Under the pieces are notes generated by a model. The model was given only the letters and a program-made list of their open reading frames with translations. It did no database searches and was not told the origin of the DNA. The position numbers and the translations under genes were made by a program. Of a DNA stretch of 64,000 bases, positions 1 through 64,000 are shown piece by piece. This DNA is from Candidatus Heimdallarchaeota archaeon LC_3 (lineage in GTDB: Archaea > Asgardarchaeota > Heimdallarchaeia > Hodarchaeales > LC-3), in the NCBI GenBank assembly GCA_001940645.1, contig MDVS01000033.1:29539-93538 (forward strand), written 5' to 3'. How positions within the stretch are numbered: the stretch's first letter is position 1; each line of letters begins with the position of its first letter.

Positions 1-588
1 TGGGGGTTTAGCTACTTCTAAATGAATTTTTTCGAGAAATCCAGTAATCAATGAGGCCATTTGCTTTCCCATATCATCAATATAATTTAGGACAGTAACT
101 TTGCTGCCTAGTACATTATACATTCTTGCCAATGTATCTCCCACAATCATATTCCTAATATGTCCTATATGTAGAGGTTTTGTTGGATTTGCTGAAGTGT
201 GTTCAACAATAACATTAAAATTACTGTATTTTTCACTTTTTCCAAATTTTTTTATATTTGATTCGATATCATAAACTATATTGTTAACTAATTTTCCAGT
301 GTCAAGTCTAAAATTCAAATAACCATTAATTGGTACTATTTCAGTTATTAATTTCCCAAAAGGAAATTTTGGTAATATTTTTTGAATTTTTGGAGCAAGT
401 TCTTCAGCTATTAATTTTGGGCTTTTTTTCAAATTTTTAGCAAGCATAAACGCTATATTAGTTGCTATATCACCATGTTCTGGATTAGAAACAATCTCAA
501 CATGGCGAGTAAGGTCTATATCTTTTATATCAAAATTAAAGGATGATAATATTTCACTGAGGAAAGGAACAAATTGATCGTTAAGCAT
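1..588 (-). CDS. argS: Arginyl-tRNA synthetase, N-terminal 196 residues (cut by window edge)
   Basis: Class I aminoacyl-tRNA synthetase that charges tRNA-Arg with arginine in the cytoplasm. My translation of the minus strand begins MLNDQFVPFLSEIL, passes through an N-terminal additional domain (about residues 1-110) and reaches the class I signature block EHTSANPTKPLHIGHIRNM, where HIGH is the ATP-binding motif. The reading frame is open from the ATG at 588 to the first base of the window, so the catalytic remainder, including KMSK, lies outside. The gene is divergent from egsA across about 190 bp of AT-rich DNA that must hold both promoters. The motif is specific to ArgRS, so the identity is secure; only the extent is unknown. 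Confidence 0.93.
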   Translation of the reverse strand, partial: MLNDQFVPFLSEILSSFNFDIKDIDLTRHVEIVSNPEHGDIATNIAFMLAKNLKKSPKLIAEELAPKIQKILPKFPFGKLITEIVPINGYLNFRLDTGKLVNNIVYDIESNIKKFGKSEKYSNFNVIVEHTSANPTKPLHIGHIRNMIVGDTLARMYNVLGSKVTVLNYIDDMGKQMASLITGFLEKIHLEVAKPP

Positions 589-774
589 TTTTCAGCTTCC
601 TATTTAGTTAAAAATAATAGTAAAGAAATTAAACTGTATTTATGTTCATTTAAACTAATTTTTCTATACAATCAAGTAATCTTAAAAATTTCTTATAATC
701 TAAAGAGTTAGTTAATTAAGTTAATTAATAGTTACTAAAATGATAATTAATAAATGATCTTAACTGTAAGTTAA

Positions 775-1878
775 TTGATTGGAGTAAGTTCATATTTGGA
801 TAGACAAAGTGTTATTGTTCCACGTCTCGTTGCTTATGGATCTGATGCTATTAATAAAATATCAGATTTATGTAAAAAATTAAATCTGAAATCTCTTCTA
901 TTGGTATCTGGCTCATCAAATACCAAAAATATAACTGAAAAAGAAATTAAACCGTTAATAACTAAAAGTTTCAATCTGAAAGTGATGCATCTAGATAACA
1001 ATATTAGTGATCTTGATAATATAAATAAAATCAGATCCGAAATTAATTCGAAACAAGTCCAATTAGCTGTTGTAGCAATAGGAGGAGGAAAAATCATGGA
1101 CATAGTGAAGGTTGCAACTCACAAAAGCATTGTACCATGGATCTCTATTCCTACTTCTGCTTCCCATGATGGCTTCTCATCTCCGTTTATAAATTTCATC
1201 CTCAGAGAACGATTAAAGAAAGCTAATTTGCCCATTCCTAAATCTAATTCCCCGTTAGCGATAATTGGTGATACTTCATTAATCTCGCGAGCTCCGTTTG
1301 AACATGTTATCGCAGGAGTAGGCGATTTGTTAGCAAAAACTGTAGCTGTAAAGGACTGGCAGTTAGCAACGAGAATTAGAGGTGAATATTATGACGAATA
1401 TGCAGCTACATTTGGTTTGATGTCAGCCAGAATTGTGGAAGAGGGTTATAAAATAATTTCTAAAGGAAAAGAACCTGGTATTAGGCTTGTGGTTAAAGCA
1501 CTTGGAAATTCAGGTATAGCTATGGCAATAGCGGGAAATACTCGACCTGCCAGTGGATCAGAACATTTGATATCTCACTATCTTGATAAAATGTCTCATG
1601 AACAGAAAAATTTTATTCCAAACAGGCATGGATTTCAAGTGGGCTTGGCTAGTGTACTGTGTTGTTATTTACAAGGAGGAAAGTGGAAAAATATTTTGAA
1701 TATCTTATCTGCCCTAAAACATCCGATTACTGCTAATGAATTAGGTTTAGATAAAGAAATTTTACTTGAAGCTATGATCAATGCTCATAAAATTAGACCA
1801 GAAAGGTACACAGTATTAGGAAATGGTTTAACAAAAAAATCAGCATTAAAAGCATTGGAAGCTACTGGTATTGCTTAA
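775..1878 (+). CDS. egsA: sn-glycerol-1-phosphate dehydrogenase
   Basis: Reduces dihydroxyacetone phosphate to sn-glycerol-1-phosphate with NAD(P)H, setting the stereochemistry of archaeal membrane lipids. The 367-residue protein has the nucleotide loop GGGKIMD near residue 105, then SIPTSASHDG, and the zinc-ligand regions GVGDLLAK, SGSEHLISH and HGFQVG expected for G1PDH of the iron-type alcohol dehydrogenase superfamily. Length fits the family. Two TTG starts are possible: 775, or 796, which is preceded by GGAG at 781-784 and may be the true start. The 3' end overlaps the open frame of rnhB, so the two are likely co-transcribed. Bacterial AraM is a relative, but the archaeal setting favours the lipid role. 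Confidence 0.93.
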   Translation: MIGVSSYLDRQSVIVPRLVAYGSDAINKISDLCKKLNLKSLLLVSGSSNTKNITEKEIKPLITKSFNLKVMHLDNNISDLDNINKIRSEINSKQVQLAVVAIGGGKIMDIVKVATHKSIVPWISIPTSASHDGFSSPFINFILRERLKKANLPIPKSNSPLAIIGDTSLISRAPFEHVIAGVGDLLAKTVAVKDWQLATRIRGEYYDEYAATFGLMSARIVEEGYKIISKGKEPGIRLVVKALGNSGIAMAIAGNTRPASGSEHLISHYLDKMSHEQKNFIPNRHGFQVGLASVLCCYLQGGKWKNILNILSALKHPITANELGLDKEILLEAMINAHKIRPERYTVLGNGLTKKSALKALEATGIA

Positions 1879-1912
1879 TGAAAAAAAGAATCAAATTTTC
1901 CCTGAGAGTATC

Positions 1913-2716
1913 ATGGGGATAGATGAAGCAGGAAAAGGATGCGTCATCGGACCTCTAGTTATTGGAGCAGTGATATGGAAAAATGAAAATATTCCAGAAT
2001 TAGAAGAAATGAATGTTTCAGATAGCAAAAATTATACTACAAATGCACAAAGGAATCTGAGAAAAAAACTAGCAGAACAAGTCAGATCTAGATCAGAAAA
2101 AACAATAATCCAACCTTTATATCCCAGAGAGATTGACAATGCAATAATAGCAAATAGAAAAAGCCTAGGTAGTTCATCTCCATATAAAATGAATCTAAAT
2201 ATATTGGAGATTATTGAAATAGCAAGAATTATTGCTGAGAATCCATGTTCCAAAATTTATATTGATTCACTAGGAAGTCCTCTTTATTTTTCAAGAACAT
2301 TAAAAGAAATAATGAAAAGGGAATTCTCAGACAAAATTTCTCAAATAGAAATAAACAAAACTAATAATTTTTTAAGTATTAAATGGAATAAAATAATTTC
2401 TGATTCCGAATTATATTCCAATATTATCGCTGAAAATAAGGCAGATTCTAAATTTGAAATTGTTTCTGCTGCATCAATTGTAGCTAAAATTTATCGTGAT
2501 GAAGAGATAAGATCCATAGAAAGGAAAAATGATCTTAATAAAGGGATTTTAGCTAGCGGTTATGCAAATAATCAATTAACTCCTTTTTTATTAAAATATG
2601 AAAATGTTATAAGAAAAAAGGAATTTGATTTTATTAGATATCAATGGAATTGGGAGCCTCTTCAAGCAATATTGAGACCAAAAAAAGGATCTTTAACAAA
2701 CTTCATAAAAAAATAA
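1913..2716 (+). CDS. rnhB: Ribonuclease HII
   Basis: Endonuclease that cuts the RNA strand of RNA-DNA hybrids, removing primers and misincorporated ribonucleotides. The sequence starts MGIDEAGKGCVIGPLVIGA, the type 2 RNase H signature with the first catalytic Asp and Glu (DEAGKG instead of the common DEAGRG). Further acidic residues sit in IYIDSLGSP and NKADSKFEIVSAAS, the latter leading to the conserved AASIVAKIYRD. I chose ATG 1913 because archaeal homologues begin just before GIDEAG; the frame is also open from a TTG at 1871 inside the end of egsA. The C-terminal tail fits an archaeal RNase HII of about 270 residues. Confidence 0.92.
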   Translation: MGIDEAGKGCVIGPLVIGAVIWKNENIPELEEMNVSDSKNYTTNAQRNLRKKLAEQVRSRSEKTIIQPLYPREIDNAIIANRKSLGSSSPYKMNLNILEIIEIARIIAENPCSKIYIDSLGSPLYFSRTLKEIMKREFSDKISQIEINKTNNFLSIKWNKIISDSELYSNIIAENKADSKFEIVSAASIVAKIYRDEEIRSIERKNDLNKGILASGYANNQLTPFLLKYENVIRKKEFDFIRYQWNWEPLQAILRPKKGSLTNFIKK

Positions 2717-2729
2717 ATGGTTTGATATA

Positions 2730-2933
2730 TTATCGATCTTTAAGATCCCTTGATCGGACTCTACCATAAAATAAGGCTAAATAAGCACCAAATAATGCCA
2801 TAACAGCTCCTATAACGTAAATTGGGCCAATTAAACCTTGGCTTCCTCCGTAAGTCATCCAAAGGTAGAAACCCACAATTATTAGAATTACTCCAATTAT
2901 CTTTATTAAATACTGTTTTTGATCTTCATCCAT
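2730..2933 (-). CDS. Small two-helix membrane protein of unknown function
   Basis: A 67-residue protein with a charged N-terminus (MDEDQKQYLIK), two hydrophobic segments at about residues 10-27 and 36-55, and a basic-acidic tail ending RDLKDR. I do not recognise a family. It starts with ATG and lies convergent to rnhB with only 13 bases between stops, about 110 bp downstream of alba, with which it may share a transcript. Composition and the clean hydrophobic/charged alternation support a real gene. Confidence 0.7.
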   Translation of the reverse strand: MDEDQKQYLIKIIGVILIIVGFYLWMTYGGSQGLIGPIYVIGAVMALFGAYLALFYGRVRSRDLKDR

Positions 2934-3042
2934 AAAAAGCCCTCATTGAAAATATAAAGGGAAATAATTTTATATAAATTGTATTTGAACAAAAAACAAT
3001 TAGATTAATTACTTTGAAGTTTGTTTCTTTTTAGTAAATAAT

Positions 3043-3348
3043 CTATTCAGGTTGAGGAAGTTTCATTAAAATAATTTCAATAGCTGAAATATTTGATGGT
3101 TTCCCCTCACGTGTTACCACAGTTTCTGTATCTGTCTTAATTTCTTTAATATCACACTTTCCAGCCATAAATCGTTTTCTCACTACTTCTGCAACATCAA
3201 CTGCATGAGATATTGCTCGACCTCTTGCTTTAAGAATAACTTCATCATGATTTTGAAATAACGTCATAACAGACATTGAATATCCCGTTACTGGCTTATT
3301 TCCGACGAAGACTATGTTTTGTGGCTTTGTTTCGGGCTCATCGCTCAT
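3043..3348 (-). CDS. albA: Alba DNA/RNA-binding chromatin protein
   Basis: Abundant small archaeal nucleic-acid-binding protein that coats and compacts DNA and binds RNA as a dimer. The 101-residue protein contains NIVFVGNKPVTGYSMSV, matching the Alba N-terminal strand and loop, where the family carries the lysine that can be acetylated. KARGRAISHAVDVAEVVRKRF is the hallmark helix (checked in two pieces: KARGRAIS and AVDVAEVVRKRF). An acidic extension MSDEPETKP precedes the core. Length fits the family. It starts at ATG 3348; a stretch of AT-rich DNA of about 280 bp separates it from the GTPase gene upstream. Confidence 0.93.
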   Translation of the reverse strand: MSDEPETKPQNIVFVGNKPVTGYSMSVMTLFQNHDEVILKARGRAISHAVDVAEVVRKRFMAGKCDIKEIKTDTETVVTREGKPSNISAIEIILMKLPQPE

Positions 3349-3630
3349 TTGTTAGTGTTCCTCCTATTTTGGTGCATCTACAGACACAGTTCATCGTAAT
3401 AAATGATATCTGATTTTTATGAGATAGTGATAAGTAACTTAAAAACTAATAGAATTTAGATTTAATTATTTAAAAAGATTCTACTTTTTTTATCATTTCC
3501 ATTTTCATTTTTGAAAAATACAAGAATCTACAAAAATTGGAATAACAACTGATTTGTCTTTTTATAAGTATTAATAAAGAAAATTCATATGTTTAATGTG
3601 AATACAAACCAAAAATTTCAATTATTCATT

Positions 3631-4845
3631 TTAAGAGAAGTCTCTTGGTTTAGGTTTTGGTGGTAACTCTTTAAATTGTGAGAATTTTGATTTTTTTTCT
3701 GGAAATTTATATTGAACTTGAATATTTTCGAGATGGAGCCTTAATTCTTCTTCTAACATTGATAAACTCTTTCGATTGTTATTATTGATAAAAAATGATT
3801 TAGAAAATTCACATAATGGAAGAATCTTGGAACCGAGTTGAAAAATTTCTTTTGAAGCCTGTTCCTCATTTATAGACAAGAAAGAATACCTTTTAAAAAC
3901 ATCAAGGATTCGTGTAAAATCAAACAATTCTATTGGAAAGTTAATTTCAACAATATCAGGTTTTTTGGTTTGTTTCTCCCATTGACTACCTGATTCTAGT
4001 ACCGAACCGCGATAATTCGACAAAAACAAATCTATTTGTTCCGGTATTTGCACTTTTGAATAACGATTTTTATATTCAGGCAGCGATATCCAAGATTGAA
4101 GAAGTTCACAATATCCAAAGAGAAGTGACCGAATTAAAATTCGGATATTTGATTTTGTAAGTCCCTCAATGGGGTTTATCATTAATAATTCTTCAATTGA
4201 ATTAATAAATATTTGCTCAAGATGAGAAAAAGAAATATAGTGATTATTTACCTTGTGTATTACCCATTCCATCTTTTTAAGGGATCGGTTGTAAAAATGA
4301 ATTCTAGCGTTGCTTTTTAATTTATTTAGACTTTTCACAAGCTGTCTAGCAATTACATCAATCATTTCGTCATTAACTAATTTTTCAAGTAAATCCAATT
4401 TTGTTATAACAACTGTTGATGGAATACAAGAAATTTTAGTTTCATTCAAGATACTTTGAGCTTGTAAAAAAGCAATTTTTGAAAAATTCCATGAAATCGC
4501 ATCTATAAATATTAAAAACGAATTATAATTTTCTCCAGATTTTGCTACATAATTACGAATCTGTTGATAGCTATTTTGTCCAGGATTATCAACAATAATT
4601 AGTTTTTGATCAGAAAATTTCCAACTAATAGTAAAAGGAACGGTTGAAGCAGTTCCTGTGAATTCTTCATCTTCATTCCAAGTAAATATAATTTTCTTAC
4701 TGGCCAGATTAATTAAGGATTTAATTGTTCTTGTTTTACCAGATGTGTGGTTACCTAAAACTCCAATTTTCCCAGAATAGATATTTTTCAAGTTTTCTGA
4801 TTTAATATTGTTCAATTGATTTTTTGAAGATGAATTATTTATCAT
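3631..4845 (-). CDS. Ras-superfamily-like GTPase with long C-terminal domain
   Basis: A predicted cytoplasmic GTPase of 404 residues. The N-terminal half carries G1 GNHTSGKT (about residues 31-38), a switch-like segment TASTVPFTISW, G3 DNPGQNSY (with the Gln after Gly as in Arf/Ras proteins) and G4 TKLD. The last 200 residues are mostly helical, contain no motif I recognise and end in a proline/lysine-rich tail. Asgard genomes encode many such extended small GTPases, which fits the Ras-like genes elsewhere in this window. It stands alone, between alba and the FtsX operon. The GTPase call is firm; substrate pathway and partner are unknown. Confidence 0.8.
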   Translation of the reverse strand: MINNSSSKNQLNNIKSENLKNIYSGKIGVLGNHTSGKTRTIKSLINLASKKIIFTWNEDEEFTGTASTVPFTISWKFSDQKLIIVDNPGQNSYQQIRNYVAKSGENYNSFLIFIDAISWNFSKIAFLQAQSILNETKISCIPSTVVITKLDLLEKLVNDEMIDVIARQLVKSLNKLKSNARIHFYNRSLKKMEWVIHKVNNHYISFSHLEQIFINSIEELLMINPIEGLTKSNIRILIRSLLFGYCELLQSWISLPEYKNRYSKVQIPEQIDLFLSNYRGSVLESGSQWEKQTKKPDIVEINFPIELFDFTRILDVFKRYSFLSINEEQASKEIFQLGSKILPLCEFSKSFFINNNNRKSLSMLEEELRLHLENIQVQYKFPEKKSKFSQFKELPPKPKPRDFS

Positions 4846-4946
4846 TTAAGTTCGTGTTCCACTAAATAAGAAAAAAAAAATGATTGAGAGCTATTATGTT
4901 TTATTAATGCAATTTTCTCAATTTTTGATTTATTTTTTGATTTATT

Positions 4947-7592
4947 TTATTTTGGCAAATTGGTTTTAAATTTTAATTTATTATAAAATTTTGATTCTAA
5001 ACTTACAATAAATAATAAATAAATAATTATTCCAATTATAATTAAGAAAATCGCAATTAATGATGTTGAAGAAATTGTAACAGTAGTCGGTAATATTGAA
5101 GATGGTAAATACGGTGCTAAACTAAATATGGTTGTTAAATATCCTCCTAATATTCCAAAAGTCGTTACTACTAACATAAATATTGAAAATATAATTATAA
5201 AGTATATCAGATAATCTTTTGGAGTGAAAAAGTTTCTTTTCAATATTTTGTAAATTTCTTTTTCTTCTTTATTGTCAATATTGTTATAAGATGAAACTAA
5301 GAATAGTATGGAAACTAATAATCCACCGATATATATAACAATTAATGATTGGCTAATTAAGCTTAATAAACTGTATGTAGATATAATGAATGGGGTATCA
5401 GGAACTAAATCCTCAACTACAGTTATTTTGTTAACTAGACTTGGATTTATATTTATGATATCAGATTCTATACTATCAGCAAGTGCATTTTTATCAGCAT
5501 TAGGTGTTGTTTTCACTAAATAATAATCAGTTGGATTTTTTCTAGTAATGTCAATTTCTCTTACAAATGGATTTCTTACAAGCTCCAAACTAACAATTGC
5601 TTTTGGTCGATCAATATTTGGAAAAATATTAGATACAAAAAATTGATAAATTCCAGCAATTTCCAAATTCAATCTCCCTCCTTGACATCGTTGATCACGA
5701 CAATTTATGGTTATTATATCTCCAACTTGTTTATTTAATTGTGCAGCAGTAAAATTATCGATAATAATTGTGTCAGGGTTTATGTGCATCTTTTTGACAA
5801 TTTCTTCAGCTGAACCCGATTCAATGAAGAAATCATCGCGAATGAGAGAGAAGTCATTATAAAGTCTGTAAAGATCCATTGCTAAAATATGTGTTAAATC
5901 AAATGCTACAATTTCGTAATAAATATTCATATAATTTCTTGCAACACTTAATACTTCATTTCGTGCTTCACCGTTAGAAAAATAGATTGTATTAATAATT
6001 TCGTCACTTGTAAATGAATTAATGTTGTATTCCTTACCCCAATTATCTGCATACCAGATTTGAATTCTATTATTAGCTTCAATACCAGATATTTTTAATA
6101 TATTACCATTTTCAAGTATTGTAGTTGATTCATTATAATTTTGAGCAGATTGACTGTCAAGATCAATTCCTATATCAAATTCAGAATGTTTCCAGACACC
6201 TAGTAATCTTTCTACAGGAGGAAGATTACCAATTTTCAAATTAATTTCATTATTTGAATCTAAAATAATTGGCAATATTTCAGTTTTTGGTGGATTAATA
6301 TCTCTAGAAGTCCTCTTATCTAAATCAATGAAAATATCTCCTCCATTTTGAAAATATAGCTCATCTGTTTGCATTTGAGATATTGTATCAGTTGTAGAAG
6401 CTGCGAAAACCGTAATGGTTACAGTTAACACGAAGATGAAAACACTTTTTAAATATCTTTTATATATGATTGAGAAAGATCTCATAAAGACTTCTAATTT
6501 AAGATTGAAAGTACTAAGTAAATTCAAAGAGAATATTGAAAATAAAAATAACAATAAAATCGTTAATAAAATAAAAAATAATAATGGATCAATAACCCAA
6601 TCAATAAAATTGGAAAGAATAAAAATAAAAATAAAAACAATGAGAAAAATGATTAAATTATTCCGAATAAAAAGTAATTTCCTTTTACTATTAAATTTTT
6701 CTGTCCAAGAGTTCCAAATTATTATAACAAATAAAATTAGGGAAACTAAATAAATAGAACTACCCAATAGTGATAATGAGTATAAAAATGGTATATTTTG
6801 AATAGATATACCAAGTTCAGTCATATTAGCAGTTCCTAATATTAAAAATAGGGAAAATGATAATGTTCCAATAAGAAGTTTAGGATTTTTATTTAAAGAG
6901 GAAACAATATTATTATTTTTTATATAATTACTCCCATTTTTCTTACTAGAAACCAATATAGCAAAGCTAAAAAGGAACACTAATATACCAGCAAAAGAGG
7001 AAACAAATACTAACCAATTAAATCCTGATTCTACAATAGTGTTAAAAGTAAAGAAATCTTCGTATATAAATTGAAAAAGAAACAATTTATTCAAAGCAAG
7101 TGAATTTATTAGTAGTACAACTATTATGGATACTAATATTGACATTACTGTCGACATAAACAATAAAACGGTAATTCGAAAAAAATGGGTCTCTTGATTT
7201 TGTAATCCTCGTCTTTCGAGGATAACGTTATCGGATTTCATATCTCTCCAAAAAGATGACAAAGTAAAGATTAAAATCGCTGAAGAGAACATAAAAAATG
7301 GTAGAAAAACTGCTAAAAATTCACCGTGATCAAAAATTACTTCAATATAATTTTGGAATAACTGCAGATAAAGGGTGATAAATGACAAGACATTTCCTTT
7401 AACGAGTTCATCCATATATTGTTCTATTATATTTATATTGGACGTTTCCACTAAATATTGTTCTATAAGCTGGATAGGATAAAATAATATTAAAAATGTA
7501 ATAATCTGATAAAAAATAATCTTTGTATTAAAAAATGGTTTCATTGATAAGTCTGAAGGCGTAATATCAGCTTTGAAATACTCGCTTGTCAC
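4947..7592 (-). CDS. FtsX/MacB-type ABC transporter permease (second permease of operon)
   Basis: A large integral membrane protein of 881 residues. It has a hydrophobic N-terminal half with about eight membrane segments, then a central extracytoplasmic domain (about residues 400-720) following the segment VFIFVLTVTITVFAAS, then a C-terminal group of about three helices, as in FtsX-like permeases. This family couples ATP hydrolysis to lipoprotein or substrate extraction, or to mechanical signalling across the membrane. It lies 58 bp downstream of the ATPase gene and is co-directional with the first permease, so the transporter is probably a heteromer of two unlike permeases. The usual N-terminal FtsX helix-plus-domain half seems replaced by helices only. 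Substrate unknown. Confidence 0.75.
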   Translation of the reverse strand: MTSEYFKADITPSDLSMKPFFNTKIIFYQIITFLILFYPIQLIEQYLVETSNINIIEQYMDELVKGNVLSFITLYLQLFQNYIEVIFDHGEFLAVFLPFFMFSSAILIFTLSSFWRDMKSDNVILERRGLQNQETHFFRITVLLFMSTVMSILVSIIVVLLINSLALNKLFLFQFIYEDFFTFNTIVESGFNWLVFVSSFAGILVFLFSFAILVSSKKNGSNYIKNNNIVSSLNKNPKLLIGTLSFSLFLILGTANMTELGISIQNIPFLYSLSLLGSSIYLVSLILFVIIIWNSWTEKFNSKRKLLFIRNNLIIFLIVFIFIFILSNFIDWVIDPLLFFILLTILLLFLFSIFSLNLLSTFNLKLEVFMRSFSIIYKRYLKSVFIFVLTVTITVFAASTTDTISQMQTDELYFQNGGDIFIDLDKRTSRDINPPKTEILPIILDSNNEINLKIGNLPPVERLLGVWKHSEFDIGIDLDSQSAQNYNESTTILENGNILKISGIEANNRIQIWYADNWGKEYNINSFTSDEIINTIYFSNGEARNEVLSVARNYMNIYYEIVAFDLTHILAMDLYRLYNDFSLIRDDFFIESGSAEEIVKKMHINPDTIIIDNFTAAQLNKQVGDIITINCRDQRCQGGRLNLEIAGIYQFFVSNIFPNIDRPKAIVSLELVRNPFVREIDITRKNPTDYYLVKTTPNADKNALADSIESDIININPSLVNKITVVEDLVPDTPFIISTYSLLSLISQSLIVIYIGGLLVSILFLVSSYNNIDNKEEKEIYKILKRNFFTPKDYLIYFIIIFSIFMLVVTTFGILGGYLTTIFSLAPYLPSSILPTTVTISSTSLIAIFLIIIGIIIYLLFIVSLESKFYNKLKFKTNLPK

Positions 7593-7650
7593 TCAATTAT
7601 AACCTCAAATTATCTCATTAGGAATCTTTAAAATAGTTTTTATTTATTAC

Positions 7651-8496
7651 TTATGATTCAGTTATTAATTTAATTTCGCCATCGCGAGTTTGAATCACTC
7701 TTACACGCTTATTTGCAAAAGTTGTTCTTAATTCTTCTGGAATAGTTAATCGTCCATCTTGATCAATATCTATGTATTCGACACCTGATTTAAGAGATTG
7801 TTTTAAAATCACGCCATCTTTAATAGTTAATTGTCGTTTACATTGTTTTGCAACTGAAGGATTATGAGTGACAATTAACATTGTTTTATTATATTTTTCA
7901 TTCAACATTTTTAGCATTTCGATAATTTTTTGAGATGTTTCTGAATCTAATTCTCCAGTGGGTTCATCAGCTAATACAATTTGTGGATCATTTGCGAGAG
8001 CTATAGCGATGCTAGCTCGTTGTAATTCTCCGCCTGAAATTTGAAATACTCGGTGATTAGCTCTATGAAATATGCCAACATCATCTAATAATTTCTTTGC
8101 ACGATCATAAACTTCATTTCTTTTAAATTTCTTCGCGGCTAGCATTGTAATTCGTACATTATCTATAATATTTAGGTCAGGTAACATATTTGCTATTTGC
8201 CAAACAAATCCTACTTTTTCTCTTCGATATTTTGCTAATTTCGAATCAGATAGAGTAGATATTTCCTCTTGATCGACTTTTATTGTACCTGCTGATGGAA
8301 CACTTATTCCCCCTATAAGATTTAATAACGTGGATTTTCCTGATCCAGATGAGCCTACTATTGCTAGAATATCCCCTTCATTAACAGTAAGATTAATTCC
8401 TCTAAGAGCTGTAACTTCTATATGCCCTTTTCGATAAATCTTTATCAAATTTTTAATATCGATAATGTATTGAGTTTCTTTATTCATTTTTTTCAC
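7651..8496 (-). CDS. ABC transporter ATPase (LolD/MacB type) with C-terminal AbrB-like domain
   Basis: ATP-binding subunit of the neighbouring FtsX-type exporter. Walker A is GSSGSGKST, the Q-loop VGFVWQIANM, the ABC signature ISGGELQR, Walker B IVLADEPTGELD and the H-loop TH, all in family order over about 225 residues. The remaining 45 residues contain IDQDGRLTIPEELR followed by a short beta-rich tail, which matches the swapped-hairpin SpoVT-AbrB motif (typically GRitIPkelR). Such an extension is not part of ordinary LolD proteins. Fourteen bases separate this gene from the permease upstream, supporting one operon. ATPase assignment is certain; the AbrB-like call rests on one motif. Confidence 0.9.
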   Translation of the reverse strand: MKKMNKETQYIIDIKNLIKIYRKGHIEVTALRGINLTVNEGDILAIVGSSGSGKSTLLNLIGGISVPSAGTIKVDQEEISTLSDSKLAKYRREKVGFVWQIANMLPDLNIIDNVRITMLAAKKFKRNEVYDRAKKLLDDVGIFHRANHRVFQISGGELQRASIAIALANDPQIVLADEPTGELDSETSQKIIEMLKMLNEKYNKTMLIVTHNPSVAKQCKRQLTIKDGVILKQSLKSGVEYIDIDQDGRLTIPEELRTTFANKRVRVIQTRDGEIKLITES

Positions 8497-8510
8497 TTAA
8501 TAAGTTTTAA

Positions 8511-11492
8511 TTATATATGTCGCATTAGTTCAGTAATTTTAAAGCTGAATGTTTTCGATCCTGCTAGCAAAGATCCAATAATAGCACTCACAATGGCAAA
8601 TAATAATTGCAAAACTATTAAGTCTATTGGAAAATGACTTATCTTAACGATACTAAATGTAGGTAACAGGCTGTTTAAAACCACTCCACTAAAAAATCCA
8701 ATAATTGTACCTGTGAATCCTGCAACTAAAATTGTGATAATACCTTCTAATAATATTAAATTAACTACTGAAAATCCACCTAAACCTAAGGCTTTAAGCA
8801 CAGAAATATCTTTAGCATTTTCAGTAACTTTAAGTTCAAAAACTAAGAAAAATCCAATGAAAACAATAAGTGATGCATAATAGAAATTCAGTCTGAGAAT
8901 TTTGATTAATGATTCGAATTGTCTACCCTCATCGCTGTCTTCTCCAAAATAAACATCAGAGCTTGTGATTGATCCTAAGCTAAATCCATGGCCACCTGGA
9001 TTTAATTTAGCTTTTCTGAACATTAGCTTTGGATTAAATTCATTCGTATTTGTTTTGATCAGATAAGTAGATACTGGCTTGGAATTTGAAATAGAAAATT
9101 CATCTGATATGGATTGGGTACTACTTATGACAAATCTTTCATCTCTTGAATCTAGTCCTGGTGAGAAATATCTTGCAATGCCAATAATCGTTTTTGTTCC
9201 GTTATAGATATTTGTTCTTCCAGCAACAAAACTAACAATATCACCAACTGCTAAGTTTTTTTCTTTGGCTGACTGCTCATCGATAATAACACTGATATTT
9301 GGATTAAGCTTAAATTGATTAAATATTTCTTCCCCACTGACTTCCCCAAGAAAGAAATCATTTCGCCAAAATGCTGTACTCGGATATGATTCAACATCGA
9401 TAAATATTGCTGAAATAGGGGTTTCTTTGAAATATACTACATCTTGTCTAATTCTATCCGGGGTATAAATAGAAATATCTCTTCCCTCAGGTATAAAAAA
9501 TGCTCTAGTATCAATATAAATTCCTGTAACATAATCAATTTCTGGAAATTCATCCTTATTTAAAAGATATAGTTCATTTTCGTATGGATTAACTCGTTCA
9601 AATGCTGGTCTTATATCTATTCGTAAATCCGAACCAACTTCGTATCGCGCGCTTTCATAGAAATAAATATTTGATGTTTCTATTGCAATGGATGACATAA
9701 TTGCTAAGGCTATTGTTAAAGTTAATACAATAAATGGAGCTGAAACTCTTTTTGATTTTCTAATTAGTTCTCTACTTACTATGAAAAATTGTGTTGATTT
9801 TTGTCCCAAATTGAATTTACTGTGTAACATATAAGGAAAATATCCAGCAATTCTGTTCATAAGTCCTAAACTTCCTAAAAATAATGAAAGTAAACTTAGG
9901 ATTCCAAGAAGTATTATGAAAAAATGTTGAGTAATCTCTTGTGGCAATCCAATTATTCCGGTAATTATTACTAAAGATATGAAAATGAATATTAATGGGG
10001 TTCTAAATTCTCTTAATGATATGTGAGATCCATAATCTTCATTTTCTTCCTCTCGAAGCATTTCATCAATTTCCAAGGCTAAAATTCTCCTTATGGAGGT
10101 ATATGAACTTAGAAACATTATCAAAAAGGAAAAAACAATCGAAATCATTAAAGTAAATGGACTAATTATAGTAAGATCAAAATTATAAACAGAAAAATCA
10201 AATTCGAGGAGTCCTACTGATGTTTCGATAACAGAATTAACAATAAATCCAATAAAGATTCCAAAAATGCTTCCGAAAAAGCTGATTACACTAAGTTCTA
10301 ATCCAAGCATTACTAAAACTTGTTTATCTGTCATCCCTCTAGATTTCAGTCCCGAAAATTCCTTGAACCTTGATTTATAGGTATGAGCCATAGCAAAGTC
10401 GAGGAGATACCAACCTAAGAATATTATTGGAAAACTTAAAAATGAAAATGTAGCTCTAGCAAAAAATATCCATGATATATATGAATTAAGAGTATTTTCA
10501 AACTCAGAATTAATTAAAATAAAATTTGGATCAGAACTAAAGTAATTGTTTAAATCTCTTCGAAGAAGTCTGATTTCTTGTAATGAGCTATCTGGATTAT
10601 ACCGATCAATGAAATCATCTTCAATTCTAATTCCTAACCAATTAGTAAAAACAATACAATCCTGAGTAAGACAAACCGATCCAAATTGAACTATTAAACC
10701 ATTTCCAGTAGTAGGATTATAATAAAAATCAGGAATGACATCTGTGGAAGTAAAAATAAGACCTGTAAGCAAAATTGTTTCCCAGTTGGGTCCTTGTGAT
10801 TGTAAATCTAATAAAACAGGACTATCATCACTCAATATACCTGTAATAGTTAAAGTTTCAGTGAAATTTGTTCCTTTAGTCAATTGCTCAAAACTCGGAC
10901 CAATTAATGATCCAAAAACCGCAAAAGAAGAATACCACCAATCAAAAATATGGAATGGTTGATTTAAAGATAAATTTGGAAATCCATTGGGGGAAGTTTT
11001 TAGAGATTCGAAAAGTGTTTTTGTTATTACAGCTTTTCCTGGCCCAACATCAAATTTTCCTTCTTCCATTATTATTCCGCCTTTATAAAACTCACCAAAG
11101 TTTTCACTAACTGAAAAAATATCATATATATCTCCAGGAGGATTATAATTAGAATTGTTATTCCATTCTGGACTATTTTGATCACTAAATCCAACTACAA
11201 ACCATTTATAACCGTAAGTAATATTCTGAATAAAAGGAAAGGTTCCATTATCTTTTTTTTCCATTAAAAAATCTGTTACATTTTCTGGAAAATGCCTACC
11301 AGTTTCAACAAAGTAATCTAATGTCCTATTTGGATCATCCAAGTATTTAGATAAAGTTTCAATTGATTGATTATCAACGTGAAGGGAAACACCTGAAACA
11401 AGTGCCACAGCCAAAGTTAAACCGATTAGGATTGTAATAAACCTATTTCTGTTTTGAAACAGCTTTTTTAGTTGTAATCGTTGAAGATCCAT
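8511..11492 (-). CDS. FtsX/MacB-type ABC transporter permease (first gene of operon)
   Basis: A 993-residue permease with the classical duplicated FtsX layout: a signal-anchor helix (FITILIGLTLAVALVSG, about residues 18-35), a large extracytoplasmic domain, three helices near 345-460, a further helix pair, a second extracytoplasmic domain (about 600-840) and a final three-helix block ending in a cytoplasmic tail. The soluble domains are rich in Asn-X-Ser/Thr, fitting outward-facing glycosylated regions. It is first in an operon with the ATPase and a second permease, divergent from the 311-residue gene at 11700. Likely role is export or extraction of a hydrophobic or lipid-linked substrate; the specific cargo cannot be read from sequence. 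Confidence 0.83.
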   Translation of the reverse strand: MDLQRLQLKKLFQNRNRFITILIGLTLAVALVSGVSLHVDNQSIETLSKYLDDPNRTLDYFVETGRHFPENVTDFLMEKKDNGTFPFIQNITYGYKWFVVGFSDQNSPEWNNNSNYNPPGDIYDIFSVSENFGEFYKGGIIMEEGKFDVGPGKAVITKTLFESLKTSPNGFPNLSLNQPFHIFDWWYSSFAVFGSLIGPSFEQLTKGTNFTETLTITGILSDDSPVLLDLQSQGPNWETILLTGLIFTSTDVIPDFYYNPTTGNGLIVQFGSVCLTQDCIVFTNWLGIRIEDDFIDRYNPDSSLQEIRLLRRDLNNYFSSDPNFILINSEFENTLNSYISWIFFARATFSFLSFPIIFLGWYLLDFAMAHTYKSRFKEFSGLKSRGMTDKQVLVMLGLELSVISFFGSIFGIFIGFIVNSVIETSVGLLEFDFSVYNFDLTIISPFTLMISIVFSFLIMFLSSYTSIRRILALEIDEMLREEENEDYGSHISLREFRTPLIFIFISLVIITGIIGLPQEITQHFFIILLGILSLLSLFLGSLGLMNRIAGYFPYMLHSKFNLGQKSTQFFIVSRELIRKSKRVSAPFIVLTLTIALAIMSSIAIETSNIYFYESARYEVGSDLRIDIRPAFERVNPYENELYLLNKDEFPEIDYVTGIYIDTRAFFIPEGRDISIYTPDRIRQDVVYFKETPISAIFIDVESYPSTAFWRNDFFLGEVSGEEIFNQFKLNPNISVIIDEQSAKEKNLAVGDIVSFVAGRTNIYNGTKTIIGIARYFSPGLDSRDERFVISSTQSISDEFSISNSKPVSTYLIKTNTNEFNPKLMFRKAKLNPGGHGFSLGSITSSDVYFGEDSDEGRQFESLIKILRLNFYYASLIVFIGFFLVFELKVTENAKDISVLKALGLGGFSVVNLILLEGIITILVAGFTGTIIGFFSGVVLNSLLPTFSIVKISHFPIDLIVLQLLFAIVSAIIGSLLAGSKTFSFKITELMRHI

Positions 11493-11699
11493 TAAACATA
11501 ACCACCCTTCGGTGAAATAGATTTAAATTTATGTATGAATTTGATGAAACTAACAATTTTACTAATATTTTGATTTCTCTTTTAAAGAAATTAGTTGATG
11601 AAAAGAGGAAAAAAAAAAAGATTAATATTCATAAAAAAAAATAAGCACAATATTCCTTGGTTATCTAACTATATCTTACTGGTTAAGAAGTAGAGATAA

Positions 11700-12635
11700 A
11701 TGATTAAACAAATTATTATCAGAAATGATTCTTCTAAAGGATATCGGATTACTCATAATAATTCCGGTTTTGATGAAAACCAACTTTCTGACGATCTTAT
11801 GTTAAGTTTAATTCCAAGATCTGCAAATAAGAAAAAAATTACTTATTTTTATAAAGAAACTCTTGAATCGGAAATATTAATTAAATATGTAACAGAAAAT
11901 AGCTTGGATGAATATGATAGACCCATTGCTAAAAGCAACTGTTTTTTTATCTCTGAAGATTTATTTAATGAAAAAGGACTATTATATTTTGTTAGTCCAT
12001 TATTATTAGGAACTTTAGACACCTCTTCTGATGAATTTTTCAATTTGGAAGATGTTTGTTCAAAAATTCCGATCAGAATATCTTTTGCTCTTAAAATACT
12101 TCTTCATGCTGTGCTATTATATGAACAAGTTTTTATTTATACCCCGACAGCTGATCAAAGCTATGTTAATCAACTTACTCAGTTAATAGCTAGTATTGAG
12201 GAATTTTTACCTAAAGAAATCTCAAGAACATTGCGTATGAAAAGTTACGTAACTAAAAGCCAATTTAATGAAGTTAATTTAGGAATCACAAGTGATCCAG
12301 AAATATTAAATCCGTTAAAAGAAGAAAATTTTTCTAGAATTGTCTTTAAATCAGAAAACAATCCTTATATATTAGAAACTGATAAATCAATCCCAATTAG
12401 CCCAATAATCGACGAAATTATTGATGTTGTTCTAAATCCTTCAGAAAATAGTGAAGAGCAATTACAATTTCTCTTTCGTTTAATTTTCTCTGAAGAGAAA
12501 AAGTTTGATCCTAGGATCAATCAAGACTTTAAAGAAAGGATATTAGCTAGATTCAACGTTAAGAAAACAAAGAAAACGTTAAGAAAACAATTATTGAAGA
12601 ATCTTTCAAGGAGCACCCCAAAATCGCTGACCTGA
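11700..12635 (+). CDS. Unknown protein, possibly related to GTPase-associated protein 1 N-terminal domain
   Basis: A soluble 311-residue protein I cannot assign firmly. The first 110 residues run through KGYRITHNNSGFDE, then LIPRS, then a strand TYFYKE, then LDEYDRPIAKSNCFFIS. This order of elements (GyrI..SpGf, Pro, y.y, DydgRp..N.f.H) resembles GAP1-N domains of bacterial GTPase-associated proteins, although the His of the last block is not evident. The rest is helical, with a Lys-rich C-terminus. It runs opposite to the FtsX operon and its last 30 bases overlap the end of infB tail to tail. Given several Ras-like GTPases nearby, a GTPase-linked role is plausible but inferred. Confidence 0.6.
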   Translation: MIKQIIIRNDSSKGYRITHNNSGFDENQLSDDLMLSLIPRSANKKKITYFYKETLESEILIKYVTENSLDEYDRPIAKSNCFFISEDLFNEKGLLYFVSPLLLGTLDTSSDEFFNLEDVCSKIPIRISFALKILLHAVLLYEQVFIYTPTADQSYVNQLTQLIASIEEFLPKEISRTLRMKSYVTKSQFNEVNLGITSDPEILNPLKEENFSRIVFKSENNPYILETDKSIPISPIIDEIIDVVLNPSENSEEQLQFLFRLIFSEEKKFDPRINQDFKERILARFNVKKTKKTLRKQLLKNLSRSTPKSLT

Positions 12636-14480
12636 AAACTTTCTTTTTATCTCAATAATATCTTGCAAAGCAAATAAATCGGGACCAGATAATAAAGCTT
12701 TGATTTCAGGATCTTGGAGTTTAATCGCTTGAGTTTCAGTAATATCTACATATAATATATCATCTATATTTAGTTGTCGGCCTACTGTTGGACCTTTGAT
12801 GCTACAACCTACTTGTTGACCAGTGGATGCAACCTGTAGATAGTCGTTTTCTTCTTTTATTTGAAGCACCTCCCCAATACGTTTATTTGAGGAATTAATT
12901 AACTTAGCTTTTGGGGTTAATTTTCCTCCAAGAACCTCAATTCCTACCACCGCAGGATTGTTTTGTCTAAAAATATTAGGTAAAACTTTGATTTTTCCAG
13001 CGAAAACTAAGTCTTTTAATAGTGCAGATTCTTCTTCTCGTTCTAATTCACGTACCCACTCTTGATATTCCTCTACTAATCGATAAATTACATCATTCGT
13101 AAAAATTTTAACTTTGACAATATCTGCATAATCTTTTGCTTCAGGGAGAGTAGTGGCATTAAATGATAAAATTGTACCATATTTTTCTTCCTTTTCTTTT
13201 GCTAATTCAGCTTCAATTACGTCTCTTTTTGTAATATTCCCAACAGATGCTATTCGTATTGGAATATTGTTATCCTTTAAAAGTCCAACAAGAGCTTCAA
13301 GGGAACCTAGAGCATCTGTTTTAAGAATAATTCCTTCATCTTCAGTTTCTATTAATGCTTTGCTAAATTCTTCTTGAATTTCTTTTTTAAGTTTTGAAAC
13401 ATTAGTAGTTTCTCTTACTACATATAAAGTAGATCCAGCTATTGCTCCTTCTGTATCTGGGGCAACGATTTTTACACCAGCGGCAGCAATTATCTGATCA
13501 ACCTGATTGAATCTTTCTCGAGGATCCCTAATTTCATCAAGTGGCTTAGGTACGAGTAATGCTCGAATGTGAGTTTCTATTACTCCATTCAATCCACCAA
13601 AAATTATTTTATCATTTTTTCTCATAACTCCCTGTAATAAAAGAAAGTCAATAGTTTTTCCTATATGACCTTCTTTCACTTCAAGAATTGATCCTGATCC
13701 CGTTTCCTCTGGATCAAATTTTAGTTTATCAGTGAGAAATCGTTGAGATAAACCTGCTAAGAATAAGAATAATTCTGGAATTCCTTCACCCGTAATTGCT
13801 GAAGTTGGAATTATTACAACTTTTTTGGTTAATTCTGAACCTTTAATTCTATCAAACCGATCAGCACTAACTTTAGCGACATCATACAAATCAGTCATCA
13901 GTTCGTAGATTTTGTTGTCAATGTTTTCAATAACTCTAGAACTTTGAGCTTGTAAAGATTGAACCATAGTCATTTTTGGGTGTGATTTCCATTTAGGGAA
14001 TCGATCTATTTTGTTAAGAGCAATAACAAAAGGTACACGATTATTTTTTAGTATACGAATTGATTCTATTGTTTGTGGTTGTATACCTCTAATAAGATCT
14101 ACAACAAGAACCGCGAGGTTTGCTGCACTTGCTCCACGTTGTCGCAAATTGATAAAAGAAGCGTGACCAGGTGTATCTACAAAAAGAACGCCTGGAATTT
14201 CTAAACTTTCAATTTTCATTGCTTTCATTAATTTTCCAGCAACATCATTTATTGTTTCTGCGGGTATAAAACTTGCTCCAATATGCTGTGTTATTCCAGC
14301 TGTTTCTCTAGCTTGTACTACGGTACCACGTACTTTATCAAGTAAAGAAGTTTTTCCAGAGTCAACGTGTCCTAAAATACAGAAAACAGGAGAGCGGATT
14401 AGTTTCCCTGAAGCATCAGTTTTTTGCTTTTCACGAGGATCTCTAACTTCTCTAGATTTTCTTCCTTTTTTTTTTCCCAT
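12606..14480 (-). CDS. infB: Translation initiation factor aIF5B
   Basis: GTPase that promotes joining of the ribosomal subunits during initiation. It has an acidic/basic N-terminal leader (MGKKKGRKSREVRD), G1 GHVDSGKT (about residues 37-44), G3 DTPGHASF, G4 NKIDR, then the beta-barrel domain, the alpha/beta domain with LKTDALGSLEAL (typical of eIF5B/aIF5B) and a final barrel. At 624 residues it has archaeal length, much shorter than eukaryotic eIF5B, and no intein is visible. It ends with a TGA stop, useful as evidence that TGA is a genuine terminator in this genome. The end overlaps the convergent gene at 11700-12635. Confidence 0.96.
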   Translation of the reverse strand: MGKKKGRKSREVRDPREKQKTDASGKLIRSPVFCILGHVDSGKTSLLDKVRGTVVQARETAGITQHIGASFIPAETINDVAGKLMKAMKIESLEIPGVLFVDTPGHASFINLRQRGASAANLAVLVVDLIRGIQPQTIESIRILKNNRVPFVIALNKIDRFPKWKSHPKMTMVQSLQAQSSRVIENIDNKIYELMTDLYDVAKVSADRFDRIKGSELTKKVVIIPTSAITGEGIPELFLFLAGLSQRFLTDKLKFDPEETGSGSILEVKEGHIGKTIDFLLLQGVMRKNDKIIFGGLNGVIETHIRALLVPKPLDEIRDPRERFNQVDQIIAAAGVKIVAPDTEGAIAGSTLYVVRETTNVSKLKKEIQEEFSKALIETEDEGIILKTDALGSLEALVGLLKDNNIPIRIASVGNITKRDVIEAELAKEKEEKYGTILSFNATTLPEAKDYADIVKVKIFTNDVIYRLVEEYQEWVRELEREEESALLKDLVFAGKIKVLPNIFRQNNPAVVGIEVLGGKLTPKAKLINSSNKRIGEVLQIKEENDYLQVASTGQQVGCSIKGPTVGRQLNIDDILYVDITETQAIKLQDPEIKALLSGPDLFALQDIIEIKRKFSGQRFWGAP

Positions 14481-14689
14481 AGTTAATCATCTACCAGAGA
14501 AATATATAAATCTCTAAGGTCAGAAATATGCATTTTATGTAAAAATTCTGTTCTTAGAAGAGAAAACTGAATAATTTAAGAAATGTTTAGAACCATTATA
14601 GTTTTCACATTCGAATTATCATTTAAAATTTCAATAAAAATTATAAAAGAGTTTTTTATATGTAATTATTTGATAAAAAATTGGTTAAT

Positions 14690-15577
14690 TTAATCTTTAC
14701 CGTTATTAAAAAGGATTTTTTCAACATCAATAGTTTGTAAATATGTAAATATTTGTTCATTATTCTCTTGAATTGATAAATATTTTTCGGTTTCCTCATT
14801 GGAGATAGCGTCATAAATATTCAACAATCGTGTTATTTGGATATAAGATATTAAAACTCCTTCTGGAATAAATAATGAGATATAAACAATGATTATACCA
14901 GAACCCAATAGGAAAATACTTACTATATCAGTAATACTTGTAAAAAACATGCTAATAGCATGAATCAGGATAAATAACCAGCAGATAATCCATAAATTCT
15001 TAGCTCTCATTACAACTTTAGTTTCTTTTAATGGACTAATATTAACATAAGCAAATAACAAGAATAAAAGAGTATAAATTCTATAAAATTCACCCAAGTA
15101 TCGAAAAGCAGTTGAATATATTATTACTCCATTATCTAATTCTAATCCAGCACCTAACGGAAAATAGGAAGAGAAAGTATGAGGAAGATCAAAGAGAATC
15201 ACATTAGCTATTTCAGGTTGTTCCATTACTCGCCATAATAGAGTCAATATAAAAAGAATCATAAACCATCCGTATCCAATTGCACGATAAATTACAGGAG
15301 GTGATTTCCATATGGTTCGTAAAGCATGGATAAATAATATCAAATAACCAATATCTATTGCAATATGATGCAATTGATAAAAAAACAGCTTATTAGTAAA
15401 CCCCGCTATCGGATCTGTTATTAAAATGGTGAATCCACTTATAAAAAATAATGCAAATAATAAGTAATCATCTATTCTTGAAATTTTATACTTTTTCAAC
15501 AACAGATAAATAGGTGGAAGAGTAGTAAATGCAATTAAAACGCCTAACCACTGATTAATTGTAATAATTTGCATCAT
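14690..15577 (-). CDS. Seven-helix membrane protein of unknown function
   Basis: Integral membrane protein of about 295 residues with roughly seven hydrophobic segments, followed by a cytoplasmic tail of about 50 charged residues (IYDAISNEETEKYL to NNGKD). The layout of seven helices plus a short soluble tail recalls the sensor halves of archaeal signal-transduction proteins, but no kinase or other output domain follows. I placed the start at the ATG at 15577 because the frame also extends 12 codons upstream to 15613 with a less likely leader (MCRIFFISVKSK). It stands alone between infB and the DinB-like gene. Function unknown. Confidence 0.65.
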   Translation of the reverse strand: MMQIITINQWLGVLIAFTTLPPIYLLLKKYKISRIDDYLLFALFFISGFTILITDPIAGFTNKLFFYQLHHIAIDIGYLILFIHALRTIWKSPPVIYRAIGYGWFMILFILTLLWRVMEQPEIANVILFDLPHTFSSYFPLGAGLELDNGVIIYSTAFRYLGEFYRIYTLLFLLFAYVNISPLKETKVVMRAKNLWIICWLFILIHAISMFFTSITDIVSIFLLGSGIIIVYISLFIPEGVLISYIQITRLLNIYDAISNEETEKYLSIQENNEQIFTYLQTIDVEKILFNNGKD

Positions 15578-15783
15578 TTTCGATTTCACCGAAATAAAAA
15601 ATATTCTACACATGAATATAAGAAATAATGAATCTAATAAAAAAAAAATTTAATATAAAATATTATGGAAAATTTTTATTTATGATTTTATGCAATTATT
15701 TAATGTTGATCTTTTTCCAATCATTTATATCCAAATATCAAAAAAATATAATCTCTTAATAAATATTAATCAATTCAATAGAG

Positions 15784-16257
15784 ATGAAATATTTGACATC
15801 TGAAAATATTCTTAAAGACAAAATAAAAGAACAATTAGACGGTAGTTATGCACATACACATTATACAGAGATATTGAAAAAAATTTCTTTAAATAATATC
15901 AATACTAAACCACCTAATGTTGATTATACCTTTTGGCATTTATTAGAGCATATTAGGATAGCCCACTGGGATATCATTGAATTTATGGAAAATGTGAACT
16001 ATAGTTACATGAAATTCCCCGATGATTATTGGCCCAACAAATCTCTTAATGCTACTGAAGAAATGTGGAATAAAACAATCCAAGAAATTCATGACTTACA
16101 TAAAAAAACTATAAAAATGCTATTCAAGCCTGAAATGGATTTATTTGCAAAAATTTCCCATGGAAATGGTCAGCATTATTTAAGGGAGTTTTTATTAATT
16201 GCTGAACACAATGCTTATCATTTTGGACAATTAATGTCTTATATAAAAATAATTTAA
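15784..16257 (+). CDS. DinB-like four-helix-bundle protein
   Basis: A 157-residue helical protein of the DinB/YfiT superfamily. The pattern fits the metal-binding three-histidine site of that family: one histidine region in FWHLLEHIRIAHWD (about residues 57-70) and the C-terminal AEHNAYHFGQ (about residues 139-148). Members act as metal-dependent thiol-linked transferases or hydrolases, or are uncharacterised stress proteins. The gene starts at ATG 15784, preceded by GAGATG-like sequence, and is flanked by long gene-poor stretches. The fold is well supported; the substrate is unknown. Confidence 0.78.
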   Translation: MKYLTSENILKDKIKEQLDGSYAHTHYTEILKKISLNNINTKPPNVDYTFWHLLEHIRIAHWDIIEFMENVNYSYMKFPDDYWPNKSLNATEEMWNKTIQEIHDLHKKTIKMLFKPEMDLFAKISHGNGQHYLREFLLIAEHNAYHFGQLMSYIKII

Positions 16258-16833
16258 CTTTCATCTTACGTTTTAAGGAAATATTATATTATAATTCATA
16301 GAAGACCCAAGCTTTTAATATTAATTGAATTTTTGTATTTTTTCTTATAATTAAGAAGAAATTCTATGAAGAGAATTGAAAAAATTAGATCACCAATAAT
16401 GGGCAAAGAACCAAGTAAATTGATATCACCAAAGTAATAAGATATGAAAATTACTATTAAGCATATATTTACTAACTGTACTAAAATATTATCTTTTCAA
16501 TCGAGTAAATTAGCATTAATTGCAAAAAATTGTTTTTTAATTGTCCTGAAACTGCAAATGGAGGAATATAAAAGAAAAATTTCAGAAAAATTTATCGAAT
16601 ATTAAGAAACCAATTATTTTCTATAATTCATAGAACATGTTAAAATAATTTCAAGAGGACCTTCATTTGCAAAAAGTTAAAATATGTTAAATTGAAACTA
16701 ATATTTATTTTATTTTTTGGACTTATTACACCTGCTATACCCGATAAATCAACTTTGTAAAACAAACTCCTTTGTAGCATTTTTAATTAATGAAATTTAA
16801 AAGAAGATCTAATAATTTCCTCATTGAAAGGGT
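16258..16833. other. Gene-poor stretch with a decayed membrane-protein fragment
   Basis: No complete gene is visible. On the minus strand, roughly 16310-16500, an open frame of about 60 codons without a usual start encodes two hydrophobic segments (around GDINLLGSLPIIGDLIF and EFLLNYKKKYKN), consistent with a relic of a membrane protein. A near-perfect inverted repeat TTCTAT-AATTC-ATAGAA lies at about 16619-16635, and its half ATAATTCATAGAA recurs near 16292. Its role is unknown. Confidence 0.3.
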
Positions 16834-17220
16834 TTGAATATCAATAAATTAAAAAATGAAAAATTTGAATCTAATACGTTAAATTTATTAGATTATTTTC
16901 CGGCTGATATTAGAAGTGATTTGCATTCCGGACTTAAAATGAGAACAATTATGACGTTAACAGAAATAGCATATCAGAATCCAACAGAAACTAATTTAAT
17001 TGAGATATCTAAAATATTGAATATTCCTAAGTCAACTATGTCTGATGAGATGAAAAAGTTGATTGATTTTGGTTATATCGAATATTTTATTACCACTAAA
17101 GTCATAACAGATGCACGATATAAGACTTATATTATTACATCTAAGGGATTGAAACTCCTTCATATGTTAAAAAATGTGTTTCAACTCACGATTAACCAAA
17201 TAAAGGAAAAAGATCAATAA
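16834..17220 (+). CDS. Winged-helix transcriptional regulator (MarR-like)
   Basis: A 128-residue DNA-binding protein. The helix-turn-helix is at about residues 52-75 (NLIEISKILNIPKSTMSDEM), followed by the wing (GYIEYFITTKVITDARYKTYIIT) split around position 80-100 and a C-terminal dimerisation helix. This is the MarR/PadR-type winged-helix arrangement. The start is TTG at 16834, immediately after GAAAGGG, so spacing to a Shine-Dalgarno is poor and a leaderless start is possible. It lies in a gene-poor region beside a small membrane protein gene on the other strand. Target and ligand unknown. Confidence 0.72.
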   Translation: MNINKLKNEKFESNTLNLLDYFPADIRSDLHSGLKMRTIMTLTEIAYQNPTETNLIEISKILNIPKSTMSDEMKKLIDFGYIEYFITTKVITDARYKTYIITSKGLKLLHMLKNVFQLTINQIKEKDQ

Positions 17221-17529
17221 ATTGAACATTTATTTATTGAATAAAATGAAATGAAAATATTATAAATTTTGTCAAGTTTTCGACTATTATTGATTAGTAT
17301 TAGTGATATAAGAGAAAAAATTATTATTGTTCCAAGTATAATAACGGATGTTATTATTTTAATTTATTTGACCACCAGCTTTCATATTATTGTAAACTTG
17401 GGACATTAAAACCATATAAAATTTTATGATAATTATAAATGACCAATTTGGAATTTACACTGCATAATCAAGAAAATAATTTAGTGTTTCAAAAGTAGGT
17501 TTCAAAATTGACAAATTATTTATAGGATT

Positions 17530-17682
17530 TTAAAAAATCTTCGTAATTAATGAAAGAACTCCTATACTGAGAACAAGAGAGACAATAGTTGTAGCTGCAT
17601 AGTATAACCCTATTTCAAGGTTGTTAATATCTTTTTTAAGATTGAATTTTGGTTTTCTGTGTTGTTTGTTTTCTAAAGACAT
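17530..17682 (-). CDS. 50-residue single-helix membrane protein
   Basis: A short gene found by translating the minus strand. It has a basic N-terminus (MSLENKQHRKPKFNLKK), one hydrophobic helix (about residues 26-48, AATTIVSLVLSIGVLSLI) and ends KIF. A strong ribosome site GGGGGT sits about ten bases upstream of the ATG (complement of 17692-17697), which most intergenic frames here lack. No family recognised. It lies between the winged-helix regulator and the IS630-type element. Confidence 0.5.
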   Translation of the reverse strand: MSLENKQHRKPKFNLKKDINNLEIGLYYAATTIVSLVLSIGVLSLITKIF

Positions 17683-17853
17683 GACATTTTACCCCCAGTG
17701 TAAATTAAAAATAGAATTCGTAATTTAATTTAAAGTAACTGGATAATATAGCGATTTTACTAGGTTTGGAATAAAGAAAAAGATTCCATTCTGACGAATA
17801 GGAATTTGTAAAGATAGTTAATTAATCCAAATATAGAACTAATAAAATTATAT

Positions 17854-17882
17854 AGTGTCATTTCAAAAAAACGACAAAAATC
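17854..17882 (+). repeat. Left terminal inverted repeat of the IS630-type element
   Basis: Begins AGTGTCATTTCAAAAAAA and pairs with the right end in inverse orientation with about four mismatches over 29 bases. Confidence 0.8.
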
Positions 17883-17938
17883 ATAAATGGGGTAAAAGTC
17901 CCGACAAAAATATCTGGACTATATTTAATTGATAATTT

Positions 17939-18964
17939 ATGACAATTACAATTAAACCCCCAAGTAAAGATGAATATACCTTCCTTCAAAAAGTTTATGA
18001 AAATGATTCAAGGAAAAAAGTGCGTAAACGAGCAAATATCATTTTATATTGCATAAATGGTCTTTCTTTTATTGATATAGCCCAAAAACTTTATTGTTCA
18101 ATTAAAACTGTTTATAAATGGATAAACATTTGGAATAAAAAGGGAATTGGGAGTATTGTAAAATGGCGCCAAACAACCAGCTGGATAAATCAAGTTAAAA
18201 GAAGAAATGCACTTGAAAAACTTATTACTGTATCTCCAAAAAGTTTAAGCTTTTCTTTCAATAGCTGGTCACTTGTAAAGCTAAGTAAATTCTTTTCTAA
18301 ACTTCTTGATTATCCTATAAGTCCTGCAACTCTATCAAGAGATTTGAAGATTCTAGGTCTTTCTTATCGACGTGTTCAAGATTCATTTATACTTAAACCA
18401 GTTGATTATGATATTAAACGAGCTTGTTTGCGATTTATAGAGCGGTATTGTCCTCCATCATGGAGATTAATTTATATTGATGAGAAGGGACCAATTTATT
18501 CCATGCGCTATTCTGGTAATACTTGGAGCTTTAATCAACAATACAGAGATGCTAGACAACCAACTCGACGAAAAGTGAACTTTCTCGGAGGTTACGATCT
18601 TAAAGTCAAGAAATTGAGTATGATTCCTATGGAAGGAAATGCAAGTACCTATTTTTGTGATGCATTTGATTTAATCCGTCTAGAATTTCTTACAACTGAT
18701 TATACTAAACTTTTGATAGTTTTGGATAATGCTCGTATTCATACTTCACGAGAAATACTGAAATATCTTAATGAGGACAAATGAATAGAATATTTTTTCC
18801 TTCCTGCCTATTCTCCCGAACTAAATCCTATCGAAATTTGTTTTCGAAATTATTCTAAGGAAATTTTAGAAAATGGTTCTTTTACATCGGAGAAAGACAT
18901 CATTGAGGAGACTAATATTTATTGTGATTATTATCAAACCTTGAGGACGGAGATCTATGCTTAA
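17939..18964 (+). pseudogene. IS630-type transposase interrupted by one in-frame TGA
   Basis: The DDE transposase of the surrounding element. An N-terminal helix-turn-helix domain (LSFIDIAQKLYCSIKTVYKW) is followed by the catalytic core with YIDEKGP (first Asp), LLIVLDNARIH (second Asp) and, after the stop, LPAYSPELNPIE (Glu). A TGA at 18782-18784 ends the first 281 codons; the same frame continues for 59 codons to TAA at 18962 and encodes the conserved end of the family. The break therefore separates the third catalytic residue from the rest. Either a recent nonsense mutation (TGG or CGA to TGA) or a readthrough site; decay is much more likely. Confidence 0.85.
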
Positions 18965-18988
18965 AAAGGTCGTGACTATATTTTAAAA

Positions 18989-19017
18989 ATTTTTGGTCAT
19001 TTTTTTGAAATGATACT
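18989..19017 (-). repeat. Right terminal inverted repeat of the IS630-type element
   Basis: Reverse complement reads AGTATCATTTCAAAAAAA and matches the left end over about 29 bases. Confidence 0.8.
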
Positions 19018-19482
19018 TATTAATTGAAAAATGCAATTACTAATCAAATGTTTTAATTTAGCTTGAATTATCTTGAAAATAATTGTTGCTAAATTCATCT
19101 GATTTGATTCAAATGATATATAATTAGGTTTCAAAATAGAAAATTATTCGTTAACTCAATTAGCGCTATAAATAGTAATCATGTAATTTTGTAAAATCGA
19201 AAGATTGATATTTCCGATTACAAAAGATAGGTAATTCAATTGTAATGAAATAGAATTCCACTGTTTTTGTTTTATATGTTCCCAATGAACCACATAATTA
19301 TGCCAACAAGAAAATGAGTTGGAAATTAACTTACTATAAAAATAATTTCTTTCTCATCTGATCGTTAGTAAGTATCTTAATGTTAAGATAATGATTATAA
19401 AATAGTGGTTAAAACTAAAGATTTGTATATCTTTTAAATTATAATATCCTTTTGACAAACTCCAAATATTGAGTAGAACATC
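19018..19482. other. Gene-poor stretch without recognised content
   Basis: About 465 bp of AT-rich DNA between the insertion sequence and the DUF899 gene. I see no gene, RNA or repeat in it. The promoter of the downstream gene must lie at its right end. Confidence 0.4.
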
Positions 19483-20055
19483 ATGTTTGAACAAGATGAA
19501 AAATATCAGGAATTGTATAGAGAAATTAGAGATAAACAACAGGAACTTGTTACCTACCTTAAAAATAAGCCATCTAAGAAAGTAGATGACTATATTCTAA
19601 AGAATCCAGATGGAGAAGAAATTAAGCTTTCAGAATTATTTGGAGATAAACAAGAATTAATTCTCGTGCATAACATGGGAAAATCATGCCCGTATTGCAA
19701 CCTTTGGGCACACGGATTCATTGGATTGGTCCCCCACTTTCAAGATAGAGCTGCTTTTGCGTTAGTTTCACCAGATCCACCAGAAGTCCAAAAAGAAGTC
19801 ATAAAAGAACGTGGCTATAATTTTCCTATGTTTTCAGCAGATGGGACAACGTTTGTTTCTGACATGGGATTTTATGATGAAGAAAATAACAATAATATGC
19901 CAGGATTTTCAGTATTTGTAAAAAATGACCAAGGAGAAATAACTAGAACCTCAAAAGACTTTTTTGGACCATTTGATCCATATAATTCTGTTTGGCACAT
20001 GTTTGATTTATTACCAGATGGAGTGAACAAATGGAATCCAAAAATTAAATATTAA
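19483..20055 (+). CDS. DUF899-like thioredoxin-fold protein
   Basis: A 190-residue protein of the thioredoxin-like DUF899 family. A helical N-terminus (to about residue 30) precedes the redox motif SCPYC (Cys69 and Cys72), then ALVSPDPPEVQKEV, then GFSVFVKNDQGEI and FGPFDPYNSVWHMFDLLP, the blocks that mark this family. Members are presumed thiol oxidoreductases or peroxidase-like proteins; many are uncharacterised. The ATG at 19483 gives the right length. The family is mainly known from bacteria, so transfer is possible. It stands alone after the insertion sequence. Confidence 0.82.
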   Translation: MFEQDEKYQELYREIRDKQQELVTYLKNKPSKKVDDYILKNPDGEEIKLSELFGDKQELILVHNMGKSCPYCNLWAHGFIGLVPHFQDRAAFALVSPDPPEVQKEVIKERGYNFPMFSADGTTFVSDMGFYDEENNNNMPGFSVFVKNDQGEITRTSKDFFGPFDPYNSVWHMFDLLPDGVNKWNPKIKY

Positions 20056-20263
20056 AAAAGAAAAAATAGGTATTTCCATTAAAGAATCATCATTGTTTCA
20101 ACATGCTCATCATTTTGTCAATATTTGGCTCAATTAAATGAGTAATAGGAATCAATTCATTTATTTTTAGGAGAAAAAAAATATCTTTTTACTAAAATTA
20201 GAGTAATAACAAAATATTAGAATATAGAATTAGATATTAAAAAAAAAAAAAACGTTGAAAAAA

Positions 20264-20437
20264 ATGGATAAATTTATTGTCACAAAAGATAAGCTAGCTG
20301 AATTTTATAGATACTATTATTATTATAAAGAATACCAACATGGATTATTTGGTCTTCTGACTTTTGAAGAATTTGTGGAGTCAGCTGGTAAAAAAAAAGA
20401 AAATCAAAAGCCTATTTCAAAAAAACAATTGAATTAA
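20264..20437 (+). CDS. Short basic protein of unknown function
   Basis: Encodes about 57 residues from ATG 20264 (MDKFIVTKDKLAEFYR), with a tyrosine run and a Lys-rich C-terminus after LTFEEFVESAGKKK. A TTG nine bases upstream is an alternative start. The upstream run of A residues gives no clear ribosome site. Composition looks protein-like but no family is recognised; it may be a remnant. Confidence 0.4.
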   Translation: MDKFIVTKDKLAEFYRYYYYYKEYQHGLFGLLTFEEFVESAGKKKENQKPISKKQLN

Positions 20438-20560
20438 ATCTTATCTAAGCTTAGAAAGTATTTTTGAAACTACACTCCTCATGAGCTTATATTTTATAAG
20501 GAACTCATTATGAATTTGACAGAATTTGATCCTCTTGAGCTTTAGAAGATAAACTAAATT

Positions 20561-21175
20561 TCAAACAATAGGTTTGTTAATCGGTTCATAATAAACCGTA
20601 CATATACTAGCATTAACAAATAATGTTTTATCAACTTTTTTAGATCCATAATCCTCGTGGATATGTCCAAACGCATGAACTTTCAGTTTTATTTCCATTA
20701 CTCTTTTCAAAAGTTCTTCGCATCCTTTCTGCTCATTTCCCCAATCATTTCTGTTCAGAATTGAATATGGTGGTCCATGAGTAATTAATATATCTGTATC
20801 TTCTGGTATTAGATTCCATTTTTTTCTTAAAAGTTCTCCTTTTGGTAAATTAAAAGCCCAATCATAAAACCAAGGTTGCCAAGGTGAACCATAAAATTTA
20901 ATTCCATCAATTACTACTTCTTCATCTTCAAGATATGTTACATTTGTCATCAAAGACCTTGCAAGATCATTTTCTCTTTCAAATATTAGTTCATGATTCC
21001 CTGCTATAATTATTTTATGAGAATGAGGTAAAGATCCCATTCATTCAGTGAAACGCTTAACAACATTAGGAGAGTCTTCTCTACAGAAGTCTCCACTATG
21101 CACTAGGACATCCCCATTTGGAATTGGCTCTTTTAGTTCCAAATCATGTGTATCAGAAATAAAAATCAGTTTCAT
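20561..21175 (-). pseudogene. Metallophosphoesterase (UPF0046/MPPED-like) interrupted by one TGA
   Basis: A calcineurin-like phosphoesterase of about 205 codons. Reading from ATG 21175 gives MKLIFISDTHDLE (metal site D-x-H), then GDVLVHSGDF, then TGA at 21041-21043 directly followed by ATG, then IIAGNHELIF (GNHE), ILITHGPPY and AFGHIHEDYG. All metal motifs are intact on both sides of the stop. Relatives usually have Trp at this place (EW-GSLPH), so a TGG-to-TGA change explains it. Because TGA is followed at once by ATG, the halves could be translated separately, but a single enzyme needs both. Probably a young pseudogene. Confidence 0.8.
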
Positions 21176-21263
21176 GTAAATTTGTGTTTTATTTTGGTTG
21201 CCAAAAATATCTTTACATTTTGCTACCTAGATTGATAAATTATTATTTTGAAATACGATAAAT

Positions 21264-21884
21264 ATGATTCGAATTATTACTATTGGAGATTCTCTTACTG
21301 CTGGTTATCCTGGCTTTGATCCTCGCTCTCAAGGGGATATTGAATCAACATATCAATATTGGGCTAAAAAAGAATTCAAAAAATCGTCTAAATTCTCTGA
21401 TGTTGAAATTCTTAACCATGGTCTTCTTGGAGATTCTTCTCAGGGAATTTATTCTAGGTCATTAAATATTCTTAAAACCATTGATCTTGAAAATGTCATT
21501 TTGATTATTATTAACGGAGGAGGAAATGATTGGGATAATGAGCCAATTGATTACTCCAAAACGCTAGAGAATTTATTAAAATCTGCAAAAGAAGTAACAG
21601 AAAAGGGTATTCCTGTACTTTTAACTTCTATATCCCCTTTTGGAAGTCCTTCCATATTGAAACAACTTAAATCTATTGCTTTCGAATTACCAGTATTAAT
21701 TGATAAAGAAAATAATGATAAAATTTTCTTTTATGACTGGTTTAACCATCTTTATGATGAAAATACAAAAAGCTTAAAGAAGAAATATGATTCAGGTGAT
21801 GGTGAACATTTAAATAAAGCTGGAAACAAATATTTAGGTTATTCAATAGCTGAAAAAGTCAATAGAATTATATTGGATAAATAA
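21264..21884 (+). CDS. SGNH/GDSL-family hydrolase
   Basis: A 206-residue serine esterase or lipase-like enzyme. Block I is IGDSLTAG (catalytic Ser about residue 9), block II has the Gly of NHGLLGDSSQ, block III is GGGND, and block V GDGEHLNKAG supplies the Asp and His. No signal peptide is visible, so it acts in the cytoplasm. It starts at ATG 21264 and is divergent from the interrupted phosphoesterase. The substrate, possibly an acyl or acetyl ester, cannot be inferred. Confidence 0.88.
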   Translation: MIRIITIGDSLTAGYPGFDPRSQGDIESTYQYWAKKEFKKSSKFSDVEILNHGLLGDSSQGIYSRSLNILKTIDLENVILIIINGGGNDWDNEPIDYSKTLENLLKSAKEVTEKGIPVLLTSISPFGSPSILKQLKSIAFELPVLIDKENNDKIFFYDWFNHLYDENTKSLKKKYDSGDGEHLNKAGNKYLGYSIAEKVNRIILDK

Positions 21885-22151
21885 AATACATAGAACCTAA
21901 CATCTATCATTTAATGTTTATTACTAGAAGTCCTTTTGATTCCCTCGTTCATTGGTGCTAGTTTTCAGGGATTATCATTCATTAATATTCCAATTCCTTA
22001 TAATTCAGCTCAATTTATTTTTGAATATTAAAGAAACTATGAAAAAAAGCCAGAATTCTTGGATTTGAAAAAAGTATCCAGTCTTATCTAGGCTTGGATT
22101 TTTTGATTTAAATTTAGTAGCCTGCTATATATCTTCTAATTATGTTGCTTA

Positions 22152-22550
22152 TCATTTTGGGAGAGAAATACTCATAATCTTGTATCCTATTATATCATAA
22201 ACGTCTTTTCCTTTATACTCAGGACCTTTGCTATTTGAATAATATAATGAATATACCACTCCTTTGATTCCTAAGTTCCCCATACGTAATAAAGTTATGA
22301 ATGGCCTGTTTATTAATAAAACTATTATTTTTACCAGAAATTTTGGTAGAATAGCACTTACTTTTAGAAATAATTTTAAATCATTGCGATCAAACGGATC
22401 TAGATTTTTTAATGCTGTATCCACTTTGCTAATACATCCACTTTCAGAAAAAGATGGAAATGGATCATTTTTGGGAATTAAAATATCTCCAATTTTTGAT
22501 AATCCTTTGATTTCCCTTTTACTTAAAAATTTTGATGAAAATTCGTTCAT
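22152..22550 (-). CDS. Small subunit-like protein partnered with GMC oxidoreductase
   Basis: A 132-residue protein with LSKREIKGLSKIGDILIPK near the start, which resembles gluconate-2-dehydrogenase subunit 3-like proteins that accompany GMC dehydrogenases. Its ATG overlaps the stop of the GMC gene by one base (TAATG), a strong sign of translational coupling and of a subunit role. Unlike many subunit 3 proteins it shows no clear Tat signal peptide, and a hydrophobic stretch near residue 70 could contact the membrane. Family assignment rests on context and the N-terminal pattern. Confidence 0.6.
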   Translation of the reverse strand: MNEFSSKFLSKREIKGLSKIGDILIPKNDPFPSFSESGCISKVDTALKNLDPFDRNDLKLFLKVSAILPKFLVKIIVLLINRPFITLLRMGNLGIKGVVYSLYYSNSKGPEYKGKDVYDIIGYKIMSISLPK

Positions 22551-23947
22551 TATTGGTCCTCCTTTTTCATTTCTTCTATTGCAATTCTACTTGCTCTGTG
22601 AGATAAAGCCATAATTGATAAAGCAGGATTTATTCCAGGAGCAGAAGGAAAAATACTCGAATCTGCAATGATAATATTTTCATGGCCGTGAACAGTGAAT
22701 TTTTCGTTTACCACAGAAGTTTCTGGATTAGTTCCTATAGCACAACCACCCATTAAATGTAAACCAAACCAGAATGGTGAAGTATAGATCTCTTTTGCAC
22801 CTTCAGACTCAAAAATTTTTCTAACAATCATCACTCCCTCTAAACCCCTTTTCTTATCTTCTTTACTAATTTTCTTACTAATTTTGAGCCTATTTTTTTT
22901 ATCTAAAGAAATTTTTCCCTTTCCATCATCTCTAATTGCTACTTCAATACAGGCCAAATTTCGATACTTTTTCATCCATTCCTGATGTTTTTTTCCAAAA
23001 CCCGAATAAAGGAGAGCAGTTCCAATTGGTTGTGCAAAGACATTTTCTAATTTGTAACCTTTTTCACGCATTGTTGTATCCTCTGATTTCACTGACTGAA
23101 AAGCTCCTTTATGCGAATCAACCAAATCATCAAATACAGCAAAGGTCATGATCTGAGGATGGCAAAAAAAATTATTACCTAAAGCTGGTAAAGTTTCTTT
23201 AAAACCAGATTTAAGTAAAATATGATTTGTTCCCAAAGCACCAGCAGCCAGAACACATTTCTTAGTTTCAATCTCTTCCTTCTCCCCATTTTTAGTCCCG
23301 AATAAATTCACTGATCCACTTAAATGCTCAATTTTGTCAACAGAAAAATCTGTTTTAATTTCTAATCCTTCTTTTAAAGCCCATGGGATAAATGTGACTA
23401 AACCACTCTGTTTGGATTCTCTTGGACATCCACCTAAACAGACAATACAATCATGCCCTTTTTCTATTCCACAATCTGTTTCTCCACGAGATAAGGGGGC
23501 CCAACCTAATTGCTGTTTCTTAAGACCTTCAATAAATATCCTCGCATTCCGATTTCTTTGTTCCTCAGGGACTTTGACAATTGGTAGTCTTTTTTCAATT
23601 TCACGATAATGTTCTTCCATATTTTCAGTAGTAAAAAAATCAACTTTAGAAATACTTTTCCAGTCATTTAGTGCTATTTCATCAAATCTATCAAGTAAAC
23701 ATTGATTTATAACTGAACCACCACCAAGACACTTACCTCTCAAAAATGCAAATCTGGCATCAGCGCTCATATCCATTCCACCATTCCAGAATAGCTCAGC
23801 ATTATATTCCATTTCATTTTTAGGAAAATCTTTTGTTTCATAGGATTTTCCTGCCTCAATAAGCAAGCATTTAAAGCCAGATTGTGTTAAATAAAAAGAA
23901 AAAACTCCTCCAGATGTACCAGAACCTATAATAACAAAATCATACAT
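22550..23947 (-). CDS. GMC-family FAD-dependent oxidoreductase
   Basis: Flavoprotein alcohol/sugar dehydrogenase of about 465 residues. It begins MYDFVIIGSGTSGG (FAD dinucleotide fold), followed by GKCLGGGSVINQ (second GMC signature), and ends with the GMC C-terminal domain: HLMGGCAIGTNPETSVV with the active-site His region, then IIADSSIFPSAPGINPALS. A four-cysteine stretch CGIEKGHDCIVCLGGC is found in a subset of GMC enzymes. I chose ATG 23947, after GGATGG, because an upstream extension to 23992 would overlap the preceding gene. It lies between the PLP enzyme and the small subunit in one operon. Substrate and electron acceptor are unknown. Confidence 0.88.
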   Translation of the reverse strand: MYDFVIIGSGTSGGVFSFYLTQSGFKCLLIEAGKSYETKDFPKNEMEYNAELFWNGGMDMSADARFAFLRGKCLGGGSVINQCLLDRFDEIALNDWKSISKVDFFTTENMEEHYREIEKRLPIVKVPEEQRNRNARIFIEGLKKQQLGWAPLSRGETDCGIEKGHDCIVCLGGCPRESKQSGLVTFIPWALKEGLEIKTDFSVDKIEHLSGSVNLFGTKNGEKEEIETKKCVLAAGALGTNHILLKSGFKETLPALGNNFFCHPQIMTFAVFDDLVDSHKGAFQSVKSEDTTMREKGYKLENVFAQPIGTALLYSGFGKKHQEWMKKYRNLACIEVAIRDDGKGKISLDKKNRLKISKKISKEDKKRGLEGVMIVRKIFESEGAKEIYTSPFWFGLHLMGGCAIGTNPETSVVNEKFTVHGHENIIIADSSIFPSAPGINPALSIMALSHRASRIAIEEMKKEDQ

Positions 23948-23966
23948 ATTTAATCCATCCGAACAT

Positions 23967-25169
23967 TCACAAGAATTTCTTGCCTTCACCACGATAAGTG
24001 GGAAAACGATTTATAATTTTTCCCTCTGATATGAGCAGTATTTCGTTAAAATGTTCACATAATTCCCCTGCTTTACTATGTCTCATAAAAATAGGATCTC
24101 CTATTTGCAAATTATACTGCTTTTTCTTGTAAATTATCGGTGTCTGTACCTCTCCTGCAGCCTCATTTTTTACAAGTTTACATCCTTCTGGTAAATATGG
24201 TTTGGGAATTTTATCGATCCCCATTGATCCTGAAGCAACATAACCACCTCCATGACAGGTATAAATATTTGGAGCTGGCTTTCGAGTGATTTCAAGAGCA
24301 AAACTTAATGCAGGTTGGTGCTTAAATGAATCATAATAGTCAAATAATACTGGTGAAAAAAAACCGGATCCCACAGTGACTTCAGTAACAATTTTTTCTC
24401 CTGATGTTGATTCAATGCTACCAGTTCCTCCTCCATTAACAAATCTTAGACTATACCCTTGTTCTTTGAGGGAAGATACAATTTTTTTTCTCCGGTTTCT
24501 TAATTCTTTTATAGATCTCTTTTTGAGGAATCTTATGACCCTGTTAATAACAAAATTTTTCGCAGGACTACGATCTGCTATTCCAGCAATCTGAGCTTCA
24601 TACCCCATGACTCCATCTAATTTAACATTTGAATATTGATCAATTAGGTTAGCAAGGGAGATAACTTGTCCTGATGTTGTAATAGAAGAACGATAGACAC
24701 CAAAATGCAGATTTAAGTGCTTAGATGACATATCAATATCTATACAAAGAGGAATAATTAAATTTTGTTCTTGAGCAATCAAATTAGCTCTTTTAATATG
24801 TTCAGATGAATCTACCATCAACGTGATTTCTCCTCCCTCGCGAATTTGATCCGAAATCATAATTATTTCCTTGTTATTCCAGATCGGGTATGCAACTAAA
24901 ATGTCCTTAAAACCCTTTTTACTTAAATATACCGCTTCTTCTGCTTTATAAGACAGGATCCCTTGAAATTTTGAATTCGATTGAAAAATTTTTTCAAGAA
25001 GGAAGGGCACACGAATCGATTTCGAAGCTACACGAATGGTTTTATCATAAGAAGACATTCTATTCATTATACCAATGATATTTTCATTAAATTTTTCTAA
25101 ATCAACAAAAGCACAAGGAAATAACTCATTTTTTAATATATCACGGTAATAATTATATAAATCATTCAT
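23967..25169 (-). CDS. Fold-type III PLP enzyme, D-threonine aldolase/amino acid deaminase-like
   Basis: A 400-residue pyridoxal-phosphate protein of the alanine-racemase fold. The Schiff-base lysine is probably Lys50 in VASKSIRVP, the phosphate-binding region is FVNGGGTGS, and the C-terminal block RHSKAGELCEHFNE plus TYRGEG is typical of the aldolase/deaminase group common in actinobacteria, where CHGGGYVASGS also recurs. Such enzymes cleave or deaminate D-beta-hydroxy amino acids. It is first in an operon with a GMC oxidoreductase, 19 bases before the next gene. The likeness to actinobacterial proteins suggests transfer. Exact reaction uncertain. Confidence 0.8.
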   Translation of the reverse strand: MNDLYNYYRDILKNELFPCAFVDLEKFNENIIGIMNRMSSYDKTIRVASKSIRVPFLLEKIFQSNSKFQGILSYKAEEAVYLSKKGFKDILVAYPIWNNKEIIMISDQIREGGEITLMVDSSEHIKRANLIAQEQNLIIPLCIDIDMSSKHLNLHFGVYRSSITTSGQVISLANLIDQYSNVKLDGVMGYEAQIAGIADRSPAKNFVINRVIRFLKKRSIKELRNRRKKIVSSLKEQGYSLRFVNGGGTGSIESTSGEKIVTEVTVGSGFFSPVLFDYYDSFKHQPALSFALEITRKPAPNIYTCHGGGYVASGSMGIDKIPKPYLPEGCKLVKNEAAGEVQTPIIYKKKQYNLQIGDPIFMRHSKAGELCEHFNEILLISEGKIINRFPTYRGEGKKFL

Positions 25170-25492
25170 AGCAATTATCTCAAATCAAAATTCTAAGTTG
25201 AATATTAACAAATTTTAAAACTACTTCAGAAATATAATTCTTTCTTTTGATAAATAGGAATGTTCTAATTTCTCTTGATATTACTTGTTGATTTAAGAAA
25301 TAATTTAAGCTAACATGATTATTTCCTTCAACTAATTAGGATGGAAAATATCTCTTTATCGTTTTTACTCTTCAATGCAAGTAAATCTCAATTTCAATGC
25401 AAGAAGAGGAAATTATTTAATTATCTAAACATTGGAAATCATAATTTGTAGTGGATAAATTTTGGAACCAAATTCTATTGAATGAAAATGCT
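25170..25492. other. Gene-poor stretch without recognised content
   Basis: About 320 bp of AT-rich DNA between the PLP-enzyme gene start and the end of the surface-protein gene. It must contain the promoter of the redox operon, but I see no other element. Confidence 0.4.
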
Positions 25493-27490
25493 TCATGTTA
25501 ATTTTTTCTCTAAAGCTATAATTACTATTACACTAAGAATCATTACAAATAAAGTCCCAAAAAGAGCAAAAAATCGAAACCAGTCTTCCGTGGCGTGAGT
25601 AATTTCAACTGAGATGGTAGCAACACCCTCTCCTGCAATAGCTTCCAAAGTAACTAATAAATATTCAGTTGCAACTTTTTCATAGCCTCGAAATCCGATT
25701 TGGCTAACTGTCAGAATAATATTATTACCATTTTGACGAGCCGTTACATAATCTAAAATAGCTTGGGAGGACTGCGAATAATTAAGTGCCATTCTGTCAA
25801 CACCGGTGGTAAACGCGTGAATTGTTGCAGTGACGCGTAAATCATTGGTTGAGTCTATCCTCACAATTAGTTTTTGTCCTTGAAAATTGTTCACCTGTAA
25901 TAACACAGAAGAATATGTCTTCAAAGTTGGAGTGGAATTTAAATTTCCACGAAAGAGATCAACACGTGTTGGTAGATTGAAATCTGTCATAATTTCAGTT
26001 ACAAATAACCAAGCAAACTCTAATACTGTTGAATTTTCTACAGTGGAATTATCACGGGTGATTTGTACTACATAGCGTCCAGTATTCGGCAAGATTTGAT
26101 TTGTAATCTCTAACTTGGTTCCATTGCGAGAAAAATCAGCTACAGAGTCGAGTAACACGCTTTTATTGTGGTTAAATAAGAAAAGATTCCAACCTTCTTG
26201 AGAATCCATTGGTAAATCTAATAAAAAGGCATAAGTTCTAGTTTTTTCCAATAAAAATTTAATATCACGGGTTTCTCCGGCCCTCATATTAATCCATAAA
26301 GGTAGACCAGGGGGTCTGATGGTATCTAAGCTATAATAACTAGTCTGTTGAATGGTTAAAGTAACATTTCCCTGACCTGTTATCGCTTGAACAAAGACAA
26401 TTAAGCCAAAACCGTCCAAAGATGGTTCTTGATTGGATATTAGATGAGTACCTGTAAGTAACTGACCTTCTTCCTCAGCTCGGTAGATTTCTCCAATGTT
26501 TTGATCTTTTGCAAGGGGAACATATTGATCTAAATCAATAAGATCAAAAAGGGATTGAATTCTAAGTTCAATTTGGAGTGCCACAGATGAGATGGCATTA
26601 ATGCTAAAATTTTGGTCTAAGTATATTTCTGGCACTATTAAATATACCCTAAAATCGGATTGCGCTGAAATCTCCAATCCAGTTGCATTTAAATTGATTG
26701 AACGGCTGGAAAAATTCATCTTAGATGAAGACTCAGCAGTCCATAGTTCAAAAATTAATATTTTTGCCTCAGCAGCCGCAGTTGAGTAACGGAAATCATT
26801 TTCAATAAGTATCTGGTAAATTCCTGTTTGATTGGGGGAAAAACTGAAATGATCAGATTTTCCAGGAAAATGAGCAAGGGAATGAGGAGAATTTTCTAAT
26901 TGTGTCCGTGAAATCGGATCTGACTGGTTCAAAAAGGCATACACGGTCAAATCTACATTTTTATCTAAATAATCTCCATACAGATACACAGAATAGGTGC
27001 TTGTATTCGAGAGGTCAATAAAAAATGACATATTGTTGCCAATCTCTAAATTTCGAATTGGATAGGGAATACCAGTCAAGATTAGATTGTCATCAAAAGG
27101 TAGATTATTCAGTATTTGAATCGGTTGCGCAAGAAGGGAGGATTCAACATTTTTCCCATCAAAGACCAATAGCTTTAGAAAATAGCGTCCATCTTGGACA
27201 GTCGTTGTATCCCAGAGAAAAGACAATTGAGTATAATTTTCGATTAAAGGAACCCAAATCCAGGCGTCTAAAGCAGAGTACCACAAAGAAAATGTAAGAT
27301 TGTCAAAATCGGGATCAAATGCTGACCATTTAATTTCCTGTAAACCGCTGAGTGTTTCACCTCCTTGGGGACTGAGAAGATAAATTGAGGGAGGTGTATT
27401 CGCATTAACATGGGTAATGGTTATCGATGGAAGAAAAATTAGTCCTGATCCAATCAATAGAAATAATAAAATTGATATTAACGGTTTCAG
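25493..27490 (-). CDS. Membrane-anchored extracellular protein of an ABC transporter operon
   Basis: A secreted protein of about 665 residues with an N-terminal signal peptide (LKPLISILLFLLIGSG, then ITHVNANTPPSI), a beta-rich body with many Asn-X-Ser/Thr sites, and one C-terminal helix (FFALFGTLFVMILSVIVII) with a short basic tail. Early residues with PQGGETLSG and WSAFDPDFDNL look Ig/fibronectin-like. The open frame has TTG at 27457, but the signal peptide runs further up; CTG at 27490 lies 8 bases after GGAGG and overlaps the permease stop as CTGA. It is third in the operon after an ATPase and permease, so it may be the extracellular partner or cargo-handling part. Confidence 0.7.
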   Translation of the reverse strand: MKPLISILLFLLIGSGLIFLPSITITHVNANTPPSIYLLSPQGGETLSGLQEIKWSAFDPDFDNLTFSLWYSALDAWIWVPLIENYTQLSFLWDTTTVQDGRYFLKLLVFDGKNVESSLLAQPIQILNNLPFDDNLILTGIPYPIRNLEIGNNMSFFIDLSNTSTYSVYLYGDYLDKNVDLTVYAFLNQSDPISRTQLENSPHSLAHFPGKSDHFSFSPNQTGIYQILIENDFRYSTAAAEAKILIFELWTAESSSKMNFSSRSINLNATGLEISAQSDFRVYLIVPEIYLDQNFSINAISSVALQIELRIQSLFDLIDLDQYVPLAKDQNIGEIYRAEEEGQLLTGTHLISNQEPSLDGFGLIVFVQAITGQGNVTLTIQQTSYYSLDTIRPPGLPLWINMRAGETRDIKFLLEKTRTYAFLLDLPMDSQEGWNLFLFNHNKSVLLDSVADFSRNGTKLEITNQILPNTGRYVVQITRDNSTVENSTVLEFAWLFVTEIMTDFNLPTRVDLFRGNLNSTPTLKTYSSVLLQVNNFQGQKLIVRIDSTNDLRVTATIHAFTTGVDRMALNYSQSSQAILDYVTARQNGNNIILTVSQIGFRGYEKVATEYLLVTLEAIAGEGVATISVEITHATEDWFRFFALFGTLFVMILSVIVIIALEKKLT

Positions 27491-28365
27491 CTGAATTCCC
27501 TCCTGTATAACGCTAATAAACTCAAATTAAATGTCGTGATAAGTATTGAAATGATTATTACTATTATTAATATGGGATCCGAGGATTGGTATAGATTTAT
27601 AACAGATAAAGCTTCAAGAGGTAAAAATTCCTCAACGATTACGCCCAACTGATAAGAGAATCGAAAGTCCGGATTATTAAAAAAGAATAGATCGTTGCCA
27701 ATAAATACAACAAGAGCAGCAAGAACCCCATAGACACTTCTAGAGAATAGCAGAGAAAATAGAACAGTGACAACAACAACTGTTCCAAATCCCAGAAAAG
27801 CGACCAGAATGATCGGAAACCATGTTAAGAACAGATGAGAAATAAAAGTTTCTAACGACCAAGCAAATTTAAAATGGAAATCGATCAAATGTAAAAGGAT
27901 AGTGAGGGAGTATAGGGAAAATATCGGGACAAAAATACTGAGAATTTTTCCTATAAGAATATCAGAGCGATTGATTGGCTTTATAATAAGAAGTTGTAAG
28001 GTGTTTTCCTCAATTTCTTTGGCTATGAGCTCCGAACTTATGATAATTAATAGAATAAGTGAAAAAAAAGACAAAAAATCAAAATTAGCAATGCCAAAGT
28101 AATTGAGCATTCGATTTATGGTAAGAAATCTTTCTACATCTTGATTTTGGATGGTTTGAGGAAGTAACCACATAGTAAGGAATGGAATCAGAAATATGAT
28201 CAAAATAATACGAATTTTCCACGACTTTTTAAGGCTTGATTCAAATTCATGCTGGAAGATCAAAAAAATTATTCGAAATCGAGATGTAATTATATTTAAA
28301 GCATTTCTAAGTGACCACCGTTTAATAGTTGTGGATGTGCCTGTTATCGTTTGTAATTCATTCAA
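27487..28365 (-). CDS. ABC-2 type transporter permease
   Basis: Membrane subunit of 292 residues with about six helices. After a basic N-terminus comes IRIILIIFLIPFLTMWLLP, then an extracytoplasmic loop and the conserved ABC-2 motif region with ELIAKEIEENTLQLLIIKP, followed by IGKILS. Its ATG overlaps the end of the ATPase gene by four bases (ATGA), and its TGA overlaps the proposed start of the surface protein, so all three are probably translationally coupled. It forms an exporter with the upstream ATPase. Cargo unknown. Confidence 0.85.
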   Translation of the reverse strand: MNELQTITGTSTTIKRWSLRNALNIITSRFRIIFLIFQHEFESSLKKSWKIRIILIIFLIPFLTMWLLPQTIQNQDVERFLTINRMLNYFGIANFDFLSFFSLILLIIISSELIAKEIEENTLQLLIIKPINRSDILIGKILSIFVPIFSLYSLTILLHLIDFHFKFAWSLETFISHLFLTWFPIILVAFLGFGTVVVVTVLFSLLFSRSVYGVLAALVVFIGNDLFFFNNPDFRFSYQLGVIVEEFLPLEALSVINLYQSSDPILIIVIIISILITTFNLSLLALYRREFS

Positions 28366-29318
28366 TTTCTCATATCCACCTTACTTTGGAGTGCCTGTAA
28401 AAAGGCACGTTCAATAGGAGCTTGCGCAGTTTTAAGAGAAATTATTTTTGCATTTTGTTGCTTTAATAGATCTGGGAGCTCGATTTGAAATTGTTCTTCT
28501 TGGTCTGTTTTTAATATAAGTCTAATTTCAGAATCATTTAGAAGAATAATCTCGTCAACATATGGTTTGGCTTCTAGAGCTTGATAAATCGCTTTCGCAG
28601 GTGAGACTGCTAGCAGAAGTTCTATATTGGAGAGTTGCAGACCTAAGGTTTTTATTTCCCCCTCCATGACTAAAGATCCTTGATTTATAATCGCGAAATG
28701 ATCAGCTAGACGTTCAACCTCAGGCAATATATGGCTTGAAATGACAACCGTTTTCTCTTTATTGCTCTCTTTTACCATTTTTTTTAACTGATTAAATAAT
28801 TGGAAACGGGAGAGGGGATCTAAATTAGCAGAGGGCTCATCTAGAATCAGTAAATCGGGATCGTGAATCAAAGCTGCCGCTAACCCTAATCGTTGCTTTT
28901 GACCGGCACTCAGTTTATCTGCATCATGATATGCCATTCTCCCTAGATCTACAAAGTCTAATGTTTCGAGAATTCTATGTTGAATAAAATTTTTCGATAT
29001 TCCATGAAGACGACCCATATATTGTAAAAAGGAATACGCAGTCATTCCTGCATACGCAGCCGGGTGTTCTGGTAAATAGCCAATTCGATGAAAAATCTTG
29101 CGGTGTTGGCGGGCCTCTTGTCCAAATATTTTGATGGTTCCTGAAGAGGATTTGATTAGACCTGTTATCATTTTAATAGTTGTCGATTTTCCAGCACCAT
29201 TCGGTCCTAAAAAACCAAATATTCCTCCTTGAGGAATTTTCAGGTTTAACCGATGAACGACATTGAGTTCACCATAAAATTTGGTCAGTTCATGTGTTTC
29301 AATAACATAATCTGTCAA
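28362..29318 (-). CDS. ABC-2 transporter ATP-binding protein
   Basis: CcmA/NatA-type ATPase of 318 residues driving the ABC-2 permease. Walker A GPNGAGKST, ABC signature LSAGQKQR, Walker B LLILDEPSANLDP and the H-loop SSHILPE are intact. A C-terminal extension of about 90 residues after ATP-binding is common in this group. It is first in a three-gene operon, after a 477-bp gap without genes. Base composition appears less AT-rich than in the flanking genes, which could reflect transfer, though I have not calculated it. Confidence 0.92.
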   Translation of the reverse strand: MTDYVIETHELTKFYGELNVVHRLNLKIPQGGIFGFLGPNGAGKSTTIKMITGLIKSSSGTIKIFGQEARQHRKIFHRIGYLPEHPAAYAGMTAYSFLQYMGRLHGISKNFIQHRILETLDFVDLGRMAYHDADKLSAGQKQRLGLAAALIHDPDLLILDEPSANLDPLSRFQLFNQLKKMVKESNKEKTVVISSHILPEVERLADHFAIINQGSLVMEGEIKTLGLQLSNIELLLAVSPAKAIYQALEAKPYVDEIILLNDSEIRLILKTDQEEQFQIELPDLLKQQNAKIISLKTAQAPIERAFLQALQSKVDMRN

Positions 29319-29795
29319 GATAAATATTTGTTAAGTGTTGAACTAAAAAATTTTTCTAAGCAAGTCAAAGTTTTGCTTTTTACCGCAAATGTCAGGAATT
29401 TTTTTATCAGCTCTACTATTAATTCCGTTTCAATAAGAAAAAAACAATTTTTATTTCCAATTCCTTTAGCAATTTTCTCTATCCAATGATTAGTATTTTC
29501 AAAAGTGATTAACTAAGTGATATCAAACTAATATTACTCCATGAACTCCCTTATAATAAAGAGGGCGAGATCGTTTAACTCTCAACAATTATAATTGTAG
29601 GTTTGCCTGATAAGTTTTTTAGAAATTAGTAAAGAATTGGGTTTTATTCCACGGTATTTTTATTGCAAATTTTGGGTTTATGAGAATTTTAAAAAGTATT
29701 TTTTTTTTATATGTTCACTGGTATTTTTAAGAATGATATCCCTCTTAATTATATTTCGCGTTTTATAGTCAATTTAACAACGAGCTGTCAAAAAT
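29319..29795. other. Gene-poor divergent promoter region
   Basis: About 477 bp between the ABC-2 operon and the MMPL gene, which diverge. It must carry both promoters. I see no gene, RNA or clear repeat. Confidence 0.4.
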
Positions 29796-32363
29796 ATGAG
29801 TCAAAACTTACCAAAATCACTTAGGAAGCATTACATTATAATTATTTTTTGGGTTCTTTTTGTTGTAATTTCTCTTCAAGGAAGTAGTTTACTCTCTTCT
29901 AATGTTGCACAAAATACTGTATTTGCAGATACGTCAACAGAATCAGGAATTGGAGCTGAATTACTACGTGAAAGGTTCAATCAAACATCACAGGAATCAA
30001 CACATATAATCATAATTAATCTCCAACCTGATGATAGTTTGGGAGCTATCACTGATAACCAGTGGCGAAACTTTACATTATTTTTAACAAGTTATCTTAA
30101 TGAAACTTTATTTGAAAGGGGTTATAATCAAAGTGATACCTATATTTCCGAACCATTGATCTTATTATCCGGAATACCCGGTGCTGAAGATTTTGCAAGT
30201 AATTTTGTTTCAGAGGATGAAAAAATTGGAATTTTTTGGATATCAATTGAAACTGACCGTAATTCAGATTTAGGTCATGATGTGGAAGAAATTCGTAATT
30301 TATTAGGAGATATGGAAGAATTTTATAACTATTTAGAAGGAGAGATTGGAATTAATTTGGTTAACATTTTATTACCTACCCAATCTAATGCAGAAAAAGC
30401 ACAACTAATTCTAACAGGATCTCCTGCTAATTTTGTTGATATTCTTAAATCTGCTGAAGAAACTTTCCGAAACTCAGAAACTATTGCAGTATTAGTCATA
30501 ATCATAATTTTGATATTTGTTTTCAGAAGTCCTTTAGGAATGATTGTCCCTCTTATTTCAATGATAGCTTCTTTATTACCGGCCTATCTCATTACTTTTA
30601 TTCTTTCAGAATTAGGATTATTTGATATATCTGACTTTTTACCTGCAATAATTGCCATGATAGGCATTGCCGTTGCGATTGACTATAGTTTATTCAGTTT
30701 AGTCAGATTTCGTGAAGAATTTAGAAAAAGAAAAGCAGAACATGAGTTGAACGGAACTTGGACACCAGAAAACATACGTGAAACAGAAATACTGTCCGCT
30801 AAAGTTATGAATTCCACAGCAGGAACAGCGGTTATGTACAGTGGTTTTACTGTCATAATTGGTTTTTCAGCATTATTAGTTCTAGGATCAGATTTTACTG
30901 GAAGCATGGCAATTGGAGTGTCAACAGTAGTAGTTTTCGCAATTTTAACAGCTAGGACTTTAACACCAGCAATCCTCAGTATCGGAGGTCGCTATCTAGA
31001 TTGGCCCAATGTTACTACAAGAGCAAAACAAGAAGTTGAACGTCTTAAAACCAATCAAAAAAAGAATGGTCCCTGGGAAAGGTGGTCCGATTTAGTAATG
31101 CGAAATCCATTAAAATTTTTGCTCCTTGGTATTATTATATTAATGCCATTTGTTATATTATCAGCCCAAACAGATTTGAGTTTTGATACAGTGAAAAATT
31201 TACCACCAGGCACTGAATCACGCGAAGGATTTGAAATTTTATTTGATGAATTTAATTTAGGGGATGTGAATCCATATAGAGTTGTTATAGATGCAAAAAC
31301 TCCAAATGGCGTATTTGATGCAGATATTATAGATGCATCGAATGCGCTAGGGAATTGGGCCTTAAACTTTAATCAGACTCGCTTTAAAGACGGATCTCAA
31401 ATGAAATTTGAAACTGTAACATCCATGTCATTCACGACAAATTCAACAGGGATTGATGCTACAGCAATAACATTGAGTTTAGAAGATATTAATACCATCT
31501 TGGCTTCTCCTGATAGCATAACGATTCCTGATGGAAATACTACTATTTCCACCCCTAATTTGCAAAAATTATTGTTTGTAGAACAAGTACTACCCAGGTA
31601 CGTCAACACTGAGTATGGTAATGACACCTTGATAATTGATATTACCTCAAATTTAGATTCAGGTACTGGAGCAGCTTGGGAATTGGTAAGAATTATTAGA
31701 ACTCAGATTGCTGAATTGTTTGGTGACCTTCCTGTTGACGTATATGTAACTGGGTTTGCAGCAAGCTTCACAGATACATCTGATTCAATGTACGCAGACG
31801 TTCCTATTATGATTGCCGTTGCGGTTATTTTAATATTCTTAGCCCTTATGATATTGTTCCGTAGCTTATTATTACCAATTAAGGCCATATTAACAATTGG
31901 TTCCTCAATTTTATTTGCTCTTGGTATGCTAGTGTTTGTATTTCAAGATGGTAATCTATTATTTTTATTAAATGCTGAAAAAGCTGGTGTTACATTTATA
32001 ATTCCTGTTTTTCTTTTCACAGTCATTCTTGGATTGGGTATGGATTACAGTATCTTTATCATTAGTAGAATCAAAGAAGAATATGAAAAGGGAGTTCCAT
32101 CAGATGAAGCAGTTGGCGTTGGATTAGCAAAAACCGCAGGAGTAGTCACCAGTGCTGCAACTGTGATGATTGCAACGTTTTTAGTATTTGCAATGGCCCC
32201 AGCATTATTTTTGAAATCTATGGGATTTGCCATGGCTGTTGCTATTTTTGTTGATGCTACAATAGCTAGAACCATCATTTTGCCAGCTGCTATGAAACTA
32301 GCAGGCAAATGGAATTGGTATTTACCAGGATGGATTAAAAAATTGATACCTAAGATTGATTAA
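29796..32363 (+). CDS. MMPL/RND-superfamily exporter
   Basis: A large membrane transporter of 855 residues with the duplicated RND plan: one N-terminal helix, an extracytoplasmic domain (about residues 40-230), five helices, a second soluble domain (about 465-660) and five more helices. The paired motifs AIDYSLFSLVRFREE and GMDYSIFIISRIKEEY, each with the conserved Asp and Tyr of MMPL proton-relay helices, occur at equivalent places in the two halves. Such proteins export lipids, or other hydrophobic compounds, using ion gradients. It starts at ATG 29796. The gene stands alone; substrate unknown. Confidence 0.92.
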   Translation: MSQNLPKSLRKHYIIIIFWVLFVVISLQGSSLLSSNVAQNTVFADTSTESGIGAELLRERFNQTSQESTHIIIINLQPDDSLGAITDNQWRNFTLFLTSYLNETLFERGYNQSDTYISEPLILLSGIPGAEDFASNFVSEDEKIGIFWISIETDRNSDLGHDVEEIRNLLGDMEEFYNYLEGEIGINLVNILLPTQSNAEKAQLILTGSPANFVDILKSAEETFRNSETIAVLVIIIILIFVFRSPLGMIVPLISMIASLLPAYLITFILSELGLFDISDFLPAIIAMIGIAVAIDYSLFSLVRFREEFRKRKAEHELNGTWTPENIRETEILSAKVMNSTAGTAVMYSGFTVIIGFSALLVLGSDFTGSMAIGVSTVVVFAILTARTLTPAILSIGGRYLDWPNVTTRAKQEVERLKTNQKKNGPWERWSDLVMRNPLKFLLLGIIILMPFVILSAQTDLSFDTVKNLPPGTESREGFEILFDEFNLGDVNPYRVVIDAKTPNGVFDADIIDASNALGNWALNFNQTRFKDGSQMKFETVTSMSFTTNSTGIDATAITLSLEDINTILASPDSITIPDGNTTISTPNLQKLLFVEQVLPRYVNTEYGNDTLIIDITSNLDSGTGAAWELVRIIRTQIAELFGDLPVDVYVTGFAASFTDTSDSMYADVPIMIAVAVILIFLALMILFRSLLLPIKAILTIGSSILFALGMLVFVFQDGNLLFLLNAEKAGVTFIIPVFLFTVILGLGMDYSIFIISRIKEEYEKGVPSDEAVGVGLAKTAGVVTSAATVMIATFLVFAMAPALFLKSMGFAMAVAIFVDATIARTIILPAAMKLAGKWNWYLPGWIKKLIPKID

Positions 32364-33166
32364 TACATTAACTATAATTTAATAGAGAAATTCCCTTTTC
32401 TATATTTTTCTTAAAGTCAAAAATGTCAATAAATGAATTATTCAAGGGAATACTTAACATAGAAATATTATAAATTGAAAAAAGTAGTAAAACTGTTGAT
32501 ATACTACTAAAGATTTCATGAGGTTTATTGAAACACTAATTTTATTTGATAATTCAATTTTTCAAATTTCATTCAAAGTTAACGATGTTATTTTTTATTT
32601 ATTTAAAAATCCTAACGATACTCTCTAATTAGAAAAGTAATCTTTAGAGGAAATAAAAAATGCATGGCTTTTGAAGGAGAAAAATGGGGTTTATGGAATA
32701 TCTAAGATGTTCTAACTGTTCTTTAATCAAGACTACATGGCCAGATTCGGAAAATGTTGATAATGATTCTAGATTTCTAATGTTGGACATTCAGATCACT
32801 TACTTGTTAGAAACATTATCTCTTTGAGCAAGAGCATCTCTATTCAGGAATTGTGTCAATCATTAGATAGATTGCCATTTGTGTCTGCACAAGTGCTGTC
32901 GATGAAGAGGGAAGCCCCATCCTTCAGGTTAGGGTAGTTTATCAAAAGATCTGTTCAATTTGGATGAAATTTCTACGAAAAAAGAAAATTAAATGTTTAA
33001 ATGACAGACTTACATATTTGGATTAATTTTTTGCTAATAAAATCTTGTTTTCGTTCCGTTATAACTATTCAGTCTAATGAGAAAAGAGAACATTAATTAT
33101 TTAAGGGAAATAAACAACTAACGATAAACTTCCATGCTTAGCTAATAGATCTCTAAGGGGATATAT
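32364..33166. other. Long intergenic region with decayed mobile-element DNA
   Basis: About 800 bp without an intact gene. The part from about 32640 to 32960 is less AT-rich and has short broken frames; its end resembles the right end of an IS200/IS605 element (listed separately). The rest is AT-rich, and the promoter of the MFS gene lies at the right. Confidence 0.45.
32901..32940 (+). mobile_element. Possible IS200/IS605 right-end remnant
   Basis: The stretch has GAAGCCCCATCCTTCAGG followed by TTAGGG, which can fold CCCCATCCT against AGGTTAGGG (seven of nine pairs). Right ends of many IS605/TnpB elements carry such a GAAGCCCC hairpin. Reading the plus strand, VDEEGSPILQV would be a worn TnpB C-terminus. 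No intact TnpA or TnpB is left, so this is a relic at best. Confidence 0.35.
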
Positions 33167-34483
33167 TTGGTTTATACACTCACAACGTTTCTAGGAATTC
33201 AGGATTTAACTTCAGATGCAAAGAAATTAGTAAAAAAATACACATTAATAGTTTTTTTTCACAATTTCATTTTTATGTTTTCAAATACCTTTATTATATT
33301 ATTTATTTTTGATTTGGTAGGTTTTATCGATGCTGGGATTTTAATGTCAATTTTATTAATATCTCAAAGCGTTTTTGATTATCCCACTGGGGTGTTATCA
33401 GATAATCTTGGTCAAAGGTGGGTCATTTCATTAAGTTGGTTCTGTTTTAGTTTTGGATTTATAATTCTCGTTTATTCAACAAAATTTATAGAATTAATTC
33501 CTGTTTACATTTTTTTTGGAATTGCTTTCGCTTTATTCTCTGGTGCTTTTGAAACTTATATAGATAATAATTATAAAATAGTGGGCTTACAAAACGATCC
33601 AGAGAAACAAATTTACGGATTTTTCCAAGGTCGTATTCAATCACTTGTTGCTTTGGCATCGGTTCTTGCATTTCTTATGGGAGGAATAGTTGCTACAATT
33701 TATTCTAGAACAGTAGCTTTTACAATTCAATCAATATTGGGGATAGTTATCGGATTTATTATTCTGTTAGTTCTAAAAGATTTAACTGATGATTCAGTTG
33801 AAAAAATAAAGAAAAAAGTAACCCTTAAGAATTATGCAAGGATTTTTAAATCAGGAATTAAATTTTTGTTCAGCTCAAAAAAGGTATTTTATTTCCTAAT
33901 TTCTCAGGTTATTATACAAGCTACATGGACTGTATGGTTCGTTTTTATATTATTTTTAATTTATTTTGGGTACACGGGATCTGATGATTTAGCTACTTTA
34001 TTAAGGTCAATTATTTTTCTATTAATAATACCCACAAATATTCTTGTTGCGAATTTGAGTAAAAAGTTTGTAGACCGAAACTGGTTACACCGATTAAAAT
34101 TTTTTCATGCAATTCTGTTTTTTGGTGGTTTTTCTTTATTAATATACCTAATTCCTTTGGAAAATAATTTTAGTTTAATTGGATTTCTTGGGACAATATT
34201 TATTTTCACTATAATGGGACTGTTTTTTCAGTTATCATTTATTCTTGAACAAAAAATAGTACTTACATTAATTCCTAGCGAGATAAGGAATTCTGTCTAT
34301 TCGTTGATACCAACATTAGTTGCTTTTTTAGGGATTCCTTTAGTATTAGGTGTATCATACGTGATTGAAACGATAAATCTTATTGCTGGATTGATAATCT
34401 TGGGGATTTTAGCGTTGTTTAGTGCTACAGTTATGTATTTATACAATAGAAACATAGATAACCATTCGCCCTCCAAATATTAA
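33167..34483 (+). CDS. Major facilitator superfamily transporter
   Basis: A 438-residue transporter with about twelve hydrophobic helices in two halves separated by a charged loop (VEKIKKKVTLKNYARIF, about residues 205-225). The MFS motif A-like loop DYPTGVLSDNLGQRW follows helix 2. The start is TTG 33167, placed six bases after AAGGGG, a good ribosome site. It runs in the same direction as the MMPL gene but 800 bp away. Members of this type export drugs or metabolites; the substrate cannot be read from the sequence. Confidence 0.87.
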   Translation: MVYTLTTFLGIQDLTSDAKKLVKKYTLIVFFHNFIFMFSNTFIILFIFDLVGFIDAGILMSILLISQSVFDYPTGVLSDNLGQRWVISLSWFCFSFGFIILVYSTKFIELIPVYIFFGIAFALFSGAFETYIDNNYKIVGLQNDPEKQIYGFFQGRIQSLVALASVLAFLMGGIVATIYSRTVAFTIQSILGIVIGFIILLVLKDLTDDSVEKIKKKVTLKNYARIFKSGIKFLFSSKKVFYFLISQVIIQATWTVWFVFILFLIYFGYTGSDDLATLLRSIIFLLIIPTNILVANLSKKFVDRNWLHRLKFFHAILFFGGFSLLIYLIPLENNFSLIGFLGTIFIFTIMGLFFQLSFILEQKIVLTLIPSEIRNSVYSLIPTLVAFLGIPLVLGVSYVIETINLIAGLIILGILALFSATVMYLYNRNIDNHSPSKY

Positions 34484-34489
34484 GAGAAG

Positions 34490-34609
34490 ATGAGTCAAAA
34501 TGATTCAAATTCTTTTTCAACAAATTCAACAAATAGTGTTGTACGTGCTAGGCATTCTGGGACTAATAACCCTGAGGAGAGTACTGATTCGAAGTTGAAA
34601 AAGGTCTAA
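34490..34609 (+). CDS. Possible 39-residue Ser/Asn-rich peptide
   Basis: A short frame from ATG 34490 (MSQNDSNSFSTNSTNS) begins six bases after the MFS stop and ends LKKV. GAGAAG directly precedes the ATG but spacing is too short for a standard ribosome site. Low complexity and lack of a family make it doubtful. Confidence 0.2.
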   Translation: MSQNDSNSFSTNSTNSVVRARHSGTNNPEESTDSKLKKV

Positions 34610-34876
34610 TTAGGGATGACATAGCTAAAAGCTTAATATAATATCAAATTGAATATAGAAAATTAAAGTTTTTATGACTAGAGAATTTTAATGAGTCAAA
34701 ATTGGTTAAAAATATAATTTTCAATTTAAGACGTTGAAACATGGCATTATTAAGTAATAGAATTATGATTGCAACATGAGAAAGACATTATTATTCTAAT
34801 GACGTGGCATTTACAAATATAATCTTCACTTTCAATTAAGGGTATAGAATAAATCGAATCTTAAGGTGAAGAAAAA

Positions 34877-35275
34877 ATGCAAATAAAGAAAATAACAGTC
34901 GGAATATCAAGAAAAATTAACTTAGGGAATTATGAGACAAAAGATTTCCAATTAATAGTGGAAGTCGAGCTGGAAGAAGGAGAAAATCTACTTGACGTCA
35001 GTAATAAGTTAAGACAATCTCTAGAACACCAATTAGAAGTATGGGAAATGGAGACAAAAGGAATAACTCCAAAAATTACTAATGCGACAATACTACCTCC
35101 AAAGGTAGTGGATGAAGCGATAATACAACAAAAAGAGTTTATCTGTCCAGAATGTAAGGAGAAAATGCAAAAAAAGGAAGGGAAGGAATATTATATGTGT
35201 AAAAAGCATTGGGGTTATCCAATAATGATAGAGAAAGGAGAGGTAAGAGAAAGATATCCAAATCAGATGAAATGA
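34877..35275 (+). CDS. Small protein with C-terminal zinc-ribbon-like motif
   Basis: A 132-residue protein. The first 80 residues (KKITVGISRKINLGNYET, then LIVEVELEEGENLLD) match a widespread unnamed module beginning with kinlgnYe and found in phage and chromosomal genes. It is followed by CPEC (about residues 95-98) and CKKHWG (about residues 111-116), which could hold a zinc ion. The pair suggests nucleic-acid binding, but function is not established. It starts at ATG 34877 after AAGGTGAAG, a clear ribosome site, and ends with TGA then TAA. Confidence 0.72.
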   Translation: MQIKKITVGISRKINLGNYETKDFQLIVEVELEEGENLLDVSNKLRQSLEHQLEVWEMETKGITPKITNATILPPKVVDEAIIQQKEFICPECKEKMQKKEGKEYYMCKKHWGYPIMIEKGEVRERYPNQMK

Positions 35276-35455
35276 TAAAAAAAGGGCAAAGTTCAAGAGA
35301 GAGGTGAAAAATTGAATAACTTTTTTCCCAATATTATTATTTCTAATCAAAAAATCAGTTGGACAAGGATAGAAATGAAAAAAAAATCTCTTGTTTTTCG
35401 AAGAATTGGTTGGACATCAAACCTTTTTTAAGAAAATACTTCAGAAGATAAGATC

Positions 35456-36469
35456 ATGGAAGAAATGAATTCAAAAGAACGTGTATTGACAACTTTTCAA
35501 CATCAGGAACCTGATAGAGTCCCTTTGTTTGAAGGTTGGATTGAATCTGAAATTGTTGATTTGTTAGGTTGTAAAGATCAATATACTGTACGTGAAAAGC
35601 TTAGTCTAGATTGTATTCCTCTTGGGAAAAATCCGAAAAATTCTAATGCTTATGGACATGGTATTGATGAATGGGGTCGTATATTCAAGCACGGAGAATA
35701 TGGAGGAGGATTGATCAACGATTATGAAAGTCTTAATAAATATACGCCTCCCTTAATACATGCCCAAGATTGGTTTCAAAAAGAAGATTTATCCAAAGTT
35801 AAAAAGAAATATGGAGATAATTATGCTCTTTTTTTTGCTTGGCATGACTGTTCGCTCGGTTTAACTTACTTGGGAATGGGAATGGAAAATTTTTTTCTCT
35901 CCTTGTATAATCGTCCAGAATTTGTCAAAAATTTGATTGAAAAGAGTACAGAATGGGTAATCGAACTTGTAAAACAAGCTAATCATGAGGGTGTGGATTT
36001 TATTCTTCTTGGAGATGATGTTGCTGATAATTCAAGACCTTTTTTATCTCCAAAAATGTTTCGAGAGTTTATTTTGCCAGAATATAAAAAAATTATTGCC
36101 TCTTCTAATGTACCTATCATTTGGCATAGTGATGGTCAGGTAATGCCTCTAATCAAGATGATAATAGAAGCTGGTTTTGCTGGTATTCATTCACTTGAAC
36201 CTAAAGCAAATATAGACCTTTTTAGCGTTAAAAAACAATTTGGAGATAAATTAATACTTTTAGGGAATTTAGATACCACTAAAGTCTTATGTCAATCAAA
36301 TCTTGAAATAGTTCGAAAAGATGTAACTCGATGCATTAAATCTGGAGCCCCTAAAGGTGGATATTTATTTTCTTCAAGTAATAGTTTATTTAAAGGTCAT
36401 AATGTCAAAGCAATATTAGAAGCTTATAAGTATGCGAGAAAAATTGGCCAGTATCCTATTATTCTATAG
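35456..36469 (+). CDS. Uroporphyrinogen decarboxylase-superfamily protein (methyltransferase-like)
   Basis: A TIM-barrel protein of 337 residues beginning MEEMNSKERVLTTFQHQEPDRVP, wherein the pattern KERV-x(6)-PDRVP is the start signature of URO-D-like proteins. Later WHSDGQVMPLI occupies the place of the zinc-binding His/Cys block of the MtaA/MtbA methyltransferases, with Asp instead of Cys. GNLDTTKVL near residue 280 is typical too. True HemE is unlikely; a corrinoid or other methyl-transfer role is more probable. No corrinoid protein is next to it. Single-gene transcript, start at ATG 35456. Confidence 0.82.
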   Translation: MEEMNSKERVLTTFQHQEPDRVPLFEGWIESEIVDLLGCKDQYTVREKLSLDCIPLGKNPKNSNAYGHGIDEWGRIFKHGEYGGGLINDYESLNKYTPPLIHAQDWFQKEDLSKVKKKYGDNYALFFAWHDCSLGLTYLGMGMENFFLSLYNRPEFVKNLIEKSTEWVIELVKQANHEGVDFILLGDDVADNSRPFLSPKMFREFILPEYKKIIASSNVPIIWHSDGQVMPLIKMIIEAGFAGIHSLEPKANIDLFSVKKQFGDKLILLGNLDTTKVLCQSNLEIVRKDVTRCIKSGAPKGGYLFSSSNSLFKGHNVKAILEAYKYARKIGQYPIIL

Positions 36470-36903
36470 ATATACATTATTCTCTCCAGTAATCAATACA
36501 ACAAATAATTATAATGAAGGTTTTCACTTAAGAAAGTCAATAGAAGAAAATTAGTAGTCAAAACACTTTTCAGAATTATTCATTGATGCAAACGCTACAT
36601 CGTAAAAATTGAATAGCTACCTTCATACTTGTTGAAAATTCTTCTTTTACCAAATAAAAGACCGAAACCAGTGTTTTTATAGCTATCAAAGACTGAAAAT
36701 GTCAACATATCTAAAGAAAACATAGAATTGTCAAAATAAAACTTCTATCTATTTCAAATAACTTTAAAACTATATGATATTGAAAAATTGGTAAAAATAA
36801 ATTTAAATACTGAAATACTAAAAATGTTCGTTTACAAGTCTTTGTCCATTAATTTAGTACTATGTTCTTCCAAAATACGCCCTTTATTGATAATTTTGAT
36901 ACT
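36470..36903. other. Gene-poor stretch without recognised content
   Basis: About 430 bp of AT-rich DNA between two convergent genes. No gene, RNA or repeat seen. Confidence 0.4.
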
Positions 36904-37188
36904 TTAATCCCTTTTTACTGTTGGTTCCAAATCTAGGGTACTTATCAGAGGTTCAATTTTAATATTCATTAGCCCAGAATAATCGAGAATATAGTTAGCT
37001 AAGTGCTTTTCATCATTAGTTTCGACCACGAGCATAACTGATTCGCTTGAACCGATTATATGAGGCAAAAGAACTGGCTTGAAGTACTTTTCTGGAGTAC
37101 TTTTCATTTGTTCCATTCGTTTGTTGTTGACCTTCATTATTTCATCAATGTTTTCTGAATCAAAATCCACAAATATAGCAAATTTCAT
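36904..37188 (-). CDS. DUF3303-like small ferredoxin-fold protein
   Basis: A 94-residue protein starting MKFAIFVDFD, with alternating strands and helices: PVLLPHIIGSSESVMLVVET, (two overlapping strands, about residues 38-57), then a helix and IKIEPLISTLDLEPTV. This resembles DUF3303 and related dimeric alpha-beta barrel proteins of unknown role. I chose ATG 37188 because GGTGA lies seven bases upstream; the frame also opens at GTG 37197. No partner gene is evident. Confidence 0.65.
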   Translation of the reverse strand: MKFAIFVDFDSENIDEIMKVNNKRMEQMKSTPEKYFKPVLLPHIIGSSESVMLVVETNDEKHLANYILDYSGLMNIKIEPLISTLDLEPTVKRD

Positions 37189-37197
37189 TAAAATCAC

Positions 37198-37545
37198 CTA
37201 GTATTTAGCTGATTGATACGACTAAATAGTTTTTGTAAAAATTAAAGTTCTTGAATTCTATGTGGAATCTCTTTTAGAGACTTAATAGGGTATCATATCC
37301 TAATGAGGATAGCTCTACTTGCTATAATAGAAATGAAATTCCTGTTTTAGTGCTTTAATAAGCTAAATTTTAGTAAAAATTAAATTTGAAAAAAAATTTA
37401 GTTAATTACTAATTTTTCAATTTATTTAGCACCAAATTTTCAATCTTTAAAACTTTTATTAGCAAATTCTCCTCTATTTCGAATATAAAGTATGGTCAGA
37501 ACTTGCGATCTAAGTATTTAATAAGTTGAGTTCGAATTTCAATTT
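37198..37545. other. Gene-poor stretch without recognised content
   Basis: About 350 bp of divergent promoter DNA, very AT-rich. No other element seen. Confidence 0.4.
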
Positions 37546-37860
37546 GTGAACTTTTTAAATTCAAATAGATTCTTAACTAGAAAAAATATAAAATCAACAT
37601 TCTCATGGTGGATAATCTTCAATTCAGGATTGCTACTATATTATTCCCATGATTTTAGCTTTTTATCGCAAGTTCGGTTTTATTTTGCTGAGATATTACT
37701 TTTTAGTGTTTTTTTATTAGGTTTACTTGATGTAAATTTTTCAAAACTCTCACAAAGACAGAAAGCAACAGGGTTATTTGTTGTTTTGAGTATATCTACA
37801 ATCTTACATTTTCAATTTGAGCACAGTTTCCAATATTTTTTCTTCGGTCAAGAAACATAA
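37546..37860 (+). CDS. Small membrane protein with three helices
   Basis: A 104-residue protein with a basic N-terminus (RKNIKS) and three hydrophobic segments at about residues 20-36, 44-63 and 75-90. The start is GTG 37546 without a clear ribosome site. I do not recognise a family. Composition supports coding, but the start is uncertain. Confidence 0.5.
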   Translation: MNFLNSNRFLTRKNIKSTFSWWIIFNSGLLLYYSHDFSFLSQVRFYFAEILLFSVFLLGLLDVNFSKLSQRQKATGLFVVLSISTILHFQFEHSFQYFFFGQET

Positions 37861-38001
37861 TTTTAAGCTCTTTTCAATCCCATTAAAATACCCTACTTCA
37901 ATAGTAATCAAAAAATACCGTTTTTTTTCAGTTAATTTGTTCTTATTTCTTTGACATAATTTCCATATAATTCATTACTTTAGTAACATTTAACGATAAT
38001 T

Positions 38002-38448
38002 ATGTCTTTCAATCCTTTAGATACAAATTATAAGTTTAAAGTACGTAACAGCTTTCAAAGACAGATTTTTATGAGTTATCTTGATGCTGAGCTAGTAAAG
38101 GTAGAACCAGGGTACTGTGAGATTCATCTTGATTATAGAGAAGAATTAACGCAACAGCATGGATATTTTCATGGAGGAGTAATTGGGACATTAGCAGATA
38201 ACGTAGGTGGATATTCTGCATTCACACTTACACCTAAAGATTCAACGGTACTCTCAATTGAATATAAAATTAACTTATTGAACTCTGGTGAAGGAGAAAA
38301 ACTTATTGCACGAGGTCAGGTAATAAAATCAGGTAAAAATTTAACTGTATGCCAAGCAGATGTTTTTGTAGTAAAAAACAATTTAGAAAAACTTTGTGCA
38401 ACGGCTTTAGTAACAATAATTACATTACATGGGAAACCTGACAAATAA
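38002..38448 (+). CDS. PaaI-type hotdog-fold acyl-CoA thioesterase
   Basis: A 148-residue hotdog-fold protein. The signature QQHGYFHGGVIGTLADNVGG carries the HGG and the following acidic position used by PaaI/YdiI thioesterases for hydrolysis of acyl-CoA thioesters. SIEYKINLLNSGEGE and ARGQVIKSGKNLTVCQADV form the remaining strands. Length fits a single-domain subunit that works as a tetramer. It is a single gene; its acyl substrate is unknown. Confidence 0.9.
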   Translation: MSFNPLDTNYKFKVRNSFQRQIFMSYLDAELVKVEPGYCEIHLDYREELTQQHGYFHGGVIGTLADNVGGYSAFTLTPKDSTVLSIEYKINLLNSGEGEKLIARGQVIKSGKNLTVCQADVFVVKNNLEKLCATALVTIITLHGKPDK

Positions 38449-38593
38449 TAACAGTAATTAAAAGCTCACCAAGTGTATAAATAAGCCTAAAAAATTATGT
38501 ATTTTTTTAACATAATAGAATCAATATTTCTAGAATCCAAATTAATATTCCATTAATATTTAAAATTTGGTTAAAGACTAAATTTGAATTAAA

Positions 38594-38821
38594 ATGAATA
38601 AAACATGGGAATTTATGAATAATCCAAAAAAATTTATTGAAAATTTTCCGAGTTTTATTGAATTACAGAACAAAAAAACCTTTTTAAAGATGATAAACGA
38701 GATAAATAAACCGAATATAGATTTAAAAGATCAAACCATACAGATTATTGCAATTATTCTTGAATTTAATAATAAAAAATATTTTTTTATCAAATCAGAT
38801 TTTGCAGGAGATATACAATGA
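38594..38821 (+). CDS. Short hypothetical protein
   Basis: A 75-residue frame from ATG 38594 (MNKTWEFMNNPKKF) with a helix and a strand-like end IIAIILEFNNKKYFFIKSD. Ends with TGA. No family recognised. It could be a small gene or the intact front of something that decayed downstream, where a Thr-rich frame follows. Confidence 0.45.
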   Translation: MNKTWEFMNNPKKFIENFPSFIELQNKKTFLKMINEINKPNIDLKDQTIQIIAIILEFNNKKYFFIKSDFAGDIQ

Positions 38822-38831
38822 GTAGCAGTAA

Positions 38832-38978
38832 CTATACGCGTCTACTAACCCGAATGTACCTGATAAACTCACAACTACTGAAACAAGCATTTTAACCACC
38901 TTAACGACTGAAATCTCAACTACCATCATTACTATCAACAGCGATACTATGATTTCAATCTCTACGGTAACAATTTAA
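38832..38978 (+). pseudogene. Thr/Ser-rich coding remnant
   Basis: Between two stops the frame encodes about 48 residues dominated by Thr, Ser and Ile (KLTTTETSILTTLTTEIST, then TVTI). Such composition is seen in glycosylated stalks of archaeal surface proteins. There is no start codon with a ribosome site, so this is probably a fragment. Confidence 0.25.
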
Positions 38979-39140
38979 GGTACAGAAACCATTAACTTGA
39001 AACAAAAGTTCTTAAAAGATAAAATAAGTAATTACAATGATTCTAATCACAATTAGATTTACATTCAGATTTTTCAGAATAAACTAAGCAAATTTTTGTC
39101 TAAAGAAAAGGTTTTAACAAATAATAGGATCCATAGATAT

Positions 39141-39521
39141 ATGGCAACCGTTAGGTATTTAGTTACTAATGTAGAAGACTCTGTAAATTATTACGTTAAA
39201 AATTTAGGTTTTGAACTAAAAGAAAACTTTGGCCAATTCGCGATAGTTGAACATGATGATCTCACTTTATGGCTAAGTGGACCAAAAACATCAGGTGCCA
39301 AGGCTATATTGGATAATGGTGATAAACCTATACCAGGGGGTTGGAACAGAATAGTTATTAAAGTTGACTCGATCGATAATACAGTTAAGCAATTAAAATC
39401 TTTAGGTACTGATTTTAGAAACGAAGTTCTATCGGGTGTGGGAGGAAAACAAGTATTAATCAGGGATCCATCAGGAAACCCTATTGAAATAAATGAACCA
39501 AGTAAATTTGCAAAGTCCTAG
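39141..39521 (+). CDS. VOC/glyoxalase-superfamily protein
   Basis: A 126-residue single VOC module: TVRYLVTNVEDSVNYYVKNLGFEL opens the first beta-alpha-beta unit (about residues 2-26, split here around DSVNYY), and the end RDPSGNPIEINEP holds the conserved metal-ligand Glu. The family includes glyoxalases, dioxygenases and antibiotic-binding proteins. I chose ATG 39141; the frame is open from TTG 39096, but the VOC fold begins right after 39141. Substrate unknown. Confidence 0.83.
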   Translation: MATVRYLVTNVEDSVNYYVKNLGFELKENFGQFAIVEHDDLTLWLSGPKTSGAKAILDNGDKPIPGGWNRIVIKVDSIDNTVKQLKSLGTDFRNEVLSGVGGKQVLIRDPSGNPIEINEPSKFAKS

Positions 39522-39631
39522 TAGGAATTCTAGACTAAAGATTGCTTATAATATAGGTTAATACCTTATCGTCTTTGCTTTGCGATTCTTGGTAGGTTTT
39601 GTAAATGGTCTTTTTGCCATTTTAGATAAAT

Positions 39632-40102
39632 TTAACTTATATCTACTGATGAAGATGGTTTTTCCTTTACATGGAGTACTACATTCATGAGTCCTTCATT
39701 TAGCTTTGCTGAAATGTTTTCAGTTACTATAGTTCTTTTAAAATCGAATCGTCGTTTGTAGTTTATCTCTTTTTCAGGTTCTCTGATTGATTTTCTTGTT
39801 GCAACAATCTTCAATGAGTCCTCTGTGGCTTTTAAATCAATATTATCTTTTGATACTCCAGGTAACTCGATGATAATACTGTAAGTATTCGATTCTTCAT
39901 CAAATTCAACAGTAGCATGAGGTACTCTAACATAATCTCCTTCAGGAGTATTTTGCTGATAATTTCTATAACCAGAAGGTCCACAGCATCCTCCCATAAA
40001 CTTCTTCATGAAGTGACCATACATTGGTCCCCAAGCATATTCTTTTCTTCCTTTATGTCCATATTCTGATCTATGGTCATGTTTATCGTAATCAAATCTC
40101 AT
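39632..40102 (-). CDS. hsp20: Hsp20/alpha-crystallin small heat-shock protein
   Basis: An ATP-independent holdase chaperone of 156 residues. A charged, Gly-rich N-terminus (with GGCCGPSGY) precedes the alpha-crystallin domain (about residues 55-150): ATVEFDEESNTYSIIIELPGV, split at ESNTY, then SLKIVATRK and the end block LNEGLMNVVLHVKEK, where the family has A-x-x-x-n-GvL. It is divergent from a winged-helix regulator across 119 bp, an arrangement resembling archaeal heat-shock loci. Regulation by that neighbour is inferred. Confidence 0.92.
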   Translation of the reverse strand: MRFDYDKHDHRSEYGHKGRKEYAWGPMYGHFMKKFMGGCCGPSGYRNYQQNTPEGDYVRVPHATVEFDEESNTYSIIIELPGVSKDNIDLKATEDSLKIVATRKSIREPEKEINYKRRFDFKRTIVTENISAKLNEGLMNVVLHVKEKPSSSVDIS

Positions 40103-40221
40103 TTTTCACTTTTCCTTTATTGTTCTTCATTGCATAAATACTTAAAGTCCTTTTGTATTGTGTCCTATGAGAGTAGCTAGTATTTATATATCTTTGGTTA
40201 AACTCCAGAAACTGATAGAGA

Positions 40222-40983
40222 ATGGACGATAAGGAACCAGAATTTTGGCTGAATATATTAGGGAATTCACATCGGAGAAAAATCCTTCAGATGTTGTTAG
40301 TAAGACCAATGTATCCCCAAGAAATGTCTAGAAAGTTAGACATCTCTCCCAGGGCTGTCCAAAAACATCTCAAGCAATTGAAAGATCAGGGAGTCCTAAA
40401 TTCTAAAAAAATTCCTAGAAAAGAGGGAGGAAAAGAATTTGTTTTTTATAATTTGAGTCGAAAACCATTTTTCAGCTTTGATATTTCTAATCCAGCTTTT
40501 TGTACAGTCCGGTTTGTTAAATCTGATAAACAGGAATCAAAACAATGGAAATCTATACCGATTTCTGACTCTGATGATAGTTTTAATCTGGAGATAAATA
40601 CAGAAAATATTACCAATTTAAAAAGGGGATTTGAAATTATTCATCAAAACCAAGAGGAATTATCAGCAATCGAAGAAAAAAGGCATGAAATCCTTAACTA
40701 CAGAGAAAACGAGTTAAAAAAAATCCTTACTGATGTAAAATTTCCCCAAGAGATAAATACTTTACTAAACCTGTTTCAACATTTGCTTTCCAAGTTTGGG
40801 ACATCAGATACGTGGTCTTTAAGCGAAGTTATTAAATTTTTGCAAATAGATTACGATTCAGCAATTAAGATTATTGATATATTAGAAAAGGAAATACAAT
40901 TAATTGAATATGATACTAAATCTAGCGATTTAAGATTTCCAAGATGGAGACTTACAAAAATGACTTTTAATGAAAAAAAATAG
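40222..40983 (+). CDS. ArsR-type winged-helix regulator, possible heat-shock regulator
   Basis: A 253-residue DNA-binding protein. The winged helix covers residues 8-75: LGNSHRRKILQMLLVRPMY, MSRKLDISPRAVQKHLKQL, then a wing with KEGGKEFVFYNLS. A coiled coil follows (about 130-165) and a second winged-helix-like segment (LSEVIKFLQIDYDSAIKII) near the end. The set-up, next to and divergent from hsp20, resembles the archaeal HSR1 heat-shock repressor locus of Archaeoglobus, as I remember it. Repression of hsp20 and itself is an inference from position. Confidence 0.8.
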   Translation: MDDKEPEFWLNILGNSHRRKILQMLLVRPMYPQEMSRKLDISPRAVQKHLKQLKDQGVLNSKKIPRKEGGKEFVFYNLSRKPFFSFDISNPAFCTVRFVKSDKQESKQWKSIPISDSDDSFNLEINTENITNLKRGFEIIHQNQEELSAIEEKRHEILNYRENELKKILTDVKFPQEINTLLNLFQHLLSKFGTSDTWSLSEVIKFLQIDYDSAIKIIDILEKEIQLIEYDTKSSDLRFPRWRLTKMTFNEKK

Positions 40984-41485
40984 CATAAAGTTTTATTTTG
41001 CTTTAAAACAATATTGCTGTTGATTTTTAGAGTGAGTTATCAAATCGAAATAACCTAATTTATGTAAAATTCGAAAATATTGATTCTTTCCTAAAAAATT
41101 AAATTCTTTTGAGGATTTGCAATTCCAAGGGGAGAATTGTTTATCTCATTAGTCGCTAAGCTTGTTTGATATATTCGATTGTTTACGTCTGCTTTATTCG
41201 ATCATACATTCAGCATTAGATTCAAAAATATTTTCGTCAATGCTTCCCCGTACGGATGAGAAACAGCGTTTATGTTGATTCTTTCGCATCTCGGACAATT
41301 TTTCACTCTGGGGATTAAACTATTCGTTCGTGTCCTTTCATCTCATGATGATGAAATGTTATAATCTCGTTACAAGTTAAATAGTGGAGTTTCTAAACAA
41401 GATCTTTTAATATCTAAAAGAAAAATTTGAATAAAAATTATAGCAAAAAATATCTATAAAAGGCCATTTCAATAAATGATACTTT
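40984..41485. other. Gene-poor stretch with possible decayed reading frame
   Basis: About 500 bp without an intact gene. From about 41180 to 41320 the DNA is less AT-rich, and the minus strand reads through SEKLSEMRKNQHKR and VRGSIDENIFESNAE before a TAA, as if a fragment of an older, perhaps transposon-borne, gene. No start or family found. Confidence 0.3.
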
Positions 41486-41716
41486 ATGTCTAGTGCTTTT
41501 ATATTAATAAATAGCGAAACCGGTAAAGAACGATTAATTCTCCAAGAAATAAGAAAAAATCCTTATGTCTCTGAAGTTCATATGATTTATGGTATTTATG
41601 ATCTTATAATGCGCATCGAAGCTGAAAATTTAGCATCTTTAAAGAACATTATCTTTAAACATATCAGAACAATAAAATACATTGAAAAAACATTTACTAT
41701 GATAATCGAATCCTAA
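41486..41716 (+). CDS. Stand-alone Lrp/AsnC ligand-binding (RAM) domain
   Basis: A 76-residue protein consisting only of the alpha-beta RAM domain of Lrp/AsnC regulators: AFILINSETGKERLI, VSEVHMIYGIYDLIMRIEA and IKYIEKTFTMII. There is no helix-turn-helix. Stand-alone RAM proteins bind amino acids and can form oligomers with full-length Lrp proteins or modulate enzymes. The start is ATG 41486. No partner is next to it. Confidence 0.87.
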   Translation: MSSAFILINSETGKERLILQEIRKNPYVSEVHMIYGIYDLIMRIEAENLASLKNIIFKHIRTIKYIEKTFTMIIES

Positions 41717-42009
41717 ATCAAAAAAGATATTTCAATCCTCATAGGAGAACTATCAAATAATTAGATGTCGTGACAATTTCTATTATTTCTTCAAATTTAG
41801 TATAGTGACAAATTTTGGAATCAAATTTTATCCAAGATAATAAACTGGAATCAATAACAGTAACAAGCCCAATGAGAAAAAATGACCCAATACTCATACA
41901 ATAGTAAACTTGCAGGATCTGAACTTGCACCAAAAAGCACTAGAGATTCTTCTACCCAACGCAAAGTGAAGAATCTTGATTGTTTACAGAATTTTTACGT
42001 AATTCGATT

Positions 42010-42558
42010 CTATAACTGGTAATGAAACTTTAAACAGGCTTTTCCCAAGGGTTCAAGGATTTTATCAATGTTGATATTAAATCCCGTTTTTGCTGAAATT
42101 TCTATATATGGGATGTCAAAACCATAAGGAACCATTTGCCCAGATAGTTTTGTACAATATTCATTTGCCTCTTCCAACGAAATGCTACCAAAAAATTGAC
42201 TACGGAGATCAATTTTATTCCCTAAAAGCACCAGAGGAAGAATACCTTTGCCATTATGATCCCAAATCTCTTTTATCCACAAATCTAAATTATCGAACGT
42301 TTTTCGTGTTGTCACATCGAACATCACCAACGCACCTAAAGCTCCAAGAAAAAAGACTGATCTTTTAGCCTTAAATTTTGGGTGTCCAGCCAGTATCAAG
42401 ATCTGGTATTTTATATGACGATCTTCGATCACAGATGTTCTTAAGCTCATAGCTTGTCCTACAGTTTTTAAATACCTGGATTGAAATGAACCTCCTAAAT
42501 GTTGATTAAAAAACGTAGTTTTCCCTACATTGATATCCCCAACAAGAACGATTTTCAT
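42010..42558 (-). CDS. Ras-like small GTPase with altered G3 motif
   Basis: A 182-residue small GTPase starting MKIVLVGDINVGKTT (G1 at 7-14), with Thr32 in the switch I region, G4 NKIDL and G5 EISAKT. In G3, where Ras proteins have WDLAGQ, this protein has LILAGH: the Mg-contacting Asp is Ile54 and the catalytic Gln is His58. Hydrolysis is therefore probably impaired or works differently. The next block KFKAKRSVFFLGALGALVMFD fits Rab/Ras helix and strand order. I used ATG 42558; the frame runs up to GTG 42591. No prenylation-type C-terminus is present. Confidence 0.88.
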   Translation of the reverse strand: MKIVLVGDINVGKTTFFNQHLGGSFQSRYLKTVGQAMSLRTSVIEDRHIKYQILILAGHPKFKAKRSVFFLGALGALVMFDVTTRKTFDNLDLWIKEIWDHNGKGILPLVLLGNKIDLRSQFFGSISLEEANEYCTKLSGQMVPYGFDIPYIEISAKTGFNINIDKILEPLGKACLKFHYQL

Positions 42559-43074
42559 CAGAAAAGTCAATTTTCTTTTTTCGCCTTCCACAAAGATCTG
42601 GTAGATCGTTTCTTCCTATCTTACTTTCTTATCTAAATTTGATTTTCTAGCATCCCAAATAAATCTAGTCATTACTTCAATTAAATCTCCACACATAACT
42701 ATTTTATATAAGACTTTCCCATAAATTGTTTTAGACTTAATTATCTATTAATTGTTTTCAAAATCTCATACCAACTAAAATCCATTGTAATTATGTTAAC
42801 TATTGGATTTTGAAAAAAAGTAAGAAATCAATTTAATCAAAACAGCTGATCCTACAACTAGAATAAGAGAAATTCCTAATAAATAAGCTACAGAAAAATT
42901 TTGAATTAATATCCCTTCATTGATTATTTTAAATTCTATAATTAGTTAATTAAGATTATATTAATGCCTTGGACTTTATTCTCATGATTATATCCATGCA
43001 TAGTATTAAGGAGTTTACACTCTGGATATTGATTACTTCTTCCCGTTCGATGTTCTTGTATTACCAAATTACCC

Positions 43075-43112
43075 ACTAAGATATTCACTACTAAGATATT
43101 CACCACTAAGAC
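43075..43112 (+). repeat. 15-bp tandem repeat, 2.5 copies
   Basis: ACTAAGATATTCACT is followed by ACTAAGATATTCACC and then the partial ACTAAGAC. It lies in non-coding DNA. Function unknown. Confidence 0.75.
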
Positions 43113-43294
43113 AGAGATTTGAAAAAAGTGCAAGATGAAATAAAATTTTTGAAAATGATGGTTTTATGACGAAGATTCTACCTATCAATAAATAAAATCC
43201 TCTAAAAAAAATGTAGGTTTACCAATTATAAATGTAACTAAATTCAATTTTTGATTATATGCTTTAAATTATCAAAATAATGTATCCATGGTTC

Positions 43295-43513
43295 CTACAT
43301 AATAAAAGTTGCTAAATTTCCGTTAATTGCTGATGTTAAAACAGCATCTTTTGGTTTCTTGGGATCATAGATGTTTATTGGAGAAAATATTTTCAAAAGT
43401 TTTTCGTTTTCAACAGTAAATATATTAAGTAACCCTGAAGAATTGAAATTAAGAATTTTTATCTCGAAACGTTTCTTTAAACTAAAAAAAATTACGTGCC
43501 AATTTTTCGGCAC
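43295..43513 (-). CDS. Possible 72-residue protein
   Basis: The frame starts at GTG 43513 (MPKNWHVIFFSLKKRFEIK) and ends PKDAVLTSAINGNLATFIM. Its amino acid mix looks protein-like, with two strands and a Pro/Lys turn. A shorter frame on the other strand overlaps it. No family recognised; it might also be a fragment. Confidence 0.35.
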   Translation of the reverse strand: MPKNWHVIFFSLKKRFEIKILNFNSSGLLNIFTVENEKLLKIFSPINIYDPKKPKDAVLTSAINGNLATFIM

Positions 43514-43688
43514 TAAATTTATAAATTTAAACCAACAGTTTTATTTAATCTAATTTGATTTGTTCTAAACTTTCAATTAAAATGCATAAAATAATTGAAT
43601 TTACATTTCATATTTAAAATTAAAAACATCTCAAAAAAAATTTAATCGTTGTTAACAATAATTTCTTTCCAAAAAAACAAATAATGAA

Positions 43689-44357
43689 GTGATATTCTTG
43701 CATAAAATTATTTCTCCTAAAATAATGTATTTTGGTACCCCCGTAGTGTTAATCAGCACTTTAAATGAGGATAATACTCCTAATCTGGCTCCAATGTCAT
43801 CAGCATGGTGGCTAGGCAAGTCATGTATGCTAGGGATGAGTACAAGATCAAAAACAGTCGAAAATATGAAACGTCATCCAGAATGTGTCCTTAATCTCCC
43901 ATCACCCGATTTGGTTGAGAACGTGAATCGTTTAGCAATGCTTACTGGTAAAAATCCAGTTCCTGATTATAAGATGGAGATGGGTTACAGTTATGAACCA
44001 AAAAAGTTTGAAATCTCGGGATTGAATTACACTTCATCGCATTTAATTAAACCTCCAAGGGTTGTTGAATGCCCTGTGCAATTAGAAGCCGTTGTAAAAA
44101 AAATTCATAATATTGATAGTCCAGAAGCTCACCTTTCCTCAATTGAGGTCAAAATTATCCGTGTACATATAGAGGAAGATCTTTTAGAATCTGGTACAAA
44201 AAATTATATCGATCCGTTAAAATGGAGTCCATTAATTATGAATTTTTGTGAGTTTTTTGGATTAAGCAAAAAATTGCATCCATCAAGACTAGCTACAGCT
44301 TTTGCTCCAAATCTGAGCAGTAATATCTCCCAGAATTCAGTGGCAATGGCTAAATAG
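43689..44357 (+). CDS. Flavin reductase-like FMN-binding protein (flavoredoxin family)
   Basis: A 222-residue protein of the split-barrel flavin reductase family. GTPVVLISTLNEDNTPNLAPMSSAWWLG is the N-terminal barrel signature (in pieces: PVVLISTLNEDNTPNLAPMS and AWWLG), followed by SKTVENMKRHPECVLNLPS, which contacts FMN in relatives. It probably reduces or binds FMN in the cytoplasm. Start GTG 43689 is used here, with TTG 43698 as an alternative; neither has a clear ribosome site. Partner unknown. Confidence 0.82.
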   Translation: MIFLHKIISPKIMYFGTPVVLISTLNEDNTPNLAPMSSAWWLGKSCMLGMSTRSKTVENMKRHPECVLNLPSPDLVENVNRLAMLTGKNPVPDYKMEMGYSYEPKKFEISGLNYTSSHLIKPPRVVECPVQLEAVVKKIHNIDSPEAHLSSIEVKIIRVHIEEDLLESGTKNYIDPLKWSPLIMNFCEFFGLSKKLHPSRLATAFAPNLSSNISQNSVAMAK

Positions 44358-44418
44358 GAAATGAAATAATGTTGACTGGTAATACCCTAAATAATAATAA
44401 AATATTCGTATTTTTCTA

Positions 44419-45072
44419 TTAACTCTTTCTTTTTAAAGATGTAGGTAATTGTCGTGCTGAAGCTACTTTTTTTCCAACAACTGATTTTATATCTTGATCA
44501 GATTGAACTGAAAGTTGTTTTTTCTTATCATCCCTTACAATACCTTTTAGCACTGTCTCCGCTATTGATATAAATAATTCTTTAATATTTTTATTTGTTT
44601 TTGCGCTAGTCTCGTATATCATTTTAATATTTTGTTGATCTTGTTGTAATATTTTCATTTCTTCTAAATGTATTTTTCTTTTCCTTTTTAGATCTATTTT
44701 ATTACCTACAAGTATGAATGGAACCTGTTTCCCGATTTCCGTTTGTGCTTCGTCCAACCAATCCTTTATGTGATTAAACGACTTTTTTTCAGTAACATCA
44801 AACATCAAAATACCTGCTATAGCACCATTATAAAATGTTTTACGAAAATTTTTGAATGATTCTTGCCCTGCGATATCCCAAACAGTAATGTTTACTTTTT
44901 CATTTTTTTTATTTGAATTGTTATTGAATTCTACTCTGATTTTTGTAACATCGACACCAATAGTAGGAGAATAATTTGTGGCAAATTTTTCATCCATATA
45001 CTTACGAACTGAAGTAGTTTTTCCTACCGAACGGTCGCCAAGTAAGATAATCTTGAATAATTTGGTCATCAA
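44419..45072 (-). CDS. Rab/Ras-like small GTPase
   Basis: A 217-residue small GTPase with all five G motifs: GDRSVGKTT (G1), SPTIGVD (G2 Thr), WDIAGQESF (G3, with catalytic Gln), NKIDL (G4) and ETSAK (G5). The sequence is strongly eukaryote-like (Rab family), as known for Asgard archaea. The C-terminus is a basic tail ending KRKS, with no cysteine for prenylation. Possible roles are in membrane or cytoskeletal control, but nothing in context specifies one. Two possible starts (two Met in a row) make no difference. Confidence 0.95.
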   Translation of the reverse strand: MMTKLFKIILLGDRSVGKTTSVRKYMDEKFATNYSPTIGVDVTKIRVEFNNNSNKKNEKVNITVWDIAGQESFKNFRKTFYNGAIAGILMFDVTEKKSFNHIKDWLDEAQTEIGKQVPFILVGNKIDLKRKRKIHLEEMKILQQDQQNIKMIYETSAKTNKNIKELFISIAETVLKGIVRDDKKKQLSVQSDQDIKSVVGKKVASARQLPTSLKRKS

Positions 45073-45244
45073 AGCATCATTATTATTTACTTTATATTAA
45101 AAAATAAATCTTAGGATGAGAGTAATTGTAAATATCATTCCATTCCATTTAATACTAATAATGAATTTTTGAAAATAATACCAAATCTAAGTAGAAAATT
45201 CTTACAGATAGGTCTATATACTAAGAATCTTTAAATATAAAACA

Positions 45245-45409
45245 TTAGAATAAGAGTTGTGCATCGGGGATATTCAATGGGTAAGATTTATCTTTAAGAA
45301 AATCCCGTAATATTTTTTGTGATTTAAGCTGAAAACCCTTACCCATATATTTTAATCGTAAAGTAGTTTTTCTTATAGTTCCATCTCCACATAAAACGAT
45401 TTTATTCAT
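45245..45409 (-). pseudogene. N-terminal fragment of a small GTPase
   Basis: A 54-codon frame starting MNKIVLCGDGTIRKTTLRLKY is clearly the P-loop region of a Ras-like GTPase (typical relatives read GDGAVGKTSLR). The P-loop Gly before Lys is Arg, and the frame stops after 54 residues before the switch I Thr or G3. It lies just upstream of the Rab-like gene on the same strand. Decayed or truncated copy. Confidence 0.65.
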
Positions 45410-45717
45410 ATTTATTCCCTAAAGATACTTTTTCCGATTCCATTAAGCTTTCAATGGTTTTTTATATGTTTCTATAAATTCACCGATCCACACTGGTTTC
45501 TTAATTATATTTTGCTATAGGTATTAAGTTCTTTGGCGCAGAAGTCTTATATGAATAATAAAGTGATTATTAATAAAATCTGTTTTAAAGAAATCAAAAT
45601 ATTCTTAAAATTAATAATCAGAGTAAATAAGTTGATAATTATTTTTTCGGTTAAACAAAATTAAATAATAAAAAATCATTAAGTTTTATCATATCACTCA
45701 AGAAAGGAACTCTTACT

Positions 45718-47352
45718 ATGCTTATTCAGAAATTAAACGAGATTCTCAAAATTCATTCCAATATTAGGGACAATATTCCGAGGTCGTCTTTGATTCAAGA
45801 ATGTTTTAATAATAAGGAAGCAATTCTTACCAAATCTGGAGCTTTAGCAACGTGGCGAGCACCCGAATCAACTGGACGAAGCCCTAAGGATACCGTTGTC
45901 GTTCGAAGAGATATTGAGAAGAATATAGATTGGAACGCTCCCAACAATATTGCAATCACTGAAGAAACTTTTGATTTAGCCTGGCAAGATGCTCTTAAGT
46001 TATTATCTCAAAAAGAAAAAATTTATATCTCAGATCGTGTCATTGGTGCTGATCCGTCTTATGCTCTTCCAGTTAAAGCAATTTCTGATAAAGCTTTGCC
46101 TATACTCTTCACCTATAATATGTTTCGAAATGTTCCAGACGAGCTCACTGAAAGTATCTTTGCAGAAAAACAATTCAATTTATTAATCCTTCCCTATGAC
46201 AAATTAGACCGTTTAAAATTTGAAGGACGGCTTCGGAAATTACCTGATGGACAGATTTCTAATATGATGATTGCTGTTGATTTTGAGCGTCATTTAGGTC
46301 TTGTTTATGGATCGAGTTACTGTGGAAGTGCGAAAAAACTGATGTTTACAGTTATGAACTACTATTTGCCTGCGGAAAAAATTCTTCCACTCCACTGTTC
46401 AGCAAATGAGGGAAAGGATGGGGATATAACTTTATTACTCGGGTTATCAGGAACTGGTAAAACTAGTTTATCAGCAGATCCTTACCGAGCTTTATTAGGT
46501 GATGATGAACATGGCTGGAGCAATAATGGCATAGCTAACTTTGAAGGAGGTTGTTATGCTAAATTAATAGATTTAGACCCTGAAAAAGAACCAGAAATTT
46601 ATAAGGCTTGTTTCGGCAAAAAACCATATTTAGAGAATGGAGCTATCATCGAAGATGCAATGGTATATCCAGATGGTAGTTATGATTTATTTGATAGTAG
46701 GTATACTCCTAATTCCCGAGGATCTTATCCATTAGAATTTTTAAGCAATATCAAGCAATCTTCTTTAGGTAATCATCCGAGAACTATACTTTTTTTGACA
46801 GCTGACGCTAATGGTGTTCTTCCTCCAATATCAAAATTAAGTCAGAAACAAACCATGTTATGGTTTTTAATGGGTTACACCAGTAAACTTGCCGGAACTG
46901 AGACGGGTATTATTGATCCATTACCTAGTTTTTCGCGATTCTTTGGTGCTCCTTTTATGCCTAGGATTCCAGAGGATTATACATCTTTATTATGGAAATT
47001 GATTGAAGAACATAGAACCAACATATTTTTAGTGAATACAGGTTGGTCGGGAGGACCATATGGAGTAGGAAAACGTATGGATATAAAATTAACACGCAAA
47101 TTAGTGAATGCCGCCCTAAATGGTTCCTTAAACAAAGTAGAATATGAAGAAGACTCTCTTTTCCATCTTAATATCCCGAAAAGTTGTCCAGGTGTTCCTT
47201 CAGACATTTTATTTCCTAAAAATACTTGGGAAGATAAAGTAGCATTTGATGAACGTGCTCAGCGATTGGTAAATGACTTCAAAACCTATTATGATAATAA
47301 TTATCTTGGGAAAATTGATCCAGATATCCAAAAAGAATGTCCTGGATACTAA
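45718..47352 (+). CDS. pckA: Phosphoenolpyruvate carboxykinase (ATP)
   Basis: Converts oxaloacetate and ATP to phosphoenolpyruvate, CO2 and ADP, the first step of gluconeogenesis (or the reverse in anaplerosis). The 544-residue protein has the P-loop GLSGTGKTSLS (kinase-1a), LLGDDEHGW (kinase-2), the substrate site around YGSSYCGSAKK, and GWSGGPYGVGKRM near the end, all typical of the ATP-dependent family and distinct from the GTP-type. Length is normal. It starts at ATG 45718 after AAAGGAAC. Single gene. Confidence 0.96.
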   Translation: MLIQKLNEILKIHSNIRDNIPRSSLIQECFNNKEAILTKSGALATWRAPESTGRSPKDTVVVRRDIEKNIDWNAPNNIAITEETFDLAWQDALKLLSQKEKIYISDRVIGADPSYALPVKAISDKALPILFTYNMFRNVPDELTESIFAEKQFNLLILPYDKLDRLKFEGRLRKLPDGQISNMMIAVDFERHLGLVYGSSYCGSAKKLMFTVMNYYLPAEKILPLHCSANEGKDGDITLLLGLSGTGKTSLSADPYRALLGDDEHGWSNNGIANFEGGCYAKLIDLDPEKEPEIYKACFGKKPYLENGAIIEDAMVYPDGSYDLFDSRYTPNSRGSYPLEFLSNIKQSSLGNHPRTILFLTADANGVLPPISKLSQKQTMLWFLMGYTSKLAGTETGIIDPLPSFSRFFGAPFMPRIPEDYTSLLWKLIEEHRTNIFLVNTGWSGGPYGVGKRMDIKLTRKLVNAALNGSLNKVEYEEDSLFHLNIPKSCPGVPSDILFPKNTWEDKVAFDERAQRLVNDFKTYYDNNYLGKIDPDIQKECPGY

Positions 47353-47764
47353 CAATGAAATTTTGTAGTGACATTTCGGAAACGAATTCTAAGCGAGATT
47401 ATAAACCGGAAATCAATCTCATCAATTACAAGATCCCAAGATTTGGCTATTGAAAGAAAAAGTATACCAGGTTCATTTAACTGTTTATTGCTAAGGAGAT
47501 TTTCACATATAACCAGTAATTCTTTAAACTTTGCGGTATTCATTAATAAATCAAATTTTGGAGCTGAATTAATAATTGACTCAGAAAAAGAAAGATTCAA
47601 GATAACCCCTAAAAGACTTTAAATGATACATATATTTTATAAAAGTTAAATGAAAATAAAGAGAGGATGCTGTAGATATTTAAAATCAACAAATTTAGAT
47701 TGACAAACAAAAGAAAAATTTATAATTAGTGTAACCTACAATTAATCAAATTTTTGGGATCGAA
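47353..47764. other. Intergenic region with two overlapping, undecided reading frames
   Basis: Two frames of 83-84 codons overlap almost fully on opposite strands (plus 47368-47622, minus 47349-47600). Neither has a ribosome site or a family; the minus one overlaps the end of pckA by four bases. At most one is real. I list neither as a gene. Confidence 0.4.
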
Positions 47765-48118
47765 ATGAGTAAGTTAGATGGTTCATATAATTCCATGTTA
47801 AATGAAAGATATCAAAATAAAATGGAAAAAATTAAAAATAAAAGAATGAATCCTATTGGGACATCAAGAAACAAGAACAAAATCTTATTTCCAATGATTC
47901 TAACATTGATTTATGTTATGTTAATTATTTTTTTCCTCAAGGATTACACGATTCTTCTAGCTATTTCAATAATCTATTTCTTTATAATACTGTCGTTTTT
48001 TAATTATATCGTATCAAATAAAAGATCAGTTAAAAAAATGGAGCAAATAAGAGACTCTGCTTTTAAAAAAGATATAAATTCTGCCCAAATGCTTATGAAT
48101 CAAGGAAAAAAAATGTAA
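47765..48118 (+). CDS. Small two-helix membrane protein
   Basis: A 117-residue protein with a basic, soluble N-terminus of about 40 residues, two adjacent hydrophobic helices (ILFPMILTLIYVMLIIFF and ILLAISIIYFFIILSFF), and a charged C-terminal helix. The start is ATG 47765 after TGGGATCGAA. No family recognised. The topology has both ends in the cytoplasm if the positive-inside rule holds. Confidence 0.62.
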   Translation: MSKLDGSYNSMLNERYQNKMEKIKNKRMNPIGTSRNKNKILFPMILTLIYVMLIIFFLKDYTILLAISIIYFFIILSFFNYIVSNKRSVKKMEQIRDSAFKKDINSAQMLMNQGKKM

Positions 48119-48414
48119 CAATTTGAACCTAAATTGTAATTATTCATATACGTTCGAAACGATTAACAATCTCAGAAGAAAAAATATTAGTAAGATCGTG
48201 GTTAAAAGAAAAATTATGCATATAGTTGAATAAACTTGTTAATTTCCTTCTAAGCTTACTGGATGGAGACAGAGGAAGCTGAAAATGTTTTATTAGTCAA
48301 AAGGGGATAATTATTTATGATCTTCACCTATTCTTTCAGTTTCCTCGAAACGATGATAATGTCACTTAAGAGAGGAACATGAAGAAAACCTGGTATAAAA
48401 TGTTAGTTTTCTAT

Positions 48415-49389
48415 TTATAGTGGTAGTTCCTGTCCTATTCTTTTCTCTTTGGCATATTTTAGGATTAAAGGAGCTACTGCCATATCGTCAAGTGCTAATC
48501 CTAAGTTTAGACAAATAATTTTTTCATTTTCATCTTCGCGTCCCGGTTTCATTCCTGCAACAAGTTCTCCCAGATCAGCATATGGTTCTGGAGTTTGTTG
48601 AAAATAGCCTGTTTTACGATAATAACGTAATTGAGCTAAATCATCCGTTGCAAGTTTATCTACTTCTTTAAAAGCTTTTCCTTGCCAATAAGAATCAAAA
48701 TCAACAGTACAGGCAAAAGCGCCTTTGGAAAGCCACCCGCTCCTAATTACTGGATTAGACTTTTTCACGATCGGACCACTTGTCACAACGAGATCTAAAT
48801 CTTTTACAGCATCAAAAGGGTTATCAACTATTTCAATTGGAATTTGAAGTTTTTTGTTCATTTCTTCTGAAAATTGTTAAGCCACTTCCAGAAGAATATC
48901 AAAAGCTCTAACTTTTTCAAGTGAAAAGACACAGGAGAGTGCTTCAAGATTACTCCGACCTTGAACACCACAGGCAATTATTCCCACACTTGAACTATCT
49001 TTTCTGGCAAGATGTTTTGCTGCTATGGCTGTTGCTGCACCAGTGCGCTTAGCTGTAATCCATGTACAATCCATCACTGCGATTGGTGCTCCTGTTTCAG
49101 GATCATTCAGAATTAAGAGACCCATTATATAGGGTAGGTTTTTTTTGTAATTTTCAGGGTAACCAGAAACCCATTTCATACCAGCAGAGTTCAGGGTTGG
49201 AATAAAAGCAGGCATAGCATGTATGAAAGCATTGGGTTGAGTATGAATACCCGGTTTTGGTGGCATTTCAACCTGTCCTTTGCCTTTCTGATGAAACATG
49301 GTCTCAAGAGCCTTAATAATTTCTTGCATGGGTAGATTAACAGCTTCTACATCTTTTTTAGAGAGATAAGTAAAATTTTGAGCATTCAT
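48415..49389 (-). pseudogene. Ornithine cyclodeaminase/alanine dehydrogenase-like gene interrupted by one TAA
   Basis: A mu-crystallin/OCD-family gene of about 324 codons. The first part (from ATG 49389) has MKWVSGYPENY, PIAVMDCTWITAKRTGAATA and the NAD-binding IIACGVQGRSNLEAL; then TAA at 48877-48879 stands where Gln (CAA) would fit, and the frame continues QFSEEMNKKL, DLVVTSGP and CLNLGLALDDMA to the true end. Apart from that codon both halves align with the family along the whole length. A single C-to-T change explains the break. The enzyme would make a cyclic or oxo product from an amino acid using NAD(P). Confidence 0.85.
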
Positions 49390-49542
49390 AATTCGTCCCG
49401 AGAATGTGAATTATATTATTTCAGGTTTTAAGATATTTGAGTAATCATTAATGCAGTCCTTTATAAACCAATTATTGTCATTTTCGTGATTTTTACTAAT
49501 GTTTCAATTATCAGGACTACATTAATATATTAAATAATTATT

Positions 49543-50703
49543 TTATGTTTCATTTAACAAGAATTTTTTAAAATTCATAGGAATAGAAGTTTTTTCGAGC
49601 TTTTGGGTCTTTACACCACCACTGCTAGCAATTTCAAGCACTCTATGATTATTTAGACCCTTTTCAAGAAGGTATTTTCTAAGATTATTTTTAACTTTAT
49701 AAGCCTTTTCCGTATCGATCATAAATAGAACTGATCCTCCCCAACCCCCACCGACCATTCTAGCGCCATAAACTCCACTAATTGATTTTGAATATTGTAC
49801 CAACTGATCTGCTTCAATCCATGACGCTTCAAAGCTCTTTTCAAGACTTAAATGGGATTCATAGAGAAATTTTCCGGCTTCTATTTTTGATTTTGTTATT
49901 TTTAAATCAAACAAGTTAACACGATGGTTTTCGGAAACAATATGCTCCACACGTTTATAATAAGGATTAACTAAGATCTTTTGAATGTAACCAAGGTCGG
50001 CTATTTTTATTTGACTTAAGTTTTCTATATTATATCCTTTTTTTTTCAGAAATTTTAGAGAATAATTACATTCTTCTATTCTTTTGTTATATGGGCTATC
50101 TTTTAGATTACGTCTAACCCCCGTATCGATAATTAGAAATTTTATCTCTGATGGTAAATTAATGAAATAATATTCTAGATTTTCACAATTCAATTTGAGT
50201 GCTGAATTTTCCTTACCAAGACGTACAATAAATTGATCCATAATACCACAAGACAGACCAACATAATTGTTTTCAACTTCCCAACAATCTTCTATTACTT
50301 TCATATCATTAATTTGTTTGTTGAGAATGTATTCTAAAGAAGAATACAAACCAACAACAAGGGATGCTGAACTACTTAATCCAGCACCAAATGGCAAACG
50401 TGATGAAATAAAAATATCAAAACCAAATTCTAATCCAAAATTTCTATTAAATTTATCTATAGTTCCTCTAATATAATTTTTCCATCCATAAGACTTTGAA
50501 ATATTCGATATTGGAAATTCATCATATTCATTGAGCGTTTCAGAAAATACTCTAATTAAATCATCAGTTCTATTAGATACATAGATAAATATTTGTAAAT
50601 TTATTGCAGTAGGCATTACCAATCCTTTCTGATGATCAGTATGTTCCCCTATTATGTTGATTCTTCCCGGGGAGGTGGTTAAGTAATATTTTATGTTAGA
50701 CAT
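49543..50703 (-). CDS. galK: Galactokinase
   Basis: GHMP-family kinase that phosphorylates galactose at C1 with ATP. The galactokinase signature GRINIIGEHTDHQKG lies at about residues 14-28, the ATP-binding motif PFGAGLSSSAS near 107, the catalytic Asp region CGIMDQFIVR, and motif 3 GARMVGGGWGGSV near 320. Length (386) is normal. It starts at ATG 50703. No other Leloir-pathway genes are nearby. A related sugar kinase such as a galacturonokinase cannot be fully excluded. Confidence 0.92.
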   Translation of the reverse strand: MSNIKYYLTTSPGRINIIGEHTDHQKGLVMPTAINLQIFIYVSNRTDDLIRVFSETLNEYDEFPISNISKSYGWKNYIRGTIDKFNRNFGLEFGFDIFISSRLPFGAGLSSSASLVVGLYSSLEYILNKQINDMKVIEDCWEVENNYVGLSCGIMDQFIVRLGKENSALKLNCENLEYYFINLPSEIKFLIIDTGVRRNLKDSPYNKRIEECNYSLKFLKKKGYNIENLSQIKIADLGYIQKILVNPYYKRVEHIVSENHRVNLFDLKITKSKIEAGKFLYESHLSLEKSFEASWIEADQLVQYSKSISGVYGARMVGGGWGGSVLFMIDTEKAYKVKNNLRKYLLEKGLNNHRVLEIASSGGVKTQKLEKTSIPMNFKKFLLNET

Positions 50704-51248
50704 TCTTTATCAAATCAAAATAATCGATTCAGCAAAGTTTTTTTCTCTAGTGTGAGATAAATTCTGACGTTTTAAATTACGGGAGGTGAAATGTGCTTTG
50801 TTGCAGGCATCAAAATTACACTTGTATGTTTTTTCTTTAGTAGTCAAATGCAGTCAAAATGTAGGCGATATTTTCTCGCATATTTTTAAATCTATTATAA
50901 TTTATTATTAAAAAATTGCTTTGGTGTAATAAATGAAAAGGACAAATTTAATTTTATTTAGATTGTTATTTATAATATCAATAAATCAAATTTTTCTAAC
51001 GCTACTGTAAAACCTAATTCAGAAAGTCGATTAACAACTTCTTTGACTCTTGAGCCTTATGAACTGTATTGCATAACAATTCTTGATAACAATTCTTGTG
51101 TACATAAATATCAACCAAGAACTAATTGAGCGTTGATTTAATAAGCATATTTATATTTGAATCTCTTTGAGTTAATGTAAATAACTCTCTGAAACATAGT
51201 ATTCTGTTGTGGCTGATTAAAATAAGATAAATTCTATTTAGATTTCGA
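50704..51248. other. Gene-poor stretch with one short frame that has a strong ribosome site
   Basis: About 545 bp. Besides the 32-codon frame at 50791-50889 I see no gene. A short direct repeat, AACAATTCTTG, occurs twice near 51077-51100. Confidence 0.4.
50791..50889 (+). CDS. Possible 32-residue peptide starting MCFVAGI
   Basis: GGGAGGTGAA stands directly before the ATG, one of the best ribosome sites in the window. The peptide starts MCFVAGIKITLV and ends in a basic aromatic tail. The start resembles class II glutamine amidotransferases (MCGIAG), so it may be the stub of a lost gene, or a small gene in its own right. Confidence 0.35.
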   Translation: MCFVAGIKITLVCFFFSSQMQSKCRRYFLAYF

Positions 51249-51920
51249 TCATAGCTTCAATAAATCCGGTTTTTCCCAATCTATTTTACAGGCTTTACAA
51301 GTATCAGCAACAAGAGAAATACTAGGTTCTAAATATTCGATTTCATGTTGACAGTATTCACAACCGCTATGAACGGTCTCAAGAATAGTCTCTTGGACAT
51401 TCGTCTCTTCACTTAGTAACTCAATACCCTTAGCAATCACTTCATTAACTTGTGGCCCACAACAACGTCCAGAAGGGTTATTAATATGGCATAGTTTCCC
51501 TGTACGGGCACCTGTGTACTTTTTAATATCTTCAAGGCTGGTAGCTCTCTTTGTAGTTACTATCTCATCCAAAATCCGATGTTCGAGAACATTCAAACAA
51601 TAGCATATTGGCCTAGGTTCTTCTCCATCTTTATGTGCTACTCTTGTTTTAACACCGTCCTCCAAGAAATAATAGCTCTTTTCATTATTAAAGTATATAA
51701 TTGGACATTTTTTCTGGGGACAAAAGAAATAATTGGTATCGCTGATAATATCCCAATATTTCTCTTGGATATGATTACGCATTGTTATTTTTTTAACAAT
51801 TAATCCTTTGGAACCAGAAACAGGACAAAATTTATACTCAACATGGTCTGGAACATCAGGCCAAATATTTACCTCGTTTTTGCTAACAGAAATGACAGAC
51901 TTAGGGCTCATAGTAATCAC
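51249..51920 (-). CDS. CopZ-like Fe-S/zinc metallochaperone
   Basis: A cysteine-rich 223-residue protein like the N-terminal part of archaeal CopZ. Cys32, Cys67 and Cys72 (FCPQKKCPIIYF) match its zinc site, though the second Cys of the usual CPxCG is Ser35. ICYCLNV (Cys106, Cys108) with later CHINNPSGRCCG matches the 2Fe-2S BFD-like part. A further CEYC and CKAC (Cys187/190, 208/211) near the end could bind another metal; the HMA domain of classic CopZ is absent. The gene ends a metal-related block on this strand, 264 bp after the methyltransferase. Twin TATA-like boxes precede the ATG. Confidence 0.8.
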   Translation of the reverse strand: MITMSPKSVISVSKNEVNIWPDVPDHVEYKFCPVSGSKGLIVKKITMRNHIQEKYWDIISDTNYFFCPQKKCPIIYFNNEKSYYFLEDGVKTRVAHKDGEEPRPICYCLNVLEHRILDEIVTTKRATSLEDIKKYTGARTGKLCHINNPSGRCCGPQVNEVIAKGIELLSEETNVQETILETVHSGCEYCQHEIEYLEPSISLVADTCKACKIDWEKPDLLKL

Positions 51921-51948
51921 TTAATTGAATTGAAAAAAGTTACAAAGC

Positions 51949-51978
51949 TAAATTTATATAAAGTTAAATTTATATAAA
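51949..51978 (-). promoter_or_regulatory. Duplicated TATA-like element before the CopZ-like gene
   Basis: TAAATTTATATAAA occurs twice in tandem with a 16-base period, about 30-58 bases before the ATG at 51920. One copy is a good archaeal TATA box. The same core (AATTTATATAAATT) precedes the ArsR gene at 53729-53743, so it may double as an operator. Confidence 0.5.
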
Positions 51979-52184
51979 CTTATTGTTATTTCGGAAAATT
52001 CATACTGATTTTAATATATCTGGCAAAAAAGAGCCCTACTACTAAAAAATTCGATATCCATAAACATAAGTTACACCATTTGACTTGTTCTTTAATAAAT
52101 ATCAAAATACATTCGATTTAATTTAAATTCTTTCGCAAAGAATTAATATTTATTATTTAACTATTAAGAATTAATATTTAACTA

Positions 52185-53177
52185 CTAATTATGAAATATT
52201 AATATTCCTGAATTCAATTGATAATTTTTCTTGTTGTATTTTATTTCATATGTTCTTATTGTTTCTTCTCGAAGAACTTTAAAGCCATTTTCTTGACATA
52301 GTGTAATAATGAAGTCCAAGCTTTGAGCATCAGCGATTCCCCCGCATTGAAATGCTGGATCATTACGTAACGACTCCGGAAGTATGTCTATTGTAAACTC
52401 ATCAGCCATAACTAGAACTCCATCAGCTTTTAAACATGTACGAACTTGTTGAAGGAAGTCACGCTTATTAGATAAAAGATTAAAGACATTGTTAACTAGT
52501 ATTAGGTCTTGAGATTCCGGTTTAACTAGCATTAAATTACTGGCTTGGTGAAAAACAGCATTAGGTAAATTCAGTTTTTGAGCAGTTTTTTTTGCAAAAT
52601 CCACCATTTCTGGTGTGATATCAATACCGGTAATCTGACTTGGAGCTATTAATGGAGCGATCTGAAAAGCATCATGACCAGTACCACTCCCAAAATCAAT
52701 CACAGACATCCCAAAGTGTAAGTATCCAAATTTCTCTAAATATTCCACCAAGTTGAATATGGAGCTAAAACTTGGGGCTTCAGAAAATTCCTCAAAACGA
52801 TCAATATCTGTCGTTTTACATACACAATAATCACTACAAGCAACTTCTTCTTTAGCTATAATCCTCTCTAAAGCTTGTTTATACTGTTTTTTAGTTAACA
52901 CATTTGGATCGTCTGCAGACAATATGATTTCGTCATCTTTACCTGTTATCGGTTTAATTGTTTTAATAGTAATCTGACAGGAGGAACAGCATCCTTCAAA
53001 AGATTCAAGACTTTTTGAAATTTGATTTTTCATTAACATAGACTCTAAAATAGAATTACCAGTAGATTTGTCTGTTTTTTTAAGACTACTCTCTTTAAGA
53101 TTTGAAAGTTTTTCTTCCACAGCAGTTATGCATCCAATACAGGTAACGTCATCAAATTCTATGAAATATCTGTCCAA
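52185..53177 (-). CDS. SAM-dependent methyltransferase with Cys-rich HMA-like N-terminus (ArsM-like)
   Basis: A 330-residue protein of two parts. The N-terminal 120 residues hold DDVTCIGCITAVEEKL (Cys13, Cys16), resembling an HMA metal-binding loop, then GCCSSC (63-67) and CSDYCVC (114-120). From about residue 150 comes a class I methyltransferase with motif I VIDFGSGTGHDAF, as in arsenite methyltransferase, and CGG at 278-280 where ArsM has its third cysteine. The ArsM cysteine of SNCVxNL is Asn230 here. Start TTG 53177 is ten bases after GGAAG. It may methylate As, or another metalloid or metal; the altered site makes arsenite uncertain. Confidence 0.82.
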   Translation of the reverse strand: MDRYFIEFDDVTCIGCITAVEEKLSNLKESSLKKTDKSTGNSILESMLMKNQISKSLESFEGCCSSCQITIKTIKPITGKDDEIILSADDPNVLTKKQYKQALERIIAKEEVACSDYCVCKTTDIDRFEEFSEAPSFSSIFNLVEYLEKFGYLHFGMSVIDFGSGTGHDAFQIAPLIAPSQITGIDITPEMVDFAKKTAQKLNLPNAVFHQASNLMLVKPESQDLILVNNVFNLLSNKRDFLQQVRTCLKADGVLVMADEFTIDILPESLRNDPAFQCGGIADAQSLDFIITLCQENGFKVLREETIRTYEIKYNKKNYQLNSGILIFHN

Positions 53178-53344
53178 TTATTTTTCTTCCGGATTTTTCT
53201 TTAGTTTAAGTGAAAATAAAATAATTATTAATTACTTTCTATTCATTTTTACATTTAGTTTTCGTTTTTTATCACCCAGGTAGGTTATTTTTTAGTATTC
53301 CTATAATTGCTTTAGATGAAATTGATTATTTCCATTTTTAATAA

Positions 53345-53701
53345 TCACAATTTTATCCTGCAAGCTTGGTGTGTTTCACAGTTTTTATGAAGAAGAAGAT
53401 AGCTATCAGCTAATTGAAAAATTTTCTCTACAAAATCCGGCTCATGAATCGAATAAATCATTTTTCTTCCATCTTTATCAGATTTAGTTCTGTTTAATAA
53501 TCCACAATCTGTTAAACAATGAAGGTGATATGATATCAAAGTTTGAGGTTTATTTAAAACTTCAATCAAATTATTTACTGAAGATTTACTATGCTCAAGT
53601 AAATATTCTAATATTAAATGACGAACAGAATCAGAAATCATGGTAAAAAATGCTGTTCGGGCGGAATTGGTAGTTGTCTCAGTTTTAATAATATCAACCA
53701 A
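53345..53701 (-). CDS. ArsR/SmtB-family metalloregulator
   Basis: A 118-residue repressor-like protein. The winged helix spans about residues 20-85: MISDSVRHLILEYLLEHSK, LNKPQTLISYHLHCLTDCG and a wing KDGRKMIYSI. Cysteines in HLHCLTDC and at the end (KNCETHQACRI) may form a thiol metal site. The start is TTG 53701. It precedes the methyltransferase and CopZ-like genes on the same strand, with 167 bp in between, so it probably senses the same metal and represses this set. Confidence 0.85.
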   Translation of the reverse strand: MVDIIKTETTTNSARTAFFTMISDSVRHLILEYLLEHSKSSVNNLIEVLNKPQTLISYHLHCLTDCGLLNRTKSDKDGRKMIYSIHEPDFVEKIFQLADSYLLLHKNCETHQACRIKL

Positions 53702-54193
53702 ATTTCAGTTGTAAATCATCTATTATAATTTATATAAATTTTGAATATCAGAAATAAAAATCTAGTGATATTAACGAATTCCTAATAAATGAGAATAAAA
53801 TTCTATTTCAAATCTGAAATAGAATTAATTTTACATAAAAATGCTTGTTACAATCTAGAATTTAGTTGAAAAGTGTTAGCTTTTTACAAATAATATATTG
53901 ATCAAGATCTTTAAACTTATCACTTTTTACCTACCATTGAATTTTATATAGATAAATGAAGAAGAACTTCGATTATTAAACTACTAATTACGAAATACTA
54001 ATAATCCTAAATCCAATAGATAGTAAACTATGGATATTTATCAATAGTTTTTAAATTAAACAATATAGAAATTCTGAGATTTATTTTACAATCAGGACCA
54101 TAATTTTTAATAGAATCGAAAAACTACAATCTAAGTCAAGAAAATAAGTTTATACTAATTAATTTTGTAAGATGGGACTAGACCATTATAAAA
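53702..54193. other. Gene-poor stretch with ArsR promoter
   Basis: About 490 bp. The TATA-like palindrome AATTTATATAAATT lies at 53729-53742, close to the ArsR start. No gene seen in the remainder. Confidence 0.45.
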
Positions 54194-54691
54194 CTAATCT
54201 ACATCTAGAACAATATCTTCTTTTTCAAATTGAATTTCTTGGAAGGACTCATTGATAAAGGGTTGCATCATATGTTTGATTAAAGGCAATTTTTCTTCAT
54301 TTATTCGGTAGTAATTCCATTTTCCTGTTTCAGAGACAACTTTTTCATGTCTTCCAGTTTTTTCATTTTTTACAAAAGATATTCTTCTATTTTTTAAGAT
54401 ATTCTCTTTTTTCATAATAGTTAGTTGTCTAGTAATTGCAGGTTGAGCCACGCTGTATGAATCACTATCTTCCGATAGATAATAAGGAGGATACTTTTCA
54501 AAATAAGAATTGAACAAGTTTTCTAATTCTAATGTACATATTTCTTTATTAATTAATAAAAACCTTAGAATATTTAATCTCAAGGGGTGAGCAATTGTTT
54601 TAAATAATTTTATAACTTCTTCGTCGGAAAATTTTAAGTTTGGAACAGTTTGAACAAGTTTTGAATTTGAAAAAAGGCTTACATAACTCAT
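54194..54691 (-). CDS. ArsR-like winged-helix regulator with long insert
   Basis: A 165-residue regulator. LFKTIAHPLRLNILRFLLI opens the winged helix, and PAITRQLTIMKKENILKNRR is the recognition helix, followed by a wing and ETGKWNYYRINEEKL, typical of ArsR proteins. Between helices 2 and 3 an insert of about 25 residues (NSYFEKYPPYYLSED) is unusual. A dyad at 54728-54753, placed between a TATA box and the start, may be its own operator. It separates the methyltransferase side from the SDR-MerB side. Confidence 0.78.
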   Translation of the reverse strand: MSYVSLFSNSKLVQTVPNLKFSDEEVIKLFKTIAHPLRLNILRFLLINKEICTLELENLFNSYFEKYPPYYLSEDSDSYSVAQPAITRQLTIMKKENILKNRRISFVKNEKTGRHEKVVSETGKWNYYRINEEKLPLIKHMMQPFINESFQEIQFEKEDIVLDVD

Positions 54692-54727
54692 AATTCTTAC
54701 AAGTGCTGAAGATTATTTAAATTTTTG

Positions 54728-54753
54728 GTTGCATAACATTACCAGTATGTAAC
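54728..54753 (-). promoter_or_regulatory. Probable operator dyad of the ArsR-like gene
   Basis: GTTGCATA and TATGTAAC form an inverted repeat with one mismatch and a 10-base spacer. For the minus-strand gene starting at 54691 it lies just downstream of a TATA-like TATATAAAG (54759-54767), where a bound repressor would block initiation. TATGTAA recurs at about 54778. Confidence 0.5.
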
Positions 54754-54923
54754 AAAAACTTTATATACCGATATCTGTATGTAATATTTATGATACAAAT
54801 GTCAGAAATTTTTAGCCAACAAGAAAATTATACCAAATTACAGATAAAACTATTCAATTAAAACAAGATTTGTGACATGAGGCACATGATGTATAAAGAA
54901 AAAAAGAAATAAGGTGATTTATA

Positions 54924-55664
54924 TTGAGTAAAAAATTTGAAAACAAAGTTGCATTTATTACTGGAGGAAGCACTGGAATCGGTTTTAGTACCGCTAAGCG
55001 CTTTGCTGAAGAGGGTGCTAAAGTAGTAATTGCTAGTAGTAATGTAGAACGTGGGGAAGCAGCAGTTAAACAAATAAAATCGTCTGGTGGAGAAGCCACA
55101 TTTATTCAAACTGATGTTTCGCAATTTGATCAGATCCAAAGAGCAATTGAGAAAACCATTGAAATTTATGGAAGATTAGATTTTGCCTTCAATAACGCAG
55201 GCACTCCTGGTAAGATGGGATCGTTACACACAGGTTCAGAACAAAATTGGGATCGTGTCTTAGATGTCAATTTGAAAGGAATCTGGGCTGCAATGAAATT
55301 TGAGATCCAGCACATGATCCAAAATGGGGGTGGCGTTATCATCAATAACTCCTCAACTGCCGGAGGACGAGGTATGGCTGGATTATCAGTTTATAATGCT
55401 AGCAAATTTGGAATTCATGGTTTAACAAAGGCCGCAGCTCTAGAATATGCTAAGGCCGGTGTCCGAGTTAATGTTGTAATGCCTGGTCCAATTGAAACTA
55501 ACATGATTCAAGGAATGCAGGAATATTTGGTGCCGATGGTACCCATGAAGCGCACCGGTGACCCTGATGATATAGCTAATGCTGTTTTGTGGTTGTGTAG
55601 TGATGAAGCTTCCTTTGTGACAGGAGTTGCTCTTCCCGTTGATGGCGGAATGCTTGAGTCATAA
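54924..55664 (+). CDS. Short-chain dehydrogenase/reductase
   Basis: A classical SDR of 246 residues: GGSTGIGFS (NAD(P) binding, about residues 15-23), NNAG (about 90), catalytic Ser in INNSSTAGG, then YNASK (Tyr and Lys), and the end VTGVALPVDGGM. It starts at TTG 54924, seven bases after AAGGTGA. Base composition seems higher in GC than in neighbouring genes and the sequence is bacterial-like, suggesting transfer. It precedes merB by 37 bp and is probably co-transcribed. Substrate unknown. Confidence 0.92.
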   Translation: MSKKFENKVAFITGGSTGIGFSTAKRFAEEGAKVVIASSNVERGEAAVKQIKSSGGEATFIQTDVSQFDQIQRAIEKTIEIYGRLDFAFNNAGTPGKMGSLHTGSEQNWDRVLDVNLKGIWAAMKFEIQHMIQNGGGVIINNSSTAGGRGMAGLSVYNASKFGIHGLTKAAALEYAKAGVRVNVVMPGPIETNMIQGMQEYLVPMVPMKRTGDPDDIANAVLWLCSDEASFVTGVALPVDGGMLES

Positions 55665-55701
55665 ATAATCTGACATTTTCAAAATTGGAAGTAAAAAAAT
55701 C

Positions 55702-56370
55702 ATGACAAAAAAAATCCTAATTGACGAAATAGCATCAAAATTCAGAATGATTGGAATGCCACCAGACTTAGACGAAAGAGCATCAAAATTTCTTGAAGTT
55801 ATATTAAAAGAAGTTACAAAAGGAAGTCCCGTTACTCAAGAGAAATGTTACGAAATTGCAGCAGAACTAAACTTGAGTAAAGAAGAAATAAGATCGTTCA
55901 TAGAAACCTCTACTGAACGGGATAAACAAGGTAGAATCTTAGGACTCTTCGGATTAACCCAAAATGAATATGCACATAAATTCGAAATTGATGGTGAAAA
56001 ATTGTATGCTTTTTGTGGCTGGGATACATTATTTCTACCTCAACTTTTGATGAAAACAGCAAAGGTTGAAGTAGTTGATCATCAATCAAAAGAAACAATC
56101 AAGATCGAAATATCTCCTGAAAAGGTTTTATCTATTTTTCCACCCACTGCTGTACTCTCGATAGTGATACCCGAGGTAGAAATAGAGAATTTAGCACAGG
56201 TTTATGGTATATTCTGTTCTAATGTCCACTTTTTTGCTTCTGAGAAGAATTTACGTGATTGGTTTGAACACAGAGAGTATAATCCCTTGGTAATATCGAT
56301 TGAAGAAGGTTTCGCACTTGGAACTTCATTATTTGGAAATATCATAGAAAATATTCACGCGGGGCGTTAA
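55702..56370 (+). CDS. merB: MerB-type organomercurial lyase
   Basis: Cleaves the carbon-mercury bond of organomercurials, releasing Hg(II) and a hydrocarbon. The 222-residue protein has an N-terminal helical domain (1-75), then ILGLFGLTQNEYAHKFEI and FCGWDTLFLP, where Cys105 and Asp108 match the catalytic Cys96 and Asp99 of the plasmid R831b enzyme, and FCSNVHFFAS, where Cys172 matches Cys159. The triad is therefore complete. It follows an SDR in the same direction. No mercuric reductase or mercury transporter is in the window. Another organometal substrate is possible, but the family call is strong. Confidence 0.9.
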   Translation: MTKKILIDEIASKFRMIGMPPDLDERASKFLEVILKEVTKGSPVTQEKCYEIAAELNLSKEEIRSFIETSTERDKQGRILGLFGLTQNEYAHKFEIDGEKLYAFCGWDTLFLPQLLMKTAKVEVVDHQSKETIKIEISPEKVLSIFPPTAVLSIVIPEVEIENLAQVYGIFCSNVHFFASEKNLRDWFEHREYNPLVISIEEGFALGTSLFGNIIENIHAGR

Positions 56371-56873
56371 AAATACGAACAACCATTGGAAAAGAAGAAT
56401 CAAGTCCAGTTTTACTTTATGAGTAGTACTAGAACGTTCCTAAAGTCTTATTATTAAAAAGGATTTTTGAAGGTCTTAGACATTTTATTATAAGAGTTGA
56501 AACAATTAATGTAAAATCTTTATCATATTTGATTATAAGAATGAAATCAGCAAAATAATTTTTGTCGAAAAGAATATAATTAATAAGTATAAGAAGTGAG
56601 GAATCGTAAATATTCTAACTAAGAAGTAGTAGAGAATTTACCACATCTATTAATACCTGCTCATACGAAAATTGTGTTTTCAGCTTGTTTATATAAATTA
56701 TTTCCTTTTTCATAATTGACTTCTTCTAATCTCTATACATAATCAATCATCTAACTAAGTATTAAGCAAAAATATAATCTCTATGCATTAGTCAATATTT
56801 AAATAGTTTGATAAATCTATTATTCCAAATGATTTTGTTTTGTAATATTAACAAGTGATTTTTATACAAAAAG
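56371..56873. other. Gene-poor stretch without recognised content
   Basis: About 500 bp of AT-rich DNA after merB. No gene, RNA or repeat seen; the promoter of the MarR gene is at its right end. Confidence 0.4.
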
Positions 56874-56888
56874 TTGTGGATTGTATTT

Positions 56889-57416
56889 ATGGGATTTTTA
56901 CATCCTTTTGGAAAGCATCATAATTTTGATGAATTATCTAAGGAGTTCCTAATGCTCTTGGTGAGAGCTGAATTACAGAAGTCTAGATCTCAAGCAAAAT
57001 TACTTGAGATCGTAGATAAACTAGGAATTACAAAATCTGAATTTTTGATGATCAAGTTTCTGAAAAATAGTAACAATATATTAGTTAAAGAATTAGCTGA
57101 TCAATTGAATCTATCGAATTCGACGATTGTGGAGCGATTGAATTCGCTCGAAGATGTTGGTATGATAAAAAGGGAAAGAAATTTTAAGGATAGAAGAAAA
57201 GTCATGATATCACTAACTGAAAAAAGTATGAAAATAGTCAATCAAGTGGATATGAACATTTTCGATTTCATCCCCCATTTTTTTGATGAATTAAACTCTA
57301 AAGAAAAATTAGATTTATTGCAATTATTCAAGAAAGTTAATCTTGATCCAAAATTTTCTAAAAGCGACTTCCAAGAGGATTTTTCTAAACGCCTACAAAA
57401 ATTGATAGGATTTTAA
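56889..57416 (+). CDS. MarR-family transcriptional regulator
   Basis: A 175-residue regulator with the MarR layout. An N-terminal helix (dimer part, about residues 15-45) is followed by the winged helix: LGITKSEFLMIKFLKN, LVKELADQLNLSNSTIVERL (recognition helix) and the wing EDVGMIKRERNFKDRRKVMISLTEK, cut here at KRER, which carries the DRR motif typical of MarR. The C-terminus is helical. I chose ATG 56889; the frame is open from TTG 56874. It might regulate the membrane protein gene that follows on the other strand. Confidence 0.88.
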   Translation: MGFLHPFGKHHNFDELSKEFLMLLVRAELQKSRSQAKLLEIVDKLGITKSEFLMIKFLKNSNNILVKELADQLNLSNSTIVERLNSLEDVGMIKRERNFKDRRKVMISLTEKSMKIVNQVDMNIFDFIPHFFDELNSKEKLDLLQLFKKVNLDPKFSKSDFQEDFSKRLQKLIGF

Positions 57417-57441
57417 ATTAAACTCTTTTAAAATAATCAAA

Positions 57442-57822
57442 CTAAACTTTGCTTTTAAGCTCGGCTAAGAGATAGCCAACAACGATAGGAATTATTACAA
57501 CTTGGAAATGGAATAAAATCAATGGGTACCATAATTCTATTTGCAGACCTATAAAACCGATTATTAAAATCAAGTCCATCAACAATAAAATAACATACCA
57601 GGCTATCCCAGCTTCCCAACCCGTACGTTTGTAGTTTTGTCTTTTATCTCTAAAAACTAAAAATAAAGCTAAGGCTAAACCAATCGTTACGGAAAATACT
57701 TCAAGACCAAGAATCTGGGTAAATGTAAGTGAGACGCCGGGAGTAAAACCTATGCCACCTGCCATGAATCTTAATACCCATATCATTAATCCTAACAATA
57801 CAATTTGCACTCGTTTGTCCAT
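57442..57822 (-). CDS. Four-helix membrane protein of unknown function
   Basis: A 126-residue protein with four hydrophobic segments at about residues 5-22, 36-56, 72-92 and 96-120, with a basic loop (RDKRQNYKRTG) between helices 2 and 3 that should face the cytoplasm. It is convergent with the MarR gene, 25 bases from its stop. No family recognised. Confidence 0.65.
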   Translation of the reverse strand: MDKRVQIVLLGLMIWVLRFMAGGIGFTPGVSLTFTQILGLEVFSVTIGLALALFLVFRDKRQNYKRTGWEAGIAWYVILLLMDLILIIGFIGLQIELWYPLILFHFQVVIIPIVVGYLLAELKSKV

Positions 57823-58115
57823 ATTTGATCAAAGAATTAATATATTTAAATAAGTTGGTTTTGAAACAAAAACAAAATCATTTGGAATTATGGGTCTACC
57901 AAACTAATTAATAAAATTCAGTCATCCCGTCAATGTCTTAAATCAATCTTCAATCAACGATTCATCGCCGATATCCTCCCTTCACCACAGATCTGCTTTG
58001 GTGCTTTGGTCCACCAATTAAAATATGAAATTTGGGCTATGATTGCTAAGCTCTTCTAAATCTTTCTTCCAAAGAAGAGAAACTTTTAAAATTACCCTAA
58101 AATTAAAATGATAAC

Positions 58116-58889
58116 CTATTTTGTGTTTTCCTCTCTTTGTGGAAGTGCTTTTAACAAATTATCATTCTCTAATTGGATCTCTACACGATGACGAATGTAC
58201 TCATCATAGTGTGATCGCGCAATCTCTTTAGCTTGTTCGACCAAGAGTTTATGAGAATCAGGGTAACTATTAGCATCAAGATTTAAAGATGGTATCAAAC
58301 TCCTTTGTACATCAAGATTTTCACTTTTTACAAAGAGTTCTAGAAACAAAAGGCGTTTTTTATACCAAATGTCTTCTAATGCAAGATAGTTATCTCTTGA
58401 TTCAGGAGTAGCATTATCTAAGGAGAATTGTGATTCAGGATCTGAATCCAAGTTGTCATTTTTCATTGTAAATGACAAGGAAATTTGGGCCCAATAAAAC
58501 GCATTTACTGCGCCAGCTTGTTCAAATGGCTCTCCAGTTTCTAAAATGTGTAAAAGATATTCATTAACCCGTCTAGGGCCATACACAGACATACAAGGAT
58601 CAATGAACGATCTATTAGCACTAGGATTAACTTCTGCGATGGCGGCATCCATTAAAGGTTCGAATAATTCATCTGAAAGATGAGATATTCTAGAAGAAAT
58701 TATAGCAATGAGCCATTTCAAATTTGGATCTTTTAATCTGTTTTTAAGCCATATTAAATCCTCAACAGATGGATTCTGAAACCTTAAACTCATAATTTCT
58801 GTAACAATTATTAATTCTTGTTCATTTTTATCATTCAAGGCAGACCCAAATCGATTGAAAAGATCAACCCAATCAACTGATGTACTCAT
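58116..58889 (-). CDS. Helical protein of unknown function, possible HEAT-like repeats
   Basis: A soluble 257-residue protein, rich in helices of about 12-15 residues in pairs (LIWLKNRLKDPNLKWLIAII, LSDELFEPLMDAAIA, RRVNEYLLHILE), as in HEAT-like repeats, and ending in a charged helix. It is acidic. I do not recognise a named family. Starts at ATG 58889; a single gene surrounded by non-coding DNA. Confidence 0.65.
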   Translation of the reverse strand: MSTSVDWVDLFNRFGSALNDKNEQELIIVTEIMSLRFQNPSVEDLIWLKNRLKDPNLKWLIAIISSRISHLSDELFEPLMDAAIAEVNPSANRSFIDPCMSVYGPRRVNEYLLHILETGEPFEQAGAVNAFYWAQISLSFTMKNDNLDSDPESQFSLDNATPESRDNYLALEDIWYKKRLLFLELFVKSENLDVQRSLIPSLNLDANSYPDSHKLLVEQAKEIARSHYDEYIRHRVEIQLENDNLLKALPQREENTK

Positions 58890-58984
58890 GATACTAAAAC
58901 ACCGATAAAAATTAACTTTAAAAAAAAATTTAAAATATTAATTGTTTGCATAACAAATCATTTATTATCGATTTACAAGCAATA

Positions 58985-59093
58985 AACCACAAAAAATAGA
59001 TTCATAGAAAGAACCAGTAAATGAACCTAACTTTTTTAGTAGATTGGTAAATTTGACTGGATTTCCTATAATAGTCCATAAATTTCTTTATTG
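58985..59093 (+). repeat. Dispersed intergenic repeat, copy 1
   Basis: Shares with 61727-61820 the ordered blocks AAATAGATTC, AGTAA, TAACTTTTTT, GTAGA-TGGT, ATTTGA and ATAATAGTCC, at roughly three quarters identity with small gaps. Both copies are outside genes and in the same orientation. Confidence 0.65.
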
Positions 59094-59506
59094 AAGATAC
59101 TACAACCACTAGTAGATGACCCCTTTAAATATAAAAACTCTATTCTATCAGAGTTTTAGGAAAAACGTTGTATTCATGTTCTGGGGTGGTTACTCGCAAA
59201 AATATTAATTGATTTTCTTCATTGGTTTTTAGTTCCTAGTTGGATAATTATGAGATCACGATTGAAATCATATGAGATAAAGAACAGTTATGAAAAACGC
59301 TCTTTCAAGAAAATGACATAAAAACTGTTAAACCTACTACTGAATTTTAAAAAATTATAGAAATTAAATTATAAATATATATGATGGATTTAAATTTTTA
59401 ACATTGATTTTTCGAAAACATGTTTATAAATTATTTGTAAAAAAAATTAGTTTGTTGTACAAAAAATAAAAGGATTTTTGAACTCTAATCTCTATTATAA
59501 ATCATT

Positions 59507-59743
59507 ATGGACGCTAAGATAGCAATTATGCTCAATAATTCGCACCAATCCTCGGTAGCAAAACTATTTGATATTGAAAAAAAAGGAAAAACAAATTTTA
59601 ACACTGAAATGTTAAAAACAAGACGAAAAATCAAATCAAGGTCGAAATTCCTTTTTAAAACTAATAGACTAGTTTTCCTCAAAAATTATGTTTATAGATT
59701 ATTAAATCGTAATGAAAAAGTTGTCTATTTGATCAAAAAATAA
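59507..59743 (+). CDS. Possible 78-residue basic protein
   Basis: From ATG 59507 (MDAKIAIMLNNSHQSS) the frame gives a very basic protein with KKGKTNF and RRKIKSRSK and ends LIKK. No ribosome site or family. A shorter minus-strand frame overlaps. Doubtful. Confidence 0.3.
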   Translation: MDAKIAIMLNNSHQSSVAKLFDIEKKGKTNFNTEMLKTRRKIKSRSKFLFKTNRLVFLKNYVYRLLNRNEKVVYLIKK

Positions 59744-59787
59744 TTTTTCTTGTTTGAAAATGAAAACTTTTATTATTAAATCCTTCT

Positions 59788-59895
59788 CTATTTGGAAAAC
59801 GCCATAAGATATGAGGTTTCAAAATCTAATCCGAGAAATTGTCTAATTATTGATGTCTTACCAATATTTTCATCACCTAAGACAACTGCTTTGAA
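59788..59895 (-). pseudogene. N-terminal fragment of a small GTPase
   Basis: A frame of 35 codons reads FKAVVLGDENIGKTSIIRQF, a complete P-loop (GDENIGKTS) of a Ras-like GTPase, then continues to a stop after SYLMAFSK. There is no in-frame ATG; an ATG upstream (about 59909) is out of frame by a small indel. The rest of the GTPase is missing. Confidence 0.65.
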
Positions 59896-60252
59896 TATAA
59901 ATCTTCATTTTCTATATTGAGTTTTTCAATGCTTACTATTCTTTTCACACCTTAGACATCTTTATTTCATATGAAATATATAAGATAATTAACAATTATA
60001 CTGATTTCATAACATTATTATTTAAAGAATGGATCAAATGAGGTAATTTATTAAGTAAAAAAATAGGTAACCCTAATAAATTGTAAATAAATAAATTTTT
60101 GTGAAATCTTGTATTAAGGAACAAGAAATATTAAAAGAATTTTTTTGTTTTTAAGCACTTTTCTTTGATCTTTTCCGAATAATACGCTAAAAAAAAGGTA
60201 AAAAATTATAAATTCGTCTGAAATAACTAGTAAATATTTGTGGAAATAAATT

Positions 60253-61479
60253 ATGTTTAATAAAATTAGCATCCTCGACTTACATCAATTCATTACTCAT
60301 GAAACTGAATTTATCCTTCTTGATGTTCGTACATTCCATTCATTTCAGAAAGGCCATATCTCAGGTGCTACTTCTGTTCCATTACATGAAATTGATCAAT
60401 ATGCAAGCAAATTAGCTAAAGATAAGACTATCGTAGTCTATTGTCAAAATGCACCATGTTCGATGTCGACTCAAGCCGCTATTACACTGGAAAGTCTCGG
60501 ATTTCAGAACATTAGTAAGTTAGATGTTGGTTTTGATGAATGGAAGGTGGGTGGTTATCCGATAGAAATGGAAGAAAAACAGCTAATTATAGATTCCTCG
60601 ATTTCATACAGATCAATTACTATTCCAATAAAAACTAAAACGAAAATATTTGATAAAACTTTAAAAAATGAATTCATTTCATCAGATGTTATTGTCGAGT
60701 TTCTTGAGAAAAATGCTTTTGTCTTCGATTTTGAATATATAGGCTACGAAATTAAAACAGTAAATGAAATCAACAACATTTTTTTAATGATAAACCCTGA
60801 TCCACGTAATTTTAAATTTGTACCTTCAAGAAGCTTAGTAATTTGTCACCATAAAATCTCTGTATATAATAATCGTATTTATGACGCGATCCTTGCACAA
60901 GCTAAGGAAAAAAACTTTAATATCTATAATTTTCATCTGGGATGGGATACGATGATTGACGGAATTGGAGATTCGTTTTTATTTCATCTTGGAATAATGA
61001 AAGAAGAAATTCAAAAAGTTGATCTCACCTATAAAGGTCATCAAGTGCCTAGATTAGGATCCGTTATCCGTTCTGACATTTCTCTTGAAGAAATTGTGAC
61101 TCGCTTAGATTCATTGAATGTTAACCCTTCTGTAATCGTAAATCCTAAATGTCAGAATTCTAAGGTTGGATATATCCCTGGGGGGGGGTTTATCGATAGT
61201 ATGATCATAGAAATGTCCGATTTAGGAACCGACATTTTGGTATCTTCAGATCCAAATTGGGTTGTCGAAATCATAGCACGGGAGCTTGGTATGACACTGA
61301 TTGCAATTGATCATTACACTAGCGAACGGTATGGTCTGCAAGCCATGCAAACACTTCTGACAACAGCTTTTCCTAAAAATCCAACTATTATATTGGAAAA
61401 TGTTGATTCAATTCAATGCCCACCTGATGATTGTCCTTGTTGTGATGAGGAATATTTGAAAAAAGTTCCTATTAGATGA
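60253..61479 (+). CDS. Rhodanese-Nif3 fusion protein
   Basis: A 408-residue fusion. Residues 1-110 form a rhodanese domain: LLDVRTFHSF, GHISGATSVPLHEI and active loop CQNAPCSMS with catalytic Cys64. From about residue 195 comes a Nif3/DUF34 domain with the metal-binding blocks VICHHKI, NFHLGWDTMIDG, YIPGGGF, VSSDPNW and IDHYTSERYG. An uncharacterised linker of 80 residues separates them, and the end has CPPDDCPCC, a possible metal site. Nif3 proteins are dimetal hydrolase-like; the rhodanese suggests a sulfur-transfer link. Start ATG 60253; ends with TGA. Confidence 0.88.
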   Translation: MFNKISILDLHQFITHETEFILLDVRTFHSFQKGHISGATSVPLHEIDQYASKLAKDKTIVVYCQNAPCSMSTQAAITLESLGFQNISKLDVGFDEWKVGGYPIEMEEKQLIIDSSISYRSITIPIKTKTKIFDKTLKNEFISSDVIVEFLEKNAFVFDFEYIGYEIKTVNEINNIFLMINPDPRNFKFVPSRSLVICHHKISVYNNRIYDAILAQAKEKNFNIYNFHLGWDTMIDGIGDSFLFHLGIMKEEIQKVDLTYKGHQVPRLGSVIRSDISLEEIVTRLDSLNVNPSVIVNPKCQNSKVGYIPGGGFIDSMIIEMSDLGTDILVSSDPNWVVEIIARELGMTLIAIDHYTSERYGLQAMQTLLTTAFPKNPTIILENVDSIQCPPDDCPCCDEEYLKKVPIR

Positions 61480-61899
61480 GAATTTGTATTTTTGTCAAAA
61501 GAATTAAATACTATGCATCAATCTTCTTTTTTGTTGCTTCATTAAAGGTTTAATTTATCCTAGTGGATAATTAATAGAGAGAGCTATTCTATAGGAAAGT
61601 TTTATATGAAAATCAATCTCATGAATAACAAACGCATTGATGAAAAAATTGACCTATCGCTCATTCTCAAAAAATCAGTGATTCAATAGGTAGCAATTAG
61701 GTCAAAATAATGATACGCTCTCAAAAAACCATAATAAATAGATTCGCAAAGACCACTAGTAAGTAAAGATAACTTTTTTTTGTAGAATGGTGGATTTGAT
61801 AATAGTCCAATTTGGATTTCCAAAAATTTAATATTATAATTACATATTATGAGTGAAGAATTAAATTGAAAATAGAATTTAATAAATTTTTTAATCTAA
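61480..61899. other. Gene-poor stretch with repeat copy 2
   Basis: About 420 bp between two convergent genes. It holds the second copy of the dispersed repeat (61727-61820). Otherwise nothing recognised. Confidence 0.45.
61727..61820 (+). repeat. Dispersed intergenic repeat, copy 2
   Basis: Counterpart of 58985-59093. It lacks about ten bases between the ATTTG and ATAATAGTCC blocks that copy 1 has. Confidence 0.65.
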
Positions 61900-62139
61900 T
61901 TATACAAGCCCCTTTAATGTAATAGCCCCTGATTCTAATTGGAGTTTATCCCAATTAAAAGTATCATCAACTCGGTCAATTAAATCTTCAATGTCTGTTA
62001 ATAATTTAGTTTCTGATCTGATAAAAGTAAATATCCATGGAATATAAATTTTCCATGGAACATTATTAGTAGTATATTTGATGATAATATTTTGATTTTC
62101 TTGGATATCGATAATTTCGAATTGAAATAAGTCTCGCAT
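61900..62139 (-). CDS. Small hypothetical protein next to a 502-residue unknown
   Basis: A 79-residue soluble protein starting MRDLFQFEIIDIQENQN, with strands (IIIKYTTNNVPWKIYIPW) and a helix (KLLTDIEDLIDRVDDTFN), ending ITLKGLV. It lies 59 bases after the 502-residue gene on the same strand, suggesting an operon. No family recognised. Confidence 0.55.
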   Translation of the reverse strand: MRDLFQFEIIDIQENQNIIIKYTTNNVPWKIYIPWIFTFIRSETKLLTDIEDLIDRVDDTFNWDKLQLESGAITLKGLV

Positions 62140-62198
62140 TAATAATTCATAAAATTTCTCATAAGTTCGAAAATGTTGTAATTTCTATCTTTGAATAT

Positions 62199-63707
62199 CT
62201 ATTTTATTGATGCATGACCACTTTGAAATTTGATATTAATATGAGAAATATTTAAACATCTACTTAAACGATTAAATTCAGAAAAGGAGAATTTTATCTC
62301 AAAATCAGAAAACTTTTCTTTTATTCCAAGAAAATTTTCTAATAAATGACTAACTCTATTTCTCGGACAATGAAGGTATCCTAATGCTTCAGGTCTGTGT
62401 TTCTCTTCATTAGAAAAGATGTGGACAATTGGAAAGGTCAACAAACCGTTAATAATATTTTTAAAAACATCTCTATTATCTATACTAAATTTGAATGCTA
62501 TTTTGAAATCAATATTTATAAAATTGACATTGGGATAATGTTGGAAAACTTCCGCTTCCCCAATTACTTTTAAAAATTGAGAAATTTGTTCTTTCGTAGC
62601 ATTATTTGATAATTCTCCGATATTAGTCAGAGAAAGATTATTCATCCTTGTCAATTCTTTAATGACATCTTTTTCCCATACTTTAAATTCTCTAAGTAAT
62701 GGATTCGATAAAATATAATGTCTAAACCTTGATGGATAATGTTCTTGACTAATAAAATCTGGAATGGAAAAGTTTTGCCATGGATCATTCTTTCCTTTTT
62801 CGTATTCATTGAAATTTACGTTCCAGTACCAATCTGTTAATGTCTGTGTGTTAGAATTGTTTATTAAATTCATGTCTTCAATGTTATAAAAAGGAATACA
62901 ATAAATTTTTTCAATATGATCTGGAAACCCAATATTCCAAACTAAAAATGGTTGTAAATCAGTATCTTGAGATTTCATGAAATTCTTATTAGCATAGCTG
63001 CGGAGAACATATATGAATCCCACTTTAGATAAGTCCATAATAATTCCACTAGCAGAAAGAATCTTAAAATCTAATAATAAGTTATGAGCACGTTCCAATT
63101 TCTTTTCTTGAGCAGAAGAGTATTTTAATGCTGTCAATTTATCTTCCAAGGTCGGAGGAAAGATTCTAATTGAATTATTTTTGTCTAATTTGAGAAAATC
63201 GATATTGGTCATCAATTTTAGTAATTCGGCCTCTCTACGACGCAATGGAATAATAATTTTCTTTATTCTTTGAAAAAATTGAGTAAAGAATATTTCCAGC
63301 GTTTTAGAGATATTATTGGAGTTGAAAAATTCATCAAGAACTTCAATATCAGGTAAACTTGATGGGATAACATTTATATCCTTGATTCTGTCCATAAAAA
63401 CAGTAAAAGACCGGGGATACTCAAATCCACCATTTCTCACAGTTAAAGGAACGAAAAGGTTTTTTTTCGTAAAATTATTGATTTTAGAAATAGGAATTGG
63501 AAATAATAACTCTTTATTCCCAAAATCCTTTAAGAAATCCGCACATAGTCCTCGAAGAAATTCTCTTTTCTTATCAGTATAAATTTCATAACCCTCGTTT
63601 GTATAGGTCAAAAAAAAAGTCCGACACGATTGATAACCTTTTTTTATATGATTGATAATATCCTGTTCAGTCTCAGTAGATAAGAGAGTTTGATTGTGGT
63701 TTATCAT
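62199..63707 (-). CDS. Large protein of unknown function
   Basis: A soluble 502-residue protein that I cannot assign. The N-terminal 50 residues are mostly helical, a helical stretch with IIPLRRREAELLKLM follows near 155-170, then an alpha/beta middle part with several aromatic segments, and HCPRNRVSHLLENFLGIKEK near 450. No catalytic or nucleotide-binding motif is evident. The start is ATG 63707. It is followed by a small gene on the same strand. It may be specific to this lineage. Confidence 0.65.
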   Translation of the reverse strand: MINHNQTLLSTETEQDIINHIKKGYQSCRTFFLTYTNEGYEIYTDKKREFLRGLCADFLKDFGNKELLFPIPISKINNFTKKNLFVPLTVRNGGFEYPRSFTVFMDRIKDINVIPSSLPDIEVLDEFFNSNNISKTLEIFFTQFFQRIKKIIIPLRRREAELLKLMTNIDFLKLDKNNSIRIFPPTLEDKLTALKYSSAQEKKLERAHNLLLDFKILSASGIIMDLSKVGFIYVLRSYANKNFMKSQDTDLQPFLVWNIGFPDHIEKIYCIPFYNIEDMNLINNSNTQTLTDWYWNVNFNEYEKGKNDPWQNFSIPDFISQEHYPSRFRHYILSNPLLREFKVWEKDVIKELTRMNNLSLTNIGELSNNATKEQISQFLKVIGEAEVFQHYPNVNFINIDFKIAFKFSIDNRDVFKNIINGLLTFPIVHIFSNEEKHRPEALGYLHCPRNRVSHLLENFLGIKEKFSDFEIKFSFSEFNRLSRCLNISHINIKFQSGHASIK

Positions 63708-63823
63708 AATATTTCATACCAACTTGACGATTTGACCTAGTTTCAAAAATGTTTTCGAAAATGACGGTTAAAGATTAGTAAGGTTTTTTCCCATCAATGC
63801 TTAGAAGGATGTGGTGTATATGA

Positions 63824-64000
63824 ATGAACAAATATTTCAAACAAAACATAGCATCACTAACAATAATTGTATTGATTGTTATAACCAGTGCTATTATTGT
63901 TACTGAAACAGAAAATAATACTGAAAATTCGGTATCTAGCGTTAATTATGGTAGCATCCCAAATTTTTCTGACGGTGATTTAATTTTATTAGATTGCACT
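63824..64000 (+). CDS. N-terminus of a signal-anchored protein (cut by window edge)
   Basis: Fifty-nine codons from ATG 63824 to the window end. A short basic N-terminus (MNKYFKQN) is followed by one hydrophobic helix (ASLTIIVLIVITSAIIV) and a Ser/Asn-rich outer part. The last residues include GSIPNFSDGDLILL, which recalls the SMxPt..GDlvlv block of signal peptidase I, but with Ile in place of Met; the resemblance is weak. The frame is open to the edge. Confidence 0.55.
   Translation, partial: MNKYFKQNIASLTIIVLIVITSAIIVTETENNTENSVSSVNYGSIPNFSDGDLILLDCT

Follow-up and report, generated by a model that had tools for sequence, protein, structure and literature searches.

ArsM enzymes are thought to bind arsenic directly with their own cysteines. 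HMA/Atx1-type metallochaperones have a βαββαβ fold with a CxxC motif in the first loop, and CopZ of Archaeoglobus fulgidus bears such an HMA domain at its C-terminus, behind a zinc domain and a BFD-like [2Fe-2S] domain (PDB 2hu9). CmtR, an ArsR-type sensor of Cd and Pb, has a CxxxC motif in its DNA-binding region and a C-terminal Cys. MerB proteins are recognized by a Pfam MerB domain, a Cys96-Asp99-Cys159 triad and a fourth signature residue, Cys117; in a mer operon, MerA adjoins MerB. The occurrence of MerB in Heimdallarchaeota is already recorded in PMC8261052.

Layout of the locus

We analysed a 64-kb stretch of DNA from Candidatus Heimdallarchaeota archaeon LC_3, referred to here as the window. 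An earlier note had described six genes as an Asgard metal/organometal response island, and open reading frames were found at all six places (Table 1). Their thiophilic-metal type was borne out, and so was the Asgard setting: the window encodes Ras-family GTPases, and the nearest name-bearing homologues belong to Hodarchaeales, Heimdallarchaeota or Kariarchaeaceae. The genes do lie together in 5 kb, but they form two divergent sets and no single tight operon. The minus-strand set has internal gaps of 492, 167 and 264 bases. On the plus strand, the short-chain dehydrogenase/reductase (SDR; adh_short, E = 3.2e-58) is separated from merB by 37 bases and is likely the first gene of an SDR-MerB pair. 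A six-frame motif scan of the 64-kb window found neither a DKTGT motif nor an ACR3 motif.

Table 1. Genes and repeat copies of the locus (window coordinates).
Feature	Position	Strand	Basis or placement
CopZ-like gene	51249..51920	-	Pfam zf_CopZ + Fer2_BFD
Two tandem copies of AATTTATATAAANTT	51951..51981		31-61 bases upstream of CopZ-like start
Methyltransferase gene	52185..53177	-	ORF; Pfam Methyltransf_31
ArsR1	53345..53701	-	Pfam HTH_5
Third copy of AATTTATATAAANTT	53727..53741		26-40 bases upstream of ArsR1
ArsR2	54194..54691	-	NCBIfam HTH_metalloreg, below cut-off
SDR	54924..55664	+	Pfam adh_short
MerB-family alkylmercury lyase gene	55702..56370	+	Pfam MerB

An ArsM-like methyltransferase fused to an HMA domain

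What had been called a Cys-rich methyltransferase is indeed a methyltransferase, but one in which an Atx1-like HMA domain is fused to an ArsM-like domain (330 aa). The HMA domain (about residues 1-77; C13xxC16 and C63C64xxC67) is followed by a linker with C114xxxC118xC120 and a SAM domain (about residues 130-330) that carries C278. The HMA domain has the βαββαβ fold and first-loop CxxC of HMA/Atx1-type metallochaperones; unlike these, the fusion adds a further Cys cluster (CCxxC) ahead of the final strand, and the methyltransferase itself. The HMA Pfam score of the window's own protein was weak (E = 0.21), and 12 of 24 rows matched at E<=1. The SAM domain is of ArsM type in both fold and sequence, with ArsM/AS3MT (PDB 6cx6, 5evj, 8xt7) as nearest neighbours by both measures. 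It matched Methyltransf_31 (Pfam, E = 2e-24); its match to the arsenite methyltransferase model of NCBIfam, PRK11873, had E = 2.7e-25 but, at 89 bits, fell short of the cut-off of 263. Viral contigs yielded one weak SAM-domain match (L004).

A tree of 25 HMA-fused proteins and 22 other ArsM-like proteins placed the fused members in one clade with 100/100 support; the rows left aside were P0009 (the window's own record), P0019 and P0033 (partial) and L003 (cut). Alignment of the same rows showed that N230 and G280 are present in 25/25 fused members, whereas the ordinary ArsM-like proteins have Cys in these columns (22/22 and 21/22, with one gap), so that SNC has become NN and GC has become GG. 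We take the two replaced columns to be C174 and C224 of CmArsM, which presumably bind arsenic; these two cysteines of the ArsM SAM domain are absent from all 25 fused members. C224A and C72A mutants appear among the ArsM structure matches. Nine other cysteines are invariant in 25/25 fused members, five of them in the HMA domain and the rest being the linker cysteines and C278. C114 occupies the column of the leading Cys in the CC pair of ArsM, where all 21 of the other proteins with a residue have Cys; C120, in contrast, is Cys in 0/14 of the others with a residue there. A literature search, with most subscription papers outside its coverage, returned no HMA-ArsM fusion.

The CopZ-like protein

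The neighbouring gene had been read as a CopZ-like Fe-S/zinc chaperone. Its 223-aa product does contain the zf_CopZ zinc domain (PF18423, E = 3.4e-15) and the BFD-like [2Fe-2S] domain (Fer2_BFD, PF04324, E = 2.8e-7), and it matches 2hu9 at E = 1.8e-32. It differs from A. fulgidus CopZ in ending with a Cys-rich tail of two CxxC pairs in place of the C-terminal HMA domain; Pfam gave no HMA match at E<=0.1.

Distant CopZ-like proteins on plasmids mostly adjoin mercury or MerR-type genes, but they are of another subtype. Among 24 plasmid records, which include near-copies (three from Cytobacillus and two each from Halorussus, Stenotrophomonas and Alicyclobacillus), 11 have a mercury-labelled gene (H1, H4, H11, H13-H19, H68), five a MerR-family gene only (H6, H7, H9, H20, H67) and seven fall elsewhere (H2, H3, H5, H65, H66 and the unannotated H10 and H12); in the remaining one (H8) the label merA sits on the CopZ record itself, which is really a CopZ-MerT-HMA fusion. 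Besides the window's protein, the CopZ tree drew on 17 of these plasmid records, 17 of the 33 P rows and 12 Asgard rows, one of which repeats a P row exactly; long branches were flagged for G102, Halorussus and a Planctomycete fusion.

ArsR regulators and a promoter repeat

Two ArsR-type repressors had been proposed, and both genes are of that type. ArsR1 is an ArsR/SmtB regulator (HTH_5, E = 4.9e-8; NCBIfam HTH_metalloreg, 55 bits at a cut-off of 55) whose DNA-binding region carries a CxxxC (HCLTDC) and which has two Cys towards its C-terminus. These features are shared with CmtR, but ArsR1 scores only 32.1 bits (8e-8) against the NCBIfam CmtR cut-off of 150. Its CxxxC site resembles that of an ArsR preceding MerA in another Asgard genome; aligned with the ArsRs adjoining ACR3 in G056 and G061, it lacks their Cys pattern.

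ArsR2 belongs to an ArsM-linked ArsR lineage, but has lost the CxC of its kin. In four aligned relatives from ArsM-linked loci, ELCTCDL is accompanied by an N-terminal CC; the window's protein has EICTLEL, with the metal CxC reduced to one Cys, no N-terminal CC and a 19-residue insertion, and its HTH_5 (0.031) and HTH_metalloreg (3.2e-10) matches are both below cut-off. Because of these losses we dropped ArsR2 as a working sensor and do not rely on it.

The promoters of ArsR1 and the CopZ-like gene have in common a TATA-like 15-mer, AATTTATATAAANTT, which occurs in four copies in 64 kb against 0.07 expected, for a motif picked after the repeat had been noticed. Of 158 loci searched, only one (L132) has it. 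The repeat is a possible operator. In the window it is absent before SDR-MerB and directly before the methyltransferase gene, and a common operator for all the genes was therefore rejected.

MerB and the question of MerA

The complete Cys-Asp-Cys triad claimed for MerB was confirmed: the 222-aa protein (Pfam MerB, 5.6e-25) has C105-D108-C172, and both catalytic Cys and the Asp are kept in comparison with PDB 1s6l (E = 2e-41). In contrast to 1s6l, it has Asp in the column of Cys117, which makes it a '117alt' type by the rule of PMC8261052, and it scored below both NCBIfam cut-offs (161.5 versus 193 bits and 143 versus 200 bits). MerA was also absent as claimed: a six-frame scan of the 64-kb window for the MerA-type redox motif C[VI][NY][VIY]GC found none, and the window's ORF lists (minimum lengths 50, 110 and 80 aa) held no MerA-like frame. 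The novelty attached to this absence did not survive, since 906 of 1795 MerB genomes are without MerA in PMC8261052; MerB alone merely adds one member to that published pattern.

Close kin of this MerB comprise only seven other protein records, and weak MerB matches occur in 3/227 Asgard genomes. MerA above cut-off is present in 13/227, including two of the five strong CopZ carriers (G033, G040); a third carrier, G041, has a MerA cut short (428 bits versus 454). The association between MerA and strong CopZ across the 227 genomes (one-sided Fisher p 0.028, with the CopZ threshold set afterwards) serves only as a hint, because in G033, G040 and G041 the two genes are on separate contigs. The fusion carriers G001 and G002 have no MerA above cut-off.

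Discussion

From the gene set, its domains, the kept and lost cysteines, the clade and the shared 15-mer, we infer a scheme of regulation, ion transfer and methylation. Our preferred reading, held tentatively and with rather less than even confidence, is that ArsR1, the HMA-methyltransferase and the CopZ-like protein are one unit for a thiophilic metal or metalloid ion; this judgement covers the unit and its soft-ion role and names no element. ArsR1 would repress three genes: its own, that of the methyltransferase following it and that of the CopZ-like protein. The DNA would be released when a soft ion binds to the CxxxC and C-terminal Cys of ArsR1. The CopZ-like protein would pick up the ion and pass it to the HMA domain, whose five cysteines would do the work of the As(III)-binding cysteines that ordinary ArsMs have and the fusion has lost, and the SAM domain would then methylate it. 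SDR-MerB is best read as a separate divergent unit, in which MerB would cleave organomercurials; the Hg(II) so freed may be buffered by the thiol proteins of the ArsR1 unit. The carrier-fused methyltransferase group and MerB are thus probably not one system.

A rival reading names arsenic or antimony. A modified ArsM could receive As(III) through its HMA domain, with MerB as an unrelated neighbour, and the ArsM/AS3MT kinship in fold and sequence points that way. ACR3-type genes lie near non-HMA Asgard relatives at 4/16 loci, and ArsM-like genes adjoin ArsR2 kin at 5/6; at eight of the 16 ArsM-like Asgard loci we read no ACR3-type and no ArsR2-overlapping gene, though at least one of the eight (L069) has an ArsR-type HTH gene. 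A Haladaptatus plasmid carries ArsR-ArsR-arsM-arsN2, in Acetoanaerobium an ACR3 gene (390 bits, cut-off 283) comes after a CopZ of the Csac_0668 family (236 bits, cut-off 190), and arsM and acr3 in Asgard archaea are reported in PMC10060404. Against this stand the two cysteines missing from all 25 fused members, the window's lack of an ACR3 motif and the unlike Cys pattern of ArsR1, and we consider an arsenic unit unlikely. That the HMA domain is a metal sensor only, with the SAM domain methylating a small thiol, protein or lipid, seems improbable given the invariant linker Cys and C278 and the metal-type neighbours.

The earlier note had joined methyltransferase and MerB in a methylating and demethylating mercury pair served by a dedicated chaperone. 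The intact triad would fit, as would a CopZ gene immediately preceding merB in D. wulumuqiensis (L105), the series merF-CopZ-SAM methyltransferase in Stanieria (L088) and the existence of a CopZ-MerT-HMA fusion (P0069). Yet the mercury-linked CopZ proteins are of another subtype than the window's, and the similarity of the Stanieria methyltransferase to the window's is confined to 138 residues in the SAM region, with 25% identity. No SAM enzyme is known to methylate Hg(II). The cycle is unsupported, because MerB stands in the divergent set without the element common to ArsR1 and CopZ, and because the methyltransferase is ArsM-derived with nothing pointing to mercury methylation; we regard it as highly improbable. 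Gene order, the proposed check on joint function, spoke against it as well: partner metal genes were present at 0/3 other methyltransferase loci and 0/12 CopZ-like loci in the relatives examined. This lack of conserved order, the large intergenic gaps, the few close kin of MerB and the degenerate look of ArsR2 would suit a chance gathering of unrelated, partly acquired genes in a gene-poor stretch. Four consecutive metal-type genes and a shared promoter 15-mer argue otherwise and leave chance a distinctly unlikely account.

The methyltransferase is the more interesting part of the locus. A bolder and rather doubtful extension of the preferred soft-ion reading is that the fusions are a metal methyltransferase family of Heimdallarchaeia/Hodarchaeales with a built-in chaperone, in which a CopZ-loaded HMA domain would feed a SAM domain lacking two binding cysteines and the carrier would set the substrate. 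The element could be one for which no methylation by a SAM enzyme is known. Occurring in archaea near the lineage of the eukaryotes, the HMA-ArsM clade, with two cysteines lost in every member seen and a carrier domain fused in front, would offer a natural experiment in the choice of element by a methyltransferase.

Organization of the island

We found the six genes that the earlier note had grouped as a metal-response island to be present as open reading frames with domain matches, at the positions it had given. They fall into two divergent sets: ArsR2, ArsR1, the methyltransferase and the CopZ-like gene lie on the minus strand, and the SDR and MerB genes, separated by a 37-base gap, lie on the plus strand. 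The closest organism-named homologues of the CopZ-like protein, MerB and the methyltransferase belong to Hodarchaeales, Heimdallarchaeota or Kariarchaeaceae, and the G+C content of the window is 30%. These homologues, together with two Ras-family GTPases, suggest that the window derives from a Hodarchaeales/Heimdallarchaeia genome. The ornithine cyclodeaminase/mu-crystallin-type gene is probably frameshifted or a pseudogene.

Features of the island and its surroundings (window positions)
Feature	Position	Strand	Remark
Ras-family GTPase	42010-42591		
Ras-family GTPase	44419-45072		
Ornithine cyclodeaminase/mu-crystallin-type gene	48415-49389	-	Two separate ORFs, each matching one half of the family
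CopZ-like	51249-51920	-	
Methyltransferase	52185-53177	-	HMA (Atx1-like) domain fused to ArsM-like SAM domain
ArsR1	53345-53701	-	CxxxC-type regulator
ArsR2	54194-54691	-	
SDR		+	
MerB		+	
Rhodanese domain joined to DUF34/NIF3 domain	60253-61479	+	Cys-rich tail at end

A repeated element, AATTTATATAAANTT, occurs four times in the 64 kb (0.07 copies expected), twice before the CopZ-like gene, once before ArsR1 and once at 2966-2980, and none of 100 shuffles yielded four copies. Because it was picked after the repeat had been noticed, and resembles a TATA box, we treat it as a lead only.

MerB and MerA

The profile of our MerB alignment (A2) matched the MerB structure 1s6l at 2e-41. Cys105, Asp108 and Cys172 of the window protein align with the catalytic residues, upholding the complete Cys-Asp-Cys triad reported in the earlier note. 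The Cys117 column is occupied by Asp; by the rule stated in PMC8261052, the window protein is therefore a '117alt' MerB-like protein. The occurrence of MerB without MerA was already known from the MerB and MerA counts in that source: 906 of 1795 genomes with MerB have no MerA, and in Heimdallarchaeota three genomes carry MerB and one carries MerA.

Among 227 Asgard genomes, MerB matches were found in three and were weak. One of these genomes (G116) has two MerB copies, one of which adjoins a MerA above the cut-off; both MerB-like genes (L084 and L085) are long and much alike. A distant MerB-like protein in G166 (L083:6386-7039) keeps the C-D-C residues, and the neighbours of its gene, judged by eye, resemble propionyl/methylmalonyl-CoA genes.

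Gene neighbourhoods in other Asgard genomes

The expectation that the island's gene order would be kept in relatives was not borne out at the loci read. At three loci with HMA-fused methyltransferases (L001, L002 and L003), none of the remaining genes of the island had a match, and tblastn matched the partner genes at none of 12 loci around Asgard CopZ matches.

The 16 loci with ArsM-like genes that have no HMA domain showed other associations. An ACR3/SBF-type gene was present at four (L070 and L074 above the acr3 cut-off, L068 just below it, and L072 a fragment), each of which also has an ArsR-type gene. At four loci (L075, L076, L078 and L081), an ArsR2-like gene overlaps, follows or is fused to the ArsM-like gene. 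A single open frame at L081:6153-7307 (G043) spans the ArsM-like and ArsR2-like parts, a possible enzyme-regulator fusion.

ArsR2 itself had matches in five of the 227 genomes. These adjoin an ArsM-like gene at five of six loci (in G042, G043, G047 twice, and G048; G141 is the exception), which places ArsR2 in an ArsM-linked lineage. The window ArsR2 has lost the CxC motif. ArsR1 matches were found in 97 of the 227 genomes and were weak for most.

CopZ-like proteins and their neighbours

The N-terminal part of A. fulgidus CopZ (2hu9, 1.8e-32) was the sole solved relative of the CopZ-like protein at E<=0.1. Matches occurred in 15 of the 227 Asgard genomes, strongly in five (G002, G033, G036, G040 and G041), and in 24 of 72,556 plasmid records, for all of which the surroundings were inspected. 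A mercury-labelled gene lay within 4 kb in 11 of the 24, and five further records had a MerR-family gene nearby. In a D. wulumuqiensis plasmid merB is directly downstream of CopZ, and in a Stanieria plasmid a SAM methyltransferase gene comes after merF-CopZ. One of the 24 matches is itself a CopZ-MerT-HMA fusion: this Planctomycete plasmid gene, labelled merA (L086:3857-5092), joins zf_CopZ, a MerT membrane part and HMA in one chain and is a fusion for mercury transport, not MerA.

The mercury-linked plasmid proteins are of a GSCCLGNV-like subtype, which our tree places in a different clade from the window protein. Csac_0668-type proteins were encoded by two plasmids, in Anaerococcus and Acetoanaerobium, and in the latter ACR3 comes next. 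The window protein scored 115 bits on the Csac_0668 model versus 90 on the other, under both cut-offs. Thus more than a single soft element is served by this family, and membership in it does not point to a particular one here.

Candidate substrates

For ArsR1, the sequence evidence leans weakly towards a soft divalent ion over arsenic. Its closest match, at 45%, is a tandem fusion in G054 (L151:1941-2648) with CxxxC in each half. CxxxC together with a C-terminal Cys is also present in the ArsR immediately upstream of an HMA-MerA gene in G189, whereas those ArsRs of G056 and G061 that adjoin ArsM-like and ACR3 genes lack this pattern. A further check upheld the ACR3, MerT and HMA-MerA identifications and did not shift the weighing of the explanations. 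The ArsM ancestry of the methyltransferase and the CopZ subtype lean instead towards arsenic. With these indications pointing in different directions, sequence does not decide among mercury, arsenic and another element. The methyltransferase would work like ArsM plus a carrier; a defining cysteine pair of ArsM is absent, and the enzyme is therefore not to be classed as ArsM.

The MerB-SDR pair is most likely an adjacent unit, apart from the minus-strand genes. These, on our reading, most likely make up a unit for a soft metal or a metalloid, built around an HMA-fused, ArsM-derived methyltransferase.
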